DNA from: Syntrophomonadaceae bacterium
GTDB taxonomy: Bacteria > Bacillota > Syntrophomonadia > Syntrophomonadales > Syntrophomonadaceae
Length of the DNA: 64,000 nt
NCBI GenBank assembly: GCA_012729715.1
Contig: JAAYCQ010000082.1
Span: 1 to 64,000, forward strand
Direction of reading: 5' to 3'
Positions 1 to 64,000 of the stretch are shown here, one piece after another. The notes under the pieces were generated by a model, which made no database searches, was not told where the DNA came from, and saw nothing but the letters and a program-made list of their open reading frames with translations. Position 1 is the first letter of the stretch, and every line of letters begins with the position of its first letter. The position numbers were made by a program, and so were the translations under genes.

Positions 1-506
1 CAGATATAAGGGGTTACATGCTCTCTTTCCGGCTGTTCTTGAGCATTATAATACACTTCTTGCAGTACTTTGTACGAAAAAACCTCGGTATCCATCCCCC
101 GGGGGTAGGTGCGGGTCAGGGTGTTGGATACGTAATCATATTTATCCCAATTATCTTTGTAATGTTTTATAACTTTGTCCACTACAGTTGGATCTATCAA
201 GGGACAGTCAGAGGTTACCCTTACCACTACATCAGCCCCAAATTTGGTGGCTGCTTCGTAATAACGTGATAATACATCCTCTTCTGAACCACGATAATAT
301 GCTACTCCCAAGCGTTTACAGATTTCAACAATAGGTTGATCTGTATTATTAGTAGTGGTAGCGATAACCAGTTCGTCAGCTTCATTCGTCCTTTTTAACC
401 TCTCAATCTGGTACTCCAATAAAGGTTTGCCTAAAACTTCTTTCATCACTTTTCCGGGCAGGCGGGTGGAAGTCATGCGGGCCTGGTCTATAATTACGGT
501 TTTCAT
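1..506 (-). CDS. SpsF/NeuA-like cytidylyltransferase (spore coat polysaccharide / glycan activation), truncated by the window edge
   Basis: Minus strand from ATG at 504-506 reads MKTVIIDQARMTSTRLPGKVMKEVLGKPLLEYQIERLKR..., typical of cytidylyltransferases. Open to the window edge. ATG overlaps the TGA of the upstream gene (ATGA). Confidence 0.8.
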   Translation of the reverse strand, partial: MKTVIIDQARMTSTRLPGKVMKEVLGKPLLEYQIERLKRTNEADELVIATTTNNTDQPIVEICKRLGVAYYRGSEEDVLSRYYEAATKFGADVVVRVTSDCPLIDPTVVDKVIKHYKDNWDKYDYVSNTLTRTYPRGMDTEVFSYKVLQEVYYNAQEQPEREHVTPYI

Positions 507-2557
507 TTTACTGCCTCCTGGGAAAACGTACTTTCCTCCGGGGAGTTGGCATTATCAACTGCTGGATGATTTCTTTGCAACATCTCCCGGGAGTTACGTA
601 GTGAATTCAGGCATATCGCTGCCAGGTCACCTATCACAGCATACCATTCAGCCTGGCGCAGTATTATTTCTATCCGTGCCATATCTGGGTCTTTATATTT
701 TTCCGGTACAGCTATCATTTCCATTTCAAACTTTATGGCAAATGATTGGAAAACATGGGCGAAGAAAAGCTGGAAAGTATGGTGAAGCTGGCGGCACTTT
801 TCTTTATATTCCATTATTTCACGTTCAATCATCGATAGTTTCTTTATTATTGATTTCATATTCGCACTACCATATAAACAACTTTCCAGTTCATCTTTAT
901 ATTTTTCATAGCTACTTATACCCTGACGGCAATATTCGACTACTTGCTCCAGATCTTTTATAGTATCCGCAGTTAATTTCAGAATTTGCTGAAGATCCTG
1001 TTCAACATTCTGAGGAGTAAAAGCGGTAAGTCTCTCTCTAATGGTTCTCCGGGGGCAGAATTCCTCCTGGATATGTTTAGCTATAGCCTCCTGGAAAGAC
1101 ATTACAGTCGAACTAGTAATATATGCCCCACCTTCGGTAGCATTAATACAGGTGCCGGAATAGTTGAGTAGGTCCATCTCATAGGCTCTAAGGAAGGAAT
1201 ACCACGTAGAAGTAGTTTCTATTGGTTTGCCATCATTTCCGGGCACAGTCAATATTTTTACGCCAGATGAAACTTGTTTTTCTCCATAAGTAGTGCCATA
1301 AGCATGGGTACGCCCATCACGGCTGAAGGCTAGATCCTGACCAATTAGTATTATAGGATCGCAACCTAGAGCCTCAGCCACTTTAAAAGCCATATTTCCG
1401 GCAGATAGCTGAATTTTTAAGATTCCCCGGTCGATACCCAGCCATTTAAAATGGTCAAAATCACGGTAAACTATAACCCGTGGGCCTGGATAAACCTGAT
1501 ATAATTCATTACGGACCACCGGACAGGCAGCTAAGTAAACATCCTCAACTTCTTCCTTATTAAAACCTTCCAGCAATTTAACGGTAGGCATAACCCTCTC
1601 CAGAGATGTCACTAAATGGGGTTTTATCCCCATATCAATAAGTACCCGAAGTGAAGCATCAGCGGCCACAATTACGGCTTTGTTTTCCAGACCCTTGAGC
1701 AAGTGCTTATTTTTGTTTAATGAAGGCCCGGTGGCTACTACTATGGCTGGTTTGCCGGCAAATCTATTATATAACAGGTTGATGCCGGGGTTAGAGATGA
1801 TTTCGTCCAGGTTAGCCAGCATATTTTCAATACCTATAAGTGAATCGTAAGGGTCGTTGCCAAAATGTAATAACTGCTGACTGCCAGCATCTTTTAATAA
1901 CTGTAGTGCTCTAATGTAATAATCCTTGTTTAAACGCAGGGAGGAAGGATGGTATACTGCTTTGATAGCTTTTAAAAAAAAGAAGCGGTTGCTTTCATGA
2001 AGATATTCTCTAAGATTTGTGTATAAATCTCCTTCTTCCAGACCAACAAATAACCGGAGATGGGGATGTCTAATTATCCCTGATAGATCTGTGTTCTCCA
2101 GAGCTGCTTTGAAAACCTCAAGTTCCTTTTCTATTACAAGGATACATACTGTGTTCTGCTTTTCTGACTCATTTTGTACATAATGCCTGAGTTCATAACC
2201 CAAGCCCATTCCCAGGAATACAGCCAGTCGGGCATTTTTTAATTTAAGGGCTTTTATTTGCGCGGCAACGTCTGCAAGTGGGTCATCAATATTATAATAA
2301 TAGAAATTGCCTTCTCTACTATATAGGTTAAGGGTTGCTTGGGATCCAACTCTGGATATTACGAACTTGTTATTTTTAGGTGTTTGTTCAATTTTTGTAG
2401 CTAAACTGGGGTAATGGATTTTTAGAGCCTGCATGTTGGCATGGTAAATACTATTATCCGCATTACGACTATTATCAACCCTGACTAGACGTACAGGTGG
2501 ATTATTATCTATAGTTTTGCTTATTAGTCGGTTCTTTTTTTTGGTTTTTTTACTCAA
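503..2557 (-). CDS. DUF115 / motility accessory factor (Maf)-like protein, probable flagellin glycosylation
   Basis: 684-aa ORF; central region GKPAIVVATGPSLNKNKHLL...AADASLRVLIDMGIKPHLVTSLE is typical of DUF115/Maf. TTG start preceded by AAAAGGAG. Confidence 0.8.
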   Translation of the reverse strand: MSKKTKKKNRLISKTIDNNPPVRLVRVDNSRNADNSIYHANMQALKIHYPSLATKIEQTPKNNKFVISRVGSQATLNLYSREGNFYYYNIDDPLADVAAQIKALKLKNARLAVFLGMGLGYELRHYVQNESEKQNTVCILVIEKELEVFKAALENTDLSGIIRHPHLRLFVGLEEGDLYTNLREYLHESNRFFFLKAIKAVYHPSSLRLNKDYYIRALQLLKDAGSQQLLHFGNDPYDSLIGIENMLANLDEIISNPGINLLYNRFAGKPAIVVATGPSLNKNKHLLKGLENKAVIVAADASLRVLIDMGIKPHLVTSLERVMPTVKLLEGFNKEEVEDVYLAACPVVRNELYQVYPGPRVIVYRDFDHFKWLGIDRGILKIQLSAGNMAFKVAEALGCDPIILIGQDLAFSRDGRTHAYGTTYGEKQVSSGVKILTVPGNDGKPIETTSTWYSFLRAYEMDLLNYSGTCINATEGGAYITSSTVMSFQEAIAKHIQEEFCPRRTIRERLTAFTPQNVEQDLQQILKLTADTIKDLEQVVEYCRQGISSYEKYKDELESCLYGSANMKSIIKKLSMIEREIMEYKEKCRQLHHTFQLFFAHVFQSFAIKFEMEMIAVPEKYKDPDMARIEIILRQAEWYAVIGDLAAICLNSLRNSREMLQRNHPAVDNANSPEESTFSQEAVK

Positions 2558-2579
2558 TTGTAAACTCCTTTTAATGCGA

Positions 2580-2612
2580 AGTGATATATATTATATCGGC
2601 TAAAGCCCAGGA
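2580..2612 (-). promoter_or_regulatory. Putative sigma-28 (SigD/FliA) promoter for the DUF115-spsF operon
   Basis: Minus strand TAAAGACTTCCTGGGCTTTAGCCGATATAA: TAAA - 16 nt - GCCGATAT, upstream of the TTG start at 2557. Confidence 0.6.
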
Positions 2613-2653
2613 AGTCTTTAGCCTGGTGAGTGAGGGGTAAGGTGAAATAAAAA

Positions 2654-2677
2654 CCGGCCCCCCTTGCGAGGACCGGC
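2654..2677 (-). terminator. Rho-independent terminator-like hairpin after the flagellin relic
   Basis: GCCGGTCCTCGCAAGGGGGGCCGG followed by TTTTTATTT on the minus strand; near-duplicate of the terminator at 4395-4417. Confidence 0.6.
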
Positions 2678-2696
2678 TTTTGGTTGGTAGTATTAT

Positions 2697-2890
2697 CCGA
2701 GTAATTGCAGTACGCTCTGCGGTTTGGCATTGGCCTGGGCCAGCATGGCAGTTCCTGCCTGGAGCATGATCTGAGCCTTGGTAAATGCCATCATTTCCTT
2801 GGCGAAGTCAAGGTCACGGATGCGGGACTCGGCTGCCGTCAGGTTCCGGAAGCTACACCCATCTTGGCACGTTCACTGGATACCCACACT
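2697..2890 (-). pseudogene. Flagellin 3'-end relic
   Basis: Close copy of 4436-4676 (3' end of the intact flagellin), with a single-base loss near 2845 and a roughly 40-bp deletion between short CACCC repeats; no N-terminal part. Confidence 0.85.
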
Positions 2891-2903
2891 AACCTGTGGG
2901 TTA
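2882..2903 (-). terminator. Hairpin downstream of the DUF2920-like gene
   Basis: ACCCACA-ctaacc-TGTGGGT immediately downstream of the stop at 2915. Confidence 0.35.
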
Positions 2904-2914
2904 ATATAATATTC

Positions 2915-4105
2915 TTAAACATTTTCAATTTTCACTGTAAGTCCCTGCAATTTATCATAATAAAATACATAATCTGAACTACCACACTTAAACCTATGAG
3001 TTAAATCCAACGAAAAGTCAGTATCCGGATTTGATTTATAGAAATTATGATTTTCCATATCAGCCACATAATCGAATAGTCCTGTTACAGAAACACCCAT
3101 ATCATGCTGTAGATTTTTATATATTCCACCGTTTAAGTCATAGTGAGTAACCCTCTTATAATAGACCTGATTATAGTTCTTCAAAATATCCACACAACGG
3201 TCCTTATCATCTATCGGTGATATGTCATCTTCAACCGATTGAAAAATATAATATCTGCATTCGGAAGATTGGCGATGTTTATCTACGAGTAAACTTCTTA
3301 TCATTTTATGACTATCTGAAAAATACTGTGGAGAGGTTTCATCTTCTATAGTCCAAGGGTTGTTACACCCACAATGAATAATAAACGGATATGGACTTCC
3401 TTCAACTGCAAGTCGCACCAGATAATCAGCTTCATGAACTTCTCCTCCGACAATATGTTTTAAAAGGGCTCTAGAAAAACCAGCTTTATCAATAATAACC
3501 GAGAATGTATTTGGTGCATACTTTCCCATTAATAGTGAGATGTAGCCCCCATATGAAGACCCATATGCCATAATCCTACGGGAATTTATAGGATAACGTT
3601 TTAATATTTCTCCAACCATACACAGATTGTCAATCGCAGGTAATAAGCCCCATGATTGGTATTCATCATTACCGGTTACCAGAGTAGGTTGGCACCTAAT
3701 ATCCAAACTGGTACACCCTTTTTTGAGTACTTCAACAGCGATTGTCGAATAAACATCCATCTTTGTTTGGGCATTTTTAAACGAATCTGGAGATAGGTTT
3801 ATTCCATAAATGCGCCTAATATTATGAAAAAATTCTTCTTTCAAAACCAAATCGGTACCCCTATAAATGCCAAAATAATTTACACCTGCAACTATACAAT
3901 TATATTTATCTGCCAAATATGGTCTCAATTTATTGTTTTGATAATCTGAGTTAGCAAATCCTCCCCATCCGTCACTAAATATAATTAAGCCCGTGTTATC
4001 ATCTATCTTATCTGGAAGATCCAGAAATGCTTCAAGCGTTTTTCTTTTCCAGCCCAACTCTATATCAGGATGAGCTGGAAAACTAAAGTTGCTTTTGTTG
4101 CTCAC
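2915..4105 (-). CDS. DUF2920-like alpha/beta-hydrolase-type protein
   Basis: 396-aa ORF with GSSYGGY nucleophile-elbow-like motif and LIIFSDGWGGFANSDYQNNKLRPYLADKYNCIVAGVNYFGI N-terminus; lies inside the flagellin modification region. Confidence 0.6.
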   Translation of the reverse strand: MSNKSNFSFPAHPDIELGWKRKTLEAFLDLPDKIDDNTGLIIFSDGWGGFANSDYQNNKLRPYLADKYNCIVAGVNYFGIYRGTDLVLKEEFFHNIRRIYGINLSPDSFKNAQTKMDVYSTIAVEVLKKGCTSLDIRCQPTLVTGNDEYQSWGLLPAIDNLCMVGEILKRYPINSRRIMAYGSSYGGYISLLMGKYAPNTFSVIIDKAGFSRALLKHIVGGEVHEADYLVRLAVEGSPYPFIIHCGCNNPWTIEDETSPQYFSDSHKMIRSLLVDKHRQSSECRYYIFQSVEDDISPIDDKDRCVDILKNYNQVYYKRVTHYDLNGGIYKNLQHDMGVSVTGLFDYVADMENHNFYKSNPDTDFSLDLTHRFKCGSSDYVFYYDKLQGLTVKIENV

Positions 4106-4139
4106 TTATTTATGCCAACCTTTCATCTAATCTTTTAAA

Positions 4140-4350
4140 AGCCTAGTTTATGTAGAGGTTTGCCCAGAACTTCCTTTATCAATTTTCCTAGCTGTGGGTG
4201 GAAGTTATTCGGACCTGATCAATAATTACTGTTTTTAGTATTTCACGTTCAATCGCCGCTAGTTGTCGTTTTCTGTTTTTTTACTCAATTGTAAACTCCT
4301 TTTAATGCGAAGTGGTATATATTATATCGGCTAAATCCTAGGAAGTCTTT
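4140..4350 (-). pseudogene. Decayed copy of the DUF115-spsF promoter/start region (with internal deletions)
   Basis: 4275-4350 matches 2543-2610 (promoter, SD, TTG start); about 4240-4262 matches an internal DUF115 stretch near 820-842; 4140-4240 matches the start of the spsF-like gene (about 410-506). Residual ORF is TTG AGT AAA AAA ACA GAA AAC GAC AAC TAG. Confidence 0.75.
4318..4348 (-). promoter_or_regulatory. Duplicated putative sigma-28 promoter
   Basis: Minus strand TAAAGACTTCCTAGGATTTAGCCGATATA, sister of 2580-2612. Confidence 0.5.
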
Positions 4351-4394
4351 AGTCTGATAAGGGGCGAGGAGGACGGGGTAAAGGGAAATAAAAA

Positions 4395-4417
4395 CCGGCC
4401 CCCTTGCGAGGGCCGGC
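4395..4417 (-). terminator. Flagellin terminator
   Basis: GCCGGCCCTCGCAAGGGGGCCGG then TTTTTATTT on the minus strand, directly after the flagellin stop codon. Confidence 0.8.
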
Positions 4418-4431
4418 ATTTGGTTTTAGTA

Positions 4432-7212
4432 TTATCCGAGTAATTGCAGTACGCTCTGCGGCTTGGCATTAGCCTGGGCCAGCATGGCAGTTCCTGCCTG
4501 GAGCATAATCTGAGCCTTGGTAAATGCCATCATTTCCTTGGCGAAGTCGAGGTCGCGGATGCGGGACTCGGCTGCAGTCAGGTTCTCCGAAGCTACACCC
4601 AGGTTGTTGATGGTGTGATCCAACCGGTTTTGGAGAGCACCCATCTTAGAACGTTCACTAGATACACGCTGAATAGCACTGTCTATCTTTGTAATCGAAT
4701 CTGCCGCATGGGCGCGGTCCGTTACCAGGATATTGTTAACACCCAGTGCCCGTGCTCTCATATCACCGATAGAAGCACCAACATCCTGCAAGGGATTGGC
4801 ACCAATCTGGAATACCATGGTATTGTCAGCAATATGGACAAAAGTGGTATCCTTACTAGCAAATCCACCGGTAAGGTCAAAGTTCTTGGTATCAGTGTTC
4901 CAGGCCAGCTTAATACCCGTCATGTTATCAAATTCTACATCGACATTCTGGTGTACTGTTCCTACCAGGAGGTTACCTTCAATTTTAACATCCTTGGCTA
5001 CATAGTTTCCAGTATGAGCATCAGTAACATTAACGGTAAATTGGTTGTTTACAGCAGCCTTGAGATTTGTCAGGCTCAAAGCCTTGATAACATTTTCATC
5101 TCCTACAAAAGCTATTTCGCCAGCATCTCCGGTTACTGCTGAACGTATGACAAAGGTTCCGGCTACAGTTTCAATACCACTGTCTTGCTTGCCACCTTCG
5201 GTTACAAAGGAAACAAATTTATCGCTATGGGTAGCTCCTATGCCGGCAAGTTCAGCCTGACCAAGCTGGTTGGCTATAGCATCATTAAGCTTCTGTACAA
5301 CGCTCTCAATGGTGTCTGTGCCAAATAAAGTAACCTCAGCTTTTTGGCCATTACCCTGTATCAGGGTGAGCTTCTGCGGTTGGTCAATCAGGAAGTTACC
5401 ACTCTTATCCCAGAAGGCTTCGATATCACGTAGTTGGGTTCCTTCTGTGGCTAATTCCCCTACCCCTGAACTCCGATTGAAACTAACAAATGTTCCCCCA
5501 GATGTTGTGTAGTCTTTCAAATCTTTAAATGTCAATGAAATTTCGCTGTGGGTCCACTTACCAGTTTGGTCATCAATAGTGAGATAGTCTACGGTATTGT
5601 TCTTGTTATCAAATTCACCGTTATTTAGATAATAGGTGAAGGCTCTACTAACACTCTTACCGTTTTCGTCGGCAGTCTGGGTTACTGTTACCAGGTCAGT
5701 AGAATTAGCACTAACACCCATTGTTGGAGTAATATTTACAAGGAAGGTATCACCTACAGTGAGATTACTGCTGGCTATATCAAATGCACTAAAGTTTATA
5801 TTTCCTACTGTTAATGATTGAGCGGCTGTAATGTTGATTACTCTTTCGGCTTGATACACGTTACGGGTTCCATCTTTTGCCATTTCATAAGAGGTAATAC
5901 CAAGGGTAACAGTATTGCCGGCTTTCGCCTTAATTTCAAAAACCATCTGCGCATTGGTTTCTACTGAAGTTGCAACTGTAGCTGTTTCAATGAAGGCGAA
6001 GTTAGCGGCTTTGTCATACTGGTAATACCCTGCTACTTCTTTATGACCAGCAACTGTGCCTGAACCAGAAGCCACCGCACCATCGTCGGTTGTTATTTTA
6101 TAACTACCTGCTGGCAAACCAGTTACAGTGAAGTTCTGCAAGCCGGATTGGGCTTCATCTGTACCATTGGTAATACTAGCAGTTACTACACTAGCGGTGT
6201 TTACGGTTATAACTGCTGTACTAGATGAAGCGTAATTAAGGGTCTGACCTATAATCGTTAGGCTTCCTGTTCCATCAGCAGTGCTGGCTACATTTACACT
6301 TGCATTAAGCACAAAGTTGCCTGCAGCACCTTTGGTTAGGGACTGAATCTCAAATGTACCATTTGCACTACCTTTTTGGATAGAAATTCTGTTCTTAAGT
6401 ACACTGTCTGCAGCAACAGCATCGGCTAACTTAAGTGTAAAGGCTGCTGAGGTGGTTGTCGCTCCATCTATTGTTACTTCTACTGAATGGTTTACTCCAT
6501 CCTCAAACTGGAAGTTGAAGGTGTATACATCATTCGCATCATTAGCACCAAAGGTAACAACGGTTCCGATAACTTTGGCCTGGTTATAACCCATATCAAT
6601 ATTGGTGGTGGTCTCACCGTGTTTTACCCGCATGATATCAGTTTTTTGCACCTGGGCTACACCTGGATCAGCGGTAATTTCCAGCTGATAGTTGCCGCCG
6701 CCGGGGGCTTTCTGGCCAAACTGATCTACTACCCGTAGGCCGTCGCGCATGAATACACGGGTGCTAAGCTTATCAGTGGTAGTCAGAGCTGAACTGGTAC
6801 CATCAAGCAGTTTCTTGGTATTAAACTCAGTGGTATTACCGATACGGTCAATTTCAACAATCAACTGGTCAATTTCCTGCTGGATGTTCTGGCGGTCGGA
6901 GGCAGTCAGAGTGTCGTTGGCCGCCTGTACCGACAGTTCGCGCATGCGCTGCAGGATGTCGTGGGTTTCGTTCAGGGCACCTTCAGCGGTCTGAATGAGG
7001 CTGATGCCATCCTGAGCATTGGCTATGGCCTGGTTGAGGCCTCTAATCTGGGCACGCATTTTCTCGGATATGGCCAGCCCGGCAGCATCATCAGCCGCCC
7101 GGTTGATCCTTAAGCCCGAGGAGAGGCGCTCGAGGGATCTGCTCATGGCTCTATCGGTCATGGTGAGGTTGCGATAGGCGTTGAGCGCGGACACGTTGTG
7201 GTTAATAATCAT
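4432..7212 (-). CDS. Flagellin with very large variable central domain (926 aa)
   Basis: Canonical N-terminus [59 protein letters not shown] and C-terminus [53 protein letters not shown]. Confidence 0.97.
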
Positions 7213-7217
7213 AAACC

Positions 7218-7257
7218 ATTCCTCCTTGAATGTTTATTTAGCCGCTTCCTTGCGGCT
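7218..7257 (-). promoter_or_regulatory. Putative two-site CsrA target in the flagellin leader
   Basis: Minus strand AGCCGC-AAGGAA-GCGGCT (6-bp stem, GGA in loop) about 18 nt upstream of the GGA-containing Shine-Dalgarno AAGGAGGAATGG. Confidence 0.7.
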
Positions 7258-7276
7258 TTTTGGTTGTCGTTCCACA

Positions 7277-7350
7277 TGCAGCGGCCGTCTGCAAGGGGTA
7301 CAGCAACCACCGGGGAGCTCTTTAAGGGAAAAGCTACCTGGTTGTTGCTG
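7277..7350 (-). other. Structured flagellin 5' leader: two further hairpins
   Basis: Stem CAGCAACaACC (7340-7350) / GGTgGTTGCTG (7301-7311), plus TGCAG...CTGCA at 7277-7293. Confidence 0.45.
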
Positions 7351-7533
7351 GAGTTTAATTTACGCGGATCGCGTACCCATAGGGCACACTGATGTAGCGC
7401 TACCGCGCTACCATTAAGGTAGCGGATTATAATAGGATTTACGCGGGTTTTTTTAAAATATTACTTAACCCTGTCTGCCATTTTTATAAGCTGTTGTATG
7501 TGATTGGCAGACATATGGTAATTTATATTTTAT

Positions 7534-7561
7534 GTATCGTCTTTGTTTTAAAATAGGTTTA
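7534..7561 (-). promoter_or_regulatory. Candidate sigma-28 promoter for flagellin
   Basis: Minus strand TAAA-CCTATTTTAAAACAAA-GACGATAC; same 16-nt spacing as the DUF115 promoter but weaker -10. Confidence 0.4.
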
Positions 7562-7717
7562 CAAGTAAAAAATCGCCTTTTGCCTTATTCTCTTTTGTTT
7601 ACTCGGTATCTTGACCTTATACGGGCTTCTTTCCCGATAAGGGTCGGGCAATGCAGTCTAGTGTGGTCGGCCGGGCGAACACATGGGTTCGCCCCTACAG
7701 AATAAACAGCATACCTG

Positions 7718-7737
7718 GCCGAAAACTTATTTTCGGC
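7718..7737. terminator. Hairpin downstream of fliD
   Basis: GCCGAAAA-CTTA-TTTTCGGC perfect 8-bp stem next to the fliD stop at 7741; no long T-run outside the stem. Confidence 0.4.
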
Positions 7738-7740
7738 TTA

Positions 7741-9726
7741 CTAGCTCTGGTTGCTCTGCATATCGTTCATTCTTTGCATGAGCCATTCGCCCTGGGCGGT
7801 CATGGCGGCTACGGCTTGTTCCATGGCGGAGAATTGTTTCCAGTAGCGTTCGGTCAGATCCTCAATCCGTTCTTCCATACGAGTGATGCGTTCGTTGACA
7901 CGGCTAATTTCTTTGGTTAGAAGGCTGGTGTCGACATTGGCTCCTGAGATTCCGGCTTTGGTAGTAATAGCTGCAATGTTGGTATCCAAGGTATCATATA
8001 GCCCTTGGGCTATTCCTTTATTATAAGTGGGGTTACCATTCCAGTCTTTAACCGGTTTGCCGTCAGTGCCAATCATCGGGGTATTCAGGGTAAAGAGTTC
8101 CATTACTTTACCTGCATCTGTTTCCAGGGCAGCCCGCAGTTTATCTTCATCAATGCCAAGCTTGGCCCCTTCCAGGGAATTACGGACAAAGGTGCCGGTA
8201 GTTATGCCAATACTGGCCAGACTGGTAAATGGGTTATCTTTGCTTAGCCCCTGTACCGGGTCAGTGGTAACGCGGCGGATGCTGGAATAAGCAGTAAACA
8301 AGGTGGAATCGCCTCTTAGCATACCGCTTTTGGCCTTCTCTTCCCAGGCCTTGATTTCGTCCTCGGACATTTCTTTTTTCTGCGCCGCAGTCAGAGGCTG
8401 ATAGTCACCGCCATATCTGCCATTATTATAGCGCCGTTCGGTAAGTTCAGTATTCATGTGAACTATAGCGGTGTTGTAAACCTCTACAAAGGCCTTGATT
8501 TTTTCTACTGCACCATCGATATTATTTTCCACCTTAACACTGAGGGTACGGGTAGGGTCTGCTTCCAGCAGGTTAAAGTGGATATTATTAAGCCAAAACT
8601 GGTTGGAATCAAACTCCAGATTCTGGGCATCGTCAAAGTCTATAATGGCCTTATTCCCTTCCTGGGAAAACATCTCCAGTTTCATAACATCACCCAGGAA
8701 ACCATCGTCCTTGCGAATTGCCAGCAGGCCGGTGCTGCTGAGGCTGAATTGGCCAGTAGTTTCGTTATAGCTGGCCGTTACTCCGGTAGCTCCTGCATTT
8801 ATAGCACTAACCATATCGTTTATACTGATAGCTGCGGTATCGAAGGTAAATGTCTGGCGCGTGCCGGTTGTGCCTTCCAGGGTAAAGCTGACTGTCTCAG
8901 GCGCCTGCCCTTCGAAATAAAGAGCACTTAACAGGGTAGTTCCCGGCGGGGGACTATAGAGAGCACCTTCTTCAGGAGCCGGATTTAAAATATTTACCGG
9001 TAGGGTACTGGTAATCTCACGCTGGTCAGCCGGTGGCCCTCCAGCATTGAGGCTGGTATAGTCAACATTTAGTTTCAGGAAGTCTTTTAAAAAGCTCTGG
9101 CTGCTACCTACAATACCATCGCTTTTTATGGTAATTTTCCCATCACTGCCGTAGCCGTCAGTGGTAAGAAAGAAACGGTCGACACCAGCGTCATAGCTGG
9201 CTCTAATCCCCATATTCTCCTCGTTTATTATGCGTACCAGGTCGTTAAGAGAACAGCTGCTGGCTTTAAAGGAAAAGGGTATCTCGCCTTTGCTGCCTTT
9301 TAAGGTAAAGTTTATCTCGGTATCATCGGAGAGGCCAAATTGTTTGGCTATGGTAGATTTATCATCATTGGAGCCCAGAGCTGCCTGGCTGCTCATGGTA
9401 ACCCGGCTGGCCAGTTGTTTGACTTTCACGTTATAAACGCCGGATAGAGCGTCGGTCCTGGCGGTAGCGGTCATAATGGTTTCATCGGAGCTTTTGACCG
9501 TTTTGCCGTTAAAGGTACTATCCAGCTTAAGGTCTAACAGGCTGTTTTTCAAGGCTGCCAGTTTGGTGTTGACGGTACGGAAGTCATCCCGTTTCCATTC
9601 TAGTATTTGCCGCTGCTGGTACTGTAAATTAACTTTGCGTTTCTCGCCGGCTAATAGTTTATCTATCATGGCCTGGGTGTCTATACCACTGGCCAGGCCA
9701 CCTATACGCAGGTCAGACATTGCCAT
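7741..9726 (-). CDS. fliD: Flagellar filament cap protein FliD
   Basis: MAMSDLRIGGLASGIDTQAMIDKLLAGEKRKVNLQYQQRQILEWKRDDFRTVNTKLAALKNSLLDLKL; classical FliD N-terminus and coiled-coil C-terminus. Confidence 0.95.
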   Translation of the reverse strand: MAMSDLRIGGLASGIDTQAMIDKLLAGEKRKVNLQYQQRQILEWKRDDFRTVNTKLAALKNSLLDLKLDSTFNGKTVKSSDETIMTATARTDALSGVYNVKVKQLASRVTMSSQAALGSNDDKSTIAKQFGLSDDTEINFTLKGSKGEIPFSFKASSCSLNDLVRIINEENMGIRASYDAGVDRFFLTTDGYGSDGKITIKSDGIVGSSQSFLKDFLKLNVDYTSLNAGGPPADQREITSTLPVNILNPAPEEGALYSPPPGTTLLSALYFEGQAPETVSFTLEGTTGTRQTFTFDTAAISINDMVSAINAGATGVTASYNETTGQFSLSSTGLLAIRKDDGFLGDVMKLEMFSQEGNKAIIDFDDAQNLEFDSNQFWLNNIHFNLLEADPTRTLSVKVENNIDGAVEKIKAFVEVYNTAIVHMNTELTERRYNNGRYGGDYQPLTAAQKKEMSEDEIKAWEEKAKSGMLRGDSTLFTAYSSIRRVTTDPVQGLSKDNPFTSLASIGITTGTFVRNSLEGAKLGIDEDKLRAALETDAGKVMELFTLNTPMIGTDGKPVKDWNGNPTYNKGIAQGLYDTLDTNIAAITTKAGISGANVDTSLLTKEISRVNERITRMEERIEDLTERYWKQFSAMEQAVAAMTAQGEWLMQRMNDMQSNQS

Positions 9727-9752
9727 TTATAATTCCCCCTCCCTTTTGGGTA

Positions 9753-9802
9753 AATTCACGCGGATCGCGCGGATCTATTAGGATTTACGCGGATTCTTTT
9801 AA
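9753..9802. repeat. CGCGGAT-family repeat end (solo)
   Basis: AATTCACGCGGATCGCGCGGATC...GGATTTACGCGGATTCTTTTAA between fliD and csrA. Confidence 0.6.
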
Positions 9803-9805
9803 TTT

Positions 9806-10045
9806 CTATTCTCCTGGTTTGTATTTTTTTAGCTGCGCCAGTTTTTCTTGCAGGTGGTCGATGCTGGCGGTGGCTTTCAGGTTTTCGGTTTTTATTTCTT
9901 CGTAGAGTTCTTTGCGGTATATTTGCACTTCCCGGGGGGCGTTGATGCCTATGCGGATGGTGTCCCCCTGGATATCTATGATGCTGATTTCTATATTATC
10001 TCCTATGACTATGCTTTCTCCTTTTTTACGGCTCAATACCAGCAT
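9806..10045 (-). CDS. csrA: Carbon storage regulator CsrA
   Basis: [51 protein letters not shown]; start corrected from 10078 to the internal ATG at 10043-10045. Confidence 0.97.
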
Positions 10046-10047
10046 AT

Positions 10048-10509
10048 TTAACCCTCCTGAACGGCAGCGGCCTTGCACTGCTCTGGAGGAAAAATATTGT
10101 GCCTGATTTTATAATCGGTATTTTGAGTAATAAACTGCAGGGCTTTTTTATTTTTACTGTTAACAATAATCGGGGCCAGCAGGTTAGCGGTGCTCTGCTT
10201 GAAGTCCTCGGGAATGGTCAGAACTACATATACCGCCAATTCCTCCGCTCCGGTTTCGCATTCCAGACGCTTAAGTTCCTCTTCTCCAACTTCGATACTG
10301 TAGTTCGGAAAGAAGACGAAGGGCTGCGCCAGTATAAGGCAGACCGAGGTGTTGTTCAGAGACTGGAGATAGTAGAGGGGGCTGCCCTCTTCCATAGCTA
10401 GTATCAGGAACTCTCTATCGCCTTCCAGACCAGGCAGACCGGTGGCGAAAGTAATAATGTCTTCTTTTTGATATTCCAGTTCTCCCAGTAAAGGGGTATT
10501 AAGCTTCAT
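10048..10509 (-). CDS. fliW: Flagellar assembly factor FliW
   Basis: Sequence [29 protein letters not shown]...[32 protein letters not shown], adjacent to csrA. Confidence 0.95.
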
Positions 10510-10527
10510 AAAGCATCTCCTTTTTAA

Positions 10528-10712
10528 AATTCACGCGGATTTCGCAGATTTAACGGATTTCCACAGATTTAATAACAAATTATAATCAGCGACCAATCTA
10601 TAATAAACCTTGTAGGCTGATCTTATAATCTTTTTAGTTATTTCTCATAAAATAATTATTCATAAACATAAACCGCGTTAATCTTAAGTAATCAGCGCGA
10701 TCCGCGTTAATT
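10528..10712. mobile_element. Internally deleted copy of the GxxExxY cassette (CGCGGAT termini plus relic of the gene 5' end)
   Basis: Both termini match the 11299-11776 element; 10600-10663 matches the first ~60 nt of the GxxExxY gene but is frameshifted (MNNYFMRNN*). Confidence 0.8.
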
Positions 10713-10715
10713 ATC

Positions 10716-11288
10716 TCACGCGATGGCGTCGTAGTAGCTTCCTATCCATTCCACGTTGATGGAGGGTTTTTGTAGGAGGTACATGTCTACTTTGGCCCAT
10801 TCGGTGTTGTTTTCTAGTATTCCCCGCTGCAAGTTACAGTTAATCTCCCGGGGTTCCAGGGTAACTTCAACTTCCCTGGTTTCTACATTTACCTCAGGCG
10901 GATGCTCGGGCATTAGGGCTACATTATAGTCTACTTCAGATTCAGCCTGCAGGCGGGATGCTACTAATTGCCCCACACTGGTTGGGGCTTCTATGCTTCC
11001 CAGGGTGTCCCCTTCAGCGGCTATAGTACCTATGGCTTCTAAACCCTGTGATAAGGACAACTGGGCATTTTCCCGGCATATTGTAGGGGGAGTCTTTAAT
11101 CCCATATCAGCCCGGCACTGGGTCCAGTCTATCTCCAGTTTGGCCGAAGGGTTATCTATCTGCAGGGAAACTGACGTAGTTTTTATATCCAGGTAAGGTA
11201 GCGTGGTATTAAGTTTTATAGCCGGCTTATAGATATCCAGTCCTACCAGTGCCGGCTGTTGGGTAATGCGTAGGTCCATACCTCTCAC
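10716..11288 (-). CDS. DUF6470 / YviE-like flagellar-cluster protein
   Basis: MDLRITQQPALVGLDIYKPAIKL...; position between flgL and fliW as for B. subtilis yviE. Confidence 0.7.
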   Translation of the reverse strand: MRGMDLRITQQPALVGLDIYKPAIKLNTTLPYLDIKTTSVSLQIDNPSAKLEIDWTQCRADMGLKTPPTICRENAQLSLSQGLEAIGTIAAEGDTLGSIEAPTSVGQLVASRLQAESEVDYNVALMPEHPPEVNVETREVEVTLEPREINCNLQRGILENNTEWAKVDMYLLQKPSINVEWIGSYYDAIA

Positions 11289-11298
11289 CTGCCAGGTT

Positions 11299-11776
11299 AA
11301 TTCACGCGGATTTCGCGGATTTAATGGATTTCCGCGGATCTTTTAACAATTCTTAGGCATTTACTACTTTTCTCTTAAAGGTTATTTTTTCGCCAAAATT
11401 TATTAATAAACCAACTTTAATTCCAGTAGCTTTTAAATAATTAATTAACTGCGTTTCTTGAGCTCGACCCAATTCACTAATTGCTTTTAATTCAACAACG
11501 ACTTTATCATCAACCAACAAATCAGCAAAATACTCACCTATCAGGTTATCTTCATAATAAACCTTTATTGGGCATTGCTGTTTTACCTCAAAGCCCTCAT
11601 TCTTTAGTTCAATTACCATAGCGTTTTCGTAAACTTTTTCCATAAAACCCGCGCCCAAGGTATTATAAACCTTGTATGCTGATCTTATTATCTTTTTAGT
11701 TATTTCGCTATAAAGCAAATTACTCATAAATAAAATCCGCGCTAATCTTAATTAATCAGCGTAATCCGCGTGAATT
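11299..11776. mobile_element. Inverted-repeat-bounded cassette carrying a GxxExxY gene
   Basis: Left AATTCACGCGGATTTCGCGGATTTAATGGATTTCCGCGGAT; reverse complement of the right end AATTCACGCGGATTACGCTGATTAATTAAGATTAGCGCGGATT. Confidence 0.7.
11353..11727 (-). CDS. GxxExxY protein (PD-(D/E)XK-like fold family)
   Basis: Sequence SAYKVYNTLGAGFMEKVYENAMVIEL...YFADLLVDDKVVVELKAISELGRAQETQLINYLKATGIKVGLLINFGE. Confidence 0.9.
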   Translation of the reverse strand: MSNLLYSEITKKIIRSAYKVYNTLGAGFMEKVYENAMVIELKNEGFEVKQQCPIKVYYEDNLIGEYFADLLVDDKVVVELKAISELGRAQETQLINYLKATGIKVGLLINFGEKITFKRKVVNA

Positions 11777-11782
11777 TCCCCC

Positions 11783-14326
11783 CTACCGTAGGAAGTCGAC
11801 CAGGGTGGGCATTATTATGCGGGCACCGGCGGCTAAGGAGGAGCGGTAGACATTTTCCTGGAGTTTCAGGTTAAGAATAGTCTCAGCTTCATTAGCACTT
11901 TCATTATCAGCCAGCAAACCGATATACGATTCCTGGGTATATTCCAGACGGTTTTGTTGCAATTCTAAGCGGTTAATACGGGCACCGATAGTGGACCGGT
12001 AAAAGAGTAGTTCCTGCATCCGTTCGTCATTTCCGGCCATTTCATTTCCTACCTGTGGTAGTTTACCAACTTCGATTCTGCGGGTTAAATCCGCCACATA
12101 ACCAAATAAGCCTGCCTGATACTTAAATCGTACTGCACCTTCGGGCGAAGATTCTACCGTAGCAGTTTCTAAACTGATACTGCCATCGTAATACAAGCCT
12201 GTTTCTTTATCCAGGGTGAAAAATTTAAACTGGTTAACTTTATTATCCATGGTGGCATTGTCGAAAACGAAGTTGTGCCCCCCGCTGCCGGTTTGGATAC
12301 CCTTAATGTCAGTAAAGGTGTAGCCTATATCTACACTGCGGGAATCTGCTTTACCCCCGGTCGATAACGATATTATCGTCTTATCCCCCACTGCTATTTC
12401 CGGGGTAGCCAGGCTAATTCCCCCCAGAGTATCACTGCCATTGTTCCAAATAATCAGGTCTTCGGTAAAATCAGGATCACCGATATCGGAGGCGCTTATT
12501 TTAAATATTTGCTGATTACGGGCGGTCTCCATATCGATTTCCTTATTTTCCAGTTCCACATATTTATATTTGCCATCGCTGGTATATATATGTCCTTTTA
12601 TATCTACTAGAATTTTGGCGGATTCGTAATTATCTTTATAACTCCAGGAGGTACCATCAAATGTAGCCGCTACCGGTATATATTCATTACCGTACTGGTC
12701 GTATACCTTGTTTTTGCCGGATTCCGGGACAGTACCGCCAAGTCCCCCATTGGCATCAGCATCCCAGTCATTGTTCCACATGATACTAGCCTTGGGGTCC
12801 GCCGGTGGAGTACCAGGAGTGGCAGTGAAGGTGATGGTGGCAATGCCAGTGGTTTCATCATAATTGTAAATAGCTGAATCAAGCGATCCGGTACCGGTAT
12901 AAGTAAAACTGGAAGTCAAATCTGTGTTATCACTTACAGCCTGCAGAACCCCATTCTTATCCTTTTGATACAGCGGCTTATTTAGAGTAAATATCTTATC
13001 AGCGCCATTCTCGCTCAAGGCAATAAAGCGGGGACCAATATTTCCCGAAGCTGGTGTTACCCTTTTTACCTCCAAAAGTAGTGACCCGTTATAAGAAGAA
13101 TCATTATTCAGAGCAGTTGCATCTTTACCTACAGCCAGGGTAGCCGGAGTATTAATGGACTCGTAGAAGAAACAGCCATTATTAGGTACTGAACCGAGAT
13201 AGCTCTGCTGCTCCCGAGCTACCGCCTGGGATGAGTTTAAAGATATGCTTACTTTATCGCCCATGGTAAACTGGGGATTGGTATCATCAATTCCCCCCAG
13301 GTCAAATCCGCTATTATTCCAAATAACCAACGGTTGGGCTCCAGGAATGATTGCAGCTAGTCCGGTTTTGGCAGCAGGGTCGCTGGGGATCGTCAGAATA
13401 GCCCCGTTATTAGCGGCGTCCATATTCATGGTTAAACCATTGAACTGCACCTCCTGAAATTGCCCCCCACCTATGGCTAGCTTACCGCTCACATCTACCG
13501 TAAGTGTATTGTTGGCAGCATCGACATTGGTAACTTTAATATTTAAGGTACCATTATAAAGGGAATTAGTAGCCCCGACAGCATCACCGGCGTTAATCGG
13601 AGCATTCATCGGATTAGCTGCGTTGGTAAAGAAAAACATGCCCTTATTATTTGGCGATTGCAAATCGCTTCCGGCTTCACTGGCTAACCCGGCAGCGGTC
13701 TTTATCTGGTAGGCACCTTCGCGCAGTTTATCAGCCTCTACCTTGTTTATAAATGAGGCATTGGGATCGATATAAGTCTCACTTAACCTGCCCATGAAGT
13801 ATTCTCTCATCATTAGATTGGTTGGGATCTTAACTCCAGCACCTATTTCCATATTAAGATAGTCATTATTGCCTATCCATTTACCATCCTGATAGGGGGC
13901 TTCAGTAACATTAGTACCGCTGAAGATGTATTTACTGCCATAAGTACTGTTGGCTATCATCATCAACTGATTGTTAAGCTCCGCCACTTCCCTGGCAATA
14001 GCTCGATTAGAATCGGGGTCGTTAGTGCCGGTAGCTGCTTTATTAGTTAATTCGCGGATTTTTTGCATAACCTCGTTTATATCATTAAGAGAGGAATCGG
14101 TAGTTTGCATATAATTAGCGGCTTCCTTGATATTACTAAGGTATTGTTCACCTTCCACCAGGGAAGTTCGCAGACGCAAGGATTTAACAATTCCTGCTGG
14201 GTCATCCGACGGCTTGTTAATTTTCCTTCCGGTAGAAAGCTGGCGCTGAAACTCATCCATGCGTTCCAAATTGCTATTCAGATTTCGCCTCAGGTCGTTA
14301 ACCAACATAAAATTAGTTATTCTCAT
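11783..14326 (-). CDS. flgL: Flagellar hook-associated protein FlgL, unusually large (847 aa)
   Basis: MRITNFMLVNDLRRNLNSNLERMDEFQRQLSTGRKINKPSDDPAGIVKSLRLRTSL and flagellin-like C-terminus; follows flgK in the operon. Confidence 0.93.
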   Translation of the reverse strand: MRITNFMLVNDLRRNLNSNLERMDEFQRQLSTGRKINKPSDDPAGIVKSLRLRTSLVEGEQYLSNIKEAANYMQTTDSSLNDINEVMQKIRELTNKAATGTNDPDSNRAIAREVAELNNQLMMIANSTYGSKYIFSGTNVTEAPYQDGKWIGNNDYLNMEIGAGVKIPTNLMMREYFMGRLSETYIDPNASFINKVEADKLREGAYQIKTAAGLASEAGSDLQSPNNKGMFFFTNAANPMNAPINAGDAVGATNSLYNGTLNIKVTNVDAANNTLTVDVSGKLAIGGGQFQEVQFNGLTMNMDAANNGAILTIPSDPAAKTGLAAIIPGAQPLVIWNNSGFDLGGIDDTNPQFTMGDKVSISLNSSQAVAREQQSYLGSVPNNGCFFYESINTPATLAVGKDATALNNDSSYNGSLLLEVKRVTPASGNIGPRFIALSENGADKIFTLNKPLYQKDKNGVLQAVSDNTDLTSSFTYTGTGSLDSAIYNYDETTGIATITFTATPGTPPADPKASIMWNNDWDADANGGLGGTVPESGKNKVYDQYGNEYIPVAATFDGTSWSYKDNYESAKILVDIKGHIYTSDGKYKYVELENKEIDMETARNQQIFKISASDIGDPDFTEDLIIWNNGSDTLGGISLATPEIAVGDKTIISLSTGGKADSRSVDIGYTFTDIKGIQTGSGGHNFVFDNATMDNKVNQFKFFTLDKETGLYYDGSISLETATVESSPEGAVRFKYQAGLFGYVADLTRRIEVGKLPQVGNEMAGNDERMQELLFYRSTIGARINRLELQQNRLEYTQESYIGLLADNESANEAETILNLKLQENVYRSSLAAGARIIMPTLVDFLR

Positions 14327-14345
14327 TCTTCATCCCTCCGGGGTA

Positions 14346-14605
14346 AATTCACGCGGATCCCGCGGATTTATTTTGATTTACGCTGATTTTTTTAAATAAA
14401 TCATATTCAATCAGCTATTTTCATACGTGGTTGCTATGTGCCCTTCAGGGTATGGCCTCCGGCCCTGGGGGGTTAAATAAACCAATACTTTTAGGGTTTC
14501 TCATCAAACTATAGTTTGATATTACTCTACGCTGTGGGAATCATATTAAATCGTTTAAGAAAAAACCGTGTGAATCCTTACGAATCCGCGCAATCTGCGT
14601 GAATT
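14346..14605. repeat. CGCGGAT-family element without a recognisable ORF
   Basis: Left AATTCACGCGGATCCCGCGGATTTA, right AATCCGCGCAATCTGCGTGAATT; internal palindrome ATCAAACTATAGTTTGAT. Confidence 0.55.
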
Positions 14606-14610
14606 AACCT

Positions 14611-17157
14611 TTATCTTCCCACCAGGCCCATGCGGCTTATTATTACCTCCAGGGCTTCATCGATGGAGGTAATAAAACGAGCAGCAGCATTATAGGCGTG
14701 CTGGAACTTAATCATATTGGTCATTTCTTCATCTAGAGAAACTCCAGAAATGGACTGGCGTTTGTTTTCCAATTCATTAAGGAGGGTTTCCTGGTTTTTT
14801 ACCATGCGCCGCGCCTCCTGGCTTTGTACCCCGGTATCGGCAGCGATAGAACGCCAGTAATCATCAGTAGTAACATGATGCACCATACCCAGATTTTCCA
14901 CCGGCTCTTGATAATGGGAAAAATGGGTTGCCGGGCTGGTTCCGTCAGCAATTGTCCCGGTAGTTAACTTAATGTGCCCATCATAACTCATGCCACAATA
15001 TTGGCTCAGTGGATTATTATTGAGGGTAAAAAAATGAAGTTTGTTTTCGTCCAGGTTGGGTATAGCCACATCAAGATCATTCAGTACCCCATTACTAAAA
15101 ACAAAGTGGTGAGTCCGATTCTCAGGCTCGGGTAAATTATAGTTATATTTTAGATCCAACTGTTGGTAGGTGATGGCAGCAGCAGTAGCTGCAGTTAGGT
15201 TTAAAACCCCTTTATCCCCAACTTTCAACTCTGCAGCTTTGCCTGCATTCACAGTATCCAGACCAGTAAGTTCAAACTCCAGTGAGCCAATATTAATAAT
15301 CTGATTCCCACTGCCACCATAATAGATACTTAATGTACCAGTATGTGAGCTGTAATTCCCATCCAGTGCATATTCATGGGATATATATGAGTATTCTACT
15401 CTGCCTGTAATGCTATTAACATTAGTAACTGATAGCTCAATAGAAGCATTTACCCCCAGAGTAGAAGCATTGGTAATGCTACCTATAGCAGCACTGCCAA
15501 AAATATTGGCAGCAGTTCTTTGATTGTAACTTTGCAGTATACGCAGCTCTGCATCCCTGGCTCCAGGCTGGTTTACTATGGTATCAATTTGATACTCCCC
15601 ATTCTGTAGTCCACTAACCTGTAAATCCCTGATACCTGAGAGGGGGTCAATAACCTCCAGGCTGCGTACCGAAGTGGAGTAAAAGAAAATTTCATCCCCA
15701 TCCAGCCTTACCTTGACATCCATTTCCCTTTTGTCCAATTCCTCCTGAATAGCGTCTGCCAATTTACGCATATCTTCATAAGTCCGGGGAGCCGGTACCT
15801 GAATGTTCTTAATACCACTACCGGCATCGATTAAAAATTCCAGAGCCTGGGTGGAACTGATGTCTATACTAATGCCATTAGTCTTCAGGTCGTATATGAC
15901 ATTATTTAAATCATGTTTTAATTGGGCAATCTTAAGGGCATTATTCCCGTCCCCAAAATTAATCTTATTGCCTTCATCATCCCAGGTACGGTGACAGGCA
16001 GCAGCAATGTTTTTAGGATCATTTTGAATTTCCTGACTGACCCGCATAAATTTTGCCCAGTTATCATAACTGTCTTGATCAGGGGGCAGATCAAAAAAGT
16101 CAATACCGTCCGGATAGCGCATATCTATATAGGGAGTGCCGGACTGATCAGTTTTATTATTCAGGCTATAGCCGCCCCGGTGTATATTATTAACTTTTAC
16201 CACCAGGGTCTTGGCCAGAGCATTAAGTTTATCAATCATATTGGGAATGGTCTCTTTGTAAATTGAAGGTTGAGCTTCGCCTTCTAAAAGGGTTTTCCCC
16301 CGGGCATCCAATAACCCCCGTAGTTCACCATTGGCGACATTAACCCTGGTTCCGGTATCCTGCCAGATTACCATATTCATACCTTCCTGGTCCATCTGGG
16401 TGGAAAGTTTATTGTAGTTTACCCCCTCCACCAGCACCCGATCCCCTAATTGCAGGGCAACCATATTGTTACGGTCATTATATACACGTATATCAGCTAT
16501 CTTGCTTAGCTGGTCAATAAGCAAATCGCGTTTATCCAACAGATCGTTAGGCTGCTTACCGGCTATACTTATAGCCAGGATTTGCTGGTTAAGGTCAGCT
16601 ACCTGCATGGCAATGGAGTTTATTTCATCAACCTTGACCTTAACCTGAGCATTTACGTCTTCCCTTAATTCGACTAGCTGGCGATAGGTATGGTTAAAGG
16701 CCTCAGCCAGTGACATACCCCGCTGAACCACAACTGCCCGTACCGCTTCACTCTCCGGGTGTATAGATAAGTTCTGCCAGGATTCCCAGAACATATCCAT
16801 TACCCCCCGTAAGCCGTCTTCAGATGGTTCATTAAGGATAACCTCTATCTTAGCCAGGGTATCCTGCAAAGCTGACCAATAACCATCAGTTCTATTTTCA
16901 TGGCGAATCTGATTGTCAATAAATTCGTCTCTTATCCGGTTGATAGCGGCAATATCCACCCCCGTCCCCAACTGCCCTGCTTTACCCGTCTGTACCAGAG
17001 CCGGTGCATGCCAGGGAGGGGTAGTAACAATATCCGGCACCTGCCGGGTATAACCCGGGGTGTTGGCATTGGCCATATTATGCCCGGTAATACTTAATGC
17101 CGTCTGATGCATCAGAACCGAGCGTTTGCCGATTTCCAGGCTAAAAAAATTTGACAT
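14611..17157 (-). CDS. flgK: Flagellar hook-associated protein FlgK (848 aa)
   Basis: MSNFFSLEIGKRSVLMHQTALSITGHNMANANTPGYTRQ and C-terminus SGVSLDEEMTNMIKFQHAYNAAARFITSIDEALEVIISRMGLVGR. Confidence 0.96.
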   Translation of the reverse strand: MSNFFSLEIGKRSVLMHQTALSITGHNMANANTPGYTRQVPDIVTTPPWHAPALVQTGKAGQLGTGVDIAAINRIRDEFIDNQIRHENRTDGYWSALQDTLAKIEVILNEPSEDGLRGVMDMFWESWQNLSIHPESEAVRAVVVQRGMSLAEAFNHTYRQLVELREDVNAQVKVKVDEINSIAMQVADLNQQILAISIAGKQPNDLLDKRDLLIDQLSKIADIRVYNDRNNMVALQLGDRVLVEGVNYNKLSTQMDQEGMNMVIWQDTGTRVNVANGELRGLLDARGKTLLEGEAQPSIYKETIPNMIDKLNALAKTLVVKVNNIHRGGYSLNNKTDQSGTPYIDMRYPDGIDFFDLPPDQDSYDNWAKFMRVSQEIQNDPKNIAAACHRTWDDEGNKINFGDGNNALKIAQLKHDLNNVIYDLKTNGISIDISSTQALEFLIDAGSGIKNIQVPAPRTYEDMRKLADAIQEELDKREMDVKVRLDGDEIFFYSTSVRSLEVIDPLSGIRDLQVSGLQNGEYQIDTIVNQPGARDAELRILQSYNQRTAANIFGSAAIGSITNASTLGVNASIELSVTNVNSITGRVEYSYISHEYALDGNYSSHTGTLSIYYGGSGNQIINIGSLEFELTGLDTVNAGKAAELKVGDKGVLNLTAATAAAITYQQLDLKYNYNLPEPENRTHHFVFSNGVLNDLDVAIPNLDENKLHFFTLNNNPLSQYCGMSYDGHIKLTTGTIADGTSPATHFSHYQEPVENLGMVHHVTTDDYWRSIAADTGVQSQEARRMVKNQETLLNELENKRQSISGVSLDEEMTNMIKFQHAYNAAARFITSIDEALEVIISRMGLVGR

Positions 17158-17206
17158 CTTAGTTACCCCTTTTTTTGACGCGGATTCCGCGACATTAATT
17201 TTTAAT

Positions 17207-17330
17207 TCTTAATTCTTAATTTTGAATTATGGTTGAAATGCTCCACATTTCTTTTTATATATTAATAAACGGAAAATCGGTAGATTTTCCACCCTTAATT
17301 AAAAATTCAAAATTTAAAATTCATAATTCG
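17207..17330. repeat. AT-rich palindromic repeat, 'empty' version of the S23 cassette
   Basis: TTTTGAATTATGGTTGAAATGCTCCACATTTCTTTTTATATATTAATAAACGGAAAATCGGTAGATTTTCC...AATTCATAATTC; abuts the flgN stop. Confidence 0.75.
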
Positions 17331-17840
17331 TTAGATTTTCTTATCCAGAAGGTTCTTCAACGCATAGCTGCCTTCGCCGGTTTGGTCTCCTTTGTTGGAG
17401 TAGGTGCCGGCTACATCGCCGTTAAGGGTAGTTTCTATTACCTTTATATAATCAAGTGATTGTTCCAGTAATTCGTTATTATGGACATTAATAGCGCCCA
17501 GCCGGGTGAGGTTGTAATCCAGGCGGTTTATGGCCTCTTCCAGGTCATGATAGCAAGACGGATAAGCCTCCTCCGCCCTTTTTAAAATCTCCCGGGCGGA
17601 GAGTTCCTCACTGCTGATATCCCACCCCTGTCCAATTTGCTCCTGTAATTTAAAACGGGCACCTTCGGTTTTCTCCAGATTGGATATAACGATGCCCTCT
17701 TTACGAATCAAAGTATCCAGTTCCTTAACCTTACCCAGGATTATTAACTGCTGTTTCTCCTGACCCAATTCGGCCAATTCATCCAGCACTTCATTCAGAG
17801 CAGCGACAGCCCGGGTGAAGTCTGTTAGCAGGGATTCCAC
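17331..17840 (-). CDS. flgN: FlgN family flagellar chaperone
   Basis: 169-aa helical protein between flgK and flgM (LNEVLDELAELGQEKQQLIILGKVKELDTLIRKEGIVISNLEKTEGAR). Confidence 0.85.
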   Translation of the reverse strand: MESLLTDFTRAVAALNEVLDELAELGQEKQQLIILGKVKELDTLIRKEGIVISNLEKTEGARFKLQEQIGQGWDISSEELSAREILKRAEEAYPSCYHDLEEAINRLDYNLTRLGAINVHNNELLEQSLDYIKVIETTLNGDVAGTYSNKGDQTGEGSYALKNLLDKKI

Positions 17841-17854
17841 AATATCACCGCTTT

Positions 17855-18151
17855 CTATACCAATCGGTCAACTATAGCTCGGGCTATCATCTTTTCCGCT
17901 ACTTCATCGTCATTAACGGTATAAGTGCCGCTGGAAATCTGCTCCTGCAACTGGTTAACCTTATCCATGCGGACATCTTCCGATTGTTTGATAGCCTGCA
18001 TGGCCCGTTGTTTGATGCGACTTTCACTGGAAATAGCCAATTCATCATTTTTCCCCGGAATTTTATTAAACTGCTTTTTCTCCACTTTGTTGGTATTGTC
18101 TTTGCCGTATACTTTCAGCAAATTCTGTACCTGGATTTTGGAAATCATCAT
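17855..18151 (-). CDS. flgM: Anti-sigma-28 factor FlgM
   Basis: MMISKIQVQNLLKVYGKDNTNKVEKK...MDKVNQLQEQISSGTYTVNDDEVAEKMIARAIVDRLV. Confidence 0.93.
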   Translation of the reverse strand: MMISKIQVQNLLKVYGKDNTNKVEKKQFNKIPGKNDELAISSESRIKQRAMQAIKQSEDVRMDKVNQLQEQISSGTYTVNDDEVAEKMIARAIVDRLV

Positions 18152-18196
18152 AAGCTACCACCTTACTATTGTTTCTATGGTCTATTTTCGCAGAAA

Positions 18197-18219
18197 AAAC
18201 AAAGGGGCTTAATACCCCT
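18197..18219 (-). terminator. Terminator-like hairpin between the yvyF-like gene and flgM
   Basis: Minus strand AAGGGGTATTAAGCCCCTTTGTTTTTTCT. Confidence 0.5.
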
Positions 18220-18445
18220 TATAGTTAATTATATTAATAATGCTTAGTTTTTCTCCGCTTTTACCGCATATCCGTTGCTATTTGTTTGATAATTTGAGAT
18301 AGTTATGATAAAGAGAAATACAGAGTATTTCTACAATAATTCTCAATTTTTAATTCTTAATTTAAAATTGACCTCTCTACCATGGGTTACCACTATTTTT
18401 TACAATACTCATAGCCATTGCTGCCAGACCCATAATACTTTACCC

Positions 18446-18862
18446 CTAGTCCTCCCCAATAATATGCATCCGGTCTTTTCCCTTATCCCGGGGTTTTGTT
18501 TCCGGTTCAGGAGCCTTGCGGGCAGAAGGAATAACACTTTTAAACTGTGCTCCCAGTTGTTTCAAACAGCTGTCACAGAATTTGCCGCTGGAAATAGTCT
18601 TACCGCAACGTTCACACATAGTAGTGTAACGCATCCCCTTGGTGACCAGCCTGCCATCACGCAGAAACTGGAGAATTTTTTCTTCATCTATCTCGGTAGC
18701 CTCGGCTACTTCTGCAACACTGGCACCGGGATTATCACGAACATAGCGGCGTACTATGGCGTAATCATCATCTTCTTTTTCCAAACACTTATTGCATATG
18801 TTCCTACCCTGGTAGGCAAAAGTTCTCCCACACATAGGGCAATTCCTAAGATCAGGCGCCAT
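18446..18862 (-). CDS. YvyF-like flagellar operon protein (zinc ribbon, TIGR03826-type)
   Basis: MAPDLRNCPMCGRTFAYQGRNICNKCLEKEDDDYAIVRRYVRDNPGASVAEVAEATEIDEEKILQFLRDGRL. Confidence 0.85.
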   Translation of the reverse strand: MAPDLRNCPMCGRTFAYQGRNICNKCLEKEDDDYAIVRRYVRDNPGASVAEVAEATEIDEEKILQFLRDGRLVTKGMRYTTMCERCGKTISSGKFCDSCLKQLGAQFKSVIPSARKAPEPETKPRDKGKDRMHIIGED

Positions 18863-18941
18863 AATATCAACCTCCTTACGCGAAATGGAACCTGAATATT
18901 CTACTACTTTAATTATACCAATAAGATGTCATTTAAATGTT

Positions 18942-19427
18942 GAATTCTTAATTTTAAATTTTGAATTATGGTAGAAATGCTCCGCATTTCTTTTTTTACA
19001 TGTTTTTTCCGCTAGTTTTTACAATTGCTGTTAGTATTCTAATTAATTCATCTACTCTTTCTAATAAAGGATAAGCCTCATTTTCCTCTAGATAATTACT
19101 GTCTTTTAGTAATCTTAGCCAGTAAGAACTCTCTCGGGCTTCTCTGGAGGCAATACTCATTTTATGGGCAAAATCCTTTCTACTGCTAGCAGCCAATGCT
19201 TCTTCTACATTGGCTCCAATACTAGTTCCTGCCTTCAACAATTGTCGCGATAATACATATTCACGCTTATCTATGAGCTTCTTATTTAAATTAACAATAT
19301 CCAATGCAAATTTATAACTTTTTATTTTAATTGCGTTATCTTTAATATCATTCATATTATTAATTACCGGAAAATCGATAGATTTTCCAACCTTTAATTA
19401 AAAATTAAAAATTCATAATTCAAAATT
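18942..19427. mobile_element. AT-rich inverted-repeat cassette carrying an S23-like four-helix gene
   Basis: Left arm AATTATGGTAGAAATGCTCCGCATTTCTTTTTT and right arm ATTATTAATTACCGGAAAATCGATAGATTTTCC...AATTCATAATTC match the two halves of 17207-17330. Confidence 0.65.
18996..19355 (-). CDS. S23/IVP-like four-helix bundle protein
   Basis: Sequence SYKFALDIVNLNKKLIDKREYVLSRQLLKAGTSIGANVEEALAASSRKDFAHKMSIASREARESSYWLRLLKDS: the S23/IVP signature. Confidence 0.93.
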   Translation of the reverse strand: MNDIKDNAIKIKSYKFALDIVNLNKKLIDKREYVLSRQLLKAGTSIGANVEEALAASSRKDFAHKMSIASREARESSYWLRLLKDSNYLEENEAYPLLERVDELIRILTAIVKTSGKNM

Positions 19428-20147
19428 CTAGAACCCTATCCCGGTAGCCCAGGTGATGACACAAACCCTTTTAGCTCCGGCAGCTAGCAGGGTACGGGTA
19501 CATTCCTTGCTGGTGGAGCCTGTAGTATATACATCGTCTACCAATAATAAATTCTTGCGATAAATCTTTTTATTCTCCTCTACCCTGAAAGCACAAAGCA
19601 GATTTTTCTCTCTTTCCTCCCGGCTCAACTCGCGCTGAGAAGGAGTTTCTTTCACCCTTTTGAGGGAACAGACATCCATTTTAACCCGAATATCCCGGCT
19701 TATTTGACGACCCAGCTCTTCGGTCTGGTTAAAGCCTCTCTGCTTCAAATGACCGGCAGAGGCAGGTACCGGTATAATTAAATCAATTGGCCAGAAGCGC
19801 GGTTCTTCGTTTATCACCTGGGCCATCATATGCCCCATCCTTACCGCCAAATGGCGCCGCCCCATAAACTTTAATACCTTTATGGCAATACGGTAATTTT
19901 CATCATAAGGGCCCACCGCCCGAGCAATATCGAATAATGGCGGATTTTTTTGACATTCAGCACAGAGGCCCTTGCCAGTCTCCAGGTATTTGCCGCATTT
20001 ATCGCAAATGGGCAGGCTTTCCCGCATTGTGGCCAGGTTCTCTTCACATTTATCACACCATGGTTTTCTGGTTCGATATAGGCCCGGTTCCCTGCAGATG
20101 CAGCAAGCTTGCTGGGGAAAAATTATATCCATTAGAAGATTCTGCAT
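19428..20147 (-). CDS. comF: ComF family protein (phosphoribosyltransferase-like)
   Basis: Zn-finger CxxC pairs at the N-terminus and LLLVDDVYTTGSTSKECTRTLLAAGAKRVCVITWATG; start set to MQNLLMDIIFPQQ with SD GAGGTG. Confidence 0.88.
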   Translation of the reverse strand: MQNLLMDIIFPQQACCICREPGLYRTRKPWCDKCEENLATMRESLPICDKCGKYLETGKGLCAECQKNPPLFDIARAVGPYDENYRIAIKVLKFMGRRHLAVRMGHMMAQVINEEPRFWPIDLIIPVPASAGHLKQRGFNQTEELGRQISRDIRVKMDVCSLKRVKETPSQRELSREEREKNLLCAFRVEENKKIYRKNLLLVDDVYTTGSTSKECTRTLLAAGAKRVCVITWATGIGF

Positions 20148-20551
20148 ATTTGCACCTCGGTTGAAACTATGTTTATAAAAAATATATCGTATGAACGCTT
20201 CTATTTTCTCATCCATACGACTAAAAAGGAGTCTGTACTTACCATCACAATTAATAATATAACACAATATTTCGAAATTTCACATAAAATTTACCTGTTC
20301 GACTACTTTTTGGCCCATGCTTTTCTTGTTTCCATCCTGCTGTCTTCCTCATCTTCTATAGAAACTTTTACACTGTGGTAAGCAGAGGCTGGTTTGTGCC
20401 TGCTGCCAACAATCATTGCCAGCATTATTACTAACCATAATGCGAAACACAAAGCTTTTAGCAAAATGACCACAAAAAAACCTCCTTCTAGCCACCTGGT
20501 ATATAGTATGCTAGCAAGAGGTTACTTGATTACTCTTTCGACAGGGTGACA

Positions 20552-20623
20552 GGGGCAAACAAGGGGACGTTCTTTTTGTTTGGTTTGCAAACCAAACAAA
20601 AAGAACGTCCCCTTGTTTGCCCC
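20552..20623. repeat. Perfect 72-bp palindrome
   Basis: GGGGCAAACAAGGGGACGTTCTTTTTGTTTGGTTTG and its exact reverse complement; base-by-base check by eye. Confidence 0.95.
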
Positions 20624-20632
20624 CTTGTTTGC

Positions 20633-21277
20633 CTACAGCTCTTCGCTGACGATATTATTCTTTAAAGCATATACAGCTGCCTGGGTGCGGTCTTTTACGC
20701 CCAGCTTGCGAAAAATGCTGGTCAGGTGATTTTTAACGGTTTTTTCACTGATAAACATAGCATCGGCCATCTCTTTATTACTATGCCCCTTCACCAGCAG
20801 CGAAAGCACATCACTCTCCCTTTTCGTCAGGCGCACATCATTCTTTTTCTTTTCATTTCGAGATAATTCACGTACCAGACGGTTTGCAACCCGAGGATGA
20901 ATAACTACCTCACCCTGCATCACGCGATTTATAGTGTCTATTAGTTCGCTACCGGCTACATCTTTTAAGACATAAGCTGACACCCCCGCCTTAACCATAT
21001 CAACTACTTCTTCATCCTCATAAATAGTCAGAGCAATTACATGGATAGAGGGCATCTCCCGTTTTATCACCCTGGTGGCAATAATCCCATTAGTGCCGGG
21101 CATATTTACATCCATAAGAATAACATCGGGCTTCTCCCTGCGGGCAATATTGATAGCACCCTGCCCATCCCCCACTTCGCTAAGAATCTCAATGCTATCG
21201 CTTAACTCCAGCAACTTTCTTAGCCCTTCTCGGACCAGGGCATGGTCATCAGCTATTAATACGCGAATCTTATCCAA
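20633..21277 (-). CDS. degU: DegU/NarL-type response regulator
   Basis: Sequence DKIRVLIADDHALVREGLRKLLELS...VILMDVNMPGTNG...LTKRESDVLSLLVKGHSNKEMADAMFISEKTVKNHLTSIFRKLGVKDRTQAAVYALKN; TTG start proposed. Confidence 0.88.
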   Translation of the reverse strand: MDKIRVLIADDHALVREGLRKLLELSDSIEILSEVGDGQGAINIARREKPDVILMDVNMPGTNGIIATRVIKREMPSIHVIALTIYEDEEVVDMVKAGVSAYVLKDVAGSELIDTINRVMQGEVVIHPRVANRLVRELSRNEKKKNDVRLTKRESDVLSLLVKGHSNKEMADAMFISEKTVKNHLTSIFRKLGVKDRTQAAVYALKNNIVSEEL

Positions 21278-22448
21278 TTCTAGGTTCCCCTTCCAATGGT
21301 ACTTGAATAATGACCTGGGTACCTGCTCCAGGTGCAGAAATGATATCCAGCTTACCTCCAAAAAGGTTTACTCGCTCCTTCATGCCCAGGATGCCATAGC
21401 TTTCTTTATCGCCGGTATTATTGGGTTCAAACCCGATTCCCTCATCCTTGATAACCAGGGTAAGATTAGCACTATTATCTTCAAATTTGACTACGGCCCT
21501 CTTAACCCCCGAATGTTTGCGGATATTGGTTACGGCTTCCTGAACCATTCTAAACAGTGCTGTTTCCAAGGAAAGATTATACTGCTTATCCTGGCCTATC
21601 TGCAGAAAATCAATGGTAAAATTATATTTAGCCTCATAATCATTAAAATACTCCTTCAGGGTATTACTGAAGTTATTTTCATGCAACAGCGATGGCTTAA
21701 GGTCAAACATAATGCGGCGGACATCTGCCAGGGTCTCCCTGCCCATACTGCTGACATTATCTATCTCTTCATAAATACCCTTAAAATCCTGGTTGCCCAG
21801 CCTTTTTATTAAATCCAGGCGGATTAGTATACCTGCCATACTCTGGGCCGGTCCATCATGTAGTTCCCGGGCAATTTTCCGGCGCTCGGCTTCCTGGGAC
21901 TCTATTATCCAGGTAACCATTTGTTGCTGCCGAAACGATTCCCCAATGGTGTCATTTATTCTTTCGACATTTCCACGTAAAATCTTTAATGCTATTGCCG
22001 TACTTTGTAAAAAATTATCCGCCTTCTGGCCTATATCTTTAAACTTTTTAATTTGCCGGGTCAATTCATCGCGGCGTCGACGCAGATAAACCTCCTGTTG
22101 CCGTAGATCAATTAATTTAAGTTGCATTTCTCGGGCCTGTTCATAAGCTTCTTTGATATGCTCCTGGGAATAAGAACGAAAATCGCGACTTACATCTATA
22201 AGCCGCAGACGGGCGTAACGTTCCAGTTTTTCGAAATGATCGACTTCCAGTATAACCTGCTGGGCTTGCAGGTTGGTTTCTTCCAGCTCGGTCTGCAGGT
22301 TAACTTCAATTTCATGGCAATCCTGAGCAATATCAAATATATCGTCCCGGCCGTGCTCCAGGGTAGCCAATACCTGGTTTAAAACCTGATCCAGCCGAGT
22401 CAGCTGTTCCGGCTGTTCATCGTTTATGTATTCATTATCTCTCCCCAT
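21270..22448 (-). CDS. degS: DegS-type sensor histidine kinase
   Basis: Sequence ESQEAERRKIARELHDGPAQSMAGILIRLDLIKRL... and HATPase_c motifs; overlaps the degU-like gene. Confidence 0.9.
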   Translation of the reverse strand: MGRDNEYINDEQPEQLTRLDQVLNQVLATLEHGRDDIFDIAQDCHEIEVNLQTELEETNLQAQQVILEVDHFEKLERYARLRLIDVSRDFRSYSQEHIKEAYEQAREMQLKLIDLRQQEVYLRRRRDELTRQIKKFKDIGQKADNFLQSTAIALKILRGNVERINDTIGESFRQQQMVTWIIESQEAERRKIARELHDGPAQSMAGILIRLDLIKRLGNQDFKGIYEEIDNVSSMGRETLADVRRIMFDLKPSLLHENNFSNTLKEYFNDYEAKYNFTIDFLQIGQDKQYNLSLETALFRMVQEAVTNIRKHSGVKRAVVKFEDNSANLTLVIKDEGIGFEPNNTGDKESYGILGMKERVNLFGGKLDIISAPGAGTQVIIQVPLEGEPRIG

Positions 22449-22472
22449 ACCTGATCCTTCCCCTCAACACAC

Positions 22473-22908
22473 GGGTATCGGCACAACACGGCGGAACGGC
22501 ACAGGGGCCGTTCCCTACAAACATAACGATAAATGCGATTTAGGGTTAAAATAAAGAGAAAAACGGGGTTTTTCTACGATAATTTAAAATTAAAAATTAA
22601 AAATTAAAAATTCAACCCCAGATTCCTGCATACCTCTTCCTGAATAGCCTCCAGCATACCCTTATCACTGGCTTCTACATAGACCCACGCGGGTATCGGC
22701 TCAACACGGCGGAACGGCACGGGGGCCGTTCCCTACAAACATAACGATAAATGCGATTTAGGGTTAAAATAAAAAGAAAAACGGAGTTTTTCTACCTTAA
22801 TTCAAAATTCAAAATTAAAAATTAAAAATTCAACCCCAGATTCCTATAAACCTCTTCCTGAATAGCCTCCAGCATACCCTTGTCACTGGCTTCTACATAG
22901 ACCCTGAA
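22473..22908. repeat. Tandem duplication, two copies of about 218 bp
   Basis: GGGTATCGGC(A/T)CAACACGGCGGAACGG at 22473 and 22691, CAACCCCAGATTCCT at 22613 and 22831; constant 218-bp offset. The first copy carries a duplicate of the phosphohexomutase 3' end. Confidence 0.9.
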
Positions 22909-24249
22909 AAGGGGTTCGGTTCCGGAAGGGCGAATCAGCACCCAGGAGCCATCCTCCAGCACCAGCTTGGTTCCCTCCACCCGGCTCAGTGTTTCCACCT
23001 TCAGACCGGCTACTGCTTTAGGGCAGTAATGAGCTATCTTATCTAAGATTGATTCCTTATCGGCTTCGTTTACTTCAATATCCAGCCGGCGACTGGTTAC
23101 CTGCCCGTATTCCTTCAGCAGTTTTTGACTTAAACTTTCCAGGCTTTCTCCGGAATAGGCTATCATTTCCACAGCCAGCAGACAGGCCAGAATCCCATCC
23201 TTTTCCGGAATATGGCCAAAGATACTAAGCCCTCCGCTTTCCTCCCCGCCCAGCATACAAGCCTTATCCCGCAGGGCCTGGCCGATATACTTAAACCCTA
23301 CCGGGGTTTCAATGACATTTAGGCCGTTTTTCCGGGCAATCCGGTCCAACATATGGGTAGTAGCCAGGCTCCGGCATACCGGCCCCCGGAAAATACGAGT
23401 TCTTAGCAAGTGATCCAACAAAATACTCATAAAGCGATTGGCGCTTACGAATTCTCCATTCCTGTCAATAATGCCAAATCGATCTGCATCCCCATCCAGG
23501 GCCAGACCCAGATCAGCCTCATAAGCCAGTACCGCCCTTTTTAAATCCGATAGATTATTTTCGGTAGGTTCAGGCAGAGCCCCTCCGAATAAAGCATCCC
23601 GATAATTATTAATAGTCCTTATTTCACAGCCCAAATCACTCAGCATCTGATCGAGATAACCAATACCTGCCCCAAACATAGGGTTTATAACTATTTTTAA
23701 AGGTTTTGCCTTTATGAACTCAGTCCGCACCACTTCCAGCAAATGGTTGCTGTACTCACGGTCAATCTCACATTCCTCAAACAAACCTAATTGAGCCGCC
23801 TCCGACAGATTCAGCTCATATACTTTCCCCTCGTTAACAACCCGGTTGACTTCATTTTCAATGGCCTCGGTCACATCAGGAAGAGCCGGGCCGGCATATT
23901 CCGGTATAAACTTGATCCCGGAATAATAATGAGGATTATGGCTGGCAGTTATCATAATGGCTCCGCCCGCTTCTTTTTCCCGTACCGCAAAGGCCGTAAC
24001 CGGGGTGGGGCTGACCTTTTTCAGAAAATAGACCTTAATCCCGTTACCCGCCAGTACCCGGGCGCATTCCCGGGCAAAATCCTCAGACATAAAACGATTA
24101 TCATAACCTATGACAATGCCTTTTTTAGTTAAATTACTGTAGTTTATATAACTGGCCAATCCCTGGGTGACCACTCGGCAGTTTGCAAACGTAAAATCCC
24201 GGGCAATAATAGCCCTCCAACCATCAGTTCCAAACTTAATCGGCGCCAT
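22822..24249 (-). CDS. Phosphoglucomutase/phosphomannomutase family protein
   Basis: MAPIKFGTDGWRAIIARDFTFAN...GGAIMITASHNPHYYSGIK...LDGDADRFGIID...; start trimmed to the ATG with SD AGGAGG. Confidence 0.93.
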   Translation of the reverse strand: MAPIKFGTDGWRAIIARDFTFANCRVVTQGLASYINYSNLTKKGIVIGYDNRFMSEDFARECARVLAGNGIKVYFLKKVSPTPVTAFAVREKEAGGAIMITASHNPHYYSGIKFIPEYAGPALPDVTEAIENEVNRVVNEGKVYELNLSEAAQLGLFEECEIDREYSNHLLEVVRTEFIKAKPLKIVINPMFGAGIGYLDQMLSDLGCEIRTINNYRDALFGGALPEPTENNLSDLKRAVLAYEADLGLALDGDADRFGIIDRNGEFVSANRFMSILLDHLLRTRIFRGPVCRSLATTHMLDRIARKNGLNVIETPVGFKYIGQALRDKACMLGGEESGGLSIFGHIPEKDGILACLLAVEMIAYSGESLESLSQKLLKEYGQVTSRRLDIEVNEADKESILDKIAHYCPKAVAGLKVETLSRVEGTKLVLEDGSWVLIRPSGTEPLFRVYVEASDKGMLEAIQEEVYRNLGLNF

Positions 24250-24340
24250 CAATATCCTCCTTAATAGAGCTGTAATCAAGTCAAGCGCTTTTTACCATCT
24301 AACCCATAATATAATTTATCTCGGCAATGCTTGTCAAAAC

Positions 24341-24404
24341 CGTGTTGAGGGGACGGTCCTTTTGACACGAAATTTCGTGTCAAAAGGACCGTCCCCTCAA
24401 CACG
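24341..24404. repeat. Perfect 64-bp palindrome
   Basis: CGTGTTGAGGGGACGGTCCTTTTGACACGAAA and its exact reverse complement. Confidence 0.93.
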
Positions 24405-24490
24405 CGGAACGGCACGGGGGCCGTTCCCTACAAAATGACGAGAAATGCGGAGCATTTCATCCTTAATTCTTAATTTTTAATTCTCAATTC

Positions 24491-25627
24491 TTAATTCAGT
24501 TGCGCTCCTATGCGCACATAGAGAAAGTCGGTTACCACTTTGGCTATGCGGCGGGCGGCTTTGCCGTCTCCATAGGGGTTTATAGCCCGAGCCATCTTAT
24601 TATGCTCTTCCGGATTGCTGAGCAGCAGATGAGCAGCATCATATACCCGCTGCTGGTTAGTGCCTATGAGCTTTACCGTACCTGCTTTCACCGCTTCCGG
24701 CCGTTCCGTAGTATCCCTTAATACCAGTACCGGTTTGCCCAGCGACGGGGCCTCCTCCTGCAAACCGCCGGAGTCAGTCAGCACCAAATAGGAATGATTC
24801 ATTAAATTGGCAAAGGGTTCATAATCCAGCGGCTCTATCAGATGAAAACGTTCCCGCTTGCCTAGCATCTCTTCGGCCACATCCCGAACCACCGGGTTTT
24901 TGTGCACCGGAAATACCACCTCAACATCAGGAAATTCATCTACCAGATCAATTAAGGCCTGATAAATATGGCGCATAGGCTCACCCCAGTTTTCCCGGCG
25001 ATGAGTGGTAACCAGTAAAATTCTGCGATTCAAATCAAGCCCCTTAAGTTCGGGACCGAACTGATAATCATCTTTCACCGTTTCCAGCAGGGCATCTATA
25101 ACTGTATTGCCGGTGACCCAGATTTTAAACTGGGCCGTAGATTCGGCAATTAAATTTTCCCGTGAAGTATCTGTAGGGGCAAAATGCAGTTCCGCCAGTC
25201 TCCCGGTCAGGGTGCGGTTAAGCTCTTCCGGGAAAGGCGAATACTTATTGCGGGTACGCAGCCCGGCCTCGACATGCCCCACCGGTATACGCATATAAAA
25301 AGCAGCCAGGGCGGCGGCAAAGGTGGTGGTAGTATCACCATGCACCAGCACCAGTTCAGGCTGCTCTTTTTCTAATATAGTTTTCATTCCCGCCAGGACA
25401 TCGGATGTTATACTAAAAAGATCCTGCTGTGCTTTCATCAGATTCATATCATAATCCGGCTGTATCTTAAAAAGGTTTAATACCTGATCCAGCATTTCCC
25501 GGTGCTGGGCAGTTACGCAGACTAAGGTATTAATGTCTTTTACTTTCTTTAATTCCTTAATTACCGGAGCCATCTTAATCGCCTCCGGCCTGGTGCCAAA
25601 CACTACCATTACTTTTCCCAGGTACAT
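24491..25627 (-). CDS. wecB: UDP-N-acetylglucosamine 2-epimerase (non-hydrolysing)
   Basis: Sequence KVMVVFGTRPEAIKMAPVIKEL...VHGDTTTTFAAALAAFYMRIPVGHVEAGLRT...TDSGGLQEEAPSLGKPVLVLRDTTERPE. Confidence 0.97.
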   Translation of the reverse strand: MYLGKVMVVFGTRPEAIKMAPVIKELKKVKDINTLVCVTAQHREMLDQVLNLFKIQPDYDMNLMKAQQDLFSITSDVLAGMKTILEKEQPELVLVHGDTTTTFAAALAAFYMRIPVGHVEAGLRTRNKYSPFPEELNRTLTGRLAELHFAPTDTSRENLIAESTAQFKIWVTGNTVIDALLETVKDDYQFGPELKGLDLNRRILLVTTHRRENWGEPMRHIYQALIDLVDEFPDVEVVFPVHKNPVVRDVAEEMLGKRERFHLIEPLDYEPFANLMNHSYLVLTDSGGLQEEAPSLGKPVLVLRDTTERPEAVKAGTVKLIGTNQQRVYDAAHLLLSNPEEHNKMARAINPYGDGKAARRIAKVVTDFLYVRIGAQLN

Positions 25628-25717
25628 AAATGTTTTCCTCCGTTATTGCTATGTCATATTTCTCTGTCTCCAGTTATTATTCCTTCTTTGCGTTAGTTTA
25701 CAACAACAGGCAAACAA

Positions 25718-25787
25718 GGGCAAACAAGGGGACGTTCTTTTTGTTTGGTTTGCAAACCAAACAAAAAGAACGTCCCCTTGTTTGCCC
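25718..25787. repeat. Perfect 70-bp palindrome (same sequence as 20552-20623)
   Basis: GGGCAAACAAGGGGACGTTCTTTTTGTTTGGTTTG + reverse complement, flanked by extra partial CAAACAAGGG units. Confidence 0.93.
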
Positions 25788-25813
25788 GAACGTCCCCTTG
25801 TTTGCCCTGTCAC

Positions 25814-28800
25814 CTACCAGGCTACCGTCAGGTTTATCTGATCCTGCTCGGGTTCAACTTCCAGTCTAACCATGCCATTTTGGATTTCATACAGCCGGTT
25901 ATTTATAGAAACTAGGCCGGAAGCTGGCATTTTATTGCTGCTATACCAGAAATACAGAGTAACAAAGGTTTTTTCCCCCGGTTTAAACTGAGGGGGGACA
26001 GCTGTTACCAGGTATCTGTTATCTGAAGGCTTATCTACGATTTTACCGGTCATATCCGGAATAACCTGCAGGGTATACTGCGAGGTTTTTAAATCATAGT
26101 CACTTAAGGTCACGGAACTATACACCACTACCTCCCATATACCCGGTGCCGGTCGATTATAGGGCATATTAACCGAGGCAATAACCTGGGCATCTCCTAC
26201 ACCCGCGTACTGGCTGACCTCCTGCGCACCCCCGGGGGATATGATATGCATCCGCACCCGCCCTTTACTGCCTGACAACAGTTTGAAACTGACACTGGTC
26301 ATATTTTCCGGCACCCGGAAAAAGTAGCGTTTAAACTGCCCTGCAGGCAGTTCTCCGCTCTCTTCAAAGGCCTTATCTTTAGTCTTTCCCAACTCATAGG
26401 GCAGTATTACCGTTTGCAGCATGGCCACGTCCCATTCCGAAGTACTGTATTTATCAGCCAGCAAAAATGTACTGTAGAGGCCAGGTTCCAGCAATTCGCC
26501 GTATTTAATATTTACGGTCCGCTCACCCCGGGCCGGAACCTGTATGGAATACTGCTGTGGTTTAACCCAGTCTGCCAACCCGCCTATGGACAACTGTTCA
26601 TTTACATTACCATTATTCATAATTTTAAAGGTCAATTCTCCCGGAGCCAGGCCTCGGGAGTAAAAACCATGAGCATATCCCAAACCAGGGCTGTATTGAC
26701 TACCACTAAAAACATTATCCTGGTATTTTTTTCGCTGCAGCTCGTTCCAGGCGCGCATGAGATTTACCGCCCCAAAGCCCTGTTCCACCGCTTGAAAGCC
26801 GGGTAGGGGTTTAGCCCCGGCCAGCAAGGCCTGCCCTATAGCCTGACTGTTATTAATATAGAGCTTGCGGCCGGCCGCATCCAACAGCAGGGCAGCAGCT
26901 CCGGCCACATGAGGTGCAGCCATACTGGTACCTTCATCTAATCGATATGATTGACCACTCCACAAAGGATAGGTGGAAACGGCATTTCCCGGTGCCACCA
27001 GCATGGGCGCAGTCGAGGCATCAGCCGCCGGGCCGCTGGAGCTAAAATACCACAGAATCGGTTCTTCCACCTGCCAGCCGTAATCGGTATACCACATCTC
27101 CGGGGTAGCATAAGCACCTACGCTGATAATATTATCCAGCGCTGATGTACCTGTAACCGTCCCCAATCCCGGTCCATTATTACCTGCCGCAATACATACC
27201 AGCATGCCGGAGACCTTCTTCACATTGGCCAGCAGTTGGGTTAGGGACTGCAGCTCTGATTCCTGCAGCTGATACTGACCCATGCTTACCACCGCCACTT
27301 TGGCTCCCCGGTCTGCGGCCAGGCTGATAGCACTCTCGATTTTCTTCAGGCTGGTAGTGCCGCTGCGATCCATTACCTTGATGGGCAGGAGCTGGGCATC
27401 CGGCGCTACTCCCTGAATCTTTCCCCGGGCTGCAACTATACCGGATACTTCCGTACCATGCCCTAACATATCAAAACCCAGCTTAACATAATCCCCTGCA
27501 GCCGGTATTTCCGCTAAGAGCAGGTTAAAACTGCGGTTCCCCTCCCCATTAATTACCGCTGTTTGACCTTGCCGGCTGAAAACCTGTAACGGCTCCTGGT
27601 CATTTATTTGGCCATCAAAATCAGTGTCCAGATAAACCGTATCATAGATATTCCAAAGCTTTCCCGCACTTGCAACCACCAGCAGCTGCTCTTCTCTTAA
27701 TCCAAATTCGGCCGGTAAAAACTTCAAGTTAAAATAACCATATTTATAAACATCGGAAACATTATTAGTTTTACTGACATCAATCTTTTTGCCGCCGATA
27801 TTTAAATACCCATCCTGGGCCTTAACCTCAGTCAGGTTAACTTTCCCTTCACTGCTCAGGTCAATAAAATCAACTATCTTACGATAGCCGTCTGCCGTCT
27901 TCTGCAAATCCGGGTGACCGGGGTCGAGACCGCTGTCAATGATGGCTACCAGTTGCGACCGCCCACTGGCTCCCGTAAGATCAATAAAATCATTGGCCTG
28001 CATGGCCTCACAGGCAGCCTGCAAACTGATTTCCGGACGATTCAAGGGTGTAATCTCGGCCTTTTGGATATCTATATCTTCGGTTAAATTAACTATTTTT
28101 CCATCTACCGGAGCTGATTTTTCACCCGCCGGCAGGGAAATACTGTGCAAGTTTACCCGTCCTTCATCATGTTTACCGGTACTATATAGATAAGCCAGCT
28201 TGCCTTCTGGATTAAGGCTGAAATAGGCATCAAGCGGTAAATTTAACTGGGTCAGCGGTAGTTTCTGACCCTCGGCATAGCCTACCAGATTGGCAGCCAG
28301 TTCAAATATTTGACTTTGCCCATTAATCCTGATCATAACCCGTTTTAAGGGCAGGTCAATCTGTTCCAGGGTTCCGTAAAAATGAAATTTCTGGCCCTGT
28401 AAGGCCAGAAACTGTTCCAGTAAAACTGCTACTTCCGCCCGGGTTAAATTCTGCCCGGGCTTAAAACTATTATCCGGGTAACCGCTTATTATCCCCTGGC
28501 TAACCGCATAATCTACCGATTTCAGAGCCCAGGCAGATATATCCGAACGATCAATAAAATCAGCTGGAGGCAGGTCTTCAGCTGACACCCTCAAGCTGTT
28601 AACCATCATGGTAACTGCTTCCTCCCGGCTGACCGGGGCTAAGGGGTGAAAATAACTGTGCCCGTCACCCTGGGAAATATTCATCTCATAAGCTAGTTCC
28701 ATATAACCCCGAGCCCAGTGATTCTGGGCATCACGAAAGTGAGGCTCCCCTTTAAATAATTGTTTAGCCTCTGCGCTTTTGTTTAGGGCGTTAATAATCA

Positions 28801-29005
28801 GGGTTATAAACTCGGCCCGGTTGACATATGCATTGGGGCGATACGATTTGTCCGGGTAACCACTGATCAGTTCCCGGTTGTTCAGATGATCTATTTGTGG
28901 AGCAGCCCAGTGCTGACGTGTGTCAGAAAAAGCATTAGCCACCAACGGATTGCAGCAAATAAAAAAAATAATCAACAACCCGGCCAGATATGTATTCTTT
29001 CTCAT
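25814..29005 (-). CDS. S8 (subtilisin) family peptidase with N-terminal SLH domains
   Basis: Signal peptide, SLH repeats (FSDTRQHWAAPQIDHLNNRELISGYPDKSYRPNAYVNRAEF), catalytic motifs VAIIDSGLD, GHGTEVSGIVAA, GTSMAAPHVAGAAALL. Confidence 0.95.
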   Translation of the reverse strand: MRKNTYLAGLLIIFFICCNPLVANAFSDTRQHWAAPQIDHLNNRELISGYPDKSYRPNAYVNRAEFITLIINALNKSAEAKQLFKGEPHFRDAQNHWARGYMELAYEMNISQGDGHSYFHPLAPVSREEAVTMMVNSLRVSAEDLPPADFIDRSDISAWALKSVDYAVSQGIISGYPDNSFKPGQNLTRAEVAVLLEQFLALQGQKFHFYGTLEQIDLPLKRVMIRINGQSQIFELAANLVGYAEGQKLPLTQLNLPLDAYFSLNPEGKLAYLYSTGKHDEGRVNLHSISLPAGEKSAPVDGKIVNLTEDIDIQKAEITPLNRPEISLQAACEAMQANDFIDLTGASGRSQLVAIIDSGLDPGHPDLQKTADGYRKIVDFIDLSSEGKVNLTEVKAQDGYLNIGGKKIDVSKTNNVSDVYKYGYFNLKFLPAEFGLREEQLLVVASAGKLWNIYDTVYLDTDFDGQINDQEPLQVFSRQGQTAVINGEGNRSFNLLLAEIPAAGDYVKLGFDMLGHGTEVSGIVAARGKIQGVAPDAQLLPIKVMDRSGTTSLKKIESAISLAADRGAKVAVVSMGQYQLQESELQSLTQLLANVKKVSGMLVCIAAGNNGPGLGTVTGTSALDNIISVGAYATPEMWYTDYGWQVEEPILWYFSSSGPAADASTAPMLVAPGNAVSTYPLWSGQSYRLDEGTSMAAPHVAGAAALLLDAAGRKLYINNSQAIGQALLAGAKPLPGFQAVEQGFGAVNLMRAWNELQRKKYQDNVFSGSQYSPGLGYAHGFYSRGLAPGELTFKIMNNGNVNEQLSIGGLADWVKPQQYSIQVPARGERTVNIKYGELLEPGLYSTFLLADKYSTSEWDVAMLQTVILPYELGKTKDKAFEESGELPAGQFKRYFFRVPENMTSVSFKLLSGSKGRVRMHIISPGGAQEVSQYAGVGDAQVIASVNMPYNRPAPGIWEVVVYSSVTLSDYDLKTSQYTLQVIPDMTGKIVDKPSDNRYLVTAVPPQFKPGEKTFVTLYFWYSSNKMPASGLVSINNRLYEIQNGMVRLEVEPEQDQINLTVAW

Positions 29006-29235
29006 ACAAGTCCTGCCTTTATGTATAACTAGAATTAAGAATTAAAAATTAAGAATTGTGGTTGAAATACTTCGTATTTCTCTTAATTTCAATTATTAGG
29101 GTCGCTCAGTATTTCTTGTTATTTTTGTAGGGAACGGCCCCCGTGCCGTTCCGCCGGGTCTTTGTTATTGTAATAAAAGGAAATGCGGAGCATTTCTACG
29201 TTAATTAAAAATTAAGAATTAAAAATTAAAAATTC

Positions 29236-29826
29236 CTACACCTTTATTCCCCTCATAATTATATCCGTAAGCTGGGCCGCCATAGCGGCCGGGCTGATGT
29301 CCCAATCTTCCAGAGTGATGGGGACCCAGAGGGAGCCCAGGCTGCCGATTATTAACAAAGTTAACAATTTGGCATCCACGTTCCGAATCTCACCACGCTT
29401 AATACTATCCTCGATTATGCCAGTAAGTTTCTCTTCTTTTTCATTACGTAAATTATAAGTCCAATCTTTCAGATCCTCATCCCAAATTTCGGTATCCCAA
29501 AAAACTATTCGGGTTAACTCCTTATTTTCCCGGCAAAAGGTGATATGAGATTCAAATAGCACGGACATCCTTTCTTCAAAAGTAAGTGTTTCCAGCTTCG
29601 GCATATCCATGCGGGTATAATAAACCTGCAGGCTGCTTTCCATCATATCCTGAAATAGCTGCAATTTGCTATCAAAGTATTCATATATGGTGCCTTTGCC
29701 AATACCGGCTACAACAGCTATTTCCTCCATACGGGTATTATGATAACCCTTAACAGAAAAAACCTGCACCGCCGCATCCAGTATAATATCTCGTTTATTC
29801 TGCACTCGTTTACCAGATTCCTTCAT
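29236..29826 (-). CDS. TetR/AcrR family transcriptional regulator
   Basis: Sequence KRDIILDAAVQVFSVKGYHNTRMEEIAVVAGIGKGTIYEYFDSKLQLFQDMM. Confidence 0.93.
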   Translation of the reverse strand: MKESGKRVQNKRDIILDAAVQVFSVKGYHNTRMEEIAVVAGIGKGTIYEYFDSKLQLFQDMMESSLQVYYTRMDMPKLETLTFEERMSVLFESHITFCRENKELTRIVFWDTEIWDEDLKDWTYNLRNEKEEKLTGIIEDSIKRGEIRNVDAKLLTLLIIGSLGSLWVPITLEDWDISPAAMAAQLTDIIMRGIKV

Positions 29827-29846
29827 ATTTGTTTCCCCCTTCCCAG

Positions 29847-30065
29847 CCATTGGTGAAGGCAAACAGGAGGATCTTCCCCTTGTTTGCCGGGTGTCGGCTC
29901 AATCGGCGGAACGGCACGGGGGCCGTTCCCTACAAAATAATCTTAATTCTCAATTCCAACCGCCTTTATAGCCACTGGTGAAGGCAAACAGGAGAATCGT
30001 CCCCTTGTTTGCCAGGTGTCGGCTCAACCGGCGGAACGGCACGGGGGCCGTTCCCTACAAAATAA
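29847..30065. repeat. Two tandem copies (offset about 125 bp) of a GGCAAACAGGA...CGGAACGGCACGGGGGCCGTTCCCTACAAAATAA unit
   Basis: GGTGAAGGCAAACAGGAG at 29852 and 29977 followed by the same GTGTCGGCTCAA(T/C)CGGCGGAACGGCACGGGGGCCGTTCCC. Confidence 0.85.
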
Positions 30066-30140
30066 AGAGAAATGCGGAGCATTTCCACATTAATTCAAAA
30101 TTCAAAATTAAGAATTCAAAATTAACCCATTATAGTTTTT

Positions 30141-33100
30141 TTATGCCTCAATCCCCTCTTCAGCCACTACTTCCTTTGCCGAAGTTTTACGCCCCAGCTT
30201 CTGACCCCAGTCATCAAATATGCTGTAGACCACCGGTACCAGCACCAGGGTAATCAGGGTGGATACCAGCAGACCGCCGATGACCACTATAGCCAGGGGA
30301 GCGTCCATCTCCCCGCCTTCCCCTACACCCAGAGCCAAGGGGAACATGGCCAGTATGGTAGCCAGAGCAGTCATGAGTATAGGCCGCAACCTTACCCGGC
30401 CCGCCTCCACAATAGCCGCGTCACGCTCCATTCCCCGCTCCCGCAGCTGCTTCAAGTAGTCCACCAGCACAATGGCATTGGCCACAACAATACCGACCAG
30501 CATTATAACCCCAATAAAAACTACCACACTGAAATGCTTCCCGGTAAGCAGCAGGGAGAGTACAACACCAATAATTGCTGTAGGCACTGAGAACATAATA
30601 ACAAAGGGGTCAAAAAATGATTCATACAGTACCGCCATAACTGCGTAAACCAGAATGATTGCGAGCAGCAAGGCTACTGCTAGGGAGGCGAAGCTCTCCA
30701 TCATTTCCTTATTTTCCCCACCATACTCGATAGTATAGCCGGCGGGAAGTTTAACTTTATTTAATTCAGTCTGAATGTCAGTCATTACCGCATTCAGGTC
30801 ACGGTTTAACAGGTAGCCGTTAATCTCCGCCTTGCGTACCCGATCCTCGCGGGTAATCTGAATAGGACCTGGTTCCATTTCAAAAGTAGCAATCTGAGAT
30901 AATTTAACTACTGCACCACTGGCACTTAAGATATTCATGTTTTGCAAATATGAAAACTCATCATAACCCTGGGGCGAATAGCGTACCCGGACATCTACCT
31001 CATCACCTTCGACCTTGTAGCGGGTAGCCACCGCACCCTGGCGGGCATTCTGTATTTCTGCCGCCACCTGGCCCGGCGTCAACCCCAGGCTGGCAGCCCG
31101 CTGGCGGTCGATCTTCACCTGAACTTCGGGATTGCCATCACTTAGAGAAGCAGTTATCTCCCGGGTACCAGGGACTTTTCGAATAATTTCCGCTGCCTGG
31201 TCCGAAATTTCCCGCAATACCTTCAGGTCATCGCCCCGTACCTGTACATTTATGGGGCCGGAGGTAGAGCCCATACTGGCAGTCATATCCATAACACTAA
31301 TTTTAATTTTGGCGCCGGGGATATTACCTACCCGCTGGCGCAGGTCTTCACAAACCAGGTCCACACCCCGTTTGCGCTCAGCCCGGGGAACCAGTTTCAC
31401 ATAAAGAGTGCCTTTATCACCCTGCACCCCGGTATCCATAAACATATTGGAAGAACTGCCCACACTGCTGAATATAGTTTCTACTTCGGGAAGCTCGCGC
31501 AGTTCCTGCTCCACCCTTTTTATAGTATTATCAGTTTCCGGTAAGAGACTGCCCTTGTCGCCTTCAACACTAATGGAAATCTCACCGGAATCCATGGCCG
31601 GCATGAACTCCGCCCCTACCAGCGGTATTAAGGCCAGCGAACCAACCATTAACAAAGTTACCACTATAACCACCCGGCGGCGGTGAGACAAAGACCACTG
31701 CAGCAGTACCTTGTAACGATCCCCCAAGCCATCTATCCAACGCCCGAAACCCGAGGTTATGCGAGCGGTCCTTGCCGTCCCCTGACGGCGGACTTCCATC
31801 GATTTATCGGTTAACATGCGCGAAGCCATCAACGGCACCACAGTCAGAGCCACCATAAGAGAACAGAAAATGGCAAACATAACCGTAAGCGCCAGGGGTT
31901 TAAACAACACTGAAGCCAATCCTTCGGTTACCATTATAGGGGAGAAAACTGCTATTAAGGTAAAGGTAGAGGCAATAACTGCCATTCCTACCTCAGAAGC
32001 ACCGGTCACGGCAGCATCCATAGCCGACAGCCCCAGCAGGCGGTGGCGATATATGTTTTCAAATACGACAATGGAATCGTCCACCATCCTCCCCAGGCCC
32101 AGGGCCAATCCTCCCAGGGTAATCAAGTTAATGGTATCGTGGTTAAAATACATCAAAATGAAGGTAGCTATTATAGAAAGGGGTATGGCAGTGAAAATAA
32201 TCAGGGTACTGCGGAAATTACGCAGGAACAGGAATAATATCAGCATAGCCAGGAGGCCGCCTTCAATCATCATCCGTTTAGTAGTATCCAGGGATTGGTT
32301 AATATAAGTGGATTGATCCATTACCACCTTAATATCCAGATCCAGATCCAGCTCTTTTTCGATCTGCTCCAGTTCTGCCCTAACTGCGGTACAAGTCTTA
32401 ACTGTATTGGCATCACTCTGCTTAAGACAGTGAATCCCTACTGCCGGCTGTCCGTCCACTCGGGTCATCTGGCTCTCATCTTTATAGCCATCAGTTACCG
32501 TGGCTATATCCTTAATATAAACGGTGCCGCCGGTCGGAGTTAATATAGCCACATCCTTAATATCTTCTACCGATTCAAACTGCTGCAGGCTGCGCAGGAA
32601 ATACTGGCGTCCCCCATCTTTGACCTGTCCGGCCGACATATTAAAATTCTCCGTACGCAGAACCTGGGTAACCTGCCCCAGGGTAAGATTATAATTAGCC
32701 AGCTTAACCGGGTCTACTTCTACCTTAACTTCCCGCTGCGATCCCCCGGTCATTACTACCGAAGCTACCTCGGTAATGCGGCTTAAACGGGGCTCAATGA
32801 TGTCTTCCGCTACTTCCTGCAATTGGCCCAGGGTCATGCTCTCGCTTTTAACCCCAATCTGGATAACCGGCATTAACGTGGGGTCCATTCTAAGAACCAT
32901 CGGCTTCTGAGAGCCGCTGGGTAGATATTTTTCAACCAAACCAATCTTTTCCCGAATCTCATTAACCGTGCTGTCCATGTTGGTTCCCCAGTCATAATAA
33001 ATAAGGATCATAGAGGAACCGGACATGGAAATAGAATGAAGTTCCTTTATGTTGCCCATGGAATTGAGCGCACCTTCCAGGAGCTTGGTAACCTGAGATT

Positions 33101-33278
33101 CCACTTCCTCCGGGCCTACCCCGGGGTATTCCGTCATTACTGCAGCAATGGGAAACTTCATATCTGGTATCAGGTCTACGGCCATTTTGGACAGGGTGAA
33201 AAAACCCAGGATAATTATTACCGATACCAGGATAATCATGGTAACCGGCCTTTTTACGGAAAAATCAATAATTTTCAT
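30141..33278 (-). CDS. RND family efflux permease (AcrB/HAE1-like)
   Basis: MKIIDFSVKRPVTMIILVSVIIILGFFTLSKMAVDLIPDMKFPIAAVMTEYPGVGPEEVE...; 12-TM RND pattern, GGLALGLGRMVDDSIVVFENIYRH. Confidence 0.96.
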   Translation of the reverse strand: MKIIDFSVKRPVTMIILVSVIIILGFFTLSKMAVDLIPDMKFPIAAVMTEYPGVGPEEVESQVTKLLEGALNSMGNIKELHSISMSGSSMILIYYDWGTNMDSTVNEIREKIGLVEKYLPSGSQKPMVLRMDPTLMPVIQIGVKSESMTLGQLQEVAEDIIEPRLSRITEVASVVMTGGSQREVKVEVDPVKLANYNLTLGQVTQVLRTENFNMSAGQVKDGGRQYFLRSLQQFESVEDIKDVAILTPTGGTVYIKDIATVTDGYKDESQMTRVDGQPAVGIHCLKQSDANTVKTCTAVRAELEQIEKELDLDLDIKVVMDQSTYINQSLDTTKRMMIEGGLLAMLILFLFLRNFRSTLIIFTAIPLSIIATFILMYFNHDTINLITLGGLALGLGRMVDDSIVVFENIYRHRLLGLSAMDAAVTGASEVGMAVIASTFTLIAVFSPIMVTEGLASVLFKPLALTVMFAIFCSLMVALTVVPLMASRMLTDKSMEVRRQGTARTARITSGFGRWIDGLGDRYKVLLQWSLSHRRRVVIVVTLLMVGSLALIPLVGAEFMPAMDSGEISISVEGDKGSLLPETDNTIKRVEQELRELPEVETIFSSVGSSSNMFMDTGVQGDKGTLYVKLVPRAERKRGVDLVCEDLRQRVGNIPGAKIKISVMDMTASMGSTSGPINVQVRGDDLKVLREISDQAAEIIRKVPGTREITASLSDGNPEVQVKIDRQRAASLGLTPGQVAAEIQNARQGAVATRYKVEGDEVDVRVRYSPQGYDEFSYLQNMNILSASGAVVKLSQIATFEMEPGPIQITREDRVRKAEINGYLLNRDLNAVMTDIQTELNKVKLPAGYTIEYGGENKEMMESFASLAVALLLAIILVYAVMAVLYESFFDPFVIMFSVPTAIIGVVLSLLLTGKHFSVVVFIGVIMLVGIVVANAIVLVDYLKQLRERGMERDAAIVEAGRVRLRPILMTALATILAMFPLALGVGEGGEMDAPLAIVVIGGLLVSTLITLVLVPVVYSIFDDWGQKLGRKTSAKEVVAEEGIEA

Positions 33279-34423
33279 TATTTAGCCCCCCCGGAAACGA
33301 CCCTGACCAGGGTACCGTTGTTTACCAGGGTGTTACCTTTGGTTATAACCTGCTCCCCGGCTTTCAGCCCGGAAATGATTTCTATATATTTATGATCCCG
33401 CAGGCCAGTCTCAACATCTATCTCCCGGGCACGGTTCTTGCTGTCCACAGTGTAAACGATTTGCCGACCGCTGCGGGGAACAACTGCAGCCAGAGGTACG
33501 GTAAGTACATCATCTTTGCTAACGGTACTGATTACTACCTCGGCAAACATACCTGATTTAATTTTATTATCCGGGTTGTCCAGGACAACCTTCACCGTAT
33601 AATTGCGCTTCATGGGGTCAGCTACACTGGAAACGCTGTCTACTTTGCCTTTAAAAGGCTTTTCTCCGGCAGCCTTCACCAGTACGTCTACTACAGAGCC
33701 GTTTTTTATATAACTAACTTCCGATTCACTAACCAGGGTTTCTATTTCCAAACGGGAGGTGTCGCTTACGGTTGCGGCAGGGGATGTGGGGCTGGCGGTA
33801 TCACCCAGGGAAAGATTAACACTTCCTACTACACCACTTATGGGTGAAGTAATAGTACAGTGATTTAATTGGGTTTGAGCTAACATCAGGCCAGCCTGGG
33901 CCTGCTCCAGAGTGGCTTCAATGCTTCCGGTTTCCAGTACTTCCACAGCACTCTTAGCAGCTTCCAACTGCTGCTGGGAGGCAGCACCGGCATCAAACAG
34001 CTTCTGGGTTCTCTCATAGCCCAGCCGGGCATTTTCCAACTGAATGTCATGAGCTTTCTTACCCGCCTCAGCCATAGCTACACCCGCTTCGGCCTGCCGA
34101 ATAGAGGCTTCAAAGTCACTGCTGTCCAGGGTCAAGAGGGTCTGCCCGGCACTTACCCCGTCACCCGGTTTCACATATATGGCCGTTACCCGCGCAGAAG
34201 CCTTGGGCATTATGTATACTTCATTAACTCCCCGCACCGTTCCCGGATACTTAACTGCCTGAGCTATGTTGCGCTTCTCCACCTTAACCGTGCTGACACT
34301 TAATTCCGTTTCTTTGACTACTTCTTTTTCTTTTTCACAACCAATCAATAACGATAGGGATAATACTAGAACCAGTAAAATACTTAGCGACCGTTTAATC
34401 TTTTTCACTATTTCCCCTCCCAT
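33278..34423 (-). CDS. RND efflux periplasmic adaptor (MFP) lipoprotein-like
   Basis: Lipobox LSLLIGCEKE; SARVTAIYVKPGDGVSAGQTLLTLDSSD; start overlaps the RND gene region. Confidence 0.93.
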   Translation of the reverse strand: MGGEIVKKIKRSLSILLVLVLSLSLLIGCEKEKEVVKETELSVSTVKVEKRNIAQAVKYPGTVRGVNEVYIMPKASARVTAIYVKPGDGVSAGQTLLTLDSSDFEASIRQAEAGVAMAEAGKKAHDIQLENARLGYERTQKLFDAGAASQQQLEAAKSAVEVLETGSIEATLEQAQAGLMLAQTQLNHCTITSPISGVVGSVNLSLGDTASPTSPAATVSDTSRLEIETLVSESEVSYIKNGSVVDVLVKAAGEKPFKGKVDSVSSVADPMKRNYTVKVVLDNPDNKIKSGMFAEVVISTVSKDDVLTVPLAAVVPRSGRQIVYTVDSKNRAREIDVETGLRDHKYIEIISGLKAGEQVITKGNTLVNNGTLVRVVSGGAK

Positions 34424-34440
34424 TTTCTATGCAGCATAAA

Positions 34441-34461
34441 CTGACCGACCGGTTGGTCGGG
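34441..34461. promoter_or_regulatory. Putative TetR-family operator upstream of the adaptor/RND operon
   Basis: CTGACCGACCGGTTGGTCGGG, imperfect palindrome GACCgACCGGTtGGTC. Confidence 0.5.
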
Positions 34462-34521
34462 TTAATTGCATTATATCTATAAATGGAAATGGGGGTCAAG
34501 AGAGAAATGTCGTGGAGGGGC

Positions 34522-34588
34522 GTTGACATGGGGACGGAGTTATTGACAACATTTTCAATGTTGTCAATAACTCCGTCCCCATGTCAAC
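34522..34588. repeat. 67-bp inverted repeat with 32-bp perfect arms and a 3-nt loop; overlaps the 3' end of the S41 peptidase gene
   Basis: GTTGACATGGGGACGGAGTTATTGACAACATT-TTC-AATGTTGTCAATAACTCCGTCCCCATGTCAAC. Confidence 0.92.
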
Positions 34589-36159
34589 CTACCTATCTGT
34601 CCCTGGGGCAGCCGCTGGCCGTCAGTAAAGCGCAGGGTGTCATGGATTACCAGCCAGTATTCCCCCGGTTCCAGGGGGTTAAGCGGTTCACAGCTGAACG
34701 TACTGTCATTTACTACCTTTAGCTCTGACTTAATCCTCTGCCCACTGTCAGCATTAATCAGCTCAATATTAAAATCATTTACATACCTCTCATTAAGCGC
34801 CGTCTTCATATCTATACTAATATCCTGGTCAGAAATGTCCCCGATAAACTCATATCCCGGATAATAGTAAGGCCATTGCAGCTTCCGTTCCTCACTACTG
34901 AGTTCAGTCCATTTCGAGTCATTACCATAATACACCGGCGCATCGCCAATCCCGTCCACAATGTCAGCCCAGGCCTTCCAGTAACCAGTCTGACGCAGCC
35001 TGCTGATATCAACTGCTGCTACAAAACTATCCAGCTGCAGGGCCATCATACTGCCATGCACCGTATCCCGATTATCGCTTAAAATCAGTTTGGCCGCTGC
35101 CAGGCAGTTCTCATCCTCCACCTCAATATCCGGCTTAATTCCTTCCCCGTTAATCTCCTCACCTGCCGGAGAATAAAAACGGGCTATAGTAATCTTTAAC
35201 TTATCCCCATTGGACAGGGGGAAAATCTGCTGCACCGTACCCTTGCCATAAGTAGTCTTCCCGATTAAGATAGCCCTCTGGTTATCCCGCAGAGCCCCCG
35301 CCAAAATCTCCGCCGCACTGGCGCTATATTCATCCTGTAATAATACCATCGCACCATCTATAAATACATCACCTGGAGTACCTGTATAACCTTCTACAGC
35401 TTCCCGTTCTTCCACTACTACCACCGGCGCTTCCCCCATAAAAACCCCGGCTATATCAATAGCCGACTCCAGGTACCCTCCGGGATTGCCCCGCAAATCC
35501 ACTATCCAGTTATCAGCCTTTGCTTTATGCAGGCTCTTTACTGCTTTCTGAAGTTCCTCAGGGGTACGCTGGCCAAAATCATCTATCCCCAGGTAACCCA
35601 GTCCTTTATCCAGCATCTCCGGGTGAACCGTAGGTACCTCTACTTTTTCCCGGGTAATATTAAAACTTAATACCTGCCCTTCCCGCTTAACTTTTAGTAC
35701 CACCGTACTTCCAACCGTGCCGCGCAGTATCTCCATAGCCTTATCCGCGTCTATCCCCACCAGAGTAGTCTCATCTGCCGCTATAATAATATCATTCTTC
35801 TTAAGCCCCGCTTTTTCTGCCGGCGAGTCCTTTATTACCGACAGCACCTGCACCCCGTCACTGCCCCCGGTTATGTATATCCCCACCCCGACAAAATTCC
35901 CATCCAGGGCCTCCAGCTCTTCCTGGTACTCCTCTTGAGTGAGATAGCGGGCATAGGGGTCACCCAGGCGTTTTAACATTTCCTTAACGGTTGGGGCAGT
36001 CAGTACATCGAGAGATACGGGATCAACGTAGTTCTCCTCAACAATCTTCGCCACTTCATCTCGAACATCATCATCAGCTACAACTGTTGGGCATAAACAC
36101 CCAATGATTAAAAAAAGGCATAAGACCAAAACGGTCACCCTGCGATAGTTTCTAAACAT
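34564..36159 (-). CDS. S41 family peptidase (CtpA-like, PDZ)
   Basis: PDZ (GVGIYITGGSDGVQVLSVIKDSPAEKAGLKKNDIIIAADETTLVG) and tail-specific protease motifs (DLRGNPGGYLESAIDIA, DEYSASAAEILAGALRDNQRAILIGKTTYGKGTVQ). Confidence 0.95.
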   Translation of the reverse strand: MFRNYRRVTVLVLCLFLIIGCLCPTVVADDDVRDEVAKIVEENYVDPVSLDVLTAPTVKEMLKRLGDPYARYLTQEEYQEELEALDGNFVGVGIYITGGSDGVQVLSVIKDSPAEKAGLKKNDIIIAADETTLVGIDADKAMEILRGTVGSTVVLKVKREGQVLSFNITREKVEVPTVHPEMLDKGLGYLGIDDFGQRTPEELQKAVKSLHKAKADNWIVDLRGNPGGYLESAIDIAGVFMGEAPVVVVEEREAVEGYTGTPGDVFIDGAMVLLQDEYSASAAEILAGALRDNQRAILIGKTTYGKGTVQQIFPLSNGDKLKITIARFYSPAGEEINGEGIKPDIEVEDENCLAAAKLILSDNRDTVHGSMMALQLDSFVAAVDISRLRQTGYWKAWADIVDGIGDAPVYYGNDSKWTELSSEERKLQWPYYYPGYEFIGDISDQDISIDMKTALNERYVNDFNIELINADSGQRIKSELKVVNDSTFSCEPLNPLEPGEYWLVIHDTLRFTDGQRLPQGQIGRLTWGRSY

Positions 36160-36282
36160 TACTTTCCTCCATTTAAATCAATCTTACCGTAATTAAATAT
36201 ATTCCATTATTTTCAACATATCCCTTTAAGCAGTACAGAAAAAATATAACCCGGCATAAGCCGGGCAAGTTTCATAATTAAT

Positions 36283-37443
36283 CTATTCTACGTTTGTCGT
36301 CTGGGTAGAATTTACTTCACTCCAATCAGCCGAATCATATACCTTTTGTCCGGTTAGAAAAGCAAACTGAGCCTTATATTGAGCTAACATAGCCTGTAAA
36401 TTTTCTAAATCCAATCGCGCTTTTTTTTTCGTAATTTGTACGGATGATAAGCTCTCTCCTCCAGGTACAATTGAACACTTTGGTATTAACCCCAACTGGT
36501 ATTTTAATTCAACGATTTCGCTGTTCTTTATGGCTGTCTCATAAGCTTTTTCCCCTGCCGCTATCTGTCCTACCAGCGAATCAATACCATAATACAGTTG
36601 TTGTATTTGCGCTTTACTATCACGTTTGGCCTGTTCATAATCAGCTTCTTTAAGCCCCGTATTAATATGTTGCATCTCCGAACTAATACCTGGGATAATC
36701 CATTGTTCACGACTTTTTTCCATATCCATTTGCGCTTCCGCATTCCATACCTGCGCTGACTGAGAAATACCCCGGCTTAGTTCCAAAGATAAATCCTCCC
36801 GGTGATAATCTTTTAATATTGCTTTGCTGGATAAAACAGGCTGCCAGCTTTCACTTTCCCCCAACAAGGAACGCAAGCTCGCTATTGCTCCTTCATACTG
36901 GGACTGCGAATATTTATACTGTTCTTCCAGTTGTTGAACACCTGTTTTTGCTTGCTGGTATTCAAAATCATTCATAAGCCCCAGCACATTAGACAGACTC
37001 CTTATTCTTATCTGCTGCTTTGCTTTTTCCAGGTCAATCCGTGCGTTCTCCATATCATTATATTTTCGCGTTGCCGTATTATAAGCTGTTATAACGTCCA
37101 TGCTAACTTTATCTTTTGCAGACTTTTCACTCTTTTTAGCTGTATTCCAAGCAATTTCAGCCCGTTGATAATTGTTTACCACTTGTTGAACCTGTGGTAA
37201 AATTAATCCACCTCCTGGAATATAATAAACCATCTCTGCAAGATCATCTTTTTGAATCTCGCTCTGCTCTACAGTCAACTTGGCTTTACGCAATTCCGGA
37301 TTGTTCTTGTAAGCTTGATCCAGGGCCTCCTGTATACTAAGACTTACAAAGGTAGTATCCTCCGCATTTACATTAGAGGGCATTATGCACATGAAACTAA
37401 AAGCTATAAGAACTATAGCACCTATGTATCTAATAACACTCAT
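36283..37443 (-). CDS. TolC-family-like efflux protein
   Basis: Signal peptide; LSIQEALDQAYKNNPELRKAKLTVEQSEIQ and long coiled-coil repeats typical of TolC-type proteins. Confidence 0.75.
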   Translation of the reverse strand: MSVIRYIGAIVLIAFSFMCIMPSNVNAEDTTFVSLSIQEALDQAYKNNPELRKAKLTVEQSEIQKDDLAEMVYYIPGGGLILPQVQQVVNNYQRAEIAWNTAKKSEKSAKDKVSMDVITAYNTATRKYNDMENARIDLEKAKQQIRIRSLSNVLGLMNDFEYQQAKTGVQQLEEQYKYSQSQYEGAIASLRSLLGESESWQPVLSSKAILKDYHREDLSLELSRGISQSAQVWNAEAQMDMEKSREQWIIPGISSEMQHINTGLKEADYEQAKRDSKAQIQQLYYGIDSLVGQIAAGEKAYETAIKNSEIVELKYQLGLIPKCSIVPGGESLSSVQITKKKARLDLENLQAMLAQYKAQFAFLTGQKVYDSADWSEVNSTQTTNVE

Positions 37444-37461
37444 TAATTACCTGTCCCTTCT

Positions 37462-37477
37462 CTGACCCATCAGTCAG
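37462..37477. promoter_or_regulatory. Putative regulatory inverted repeat upstream of the TolC-like gene
   Basis: CTGAC-CCATCA-GTCAG; related half-site to 34441-34461. Confidence 0.3.
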
Positions 37478-37566
37478 TTTCATATATAGGTTGATTATAG
37501 AATGGGTAGATTATCTAGTCAAGCATTTAATATTTCAACACAAATAACTCCGAATATATTGTAAAA

Positions 37567-37600
37567 AAGGGACCCCCTGATGAGGGTCCCTTTTTTTGTT
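37567..37600. terminator. Bidirectional-looking terminator
   Basis: AAAAAAGGGACCCCCTGATGAGGGTCCCTTTTTTT. Confidence 0.85.
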
Positions 37601-37620
37601 AAATTAAGCTATTTGTTAAG

Positions 37621-39996
37621 CTATTTAGAAATCAGAACTGTCCGGGTGCCAGGATCCCAACCAACAACATAACCAAGTCCTTCTGCTACATAACGTGCAG
37701 GAAGCATAGTTCTATTATTGACAACTTCAGGAGCGACATCCATAGTCTGAGCTTCGCCGTTAACAGTGATGGTAGTGCTGCCGACGGTCAGTTCTACCAC
37801 ATTGTCACCCTTGGTCAGGGTAGCCTTCTGGGAAGCTTCATCCCATACTACATCAGCTTCAGCTACACCCAGGGCATAAGCCAGATAACGAACAGGAACA
37901 TAAGTCCGGTTGCTCTTAATGTACGGAGCAACGTCCATAACTTTGGCTACTCCATCAATTTCGTAGATGTTGGAGCCTATTTTGAACTGTCCCATAGCAG
38001 CACCTTCGGTACCTTCCTTCATGGAGGGAGTTATGCAGTTTGCAATGACAGCATCACCTGCGGATTTGTTGAATACTGTTTCATTCATTGCATTTGTTGC
38101 TCCAACCTTATCAAATGTGAGTTTAATGGGACCTTCAGGAGCAGTTCTCAGGGCATCAATGTAAATGTCGGAAATCTGTATTTTACTGGCAGTTTTCTTA
38201 CTTGCACTGTCAATATCAAAGGTAAGAACTCCTCCATTAATATCCACGCTCTGCTCATCAATATCTATATCGCCTTCAATAACCTTGACAGTAGGAACCT
38301 TAGCAAAGCGATAGCCTGCATCCAGAGTCAGCGTAATCAGATCGTTAGCACCGGCCGCATCAAGAATAGAATCTGCTGCACCCTCTACTATTGTTACGTC
38401 ACCAATCTTCTGATTCGGTTTGCCCAGTTCAACATTTGCTACATCTTTTACTTCCAGGGTAGCCATTTTACTTACTTCGGCAACCTTAACTTTTCCGGTT
38501 ACACCGGCTGAACCAGTAACCTCTATTTCAATGGGGCCTTCATAATCAGGTGATACATTAACTCTGAAGTCCTTAAACTTAACCTTTGCTCCATCATTAG
38601 CACTGGCAACACCTACAGTCCATTTCAGGATTTCATTATTGCTACCAGTAATAGCTGCTGGTGCATTCAGAGTTATACCACCCTTGACAACTTCATAAGC
38701 ACCTAAGTTATTCCAGGATACGCCTGTGGGCAGAGTAAATGTTATGGTTCTAGTAGCAACCAGAGAACCCGGGGCGCCTTCTTCAACATAGAATTCGCCA
38801 ATCTTCTTGTTTATTTTACCGGCAACGAGGTTTTTAGTAGTTCCCTCACTAACAGTGGCCTCATAACCTACTAGTTTGGCTACTACTACAGTAGCAGTTG
38901 TCATATCTGCGCCAGATACTTCAACTTCGACTTCATCGCCAACAGCAGCTACACCATCAACTACCTGCAGCTTCAGCCCGGCAAATGATACTCTACCAGG
39001 GGAGATCCCGTTAGTTGCGGTAATAGCAGGTAATCTATAAGTCAGTGCAGTATCATTACTTGTCAACGAAGCAGCACCTGCACCAGCAGCAATATTAACA
39101 GAATCCGCGGCAGTACCGGCCCAATCCCATCCGAAACTTGCCAAACCGTAGTCACCAGCTGCGGCGCCACCAGCAGTTAATGAAGGGGAAAGTGCTATTT
39201 CAGGCGCAGTAAGAGGAGCCCATTTGTAGCCTTTGGTCAGTATTTCCAGGGTTATTGCTCCTGTCTTAGTTATACTGTCATCTGCCTGTTCCATTATACT
39301 GATAATATCAATAATACCACCATTGTCGTTGACATTGGTTACCTTTTTACAGTTGGTCACAGTCGAACCTGAAGTGGAAGATTTAGCAATCGTGACATCA
39401 AGACTTGTGCTGAATCCAGAACCACTGGGAGCAACAAAAGAAACTTTGATGTCACCAGTAGTATTGTTCATATTAATACCATTAAAATAGATATAGAAAT
39501 AGTTGTTAGTTCCAACAGTACCAATAGGAGATTGTAACTGAATATCAAAGGTGTTGTTAGGGGTAATCATAAAATATCCACCTGCACCAACACCGTCAGC
39601 TGGGAAGTTGTCTTTAAAGTCAGTCGGAGCTAATCCTTTGTCATTTCCTGCTGCACCGTTACCCGGAGCAACTATGGTAACACCAGTTCCTGCTGCAGCG
39701 GCAACTGGTACAACATCAAAGCCACCCACATTATTATTGGGGAAGGCAAAGTCGCTGGGCATCGAAACGGTCAGTAAGCTGTAGGCAAAAAGAGCCGTGT
39801 CCGGCAAGGTTACTTTTACTACACCCAAATCATTGGTTGCAGGGGGTACCGCTGGACTTACCGTTGGAGCTGACAGTGGTTCGTAAGTACAACTGGCTTC
39901 TGCTACATTCGGTGCTACAAATACCGGTGCCAGTAAAGCCAAGCAAAGACATATAGCCATAACTATAGATAGTGACTTGTTTCTTTGTTTTAACAT
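37621..39996 (-). CDS. Secreted protein with C-terminal copper amine oxidase N-terminal (stalk) domain
   Basis: Signal peptide; C-terminus YIKSNRTYVPVRYLAYALGVAEADVVWDEASQKATLTKGDNVVELTVGSTTITVNGEAQTMDVAPEVVNNRTMLPARYVAEGLGYVVGWDPGTRTVLISK. Confidence 0.85.
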   Translation of the reverse strand: MLKQRNKSLSIVMAICLCLALLAPVFVAPNVAEASCTYEPLSAPTVSPAVPPATNDLGVVKVTLPDTALFAYSLLTVSMPSDFAFPNNNVGGFDVVPVAAAAGTGVTIVAPGNGAAGNDKGLAPTDFKDNFPADGVGAGGYFMITPNNTFDIQLQSPIGTVGTNNYFYIYFNGINMNNTTGDIKVSFVAPSGSGFSTSLDVTIAKSSTSGSTVTNCKKVTNVNDNGGIIDIISIMEQADDSITKTGAITLEILTKGYKWAPLTAPEIALSPSLTAGGAAAGDYGLASFGWDWAGTAADSVNIAAGAGAASLTSNDTALTYRLPAITATNGISPGRVSFAGLKLQVVDGVAAVGDEVEVEVSGADMTTATVVVAKLVGYEATVSEGTTKNLVAGKINKKIGEFYVEEGAPGSLVATRTITFTLPTGVSWNNLGAYEVVKGGITLNAPAAITGSNNEILKWTVGVASANDGAKVKFKDFRVNVSPDYEGPIEIEVTGSAGVTGKVKVAEVSKMATLEVKDVANVELGKPNQKIGDVTIVEGAADSILDAAGANDLITLTLDAGYRFAKVPTVKVIEGDIDIDEQSVDINGGVLTFDIDSASKKTASKIQISDIYIDALRTAPEGPIKLTFDKVGATNAMNETVFNKSAGDAVIANCITPSMKEGTEGAAMGQFKIGSNIYEIDGVAKVMDVAPYIKSNRTYVPVRYLAYALGVAEADVVWDEASQKATLTKGDNVVELTVGSTTITVNGEAQTMDVAPEVVNNRTMLPARYVAEGLGYVVGWDPGTRTVLISK

Positions 39997-40202
39997 TTCT
40001 TTTCCTCCTTAATTTAATAGCAATAATAAACCATTAGATGTTCAAAGCTAAAACCCCTAAAGGTAGTGATAATCCTCCCTTCCCTGTAAATTTAAGGTGA
40101 TCAATGGAAGCAAATGCTCCATCCAAATACTTCTGGTCATCATTTATGACGTACATTGATGCATTATTGTTCCAGGCGAAATTTATTAAATAATGCAAAC
40201 AA

Positions 40203-40240
40203 AAGCCATATCCCTTTTGTTTTATAGAAAGGATATGGCC
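40203..40240 (-). terminator. Terminator-like hairpin downstream of the stalk-domain/MORN-like gene
   Basis: GCCATATCCcTTT...AAAGGATATGGC with TTTTGTTT following on the minus strand. Confidence 0.6.
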
Positions 40241-40267
40241 TATATGCTATTAACTTACAACTAATCT

Positions 40268-41668
40268 TTAACGACCTGTAACATGTCCATTGGAATTAAA
40301 ATTTACCGTTGTCCCTGCCGGAATGGTGTGGTAAGAACCACCTTCACATGGCAAAGATGTAGTGTTCGCCAGTGTACCTGTATTAACGTATCCATTATCA
40401 TAAAATTTAATTAGCTTATCAGATTTAAAATTGGCTATACTTCCTGTTTGATAAGGTAACCTGCTATCTGTTTTTAAAATGCCTATGCAAAGATAGCCAT
40501 CATTATAAAAACTAATTTTTTTTTCTTTCTTCAACTCAACTATAGTACCTACCTGGGAATTAACATATAAACTTGTATCTTGCCCGATAAAGCCTGTTTC
40601 AACCTGACCGTTATCATAAAATGTTATATTGCTTCCTTCCTTAAAACTTATTGTCTTACCAGTAAGATAAAGTATATAAATAGCCTCTTTTAGGGTTCCC
40701 TGTCTTACCTTTCCATTTTCTCTAAAGAATATCCTAGTATTTGCCTTAAATGTGGCTAAACTATCGCTGCTATACTGTAACGATGTATCCTCATCTAGTG
40801 TTCCTTCAGAAACATAACCGGCTGAATTAAATTTTACCATCGTATCATCCTTTAAGAATACCTTATTACGCTCTGATCGATTGATTATATCCAAGTTTAC
40901 CGTATCAATGGGGGCGTATTCCAGGAAAAAGCCCCCTGCCAAGGTTCCTTCCTGCACATATCCATTATCATTAAAACTAATTTGGGCTGTCCCCTTAAAC
41001 AACGCTTCTGACCTGCCTTCACTACACGGTAGAAAAGTATTATCTACTAAAACACCACTCTTTACAAAATCCCGGTTTCGCATTTTTACAACAGTCCCTG
41101 CTTTAAACAAAGCGGTTTTCCCCTGCCTATAAGCCAAGCTAGTATTGCTTTTAAGTGTATATTCCTTAGTATAATTAGTATCCGCGGGCTGCGGTAGCGC
41201 AGGCAGATTTTTATTGCCTATGTATACGATGCGATTAGCTGCATCCCACTCCACTTTTTCGCCCAGACTTTCTGAAATAAAACGAAGTGGCACCATAGTC
41301 CGCATGTCGACTACTTGGGGAGCAACATCTATGATAACTTCGTTCATATTGACCCAAGCTTGCCGACTGTTAATTTTTATAGTAACTTTTGTTTCTCCTT
41401 TTACAGCCGAAACCATACCCATGTCAGGGTCCCATACTAAATCAGCACCCAGAGCCTCAAAAATAGCCCGCATCGGCACTATAACCCGTCCATCGACAAT
41501 AGCCGGACTTATGTCTGTTTTCAGTTCTTCCCCGTTTATCTTCACCTGGATAAAAGAGCTACTTGCCATAGCCGCAGTTGATCCACTAGGCAGTGTTAGA
41601 AAAAGCAAACTACATACTGTGGTCAAAAGCACTAGGGATTTACGCCATTTTCCTTTCATAATGACCAA
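40268..41668 (-). CDS. Secreted protein: stalk domain plus MORN-like repeat array
   Basis: N-terminal VKINGEELKTDISPAIVDGRVIVPMRAIFEALGADLVWDPDMGMVSAVKGETKVTIKINS; then recurrent F.. NGYV.EGTL..d.sL.y units. Confidence 0.85.
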   Translation of the reverse strand: MVIMKGKWRKSLVLLTTVCSLLFLTLPSGSTAAMASSSFIQVKINGEELKTDISPAIVDGRVIVPMRAIFEALGADLVWDPDMGMVSAVKGETKVTIKINSRQAWVNMNEVIIDVAPQVVDMRTMVPLRFISESLGEKVEWDAANRIVYIGNKNLPALPQPADTNYTKEYTLKSNTSLAYRQGKTALFKAGTVVKMRNRDFVKSGVLVDNTFLPCSEGRSEALFKGTAQISFNDNGYVQEGTLAGGFFLEYAPIDTVNLDIINRSERNKVFLKDDTMVKFNSAGYVSEGTLDEDTSLQYSSDSLATFKANTRIFFRENGKVRQGTLKEAIYILYLTGKTISFKEGSNITFYDNGQVETGFIGQDTSLYVNSQVGTIVELKKEKKISFYNDGYLCIGILKTDSRLPYQTGSIANFKSDKLIKFYDNGYVNTGTLANTTSLPCEGGSYHTIPAGTTVNFNSNGHVTGR

Positions 41669-41770
41669 CCTCCTTATTATGATACCAGAGTTATCAGACT
41701 AATTATTAATTGGCTAATGTTCTTTATCCCCAGTATACAACAATACTGGTACGGCAGGTATAGATTTACT

Positions 41771-44197
41771 CTATTTTAGGAACTTCAATTTAATTAATTG
41801 TTGATATTGTTTGTATAAATCTGGATAATTCTCCTCCAACTCGCTGGTGAGTTGCTGTGCCTGGATGATATCCCCCGATTTGTACAGCACCGCAGCATAC
41901 CATATACGGTGACTAACATCTTCATTTAGGGGAATCAGCTCTTGACTTGCCATTATTAGTTTAGCTTTATCATAATTCCCCAGCAGGTAATTTGCCCGGG
42001 CAATGTTAAATTGCGACTCCGGGCTTAGTACTAGCGATGCTCCCTGCCAGTAAACAAGCCGTTCAGGATTAATGAGCTTTTTTTGTGCCTCCACCTGGTC
42101 CTCAACGGTTAATAGTTTTTGAGCCAGTTTTATAATTTCTTCATACTTTTCGGACTTCATATAGCTATCAATTCCTGCCCACAAGACCTTTGCCAGAGCA
42201 TTATATGCATTAATATCATTAGGGGTAATTTGTACTATAGCCTCTGTTTGAGCAACTGCAAGCTCAATATTGCCTAATTTAATACATGTATTAAGAAGTG
42301 AATTTCGCACATTAATATCATAATAACTAAGAGCTTCAGCCTGTCTTATTTCATTAACCGCCTTTTGGTAATACTGCGTACTTAATGATTGATTGACCGG
42401 TAAAAATTGATTATATCTGATGGCAGCTGTCTGGGCCAAGTTGGCATGATAAGTACCATAATAAGGGTCGAGACTAGCTGCCCTTGAATAACCCGTTTCC
42501 ACTTTTGCCAGAATCTCATTCTGCCTTTTTACGTTGTTAATGGTTGATAGTTGTTCAAGTTTATTGCTGGCTGATTCTGAACTATAAAATGCTATTGCAT
42601 AGCTGCTTCCTAAAAAAAGAAGCAACAATGCGAATACAGCAGCTAAAACACCATTTATAATCGGGTTTAGTTTAATAGAAATGCCATATATTCCAGTAAT
42701 TAATGAAGCAGCGTTCAACAGTGCAAATAATACCCATAAAAGAATACTCATTGCAGCCAATGACAGATCGAAATCGATTGCAGCGTGCATGCCTAGAGCA
42801 AGAGCCGCCACCATTGTTCCCCATATCAGTACCCATTGTTCAGTAGTAATACGCTGTTCGTTTTCCCTGGATCGAAATTTATTGACTCTATAGACCGCAA
42901 ATATCGCCATAGCCCAAATAAATATAAATGCTAGTAAACCAATGGTTCCTGATTCCACCCATATCTGTAAAAAATGGTTATGAACTTCAGTAGTATAGAC
43001 CTGATAATCCTGGTAGCTGTGATACAGGGCATTCCATGCACCCGCCCCGGCACCTGTTAGTGGATAATCTTTAATTATGCCCAGCGCCCAACGGTTAAAA
43101 TCCATACGGCTTATGTAACTCAGACTCTCCTCCAACTTACTAATATCCTGGATTACACTAATACTTCTTAAATCAGGCATAATATTCTCAAATTTTACTA
43201 AGAATAATCCACCTGCAAGTATAATTATTAATGCCATACTTATTGTAAGCTTTCCAGGGTTTATCTTATAAGTGATATGAGTAATAACATCCCATAAAAG
43301 TTGACCTGTAATTACAATTATTCCCCCTACAAAAGTCAGTAAAATTATAATTTTACCCCCACCTGCAGCCAGAATAGTAATTTTACTTGAGATAACCAGT
43401 GTTGTTGCAACAAGTAAAAGTAAGTAATAAGCACTCTTAATTCTAAATCGTCCAGGCAGACCCACCACTAATAAGACCAATCCAACTGCAAAAATTATCC
43501 AGGCCCCTTTGGAATGCGAACAAAGCGTTACAAGTATTAGAAAATATGAAAGTATTCCATATATCGTTTTTATACTGACAGTTGTTTCTTTCACCCACAA
43601 TGTAACACCTATTAAACTAATTACTGCCAAATACGCAGCAAGCGTGTTGGGATATTGTAGGGTGGAAGAAATTTGACCTCCATATATAGCCCCTGGGTAG
43701 TTAGAGTACCCGGCTAATGCCAGCAACCCAATTATTGCAACTCCCGTAGCTGCAAATAATATTACTCTAAGTATTTTTTCATAATCATTAAAATCTCTAA
43801 CCACTTGTCCTAGCAACCAAAAAACCACAAAAAGGTTCAATGCTTTCAGAAAGCCATATACAGCTTCACCAAGGTGAACTGCCCCTATAAGAGATAGTAG
43901 ATAGGCCCCAGCATAGGCTAAGATTGCCCAATCTAGTGGAGTTCGCATGAACGAGTAATCTTTGCATCTTATCTTGTTAGCCCATAGTAAGATAAAGACT
44001 ATAGCTGTTAATATATGATATATAAACATATCCTCCTTAAAAAACAGTCCCCTAACAAAAGGAGGATAGAATATCAACAAAGCAACAGCCCAAAAAATAA
44101 TAACCGGTAGCCACTTGGGGGAATCACTAATATCTGTACGCCTAAGTTCTTTATCAATCCGTTTTTTATCTTTATTCCTTCCAGGTTTTTTAGACAT
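41771..44197 (-). CDS. O-antigen ligase/polymerase family (Wzy/WaaL-like) membrane protein with C-terminal TPR-like region
   Basis: Multiple TM helices; GAGAGAWNALYHSYQDYQVYTTEVHNHFLQIWVESGTIGLLAFI loop typical of Wzy_C; start trimmed to MSKKPGRNKD with SD AGGAGG. Confidence 0.85.
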   Translation of the reverse strand: MSKKPGRNKDKKRIDKELRRTDISDSPKWLPVIIFWAVALLIFYPPFVRGLFFKEDMFIYHILTAIVFILLWANKIRCKDYSFMRTPLDWAILAYAGAYLLSLIGAVHLGEAVYGFLKALNLFVVFWLLGQVVRDFNDYEKILRVILFAATGVAIIGLLALAGYSNYPGAIYGGQISSTLQYPNTLAAYLAVISLIGVTLWVKETTVSIKTIYGILSYFLILVTLCSHSKGAWIIFAVGLVLLVVGLPGRFRIKSAYYLLLLVATTLVISSKITILAAGGGKIIILLTFVGGIIVITGQLLWDVITHITYKINPGKLTISMALIIILAGGLFLVKFENIMPDLRSISVIQDISKLEESLSYISRMDFNRWALGIIKDYPLTGAGAGAWNALYHSYQDYQVYTTEVHNHFLQIWVESGTIGLLAFIFIWAMAIFAVYRVNKFRSRENEQRITTEQWVLIWGTMVAALALGMHAAIDFDLSLAAMSILLWVLFALLNAASLITGIYGISIKLNPIINGVLAAVFALLLLFLGSSYAIAFYSSESASNKLEQLSTINNVKRQNEILAKVETGYSRAASLDPYYGTYHANLAQTAAIRYNQFLPVNQSLSTQYYQKAVNEIRQAEALSYYDINVRNSLLNTCIKLGNIELAVAQTEAIVQITPNDINAYNALAKVLWAGIDSYMKSEKYEEIIKLAQKLLTVEDQVEAQKKLINPERLVYWQGASLVLSPESQFNIARANYLLGNYDKAKLIMASQELIPLNEDVSHRIWYAAVLYKSGDIIQAQQLTSELEENYPDLYKQYQQLIKLKFLK

Positions 44198-44607
44198 TTT
44201 CCCTCCTAATGTTAACGTTTTAATATTATTGAGTACATATAGCTTATTTGCATAATAAGTCAAAACTACCACCATACAATACCCGAGCAAAAATTGAATG
44301 GCTAGGACGCTATTAGGGGGATGTTCCTTCCCATCAAATTATAACATCATTTTTATGTTTATCATGTTTCTCATTTATGTAAATTAATGTAACTATCTCC
44401 TTGCCCCTTTTCGTTTTCTTTAGGACACTTATAACGATATTTATATTTGCTATGAGAAGGCAGGAAGCCCAGAACTAAAATATTTATTAATTTACCTGGG
44501 ATTTTGCGCCATTAACAAAGAAAGCCTAGCTTTAATGTAATTATTACGGGTACAAACTGCTAAAGTTCAATCAATGGCAACGATTTATTCCTCCCATACC
44601 CAAACCA

Positions 44608-45267
44608 TCATCTCCACCTGTCTAACAAATGGAAATTTACCAGCTTAACGTATTCCGTTACCACCCACTTGGCATCCTCCCGTGAGCGCCACCAGGCGGC
44701 AGCATTAAAATCGTCATAGGGAGTAGGGCAAGATAGCACCGTCACATCCCGATCCAAAGCTGCTAATGCCCAGCGAAAGAGTTTAGCCGAACGCTTGGAA
44801 TGAAACTTCGAACTTACTAATATTACCTTATCTACCTCCGCTTGCTCGTTAAGATATTTGGCTACTATAAGAGCTTCATCCTGAGTACTGCAGGCATCCC
44901 CTGGTATAATGATAAACGCTTCTTCCGGTACCCCCAACTGTACCCCCACTGAAGCTGCCAGTTCTGCATCGCGGGGCAAACTTACTCCACGGGACTTCAG
45001 TAGTTCGTAACCCGGCTGACAGTTCTCCACCATCATAATACGTGGCGCATAGCCCTGCTCATAAAGGTCCACCGCCCCTAATATCCGATCCGGGCCGCTT
45101 CCCATAAGCACGATAATCACATCAGCTTTTTCCGGAGAATCGTTAGATACTATTCCAACTCCGGCATAACGAAAAAATACCACCAGTATAACCAGTAATA
45201 TAATACATACGAATAAAGCTCTTTTCTTTTTAACCGGCATTAATAACACTCCCGCCTCTAATTTCAT
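44608..45267 (-). CDS. YdcF/DUF218 family protein
   Basis: Sequence KADVIIVLMGSGPDRILGAVDLYEQGYAPRIMMVE...DACSTQDEALIVAKYLNEQ...VSSKFHSKRSAKLFRWAL. Confidence 0.85.
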   Translation of the reverse strand: MKLEAGVLLMPVKKKRALFVCIILLVILVVFFRYAGVGIVSNDSPEKADVIIVLMGSGPDRILGAVDLYEQGYAPRIMMVENCQPGYELLKSRGVSLPRDAELAASVGVQLGVPEEAFIIIPGDACSTQDEALIVAKYLNEQAEVDKVILVSSKFHSKRSAKLFRWALAALDRDVTVLSCPTPYDDFNAAAWWRSREDAKWVVTEYVKLVNFHLLDRWR

Positions 45268-45412
45268 CCTAATGGCTGCTTGGTGAAAATTTGGTCTGTC
45301 GTTAACATGGGAGGAACTAAAAACTTAAGTCACCCAGTTCCTAACCCCTGACACCATACTGTTGCTGCCGTTTTTTTACCTGAGGTTCGCAATGTTTCGT
45401 TTGATACAGGTT

Positions 45413-46507
45413 CTACCCACAAATATGGTTAATTTCCTTCATATAACTGTCAATAACTATTTGCCGGTCAAATTCCCGTTCCACCTTTTGTCGGCTCATT
45501 TTCCCCATTTGCACCTTCTGCTCATATGGCAGCTGTATAAATCTCTCGATTTTATCTACTAAGTCATGTACATTTCCCATCGCAAATACATACCCATTGT
45601 TGTCTATTACTTCACGGCATCCCGGTATATCAGATGCAATCAGTGCTCTGCCAATTGCTGCTGATTCTAATAGAACATTCGACATCCCTTCGTGGTAAGA
45701 TGGTTGGATTAGACAATGACTATTTTTTATAAATGGTCTAATATCTTTCTGAAAACCATGATATTCTATATAGTTTTTTGCTTCGTAATCTGCTATAAGC
45801 TCATTATAATGTGCCTCGGTTGGTTCTATAAAACCAATTATATTAAACTGAGTATGGGGATATCTCTGCTTGATAGTCTTTGCCGCCATCAGGTATTCGT
45901 CAATGCCTTTTTCTTTCATAACCCGCCCGATAAAGTTAAATACCACCTTATCTCCAGGTGGAAACGGTGTATATTCGAACTGGTCAAGATTTACCCCCGA
46001 CCCAGGAAGCAGCTTGTGTTTCCCTGAAATTATTCCCAGATTAAGCATGAAATCCATATCGCTGCTGTTCTGAAAAAACACCAAATTTGATTTCTTTATG
46101 GCGGCTTTATACATCATGACTAACAATTTTGATAAAAGCCGCTTGTCAATAAAACCGCTGCCCAGCCCGGTTATATTATTTATATAAGGAATTTTCAACA
46201 GTCTGCAGGCTATGCTTCCATATATATTTGGTTTTATCGTATACGTAAGTACTACATCAGGTTTTACATTTTTCATTATTTTTAAATATTTTAATACCAA
46301 TTTAAAATCGGTAAGGGGATTGGTTCCCCGCCTATCAACCGGGGTTTCTATAAAAATACACCCCATCTGCCGCAATTGCTCAACTTTTTCTCCAACCGGA
46401 AGGGATATATAAACTTCATATCCTTGTCCCATCAACACTTCCAGCAGTTCTTTCCTAAAATTATATAGCCCCACATCGTTATTAGCCAAAATCAGTATTT
46501 TTTTCAT
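45413..46507 (-). CDS. Glycosyltransferase family 4 protein
   Basis: Sequence MKKILILANNDVGLYNFRKELLEVLMGQGYEVYISLPVGEKVEQLRQMGC...IGRVMKEKGIDEYLMAAKTIK...PSYHEGMSNVLLESAAIGRALIASDIPGCREV. Confidence 0.93.
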   Translation of the reverse strand: MKKILILANNDVGLYNFRKELLEVLMGQGYEVYISLPVGEKVEQLRQMGCIFIETPVDRRGTNPLTDFKLVLKYLKIMKNVKPDVVLTYTIKPNIYGSIACRLLKIPYINNITGLGSGFIDKRLLSKLLVMMYKAAIKKSNLVFFQNSSDMDFMLNLGIISGKHKLLPGSGVNLDQFEYTPFPPGDKVVFNFIGRVMKEKGIDEYLMAAKTIKQRYPHTQFNIIGFIEPTEAHYNELIADYEAKNYIEYHGFQKDIRPFIKNSHCLIQPSYHEGMSNVLLESAAIGRALIASDIPGCREVIDNNGYVFAMGNVHDLVDKIERFIQLPYEQKVQMGKMSRQKVEREFDRQIVIDSYMKEINHICG

Positions 46508-46508
46508 A

Positions 46509-47942
46509 TCAATTATGGCCTTTCTTTGCTGGTTCCACCAATATTACTCCCTTTTTCTGTAATAATGAGAAAAATCCTCCCATACCCAGTGCAACTAAGG
46601 TCATCAGAAATCCGTAACGGGTTCTATATAAGGACCCTACATTTGGTATTACCAGAGTAAAGCATAACATCATCCCAATACAGAAAATTAGAATTATCCA
46701 TGTCTCAATCCGTTTTCGCGAGTACCATATAAAATACGGAAGAAAAACCATTGTCATATAAATAATCACCATTTCCAGTGCGGATACTCGCCGCATGGCA
46801 GTATTACCCGAAAGGCTTCCTTCCGCAAACCACTGATCAGGAAATGGAGATAAAAATGCAATTTCTAATGCTCTGGGTAAATAACAAACTATATCCTTTA
46901 TACTATATAACCCTTTATCACAATCAATATTACTCGCTGCATCAGGATAACCATATCTAAATCCATCTCTGACCATTCCTAAAGCAGCACCCATACTATC
47001 CAAGACTTGAAAGGGATAATTAAGTACCCCTAACCAACCTTTTGGTATCTCTTTTGGTATCTCTTTTGGTATCTCTTTTAGTATCTCTTTTGGTATCTCT
47101 TTTGGTATCTCTTTTGGTATCTCTTGGGTTACTTGTGGAATCTCGACCTGAATTCCCCCTCTTGTCAGTGGAACTAATAACACTATTATAAGCCAAAACA
47201 AAGTTGCGATAAGGGTAGCTTTCGGTATAGAGATTCTTTTATTATGTGCCTTTATAATAAGCATTATTGTCATCAGCAATGAAATTGCCAAGGTCATGTA
47301 TTGAAGTAATTGAACTCCATACGGTCTAACTATCCATACAAGCACCGCTCCTAAAAAAACGAACCCCAATGCTTTTATCTGTTCCCATGCTCGGCTTTCC
47401 CATGTACTTAGACATGCCAGTTTTATTAATCCGTATAAAAAACATAGGCACCCCAATATAAAGAACCCGTCCTTATGAAGCTGAGTATACCAGGTCATAG
47501 CCGAAGGAAAAAGTAAAAAAGGAAGTACACAGAATAGCGCATATTTACGGTTTGTAATGAACACCTCGACTATGCATAGTAAAACCAAAGCTGCAGATGC
47601 ATGGAGAATGGCGTTTAAAGGTATCGTCGTCCACGGTTGGGGTACTGTCAATGCATAAATTGCAGCAGCTATACCCGCCGGCGCCTGTCCCTGTGGCCTT
47701 AGATCCCAGGCCGACCATCCCGTAGTCTTTATTTCCTCCGCCAGGTCAACAGCAATCTGGTGGAAAGTGAGCCAATCCCCACCTACTAGCAGCCCATTAC
47801 CGCCATGCCAGGCCGGGAATACATGAGGTAACAAAACCATTTGGACCAAAACTGCTACTACCACAGTATATAGAAAAAATATAAGCCATAACCGAAAGTA
47901 AGGAGCTTTATCCTTTTCATTAGATATGTATTCCATCATCAA
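46509..47942 (-). CDS. Polytopic membrane protein with an EIPK tetrapeptide repeat loop
   Basis: About 10 hydrophobic segments; internal EIPKEIPKEIPKEILKEIPKEIPKEIPKGW. Confidence 0.75.
   Translation of the reverse strand: MMMEYISNEKDKAPYFRLWLIFFLYTVVVAVLVQMVLLPHVFPAWHGGNGLLVGGDWLTFHQIAVDLAEEIKTTGWSAWDLRPQGQAPAGIAAAIYALTVPQPWTTIPLNAILHASAALVLLCIVEVFITNRKYALFCVLPFLLFPSAMTWYTQLHKDGFFILGCLCFLYGLIKLACLSTWESRAWEQIKALGFVFLGAVLVWIVRPYGVQLLQYMTLAISLLMTIMLIIKAHNKRISIPKATLIATLFWLIIVLLVPLTRGGIQVEIPQVTQEIPKEIPKEIPKEILKEIPKEIPKEIPKGWLGVLNYPFQVLDSMGAALGMVRDGFRYGYPDAASNIDCDKGLYSIKDIVCYLPRALEIAFLSPFPDQWFAEGSLSGNTAMRRVSALEMVIIYMTMVFLPYFIWYSRKRIETWIILIFCIGMMLCFTLVIPNVGSLYRTRYGFLMTLVALGMGGFFSLLQKKGVILVEPAKKGHN
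47041..47126 (-). repeat. 12-bp in-frame tandem repeat (TCTTTTGGTATC on the + strand), about 7 copies
   Basis: Direct reading; one copy carries G to A (TTTTAGTATC) giving EILK. Confidence 0.95.
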
Positions 47943-47946
47943 ACCT

Positions 47947-49899
47947 TCACCTTTGCCCTAACCAGGCCTGAAACATCAAAACCGGCCAGAGATAGTGCTG
48001 CCAATTACGTTTGCCGGAGAGATGTTCCTGCCATTTTTCTTGAATCAATTCAGAGTGAAAGAAACCTTCCTGGCGCAGACGGTTCTCGTTTATCAAATCC
48101 TCCGCCCAATCTTTAAGCGGTCCTCTTAACCAGCTGTCAATAGGAACCCCAAATCCCATTTTCGGCCGGTCGATTAATTCACGAGGCACATACCTGTATA
48201 GAACCTGCCGCAGTATCCATTTCCCTTCACCATTCTTTATCTTCATTTCCAATGGTAAACGCCAGGCAAACTCAACTACCCGGTGATCTAGAAAAGGAAC
48301 CCGGGACTCCAGGCCTACCCCCATACAGGCCCGATCCACCTTAACCAGTATGTCATCAGGCAAATAACTTAGAGTATCAAGGTACATCATCCGCAAGGTA
48401 AAGTCACTAATATCCGCCCATTGCAGAGGTTCGGTCAGTATGGTCGAGGGCTCTGCTGCGCTAATTATCAGCTCCTGCGGGTTTTTCCAGGTCGATATCA
48501 GGTTGCGGTACATAGCCTCTGGAGAGCCAACTGCCAGTACTTCGGCCAATTTATGGATCTTATCACCGGGTAGCCTCTGCCGGAACTCCTTCGGCAATAC
48601 CGGTCCCCAACGATCAAATATTTTGTCCCAAACTGCGGGCGGTAGTACTCGTAAAGCCCCAGCTCCTGCAAACCTCAGCGACCTGGGGAGCCATCCCACT
48701 TTATTCCAGATGCTGCGCCCCCAGAAATAGCGATTGTACCCGCCGAAAAGCTCATCACCGGCATCACCGGACAGGCTCACCGTCAACTTCTGCCGGGCCA
48801 GAGCCGCCACCAGGTGGGTAGGTATCTGGGAGGAATCGGCAAAAGGCTCGTCATATAATTCGGGCAAACGGGGAATAACACCCATGGCTTCTTCCGGAGT
48901 TACATATAGTTCTGTATGTTCAGTACCCAGATACTCGGCTACCTCCCGGGCATACCGGGCTTCATTGTAAGCCTGTTCGTAAAATCCTATACTGAATGTT
49001 TTAACCGGAACATTGCTCTGCGCCTGCATTAAAGCCACTATAGTAGAAGAATCTATTCCCCCGGATAAAAAGGCTCCCAGGGGAACATCGGATATCATTT
49101 GATGTTTGATTGCATCCCTTAATAAATTATCCAGATAAATTATGGCTTCATCCTCAGAACCATCATAGGGGTTAACCAGACCGGCTTCCACTATTTGCTT
49201 AAATGACCAATAGGGAACCGGTTCAGGATAATATCCCGGCTTATTTGCAGTTATAGTTATAATAGTACCTGGAACCAGCTTCTTAATTCCCTTATAAATC
49301 GAATAAGGCGCCGGAATGTAGGCATGTCTCATAAATAATGCCAGGGAATCCCGGTCAATATCCGCGGAAAAACCAGGATATGCACATATGGCCTTTAGTT
49401 CCGAAGCAAATATAAAGGTATTCCCCTGCCAGCCATAGTAAAGAGGTTTTTCTCCTATGCGGTCGCGAACCAGAGACAGCTGTCTCTCCTGCCGGTCCCA
49501 TAGGGCAAATGCAAACATTCCGATAAAGCGTTTTACCGAATTCTCCAAACCCCATTTTTCAAAAGCGGCCAGCATCACTTCGGTATCGGAGTGCCCGTGA
49601 AACCTCCAACCTGTAGTCTCTAATTCCCGGCGCAGCTCCAGGTAATTATAAATCTCCCCGTTATAGGTAATAACATAGCGCCCGCCGGCAGAAATCATAG
49701 GCTCATTGCCTTCCGGTGATACGTCTATAATGGATAGCCGTCGGTGACCAAAGGCTATTCCCGCCTCCATGTCATACCAGCAGCCATCGTTATCAGGGCC
49801 GCGGTGTAGAAGGGTTGCGTTCATTCTATTAATACTATTCTTAAAACCTTCTTGCGCGTTAAATGCATTACATTTAAGAAATCCGCTAATTCCGCACAT
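47947..49899 (-). CDS. asnB: Asparagine synthase (glutamine-hydrolysing)
   Basis: MCGISGFLKCN...LLHRGPDNDGCWYD...VPLGAFLSGGIDSSTIVALM. Confidence 0.96.
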   Translation of the reverse strand: MCGISGFLKCNAFNAQEGFKNSINRMNATLLHRGPDNDGCWYDMEAGIAFGHRRLSIIDVSPEGNEPMISAGGRYVITYNGEIYNYLELRRELETTGWRFHGHSDTEVMLAAFEKWGLENSVKRFIGMFAFALWDRQERQLSLVRDRIGEKPLYYGWQGNTFIFASELKAICAYPGFSADIDRDSLALFMRHAYIPAPYSIYKGIKKLVPGTIITITANKPGYYPEPVPYWSFKQIVEAGLVNPYDGSEDEAIIYLDNLLRDAIKHQMISDVPLGAFLSGGIDSSTIVALMQAQSNVPVKTFSIGFYEQAYNEARYAREVAEYLGTEHTELYVTPEEAMGVIPRLPELYDEPFADSSQIPTHLVAALARQKLTVSLSGDAGDELFGGYNRYFWGRSIWNKVGWLPRSLRFAGAGALRVLPPAVWDKIFDRWGPVLPKEFRQRLPGDKIHKLAEVLAVGSPEAMYRNLISTWKNPQELIISAAEPSTILTEPLQWADISDFTLRMMYLDTLSYLPDDILVKVDRACMGVGLESRVPFLDHRVVEFAWRLPLEMKIKNGEGKWILRQVLYRYVPRELIDRPKMGFGVPIDSWLRGPLKDWAEDLINENRLRQEGFFHSELIQEKWQEHLSGKRNWQHYLWPVLMFQAWLGQR

Positions 49900-50010
49900 A
49901 AATACTTCTTCCTATTCCTAGAATATAACTATAATCCTGTATTAAAACACTCCTTTGCTGTATATAATCAGCTAAATGCTCGGTATAAATTCTCATACCT
50001 TGATACAATA

Positions 50011-50799
50011 TTATTTAATCCCCCATCCAATTCGGGCGCACATATACTGGCACAGGGTAGGATGATAATACAATCGGGATGTTCCAACCGGTGCTCCTTT
50101 AATCTGAATCTTTCCTGCCAGTGCATCATGAACTGCTGCTACTATTAAGGGTATACCGGCAGCAATTTGTAGATAAGGATAAGTAACAAAAGAATCCTTC
50201 CGGGAAGGTTTAATTCGCTCCTGGTATAGAATGCCACCAGTGTCAATACCCTGGTCTACCAGGTGGATAGTCACCCCACAATTTCCAACATCCTTTTCAT
50301 ATAGAGCCCAGTAGCCACCGTGTACCCCTCTAAACAAAGGAGTGATTCCTGCATGCATGTTGATAAAATGAACCGGAATACAGCTTAAAACATTATCGGA
50401 GATAATACGGGTTCCATTAATTACTACTACCTTTGGATTCAGTTCTTGTAATAGGTCAATTGCTGCCTTAGAATTTACACTTTCCACATGAATTATCGTA
50501 TCAGCCGGGATAGGAGATGCGTCGATATGGTATTGTCTTTGAATTTGATCAATTCGATGCCAGCCTGTCCGGGTAAGAAACGGAACCATCAGCAATTGAA
50601 AAAGAATCTGTCCTCCAACTTTCATATATCCAAGACGTTTCACCCTGTTTTTGACCAACTGCCGACGTGAAACTGATTTTTCCATAATAACCCGTACTAC
50701 AGTAAACTCCTGTTCAAGCGCATGGTATAATATATTAGTGGAAACTCCTGGTCCGGCCATAAGAACCAGAGGTGAATCCTCATTCGGCATGACTACCAC
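50011..50799 (-). CDS. Formyltransferase-family protein (methionyl-tRNA formyltransferase-like fold)
   Basis: Sequence VVINGTRIISDNVLSCIPVHFINMHAGITPLFRGVHGGYWALYEKDVGNCGVTIHLVDQGIDTGGILYQERI. Confidence 0.9.
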   Translation of the reverse strand: MVVMPNEDSPLVLMAGPGVSTNILYHALEQEFTVVRVIMEKSVSRRQLVKNRVKRLGYMKVGGQILFQLLMVPFLTRTGWHRIDQIQRQYHIDASPIPADTIIHVESVNSKAAIDLLQELNPKVVVINGTRIISDNVLSCIPVHFINMHAGITPLFRGVHGGYWALYEKDVGNCGVTIHLVDQGIDTGGILYQERIKPSRKDSFVTYPYLQIAAGIPLIVAAVHDALAGKIQIKGAPVGTSRLYYHPTLCQYMCARIGWGIK

Positions 50800-50806
50800 T
50801 CCCCTT

Positions 50807-51814
50807 TTATCCCTTTCGAGCCAGTTCCAACATATTTAAACTATTCATTGCTTCGTTATCTTTTAACCGCGAGTAACAATCCAGGATTTTCCTTAAAAAG
50901 GATAAATTCTCCTCCAGGTTTATACCAAAATTATGAGGATGCCACCACAGATGATATACCAACCCATTGTTAGCAGCATACTTCAGTTCATTGGTAATTC
51001 TTTTTAGTCTTATTCCATCGAGTGCCCTTAATCGTTTGGAATATGGCCGCAAAAAACGGCTGGCAGGGATACTACAGGGGTAATTCTTATTGATTGCATC
51101 TACAGGTACGCTATTAGTTCCCGTGATACTTATATAGGCATCCAATATGCGTAAAGCCCTACGCATAAGAGTTTGCTCCTCATCCTTACTCTCCCTGTAT
51201 ATCCACGAGTCTTCATTACCACGGTACGCCTTAATCCCTCTGGTCTTAAGAATATCAATATAGTCTTCGTTAATCTGGTTGCGGGGAAATACCAAGCTTT
51301 CTATACTGACACCAAACTCAGCTGCTACCGCTATAGCCGCGTCCAGATCCTGGGCAAAGGCTTCCGCCGTCTGCCCGGTTTCCAGGCAATAATAATGGGA
51401 AAAGGTATGGCTGGCAATCTCTTGATTGGGGCAAGCCCTGATTTTTTCAATTAAAGGCCGGGCAAAATGGAACAATGCAGAACTATCATCCTCCATGGTA
51501 TCAATATATTTATAAGGATCCAAAGCGGGGTTATTATAGCACGGGCGATAGACCGGCAAATTTGCCCGCAGATGACTAATATCATCAAAGAAGAGAAACC
51601 CTACACAGGCCCAGGTGGCATGAATAGGGTACTCTGAGAATACATCCAAAATGGCGGGGATAGCCTCCCATACTCCCAGTAAATTCTGACGATATTGATG
51701 AAGATTAATACTATCTCTGACACCCCAGAAAAGCTCAAAATCCAATGAAATAACCAAAACACCCTCTTGTTTTGGCTTCATCGCCCTGCCCTCTCTTTTA
51801 TCAAAGCATTTCAA
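50807..51814 (-). CDS. Polysaccharide deacetylase-like (NodB-type) protein
   Basis: Sequence GVLVISLDFELFWGVRDS...EIASHTFSHYYCLETGQTAEAFAQDLDAAIAVAAEFG. Confidence 0.85.
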   Translation of the reverse strand: MKCFDKREGRAMKPKQEGVLVISLDFELFWGVRDSINLHQYRQNLLGVWEAIPAILDVFSEYPIHATWACVGFLFFDDISHLRANLPVYRPCYNNPALDPYKYIDTMEDDSSALFHFARPLIEKIRACPNQEIASHTFSHYYCLETGQTAEAFAQDLDAAIAVAAEFGVSIESLVFPRNQINEDYIDILKTRGIKAYRGNEDSWIYRESKDEEQTLMRRALRILDAYISITGTNSVPVDAINKNYPCSIPASRFLRPYSKRLRALDGIRLKRITNELKYAANNGLVYHLWWHPHNFGINLEENLSFLRKILDCYSRLKDNEAMNSLNMLELARKG

Positions 51815-51889
51815 GATTTATCTCCCTTCTTAGAAACAAGAATCCCGGCAATTCAACACATTTTATGCTCCCAATTTTTCTGTTTAAAA

Positions 51890-52879
51890 CTAACGTTTAC
51901 ACAAGAAATGCCAATAAGGTATTTTATCGGAAATAATAATCTCTCTATATGTATCGTTTAACTTTAAAATATCTTTTTTAGCAAACCGTTGTTCTATCCC
52001 GGTAAAAAAACGGTCATAAACATCTTGTCTGATTCCCTCAATACTTTTGCCGTTATATGCTTCATACAACGGTACCTTATTCCCGCAGCCAAATAATTGA
52101 AATATTTTTCCCAATCCTACCAATGGTTTATATACAAGCAGTGCAATGCTCCAGGTAATTACTGAACGTATCCATTGAGTGCGTATTTTACATAATCCGC
52201 TCCTGACTATGGTCACAATATTTAATAATGAACGAAAATACCAGGGCCGGTTGTCCAGGGCATAATACAAATATATCAATAATACCGGGGCATATTTATT
52301 CAGCATCCTTACAGCTTCCAGGGCATTATTGGGCAGATGGTGTAAAACTCCCAGGCTAAAAATAATATCACAAAAATCATTACGGAATGGCAAATCATTA
52401 ATATCAGCCATAAAATACAATACATTATTTGACTCCTGAAGATTGCGTCTGGCTACAAATATTGCTTCTGAAAAATCCAACAGTAATAATTCCTTACATT
52501 TATCAGTTAGGAAAAAACTCCACCGTCCAATCCCACAGCCTAAATCACACATTCTATAATCGTTTAACTCAGATAAATCCAAAAGATCAAAATAATCTTC
52601 AAATATTTCCTGATGTTCCGGTAAGATTCTATCAAACTTTTTCCACTCTTCCCCAAAAGTATATTGAATATCCTCGTCAAACAGCTTTGATACGACATCC
52701 CTATGCTCCCCTTCAAGTCCCCTTATATTTACCGGTATTCTTGATTTCTCCAAAAGAATAATTACATCATTTACAATTGGATAGATTTTGCCGTCAACCA
52801 TTAGAGCATTCTCATTTAAGGAGATGTCTTCACAGGCAAATATATCTTTTAAAATATTAATTTTATCCGTATAATACAT
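51890..52879 (-). CDS. Class I SAM-dependent methyltransferase
   Basis: Sequence YRMCDLGCGIGRWSFFLTDKCKELLLLDFSEAIFVARRNL...DIIFSLGVLHHLPN. Confidence 0.9.
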   Translation of the reverse strand: MYYTDKINILKDIFACEDISLNENALMVDGKIYPIVNDVIILLEKSRIPVNIRGLEGEHRDVVSKLFDEDIQYTFGEEWKKFDRILPEHQEIFEDYFDLLDLSELNDYRMCDLGCGIGRWSFFLTDKCKELLLLDFSEAIFVARRNLQESNNVLYFMADINDLPFRNDFCDIIFSLGVLHHLPNNALEAVRMLNKYAPVLLIYLYYALDNRPWYFRSLLNIVTIVRSGLCKIRTQWIRSVITWSIALLVYKPLVGLGKIFQLFGCGNKVPLYEAYNGKSIEGIRQDVYDRFFTGIEQRFAKKDILKLNDTYREIIISDKIPYWHFLCKR

Positions 52880-52885
52880 TTTCTT

Positions 52886-54028
52886 TTAAATATCCTTTCG
52901 TCTATTATTTGAGAACACATTCCGGTAAAGTGTTTGATATTGCTCTATGATTGTTTCTAAAGAAAAATACTCCATGATCCGTTGACGTGCAGATAAGCCC
53001 ATAACTTCACGTTCTCCAATATCCATTCCGAGTACCTCCATTACTGCCTGGGCCAATGCATCGGGATTTGATGGGGGAACTATATAACCTGTCGAACCTA
53101 CCAGATAAGCTGAATCTCCAGCATCCGTAACAACACAGGGAACAGCACAGGACATACCCTCTCCTACGGTATTAGGAAATCCCTCACTATATGATGAAGA
53201 AACTGCTACCGTCAATGCAGCGTTTATTAAGTTAACGTCATTTCTTTCTCCCAGGAGATGGACTACCCGATTTAAACCGAGTTCGTTTACTGTATTAACC
53301 AAATGCTGATTATTATAATCAACATCCCGGCCGGCTAGTATAAAATGCACATCAGGCCTGAGCTCATTTATAATAGCAGCTGCTCTGAGAAATGTGCGAT
53401 GGTCTTTCATGGGATTATATCTGGCTATTAGTCCAACAAATTCAGTATTTTTCGGGCAATTCAGTTCTTCGATTAACGCTGTACGCGCAGTAACTATCGG
53501 GCAAAAAGAATCGGTATCAAAACCATTAGGAATAATTACCCATTTACCAGCCTTATAGCCTATCTTCTCATGCCATAACATCCCTGCTTGAGAATTTGCA
53601 ATAATTGCTTCAGGCAGAAATGAGCTTTTGGCTAATAAATGAATAACAAAAAAGAGGAATCGAGAATGATCCTCCCGTTTTAAGTCCGAGCATCTAATAT
53701 TCCATATAAATGGGATTCGTTTGATCAGCGCAACCAGCATTCCTAATAAATCCGCATGATAGAGCCAGGTCTGAATAATATCCGGTTTCTCCTGTCTTAC
53801 TATTCTTAATAACCGCAAAACATATACCGGCGAAATGCCGCCGCGCTTCATACCCAGACAGTACACGGGAACGCCTGCTTTTTTAAACTCCGGCCCCAGG
53901 GTACCTTCATCTATCATAGATACTACAACATTTCGGAATTCCGACTTATTCATACCCTGTACTAATTTTAAGAGCATCATTTCCGCTCCGCCGGTTTCCA
54001 GGTCGGTTATGAGATGAAGAATTTTCAT
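52886..54028 (-). CDS. Glycosyltransferase family 4 protein
   Basis: Sequence MKILHLITDLETGGAEMMLLKLVQGM...SSSYSEGFPNTVGEGMSCAVPCVVTDAGDSAYLVG. Confidence 0.94.
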   Translation of the reverse strand: MKILHLITDLETGGAEMMLLKLVQGMNKSEFRNVVVSMIDEGTLGPEFKKAGVPVYCLGMKRGGISPVYVLRLLRIVRQEKPDIIQTWLYHADLLGMLVALIKRIPFIWNIRCSDLKREDHSRFLFFVIHLLAKSSFLPEAIIANSQAGMLWHEKIGYKAGKWVIIPNGFDTDSFCPIVTARTALIEELNCPKNTEFVGLIARYNPMKDHRTFLRAAAIINELRPDVHFILAGRDVDYNNQHLVNTVNELGLNRVVHLLGERNDVNLINAALTVAVSSSYSEGFPNTVGEGMSCAVPCVVTDAGDSAYLVGSTGYIVPPSNPDALAQAVMEVLGMDIGEREVMGLSARQRIMEYFSLETIIEQYQTLYRNVFSNNRRKDI

Positions 54029-54144
54029 GTTACATTATACCCCCACGGGTCTTTTATGATAACACTTATATAAACTCAATAGTTCGTGGCCCCAACGTCT
54101 CAGGATGGAACTCTCTTTTAACCTTCTCTATAGTGTCATAGAAT

Positions 54145-54168
54145 AAGTCCGGGAAAATTCCCGGACTT
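54145..54168. terminator. Hairpin/terminator-like repeat
   Basis: AAGTCCGGGAA-AA-TTCCCGGACTT; similar hairpin near 56241-56264. Confidence 0.5.
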
Positions 54169-54185
54169 ATAAATAACTTGCTATT

Positions 54186-54689
54186 TTAATTACTCATATC
54201 CCCACAAATATCATCATACAATGTCCGTGCCTTATCCAAGCAATACTCAAGATGTGGTTTTAATTCCAAGGCTTTGGCCATAGCATCTTCTTCTTTATAA
54301 CCCATTTCCAGTAAATAAGCATAGGTACTCGCCATTTCAAGAACCGGGGTACTAGTTTTTATTATACGCTTAACCAGGTGCTCCGGAAGCTCAAAACTGC
54401 TACTAGTTAAACTACTATATTGCTGAACAAATTCTTCTCCTTTACCAGTAATCTTGTAGACATATGCATCTCCGGTATAAGTTTCAGTAATCAGTTCATT
54501 ATGTACTAATCTATCTACTTCAGCCTGTAATTCCGATGAATACGGACCATAGTGGTAGTATTTGAATTTTTCAGCGTAGGGAACCCCAATCTGCTGCAAT
54601 AGATAAACCGTCTTCTGAAACCTTTTCCTTCCTTCAATAGTCGGTGCAACTGTGAATAAGCGAATCAATGCATATTCGTTATCCAACAT
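54186..54689 (-). CDS. YwgA-like family protein
   Basis: Sequence EYALIRLFTVAPTIEGRKRFQKTVYLLQQIGVPYAEKFKYYHYGPYSSELQAEVDRLVHNEL, resembling B. subtilis YwgA. Confidence 0.65.
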   Translation of the reverse strand: MLDNEYALIRLFTVAPTIEGRKRFQKTVYLLQQIGVPYAEKFKYYHYGPYSSELQAEVDRLVHNELITETYTGDAYVYKITGKGEEFVQQYSSLTSSSFELPEHLVKRIIKTSTPVLEMASTYAYLLEMGYKEEDAMAKALELKPHLEYCLDKARTLYDDICGDMSN

Positions 54690-54925
54690 ATTAATCTCCC
54701 TCTCACTTAAAAAGTGTATCTACAGTCTCCTGCAGGAATTAGGCTTTTGATTGCGAGCAAAAAACAGTTCACCTGAATATACCTTAAATTTTAATTTTCC
54801 ACCATCTGTTTACAATTTTTTCTTTATCCACTGGCGGCTTAGACCATCCATCAATAAACAGAATGTCATTTGAACCGGTAATTGCTCTTTGGTAAGACTA
54901 ATCCATTACCTGGTACCGGTTAGTT

Positions 54926-55214
54926 CTAGCTAAGGAGTTCGGCTTTCAGTTTCTGGATGATTCCCAATGGCAGGCCAGTAATCTCCGCAACAAATTCCAC
55001 ATCGGCACCTTTGAGCAGTGCTGTGCGAGCAACCTCATAGGCTTTCTCGGTTTCACCTTCCCGTCTACCTTCTTTATGGCCTTCTTCTCTTAACCACTGT
55101 TCTATCTGGGTCATGCGCAACACCTCCAGTAGTTTTCTTTTGTACTCTTCCGGTAGAAATTTATCGGTTATGGCTACCAGAGCACCAATGGCGAAGTTGG
55201 TGTACCGGACTTAT
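54926..55214 (-). pseudogene. 3' fragment of an Rpn/PD-(D/E)XK transposase-like gene
   Basis: In-frame TNFAIGALVAITDKFLPEEYKRKLLEVLRMTQIEQWLREEGHKEGRREGETEKAYEVARTALLKGADVEFVAEITGLPLGIIQKLKAELLS; N-terminus missing. Confidence 0.65.
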
Positions 55215-55217
55215 GTT

Positions 55218-56192
55218 TTATAGGAAAGCCTTGACATCATCAATAGATTTAAGGTCAAATATGGCTTCTGCCAGCTGCTGCAGCTTTTCGGCGGGCAGAG
55301 CCTTCACCTGGTTTTCCATTTCAACCGGCATATGCCCAAACTTCTTTTTTAACTGGCGTACCAGTATATTGGCCTCGCCTTCCCGTTTGCCTTCCCGTTT
55401 GCCTTCCCGTTTGCCTTCCAGCTTGCCTTCCCGTTTGCCCTCTAGTTTGCCTTCCGATATGCCCTCCATCTTTGCTTCATACAGGGCTGAATTTCTGTCT
55501 AATATGGCTTTTCTCCTGAGTTCATAGAGTTCTCTTTCCCTGGGGTTGGAAGCCATTTGTTCCAACACCTGTTTTGCTTTTCCGATAGTGGGGTCTTCTT
55601 GAGCTAACTTATCAAGCAGTTCCATGTTATCCCATCCTTTCAGAAACATTACCCACCGGTCTAATGGGTTGGTATAACTCGCCATTTCCAGCTTTAGTTT
55701 GGGCAACTCAATGAAATGAATTTCAATAGCATCGGTCAGGTCTACGTTCTCTTGTGTTTCTCGTAATCGAAATATGGTGTGATAACGTTTGATAGGTTTT
55801 ATCCGGGTAAAATCCAACACGTTTATGGCAATTACCCGGTTGAGATCTTGGTATCGCCCGTTTGTTATGTTTTGGTCACCAAACATGCGACAGACATAAT
55901 AGGTGCTGCGTCTCTCCATATTACCCAGGTTGCCAATCTGCATTTCTACATCGACAAGGTCATTGTTTTCTAATTGCAGTTTAATATCCAATATGCCCAG
56001 ACTGTCATCAATGTTCTCCTGTTCCAGATAAGGATTCAAGATTTTAACGTCTACAATCTGTTGTTCTCCGCTCCAATTCAACACTGCATTAAGAAAACTG
56101 AGTAAGATGCTTTTGTTTTCCTGGGAGCCAAATACTTTTTTAAAGGCCAGGTCTATCTTGGGGTCTAGTCTCTCTGGCACATCTATCAGCAC
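55218..56192 (-). CDS. Rpn family recombination-promoting nuclease / putative transposase (PD-(D/E)XK)
   Basis: Sequence RLDPKIDLAFKKVFGSQENKSILLSFLNAVLNWSGEQQIVDVKILNPYLEQENIDDSLGILDIKLQLENNDLVDVEMQI. Confidence 0.92.
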   Translation of the reverse strand: MLIDVPERLDPKIDLAFKKVFGSQENKSILLSFLNAVLNWSGEQQIVDVKILNPYLEQENIDDSLGILDIKLQLENNDLVDVEMQIGNLGNMERRSTYYVCRMFGDQNITNGRYQDLNRVIAINVLDFTRIKPIKRYHTIFRLRETQENVDLTDAIEIHFIELPKLKLEMASYTNPLDRWVMFLKGWDNMELLDKLAQEDPTIGKAKQVLEQMASNPRERELYELRRKAILDRNSALYEAKMEGISEGKLEGKREGKLEGKREGKREGKREGEANILVRQLKKKFGHMPVEMENQVKALPAEKLQQLAEAIFDLKSIDDVKAFL

Positions 56193-56388
56193 CCTTTCCT
56201 TATGTCTTTATTTTATCACAGGATATTTGATTTCTAAATAAGTCCGGGAATTTCCCCGGATTTGTTCTCTTTCTTCGCGAGTTTGCCAGACCTTGTATTG
56301 AAATAACAGGCGTACTATAGCAGCCGTTAAAGAACCTGCTACCTCGTTTGGTAATCTAGAGTTTGGCTGGCTCCAGACTTATTTAAGG

Positions 56389-57530
56389 CTAGTTTAAAAT
56401 ATTAATTCCCATCAGCTGCTCTATGGCACTGCCTATTTCGTCCTCAGTAAAATGAGGTTTTATTTCGTTTACGCGACTTATCATCGATTTATTGTCCATA
56501 GGAGATTCTTTGAACACATAAATAATTGTAGAGCGTAATTCCAGCTCTCTCGCATTCATTCTGCCGAAAATATCAATTGCTTCATCGATTTTAACATCAT
56601 ATTTATTCAAAAATTCCTGGGCTCTTTGCCGGAAGTGGTCTGTTTTAGCAGTTGGCAGGATTTTGTAGCCCAGGGTTTGGCTCCACTCTACCTTAACCCC
56701 GTCCATGGAAGCAAAAAAACTGAGATCCTTGGCTAAATCTCCGCTGTAGGGTCCATAATTATAAAGTACATATTCATAATCGCAAGGAATTTCATAGACT
56801 TCTTGAAGAATGTATATCTTTTTTGTAAAACAGTTTTTCCAAATTGCGGTGAAACACCTTTTAGCTTTACAGCCAATTCCGCAATTACACCATATTGATT
56901 CCAGCGTTCAGAAAATTTAATTCCCATTTCAATTCCTCCCCAGGCACTTATTAATGATAAGGTTTGCCCTATCTTTATTTTTTTGTGCCACATATATTCT
57001 TCTTTGACATACTGGTAACAGCCCTCTGCGACACTCGAAAGCCAAAGTAACCTCCGCCCCAAATCCACACTGCCCAATAAAAAGTCACTAATTTCCTTAA
57101 CAGTAATACGATAGTTTTCATTTTGGGGATGTTGTTCAATTACATCTTTGAGTTGAAATGATACTATTGCCGATGAATAATCCTCATGTTTATAAGGTTT
57201 TTCCGTTTCAGGATTTATATCCATCAGACCTTCACCAGCATGGGAAAAAGGAGAATGACCAATATCATGCAACAAACAGGCAAGTCTAACCAGTTTACGG
57301 TCGCGATCCAGACCCGAGTCATTAAAACCCAACTTGCTTATCAAGTACTGCCGCTTTTTATTAATGATATGATCATACATTTTAGTTGCAATGTGCATTA
57401 CGCCAAGGGAGTGTTCAAAACGGGTATGCATCGCTCCGGGATAAACCATATCAGTCCAGGCCAACACTATCTATATCGATAAAACCGTGAACGGGATCGC
57501 GAATTTCATATGTCTCACAACCAATTTGCT
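56389..57530 (-). pseudogene. HD-domain (YwfO-like) plus YwgA-like C-terminal region, disrupted
   Basis: HD motifs (TRFEHSLGV, LLHDIGHSPFSHAGE). N-terminal YEIRDPVHGFIDID joined directly to LAWTDMVYPG (deletion), and a 1-nt loss in an A-run near 56826 separates HD from KKIYILQEVYEIPCDYEYVLYNYGPYSGDLAKDLSFFASMDGVKVEW. Confidence 0.7.
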
Positions 57531-57607
57531 ATTACCCCTTAAGTACATTACAGGTGTATTCTATGTAAATCCTAAAAAACCTTCCAATTTTTCTCTTCTT
57601 CCTCATT

Positions 57608-57970
57608 TAATTTGAGGTAGAATCCGCTTAACTCCAGATGCTTCGTCTGGAGAAAATCGAACCAGGTCAAAGCCATTTGAATCAACCCCCATCACCTCGG
57701 CGTATGTCCGATGGAACTATGTACAGCTTTACCTGCTTCCGAATTTGCTATGACAGCTTGAGGATATGATGATAAACGAGCACATAACCTCACCACAAAT
57801 GATATCAATCTGGAATATTTTTTAAAATCCATATCCACGCAGCGTAAATTCCAGATTACCGGTATTTTCAAGATACGGGCAGCAATTGTTCCCAGTAAAT
57901 CCGAATGATATAACCAGGTCTGGATAATATCCGGTTTCTCCTGCTTGATTATTCTTAATAACCGAAAAAC
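57608..57970 (-). pseudogene. Glycosyltransferase family 4 internal fragment
   Basis: LRIIKQEKPDIIQTWLYHSDLLGTIAARILKIPVIWNLRCVDMDFKKYSRLISFVVRLCARLSSYPQAVIANSEAGKAVHSSIGHTPR*, then frameshifted NGFDLVRFSPDEASG; paralogous to 52886-54028. Confidence 0.8.
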
Positions 57971-58060
57971 ATAGTATTACCTTAATCATAATATATTCAC
58001 ACCACTCAGCCTCAGTAATACTGTTATTGCAAAAGAAACTATCCCGTAGTTTACAGCAGG

Positions 58061-59545
58061 TCAATCCAAAACATATACGGAATAAATCCCGAAAGCGAAT
58101 ACTTTACTGTCTTTTAATTCCAATTGGAACCCTTCTGTCAGATAACCTTCCATAGATACCAAGTATCGCACCCCATACCTCTTTACGATTTCGTTCATAG
58201 GAATTAACAGCCTCGGAAAAACCGGTTCCAACAGCTTGAAACCATAGCCATGCCCTCCATAAAGTACCGGTTGATTAGTTTTATATGCTATTACGTCATA
58301 CCACTGAGGTGGTAAACACATTACTGTCCCCATGGGGGCATTTGTTAAAAAATCTATTACTTCCAAAAAATCTGCGTCAATTTTCTGAGTCTTATTATTA
58401 AATAACCGGCGGTAGAACAAAACTATAGCCACAACATTCGCTAACAAGGCAATCATTAAAATAATATTAAAGATCAGGTTATTTGGCAATCTATTGAACA
58501 CAAATCCCCATAACAAAGCAACCGGGAAGGTGGCATTATAAAGATATAAATATCCTGCACCTAAACATTTCAGTTGTGGTATAAAAACAGTCAGGAAAAC
58601 AAACAGGAGCGAAATCCCCATCCATCCCATGATCCACTTTGTTGTCAAATCCGGGTTACACACTGAAAAAGATAGCAGCAGAAGGACTACCAAACACCAT
58701 GCCGCAGGATTGAATCCTGCCATATATCTGATATGTTGAACAAAACCATTCCAACCTTTTCTATGAAACGTGGTCGGCGTTTCATAGCCATCCCCGCCAT
58801 ATACAGGCGATTCCTTTATGGGATGAGCCTGCAACCATGGCCAATTGCGATACCAAAAGGTCATAATATCCCAGTGCGCTCTTAAAACCTTCCAATAAAA
58901 ACCTTTACTTGTTAATAATGCCGCTATTACGGAGACTGGAACAAGCAAAAGGAATTTGTAATCCAAAGTAATAATAAAAGTACTTAAACATAAGAACCAA
59001 AATATCTGAGTTGTCATTTTATGTGTTATTAAAATAAGCCCGGACAGAAGAATAACAGGGATCAGCAAATAATCAGTACCCCCTAAAAGATACCAATACA
59101 TCACCAGTACTATCAATAAATCCAAAAATAATGCTCCCAAGCCCCGGGGATTAAGTTGGATATTATATGAAATCAATATCGGCGTCGTCGCATAGATCAA
59201 CCCGGCAATGCAAACCGCCTGCATATTTCCCTGACTGAGCCACGCGACAACAAAGAGCAAGAATATCATTCTCAATAAATCAATTCCTATCGCGATCCAC
59301 TGGCTAAGAACATTAAAAACCTTCACCGGCAAAAGAGCTATAAACAAGGGAAATAAAGGGGGATACCACTGAAACTCGTCCAAAACATACTGCGGCAAAA
59401 CCGGAGGGAACTGCTTATCACGCTTGTAGGTTTCTATGTACGCTTTCCAATACCAGTGGTCAACGCCGTAATCAGCTTTATACAATAATAGTGGTAACAG
59501 TCTGAAAACAAGAGCAACAATTAGTGTTAATATGGCGAAAAACAA
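58061..59545 (-). CDS. Polytopic membrane protein (glycosyltransferase-39-like / unknown)
   Basis: 494 aa, many TM segments, N-terminal KADYGVDHWYWKAYIETYKRDKQFPPVLPQYVLDEFQWYPPLFPLFIALLP. Confidence 0.65.
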   Translation of the reverse strand: MFFAILTLIVALVFRLLPLLLYKADYGVDHWYWKAYIETYKRDKQFPPVLPQYVLDEFQWYPPLFPLFIALLPVKVFNVLSQWIAIGIDLLRMIFLLFVVAWLSQGNMQAVCIAGLIYATTPILISYNIQLNPRGLGALFLDLLIVLVMYWYLLGGTDYLLIPVILLSGLILITHKMTTQIFWFLCLSTFIITLDYKFLLLVPVSVIAALLTSKGFYWKVLRAHWDIMTFWYRNWPWLQAHPIKESPVYGGDGYETPTTFHRKGWNGFVQHIRYMAGFNPAAWCLVVLLLLSFSVCNPDLTTKWIMGWMGISLLFVFLTVFIPQLKCLGAGYLYLYNATFPVALLWGFVFNRLPNNLIFNIILMIALLANVVAIVLFYRRLFNNKTQKIDADFLEVIDFLTNAPMGTVMCLPPQWYDVIAYKTNQPVLYGGHGYGFKLLEPVFPRLLIPMNEIVKRYGVRYLVSMEGYLTEGFQLELKDSKVFAFGIYSVYVLD

Positions 59546-59557
59546 AAACTCCCCCCC

Positions 59558-61033
59558 TTAATCCGTTACAAATATAGCTTTGAGTATGGATACCAGCCTA
59601 TTTTGTCTACTGGTAGATAACTGTTCCAGAAATGAACCGGTGATTACTTTCTTATACCTGGCTACAAAAATATAAATTATGGTAATTAATATCATTAACC
59701 CCATCTTAATCCAGAACCTGTTAATGAGTATTGCTTGTAAAAGAGTAGCCCCTAGCAAGAAAGCAAATGTAAACCATAGCTTAGTGCTATTAACCTTCAA
59801 AAAGCGAGCCTGATCCCATAAATACAGTGATTGCCCGATTACATAAGAGACGGCTGTTCCAATACCTGCACCCAATAACCCTAACCGTGGTATTAGCAGT
59901 AGGGAAATGCCAATATTTATCGCCGCCATCATTGCCAATACAAACATTGGTATATGTAATCGTCCATGGATACTAAAAAGTACAGTTAAGAGACTGCTCA
60001 AACAGGCTCCCGGTATAGCAAACTCTAAAATAGCAAGTGTAGACAGAGCTTCTCTATATTCCCCACCCATTAAGACCAAAAAGAACTCCGGGAGTAGAAA
60101 AACCAGCGGTATGACTACCGTCCCCCATAATACAAAAACGGCCGGAACTTCTTCCCTCAAATATGAATTAATTACCCCGGAGTCATCAAGCTCCCTGGTT
60201 ATTAGATGCGGTAACAAAACAGTTGTTAGCGGATAGCAAAGCCCAATAGCAGCCAGCATTAGCTGATAAGAAGCCTGAAAAAGGCCGACCTCTGTAGTCG
60301 ACAGAAAATAACCCAGCAATAGATGGTCGCCCCAATCAGATACATATCCTATTAAAAAGGATGGAACCAATGCCCAGCCATAAACAAACACTTCTTTTAT
60401 AACCATATGATTGGGGTAAATACATACAGGTTTTATTTTCCATGCTTCCCGAAGTCCCATTCCCAACCAATATAATAACATTATGACAATAATACCTATC
60501 ATAATGCCATTTTTATTAAAAACAAATACACCCTTGTGAAGACTCCAGAAAAATACAATTAGCAACACAACAATGATTATTTGAGTAATTGCCATTCTAT
60601 AAAAATCTTGCTTTATTTGGTATATGCTTTGGACTTCAGCACTCAACCATAGTCCAACCAAGTAAAAAAAAACCAGTATCCAACCATTGGTGGGAATTAT
60701 AAATATCTGATTTAGAAAATCAAAAGGTTGATAGAATAAGATAGCACAGCTGCATAGAAGACCAACGGTGATTAAGGGCCACCGTCCAGACAGGATAGTG
60801 TCCAGCCTTCCTGTTTTCTCCCATTCCTCTTTTCCGAAACGTACAAACGGAAGTTGCGTCCAGTTAAGTAAAAACGAATGAAAGAAAGTAGCACCTGCTA
60901 TAATCATGGCCCAGGTACCGTAATCCTGCGGTCCGAGCAACCTAACCAGAAGTGCTAAACTTAACAGCGAAAGAGGCAGTCTCACCAGCTGTGATAGGAG
61001 GAGAACCATGTAATTCTCGAATATCTTGCTCAT
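59558..61033 (-). CDS. Polysaccharide flippase (Wzx/MATE-like)
   Basis: MSKIFENYMVLLLSQLVRLPLSLLSLALLVRLLGPQDYGTWAMI; 12-14 TM pattern; ATGA overlap with the upstream gene. Confidence 0.9.
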   Translation of the reverse strand: MSKIFENYMVLLLSQLVRLPLSLLSLALLVRLLGPQDYGTWAMIIAGATFFHSFLLNWTQLPFVRFGKEEWEKTGRLDTILSGRWPLITVGLLCSCAILFYQPFDFLNQIFIIPTNGWILVFFYLVGLWLSAEVQSIYQIKQDFYRMAITQIIIVVLLIVFFWSLHKGVFVFNKNGIMIGIIVIMLLYWLGMGLREAWKIKPVCIYPNHMVIKEVFVYGWALVPSFLIGYVSDWGDHLLLGYFLSTTEVGLFQASYQLMLAAIGLCYPLTTVLLPHLITRELDDSGVINSYLREEVPAVFVLWGTVVIPLVFLLPEFFLVLMGGEYREALSTLAILEFAIPGACLSSLLTVLFSIHGRLHIPMFVLAMMAAINIGISLLLIPRLGLLGAGIGTAVSYVIGQSLYLWDQARFLKVNSTKLWFTFAFLLGATLLQAILINRFWIKMGLMILITIIYIFVARYKKVITGSFLEQLSTSRQNRLVSILKAIFVTD

Positions 61034-62004
61034 AAAGCCCGGCCCTTCTGTAGACGCAGTAACCAAAGCCCACGCCTTTCTTCCGGTATGAATTTCTCAA
61101 TTCTGCTGCCGTAGTCGTACATATCGAACGAGCTTCTGAAACACTGCTTGCGAAGGAAGTTTAAGAATCGGGGAAAAATGGGAGCATAGAAACCTTCATA
61201 AGAATGGTCTACCTCCTCCAAGCCGTATTTAAATGCCATGGCTTGTACCTGTTTTAGAGAATACAGGCGCCCATAATGCTTGCGCGGCATCCATGCCCCA
61301 TACCCTTTGCTGTTGGCCTCCAAGATAAGCCAATATCCACCAGACACCAGGACACGTTGAACTTCCTTGCAGTATTCTTCCAACAGATCAGGTTGAAAAT
61401 GTCCGATTACCCCAACATCCAATACCAGGTTAAAAGACTGGTCTCTCCATGGAAGAAAGTGATACCCCGGAGATACCACCTGGACTAAAGCCCGGGGGAA
61501 ATTATCCCACCATGTATTATTCTCAATTTCCTGCCCGGCAACATTCAACCCTAACTGGCTAAGCAATCCTATATTACGTCCCCTTCCGCATCCATGGTCT
61601 AAAACGTTTGCCCCAGACGAAAGATTTAGCCCATCAAGGTAGTGTTGTTTCCAATCTTGAGCCAGATGTTTATCCCAAAGGGTACGGCTGTAATAGTCGT
61701 CAACCAGATGCTTGGTCCAGACAACCAAAGGAGAATAAGGACTGGCCATAGGATCTAGCCTATATTTCACACCCTCATAATATCTTTTCCACCCATAAAC
61801 AGATTCGGTCTGAAAATCAGACCGTTCCCAGCAGAGAATGTTCTTATCCATTTGGAATCCCAGTTGGCAGTGACTGCATATGTTCAAATCCCCATCCACG
61901 TAGATATTCTTACCGCAGCGTGGACAGCAAATCTTATTCTGCCACCAATCGAGATCTGTTTTAACACCATCATGCTGGTTGTGGTCTTGTTTATAATCCG
62001 TCAT
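61030..62004 (-). CDS. Class I SAM methyltransferase with N-terminal zinc-ribbon (Trm112-like)
   Basis: Sequence ICCPRCGKNIYVDGDLNICSHCQLGFQ...ANVLDHGCGRGRNIGLLSQLGLNVAGQEI; start at MTDYKQDHNQ or 62028. Confidence 0.85.
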   Translation of the reverse strand: MTDYKQDHNQHDGVKTDLDWWQNKICCPRCGKNIYVDGDLNICSHCQLGFQMDKNILCWERSDFQTESVYGWKRYYEGVKYRLDPMASPYSPLVVWTKHLVDDYYSRTLWDKHLAQDWKQHYLDGLNLSSGANVLDHGCGRGRNIGLLSQLGLNVAGQEIENNTWWDNFPRALVQVVSPGYHFLPWRDQSFNLVLDVGVIGHFQPDLLEEYCKEVQRVLVSGGYWLILEANSKGYGAWMPRKHYGRLYSLKQVQAMAFKYGLEEVDHSYEGFYAPIFPRFLNFLRKQCFRSSFDMYDYGSRIEKFIPEERRGLWLLRLQKGRAL

Positions 62005-62015
62005 AAACAACTCTC

Positions 62016-63599
62016 CTATGCGATACATTCACTGGCCTTTTTATAGATGCAGCCAAGCGTTTCTACACGAATATCCCTTTCACCAATAATATCTAAAATA
62101 TCTTTAAACCATCTTAAGCTGCCGCTGGAGGTAAAAGTGCCGGTACAGGCATGAGCAGGGTGAAAATTCAAGGTGACAATCCGCTGAGGAAGTTCCGGCA
62201 TTTTATAACTAATCAACTGCTTAAAGAATTGCGGTTCAATCTCCATAACAGTTGTGCACTCCCAACCCTTTAGCATTTTGCCAGCATAGCCCGCATGGGC
62301 TATCCGGAACGGATACCATAATGGGAAATGAACATCCGGGAATTCCGAGATATGACCTCTCAGGGTATCCACGCGATCAACACCCCATCGCAATAAATGT
62401 CCGCGAAAAAGGCTGCTACTGCCGGTAATATGCGGGTATTCATTCAATACTTCATCCATCGCATCGATCCATTCGGGATAAATCATAAAAGATCCATGAC
62501 GATGGAGGGTCTCGGCCGCAACTCCATTCTTAATCGCCCATCTCGCTTGACGCTGCAGGTTTTTGCCAACAATATCTTTAAAGCCAGGCCGGTAAGCACC
62601 TGACGTTGTTTTGGTCAACCTGAAATACAGGGTTTTGAGTATTGAACTGGCCAGGGTATTATAATGGTAGGCTTTCTCGTGCTGTGGATACTTTGCAAGC
62701 TGATTGACCCAGAATCCGGTGTTCTTATCATTTAGGATTGCATACACTGCAGGGAAGCCGCGTTTATTTTCTTCTTCCAGATAACTGGTGTCCCTTGATG
62801 AGTCCAGGTCATGGCGTAAAACTATGGTGGTTTCACCCAGTCCGTCAATACCGGTTCGAGTCAGATTGGTCAGATCTATTCCCACCAGGCTTAAAATCTT
62901 GTTCAGATCTGCCACCCATTCATCCAGCCAGAACATGCGATGACGCCAGAGCATCCATGGCTGGAGGTCTTCCTGGCCTTGCAGCCATGCCTGAAAGGCA
63001 GCAAAGGGATTGGCATTCAGATACACGAAATTCCCTTTCTTTAGAATGGCAGGCGCATCCGGCAGCGGAGTAACCAAGGCTCTTTCTGGAGTTTGTCTTT
63101 CTCCATGAATAGCTGCCAGTTGACCTACCGCCTCAAATCCTTCATTACCGCTTTCTTGCTGCATATAGGTCCAGGCCGGAGGTGCCATTAACCATACCTT
63201 TTCGTTTACCAGATAAGCCAGAGCTGCATATGGATGATCATAACGGCAACTTTGAACAGAACCAAGAAAGGGTTCCCATGCCTGCGGGTTGCCACTGGCA
63301 ATTAGTAGAGCGCCCCGGGAAAGGCAGCTTTTTAAAAACGTGACAATCTCCGGGTTAAACAAATTGGTTGCACAAACTACAATTATGTCTTCCGCAGAAA
63401 TATTTACAAGATCTTTCATTGCAATTAATTGGGGTTGAAATCCTAATCTCCAGAAAAAATTCCACGCTCCCGTTTCACCGAGAAAGGCACCATCTTCCAT
63501 CGGCCATCTAACTTTGCCATTGGCTCCATTAAAATGATAGTATTGTCCGTTATATTGACTTAATTTCTGTTCCAGTTTTAATATGTAGATATTTTTCAT
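62016..63599 (-). CDS. Uncharacterised glycan-locus protein with a polysaccharide-deacetylase-like C-terminal half
   Basis: Sequence TTIVLRHDLDSSRDTSYLEEENKRGFPAVYAILNDKNTGFWVNQLAKYPQHEKAYHYNT; N-terminal half unassigned. Confidence 0.6.
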   Translation of the reverse strand: MKNIYILKLEQKLSQYNGQYYHFNGANGKVRWPMEDGAFLGETGAWNFFWRLGFQPQLIAMKDLVNISAEDIIVVCATNLFNPEIVTFLKSCLSRGALLIASGNPQAWEPFLGSVQSCRYDHPYAALAYLVNEKVWLMAPPAWTYMQQESGNEGFEAVGQLAAIHGERQTPERALVTPLPDAPAILKKGNFVYLNANPFAAFQAWLQGQEDLQPWMLWRHRMFWLDEWVADLNKILSLVGIDLTNLTRTGIDGLGETTIVLRHDLDSSRDTSYLEEENKRGFPAVYAILNDKNTGFWVNQLAKYPQHEKAYHYNTLASSILKTLYFRLTKTTSGAYRPGFKDIVGKNLQRQARWAIKNGVAAETLHRHGSFMIYPEWIDAMDEVLNEYPHITGSSSLFRGHLLRWGVDRVDTLRGHISEFPDVHFPLWYPFRIAHAGYAGKMLKGWECTTVMEIEPQFFKQLISYKMPELPQRIVTLNFHPAHACTGTFTSSGSLRWFKDILDIIGERDIRVETLGCIYKKASECIA

Positions 63600-64000
63600 A
63601 TACGCTTCTCCATCAGTAAAACAAACCTGCTTTCAAAGATTTGAAAAAACGGGACAACATTCATTAACGCATCTAATTTAGCAACATGATGATAAAGTTG
63701 AATCCCTGCTTTTACCGGGTGTTTCTTTTCTTTTGCCATGAGCCAGCGAAAAAACAGACCCCTCTCACTAATTAACCATAATGCTGATTGGCGATGGATA
63801 AGACGGAAACCATGCTTACCAAGAAGATTCATCAGTTTAATTGGTTGAATCGCAGGATGAATCTGTAGAGCTTCCTTCCAATTCCTTTCCGGGAATAGGA
63901 AATATTTAACAAATGTCGCTGGATTTCTAATAAACATTTTAATATTTACCAATCGAGGGATTCTATACATCCAACCTGAAGGGGTGGATATTGAAAGGTA
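63596..64000 (-). CDS. C-terminal part of a probable SAM methyltransferase (continues beyond the window)
   Basis: Frame is open to the edge (YLSISTPSGWMYRIPRLVNIKMFIRNPATFVKYFLFPERNWKEALQIHPAIQPIKLMNLLGKHGFRLI); ATGA overlap with the next gene. Confidence 0.5.
   Translation of the reverse strand, partial: YLSISTPSGWMYRIPRLVNIKMFIRNPATFVKYFLFPERNWKEALQIHPAIQPIKLMNLLGKHGFRLIHRQSALWLISERGLFFRWLMAKEKKHPVKAGIQLYHHVAKLDALMNVVPFFQIFESRFVLLMEKRI

Follow-up and report, generated by a model that had tools for sequence, protein, structure and literature searches.

A mobile element can encode a small PD-(D/E)XK nuclease and nothing else, as in homing endonuclease genes of the I-Ssp6803I type. To our knowledge, no function has been assigned to GxxExxY proteins, which are common orphans. 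MITEs and bacterial IS elements combine an autonomous copy with internally deleted derivatives that have the same ends. In REP/REPIN-RAYT systems few nuclease-type genes per genome are accompanied by many short inverted-repeat copies, the sequence of these copies follows the resident gene, and RAYT is an HUH (Y1) transposase (PMC3116915). 23S rRNA intervening sequences of about 430-500 bp carry one small ORF between complementary ends, and their protein family is the four-helix-bundle family TIGR02436 / S23p (PMC4990558). Rickettsia palindromic elements of about 150 bp lie in frame in housekeeping genes; the review gives no nuclease gene of their own (PMC10969869). Xanthomonas and Nostoc contain paired inverted heptamer repeats, described in a paper without mention of four-helix-bundle genes (PMC4692102).

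Here we analysed a window of 64,000 nucleotides from a Syntrophomonadaceae genome, in which a GxxExxY gene lies in a flagellar operon (Table 1; the flagellar gene names are our reading of the ORFs). As the original prediction had it, the gene is intact and part of an inverted-repeat element. It is located between inverted CGCGGAT arrays. The termini, their coordinates and the gene were as described there, but the termini proved to be periodic unit arrays instead of simple short TIRs. At each end of an element a unit of 9-10 nt is arrayed in 2-4 copies, and the CGCGGAT units in the arms of element A are 9-10 nt apart. The inverted pair 11299-11321/11754-11776 (23 nt) is 91% complementary, and an end of element B pairs with an end of element A over 24 nt with 92% complementarity (10527-10550/11754-11777). 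Allowing up to one mismatch, ACGCGGATT was found 28 times in the window compared to 9.1 expected occurrences, and ACGCGGATTNCGC had 53 matches in the genome compared to 0 for the reversed pattern. Because the counts exceed these expectations and controls, the CGCGGAT-type repeats of window and genome are not due to chance.

Table 1. Array-terminated elements and related features of the window.
Feature	Position	Strand	Basis
Gene-bearing element A in the flagellar operon, flanked by flgL and a DUF6470-like gene	11299..11776	-	inverted ends, flanking ORFs, sites in relatives
GxxExxY protein, 124 aa, PD-(D/E)XK nuclease fold	11353..11727	-	TIGR04256 and PF13366 matches, conserved catalytic residues, AF2 model
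Arm array of element A (CGCGGAT / CGCGGAT / CGCGGAT)	11299..11343	+	sequence, paired-array scan
Inverted arm array on the opposite side of element A (CGCGGAT / CGCTGAT / CGCGGAT)	11732..11776	-	sequence, inverted repeats, paired-array scan
ORF-deleted sister element B, DUF6470-FliW gap, gene-start remnant at 10581-10644	10528..10712	-	repeats shared with element A
Gene-less paired-arm element C, flgL-flgK gap	14346..14605	.	repeat matches, paired-array scan
Solo arm array, csrA-fliD gap	9753..9803	+	inverted repeats, paired-array scan
Solo arm upstream of flagellin, interrupted by another short repeat	7358..7458	+	repeat matches
Arm stub (GACGCGGATTCCGCGACA) in the flgN-flgK gap	17175..17192	+	sequence
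Four-helix-bundle element (TIGR02436; ORF 18999-19397, -) between inverted 7-nt arrays	18936..19427	-	profile match, array
ORF-deleted sister of the four-helix-bundle element	17197..17331	-	matches to both ends of 18936-19427 (66 nt, 88%; 56 nt, 82%)

Element B had been read as a deletion derivative of its neighbour. This was confirmed, as it has both ends (51 nt, 86%, and 59 nt, 85%) and a remnant of the gene start (64 nt, 86%) in common with element A. The sister species G004 also has element B, with a different internal sequence. The inventory of copies was incomplete: element C, the solo arms and the arm stub of Table 1 have to be added. In the flgN-flgK gap, where the window has the arm stub, the sister species G001 contains a GxxExxY gene. 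A second short repeat (CCCATAGGGCACACTGATG..., GCTCCC...GGTCGCTATTAA) is nested within the arm arrays at 7370-7420 and in the flanks of loci L069, L079 and L089. The window genome has a single GxxExxY gene. A scan of a subset of loci from the genome yielded 16 solo arms and 11 paired-arm elements, the latter measuring 80-248 bp when gene-less and 466 bp when gene-bearing. Gene-less copies accumulate.

The flgL-DUF6470 gap was compared across relatives. It was empty (10-51 bp), gene-bearing, or occupied by short gene-less elements only; the congener G003 and other genera had the empty form. Because empty orthologous sites exist, the gene does not occupy the same site in all relatives, the pattern which the original prediction had set against its own claim of a mobile element. 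In G004 a CACTGA-type element with a gene remnant was located next to a leftover CGCGGAT arm, suggesting that this one site was hit by separate insertions. The window copies do not interrupt ORFs, whereas copies in GatB, RecG and LepA are inserted in frame. GatB of genome G418, apparently Patescibacteria-like, is an ORF of 681 aa with the element in frame, while most of the 147 genomes of the order that were searched with this GatB have the ORF uninterrupted, at about 460-560 aa. Gene-less arms occupy the same GatB loop in two of the nearest genomes, and about 25 others in which the loop was read have neither element nor arms. For RecG, in-frame copies occur in at least six genomes, for LepA in one, all of them Patescibacteria-like; Pfam places PDDEXK_3 between domains of the host protein. 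All RecG copies are in the same loop, probably as a single inherited insertion. Presence and absence between species demonstrated that the element inserts into operon gaps and into housekeeping ORFs. No target-site duplication was identified at the flgL-DUF6470, GatB and four-helix-bundle sites, with the GxxExxY flanks being too diverged, and these between-species comparisons revealed neither an excision product nor movement itself.

In profile searches the product of the window gene matched TIGR04256 with E=2e-41 and PF13366 (PDDEXK_3) with 8e-42. Scores were above the curated cut-offs with 140.9 vs 35 and 142.7 vs 22 bits, respectively, in agreement with the predicted PD-(D/E)XK-like protein. 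The catalytic residues D65, E75 and K77 were conserved in 102, 103 and 102 of 106 homologues; D, ExK, E and Q were each kept in >93%, and the E of GxxExxY was present in at least 102. The AF2 model (pLDDT 95.8) resembled Cas4-like SSO0001, LHK-Exo, lambda exonuclease and Hjc resolvase, although the Foldseek TM-scores did not exceed about 0.4-0.6, and a sequence search against solved structures showed no relation to the GxxExxY protein. In computable pairs dN/dS was 0.06-0.28, i.e. about 0.1. Thus, as judged from sequences, the protein evolves under purifying selection, keeps its active site intact and is a predicted nuclease. A phage origin was discarded, with 0 GxxExxY relatives in 50,697 phage records (plasmid records: 7 of 72,556). 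Genome G404 has tandem GxxExxY domains, namely a 293-aa ORF with two domains and a similar adjacent pair (L225, L226), the second copy being apparently degenerate. A literature search, with most subscription journals outside its range so that a prior description is possible, found no link between GxxExxY and repeats; one paper mentions GxxExxY only as a gene beside a reverse transcriptase.

For a wider comparison 129 distinct GxxExxY domains were collected from relatives of the window genome and, outside these, from 21 genomes belonging to other groups, the loci being partly picked by similarity to the window protein. All comparisons were between species and many genomes were metagenome bins. 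The 104 full-length loci with enough flank, from many phyla, were tested for arms. Alignment of the upstream flank with the reverse-complemented downstream flank gave a median score of 36, compared to 18 with swapped and 18 with shifted flanks. The score exceeded the 95th percentile of the shifted controls at 79 of the 104 loci; about a quarter were without arms under the settings used. GxxExxY loci occur across many phyla in unrelated contexts, and the arms flank these other genes too, whose lack of such termini would have spoken against the original prediction.

The repeat unit, called heuristically, is common to both arms of one locus and differs between loci (CACAGAT, CGCGGAT, CACAAAG, CACGGAG, CGCAAAG, CACCGAG, ACAGGAT, TACGAAT), and most units fit CRCNRAK. 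In unselected loci 3.25 CRCNRAK sites per locus were convergent (inward) and 1.15 divergent (outward), with 0.68 in shifted windows. The unit profile had nearly fixed positions 1, 3 and 6 and free positions 2 and 4, the fixed ones being partly circular as the loci were filtered by pattern. At some loci, e.g. L119, a reversed arm arrangement in the aligner came from a neighbouring gene-less copy. At L117 (around 2300-2900) the arms appear inside out, with the right-type array upstream and the left-type array downstream of the gene. The GxxExxY loci L149 and L153 of genome G290 are flanked by a different repeat (GACCCAGCATGTAGC) and not by CRCNRAK arrays.

The unit was linked to the protein. Protein distance and unit distance correlated with a Mantel rho of 0.44, while the best of 2000 permutations reached 0.17. 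On a 48-tip protein tree of modest support, base 7 of the unit (G vs T or A) changed twice, compared to a mean of 14.2 changes and never fewer than 9 after shuffling; base 5 changed 8 times compared to 14.7, and bases 2 and 4 had no link to protein clade. Six genomes (G399, G400, G405, G406, G408 and G412) contain both unit classes, and there the unit follows the protein, not the genome, with the exception of one locus, L179. Among 19 relatives, genomes with the gene had 2-355 arm pairs and those without it 0-18 (p=0.0006). Nearly all listed copies in G000 have CGCGGAT, as does its own gene, and those in the congener G002 are mostly CACAGAT and CACTGAT, resembling the unit of its own gene; G014 and G026 possess the gene and almost no other copies. 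Arms and protein form one recurring unit. Furthermore, the link of unit and clade supports a recognition of its own unit by the GxxExxY protein.

The neighbours of GxxExxY genes, taken as the longest ORFs and thus determined by a rough method, were co-oriented with the gene in 81 of 96 cases upstream and 84 of 97 downstream. With both neighbours called, 66 loci were ++ and 2 were --. Truncated copies had the same sense bias (14 to 0). The orientation of the gene hence follows host transcription. We propose that the bias exists because read-through from host operons would express the GxxExxY gene.

The window contains a second type of array-terminated element, with a four-helix-bundle gene (Table 1). 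Its site is empty in three congeners (G001, G002 and G003) with no target-site duplication evident, and 23 of 25 four-helix-bundle loci from these genomes had matching inverted flanks. In genome G415, four-helix-bundle domains are located within ORFs of 556 and 309 aa (L275, L286), possibly as in-frame insertions. The four-helix-bundle protein has no nuclease domain. An array-terminated element without a nuclease of its own can therefore exist, and because such a protein has similar arrays, array ends alone are no proof of a nuclease mechanism.

Gene-bearing, gene-less and in-gene copies together appear to make up a family of tiny mobile elements that is so far undescribed. We consider it probable that we are dealing with a compact one-gene mobile element, which ends in inverted short-unit arrays with a spacing of about one helical turn and whose GxxExxY nuclease recognises the unit. 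In the proposed mechanism the protein would bind the arm arrays and nick or cut there, host repair would then copy or paste the element elsewhere, and gene-less copies would be moved in trans. We infer that the protein cuts the arms and that the element moves by it, instead of the protein riding on the element. The converse, i.e. an array element spread by host processes or another enzyme with GxxExxY as a cargo that has its own role in repair or defence, appears unlikely to us. It would fit the predominance of gene-less copies in the genome and the similar arrays around four-helix-bundle genes. Yet it does not predict that unit bases 7 and 5 go with the protein clade, both across phyla and inside six genomes, that arm abundance follows gene presence, or that gene-less copies use the unit dialect of the resident gene. 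Purifying selection, the intact catalytic residues and the link of arm base and clade favour an active role over that of a passenger. A flagellar-operon gene inherited vertically with incidental repeats is hardly conceivable: identical gaps are occupied in several relatives, but the empty sites in G003 and other genera refute it, and insertions inside GatB, RecG and LepA as well as loci in many phyla in unrelated contexts speak against it as well.

Could the element act at the RNA level like a 23S rRNA intervening sequence, with arms pairing in the transcript and removal or processing by host RNase III? The strong sense bias, the copies inside operons and ORFs and the related four-helix-bundle family being the intervening-sequence protein family (PMC4990558) would agree with it. 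However, arm differences comprised 71 GU-compatible and 88 AC mismatches (p=0.2) in addition to 226 transversions. Selection for an RNA stem was rejected by this test for wobble asymmetry, and because GU is not in excess of AC the arms rather resemble inverted arrays of sites for recognition on DNA. Since the host ORF stays open across in-frame copies, these need not be removed, and Rfam gave no match in the window; overall we regard an RNA-level element as improbable. Slightly less credible still is a mutational by-product, in which slippage builds the tandem units and quasi-palindrome correction by template switching equalises the arms without any recognition by a protein. Arms that are alike within and different between loci and the lack of a strand-specific pairing signal are in line with it. 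The near fixation of unit positions 1, 3 and 6 next to free positions 2 and 4, even if partly forced by the filter, and the tracking of protein clade by bases 5 and 7 are not, and it leaves dispersed copies with identical unit unexplained.

Thus we favor the mobile element with its own nuclease. The genomes examined contain recurrent repeats such as CACAGATGAACACAGAT or CGCAAAGACGCAAAG, for which we found no explanation; the link to GxxExxY gives both an identity, as element and as its nuclease. A difference in recognition is predicted, i.e. the arm base G vs T tied to protein clade, which is testable in vitro. Moreover, a mobile gene persists inside conserved proteins without any means of self-splicing. 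The origin of 23S rRNA intervening sequences may become clearer through the parallel four-helix-bundle element. More tentatively, and with somewhat less than even confidence, we suggest a so far unrecognised, phylum-spanning class of array-terminated elements, in which GxxExxY as the single nuclease reads a 9-10 nt unit partly set by clade and gene-less copies spread in trans; its sister class would comprise four-helix-bundle (intervening-sequence-type) genes with 7-nt arrays, 23S rRNA intervening sequences being no more than one of the habitats.

Compared to the described systems, the GxxExxY element resembles REP/RAYT in the few genes and many short copies that follow the resident gene. In contrast to the HUH (Y1) transposase RAYT its protein has a PD-(D/E)XK fold, its ends are multi-unit arrays, and it is gene-bearing at many sites with up to 16 matches per genome (PMC3116915). 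With 23S rRNA intervening sequences it shares size, a single small ORF between complementary ends, sense orientation and frequent decay of the ORF, and S23p-family elements are present in the same genomes and in the window. Instead of an S23p ORF in an rRNA helix, element A carries GxxExxY, a nuclease family, in a protein operon; GxxExxY elements occupy operon gaps and ORFs, have a unit of 9-10 nt and showed no RNA-pairing signal (PMC4990558). Compared by description, Rickettsia palindromic elements are likewise short, palindromic and in frame in housekeeping genes, but some in-frame GxxExxY copies carry a full nuclease-family ORF (PMC10969869). Homing endonuclease genes of the I-Ssp6803I type differ in that GxxExxY has no intron or intein, its sites vary by copy and gene-less derivatives spread. 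The Xanthomonas and Nostoc repeats are similar short-period arrays in convergent, intergenic pairs, yet with a 7-nt unit that resembles the four-helix-bundle elements (PMC4692102). MITEs and bacterial IS differ from the GxxExxY element, which is without a known transposase family, has arrays in place of one TIR and showed no target-site duplication. In common with transposable elements it has occupied and empty orthologous sites, in the flgL-DUF6470 gap and the GatB loop, and gene-less copies that share the ends of the gene-bearing one.
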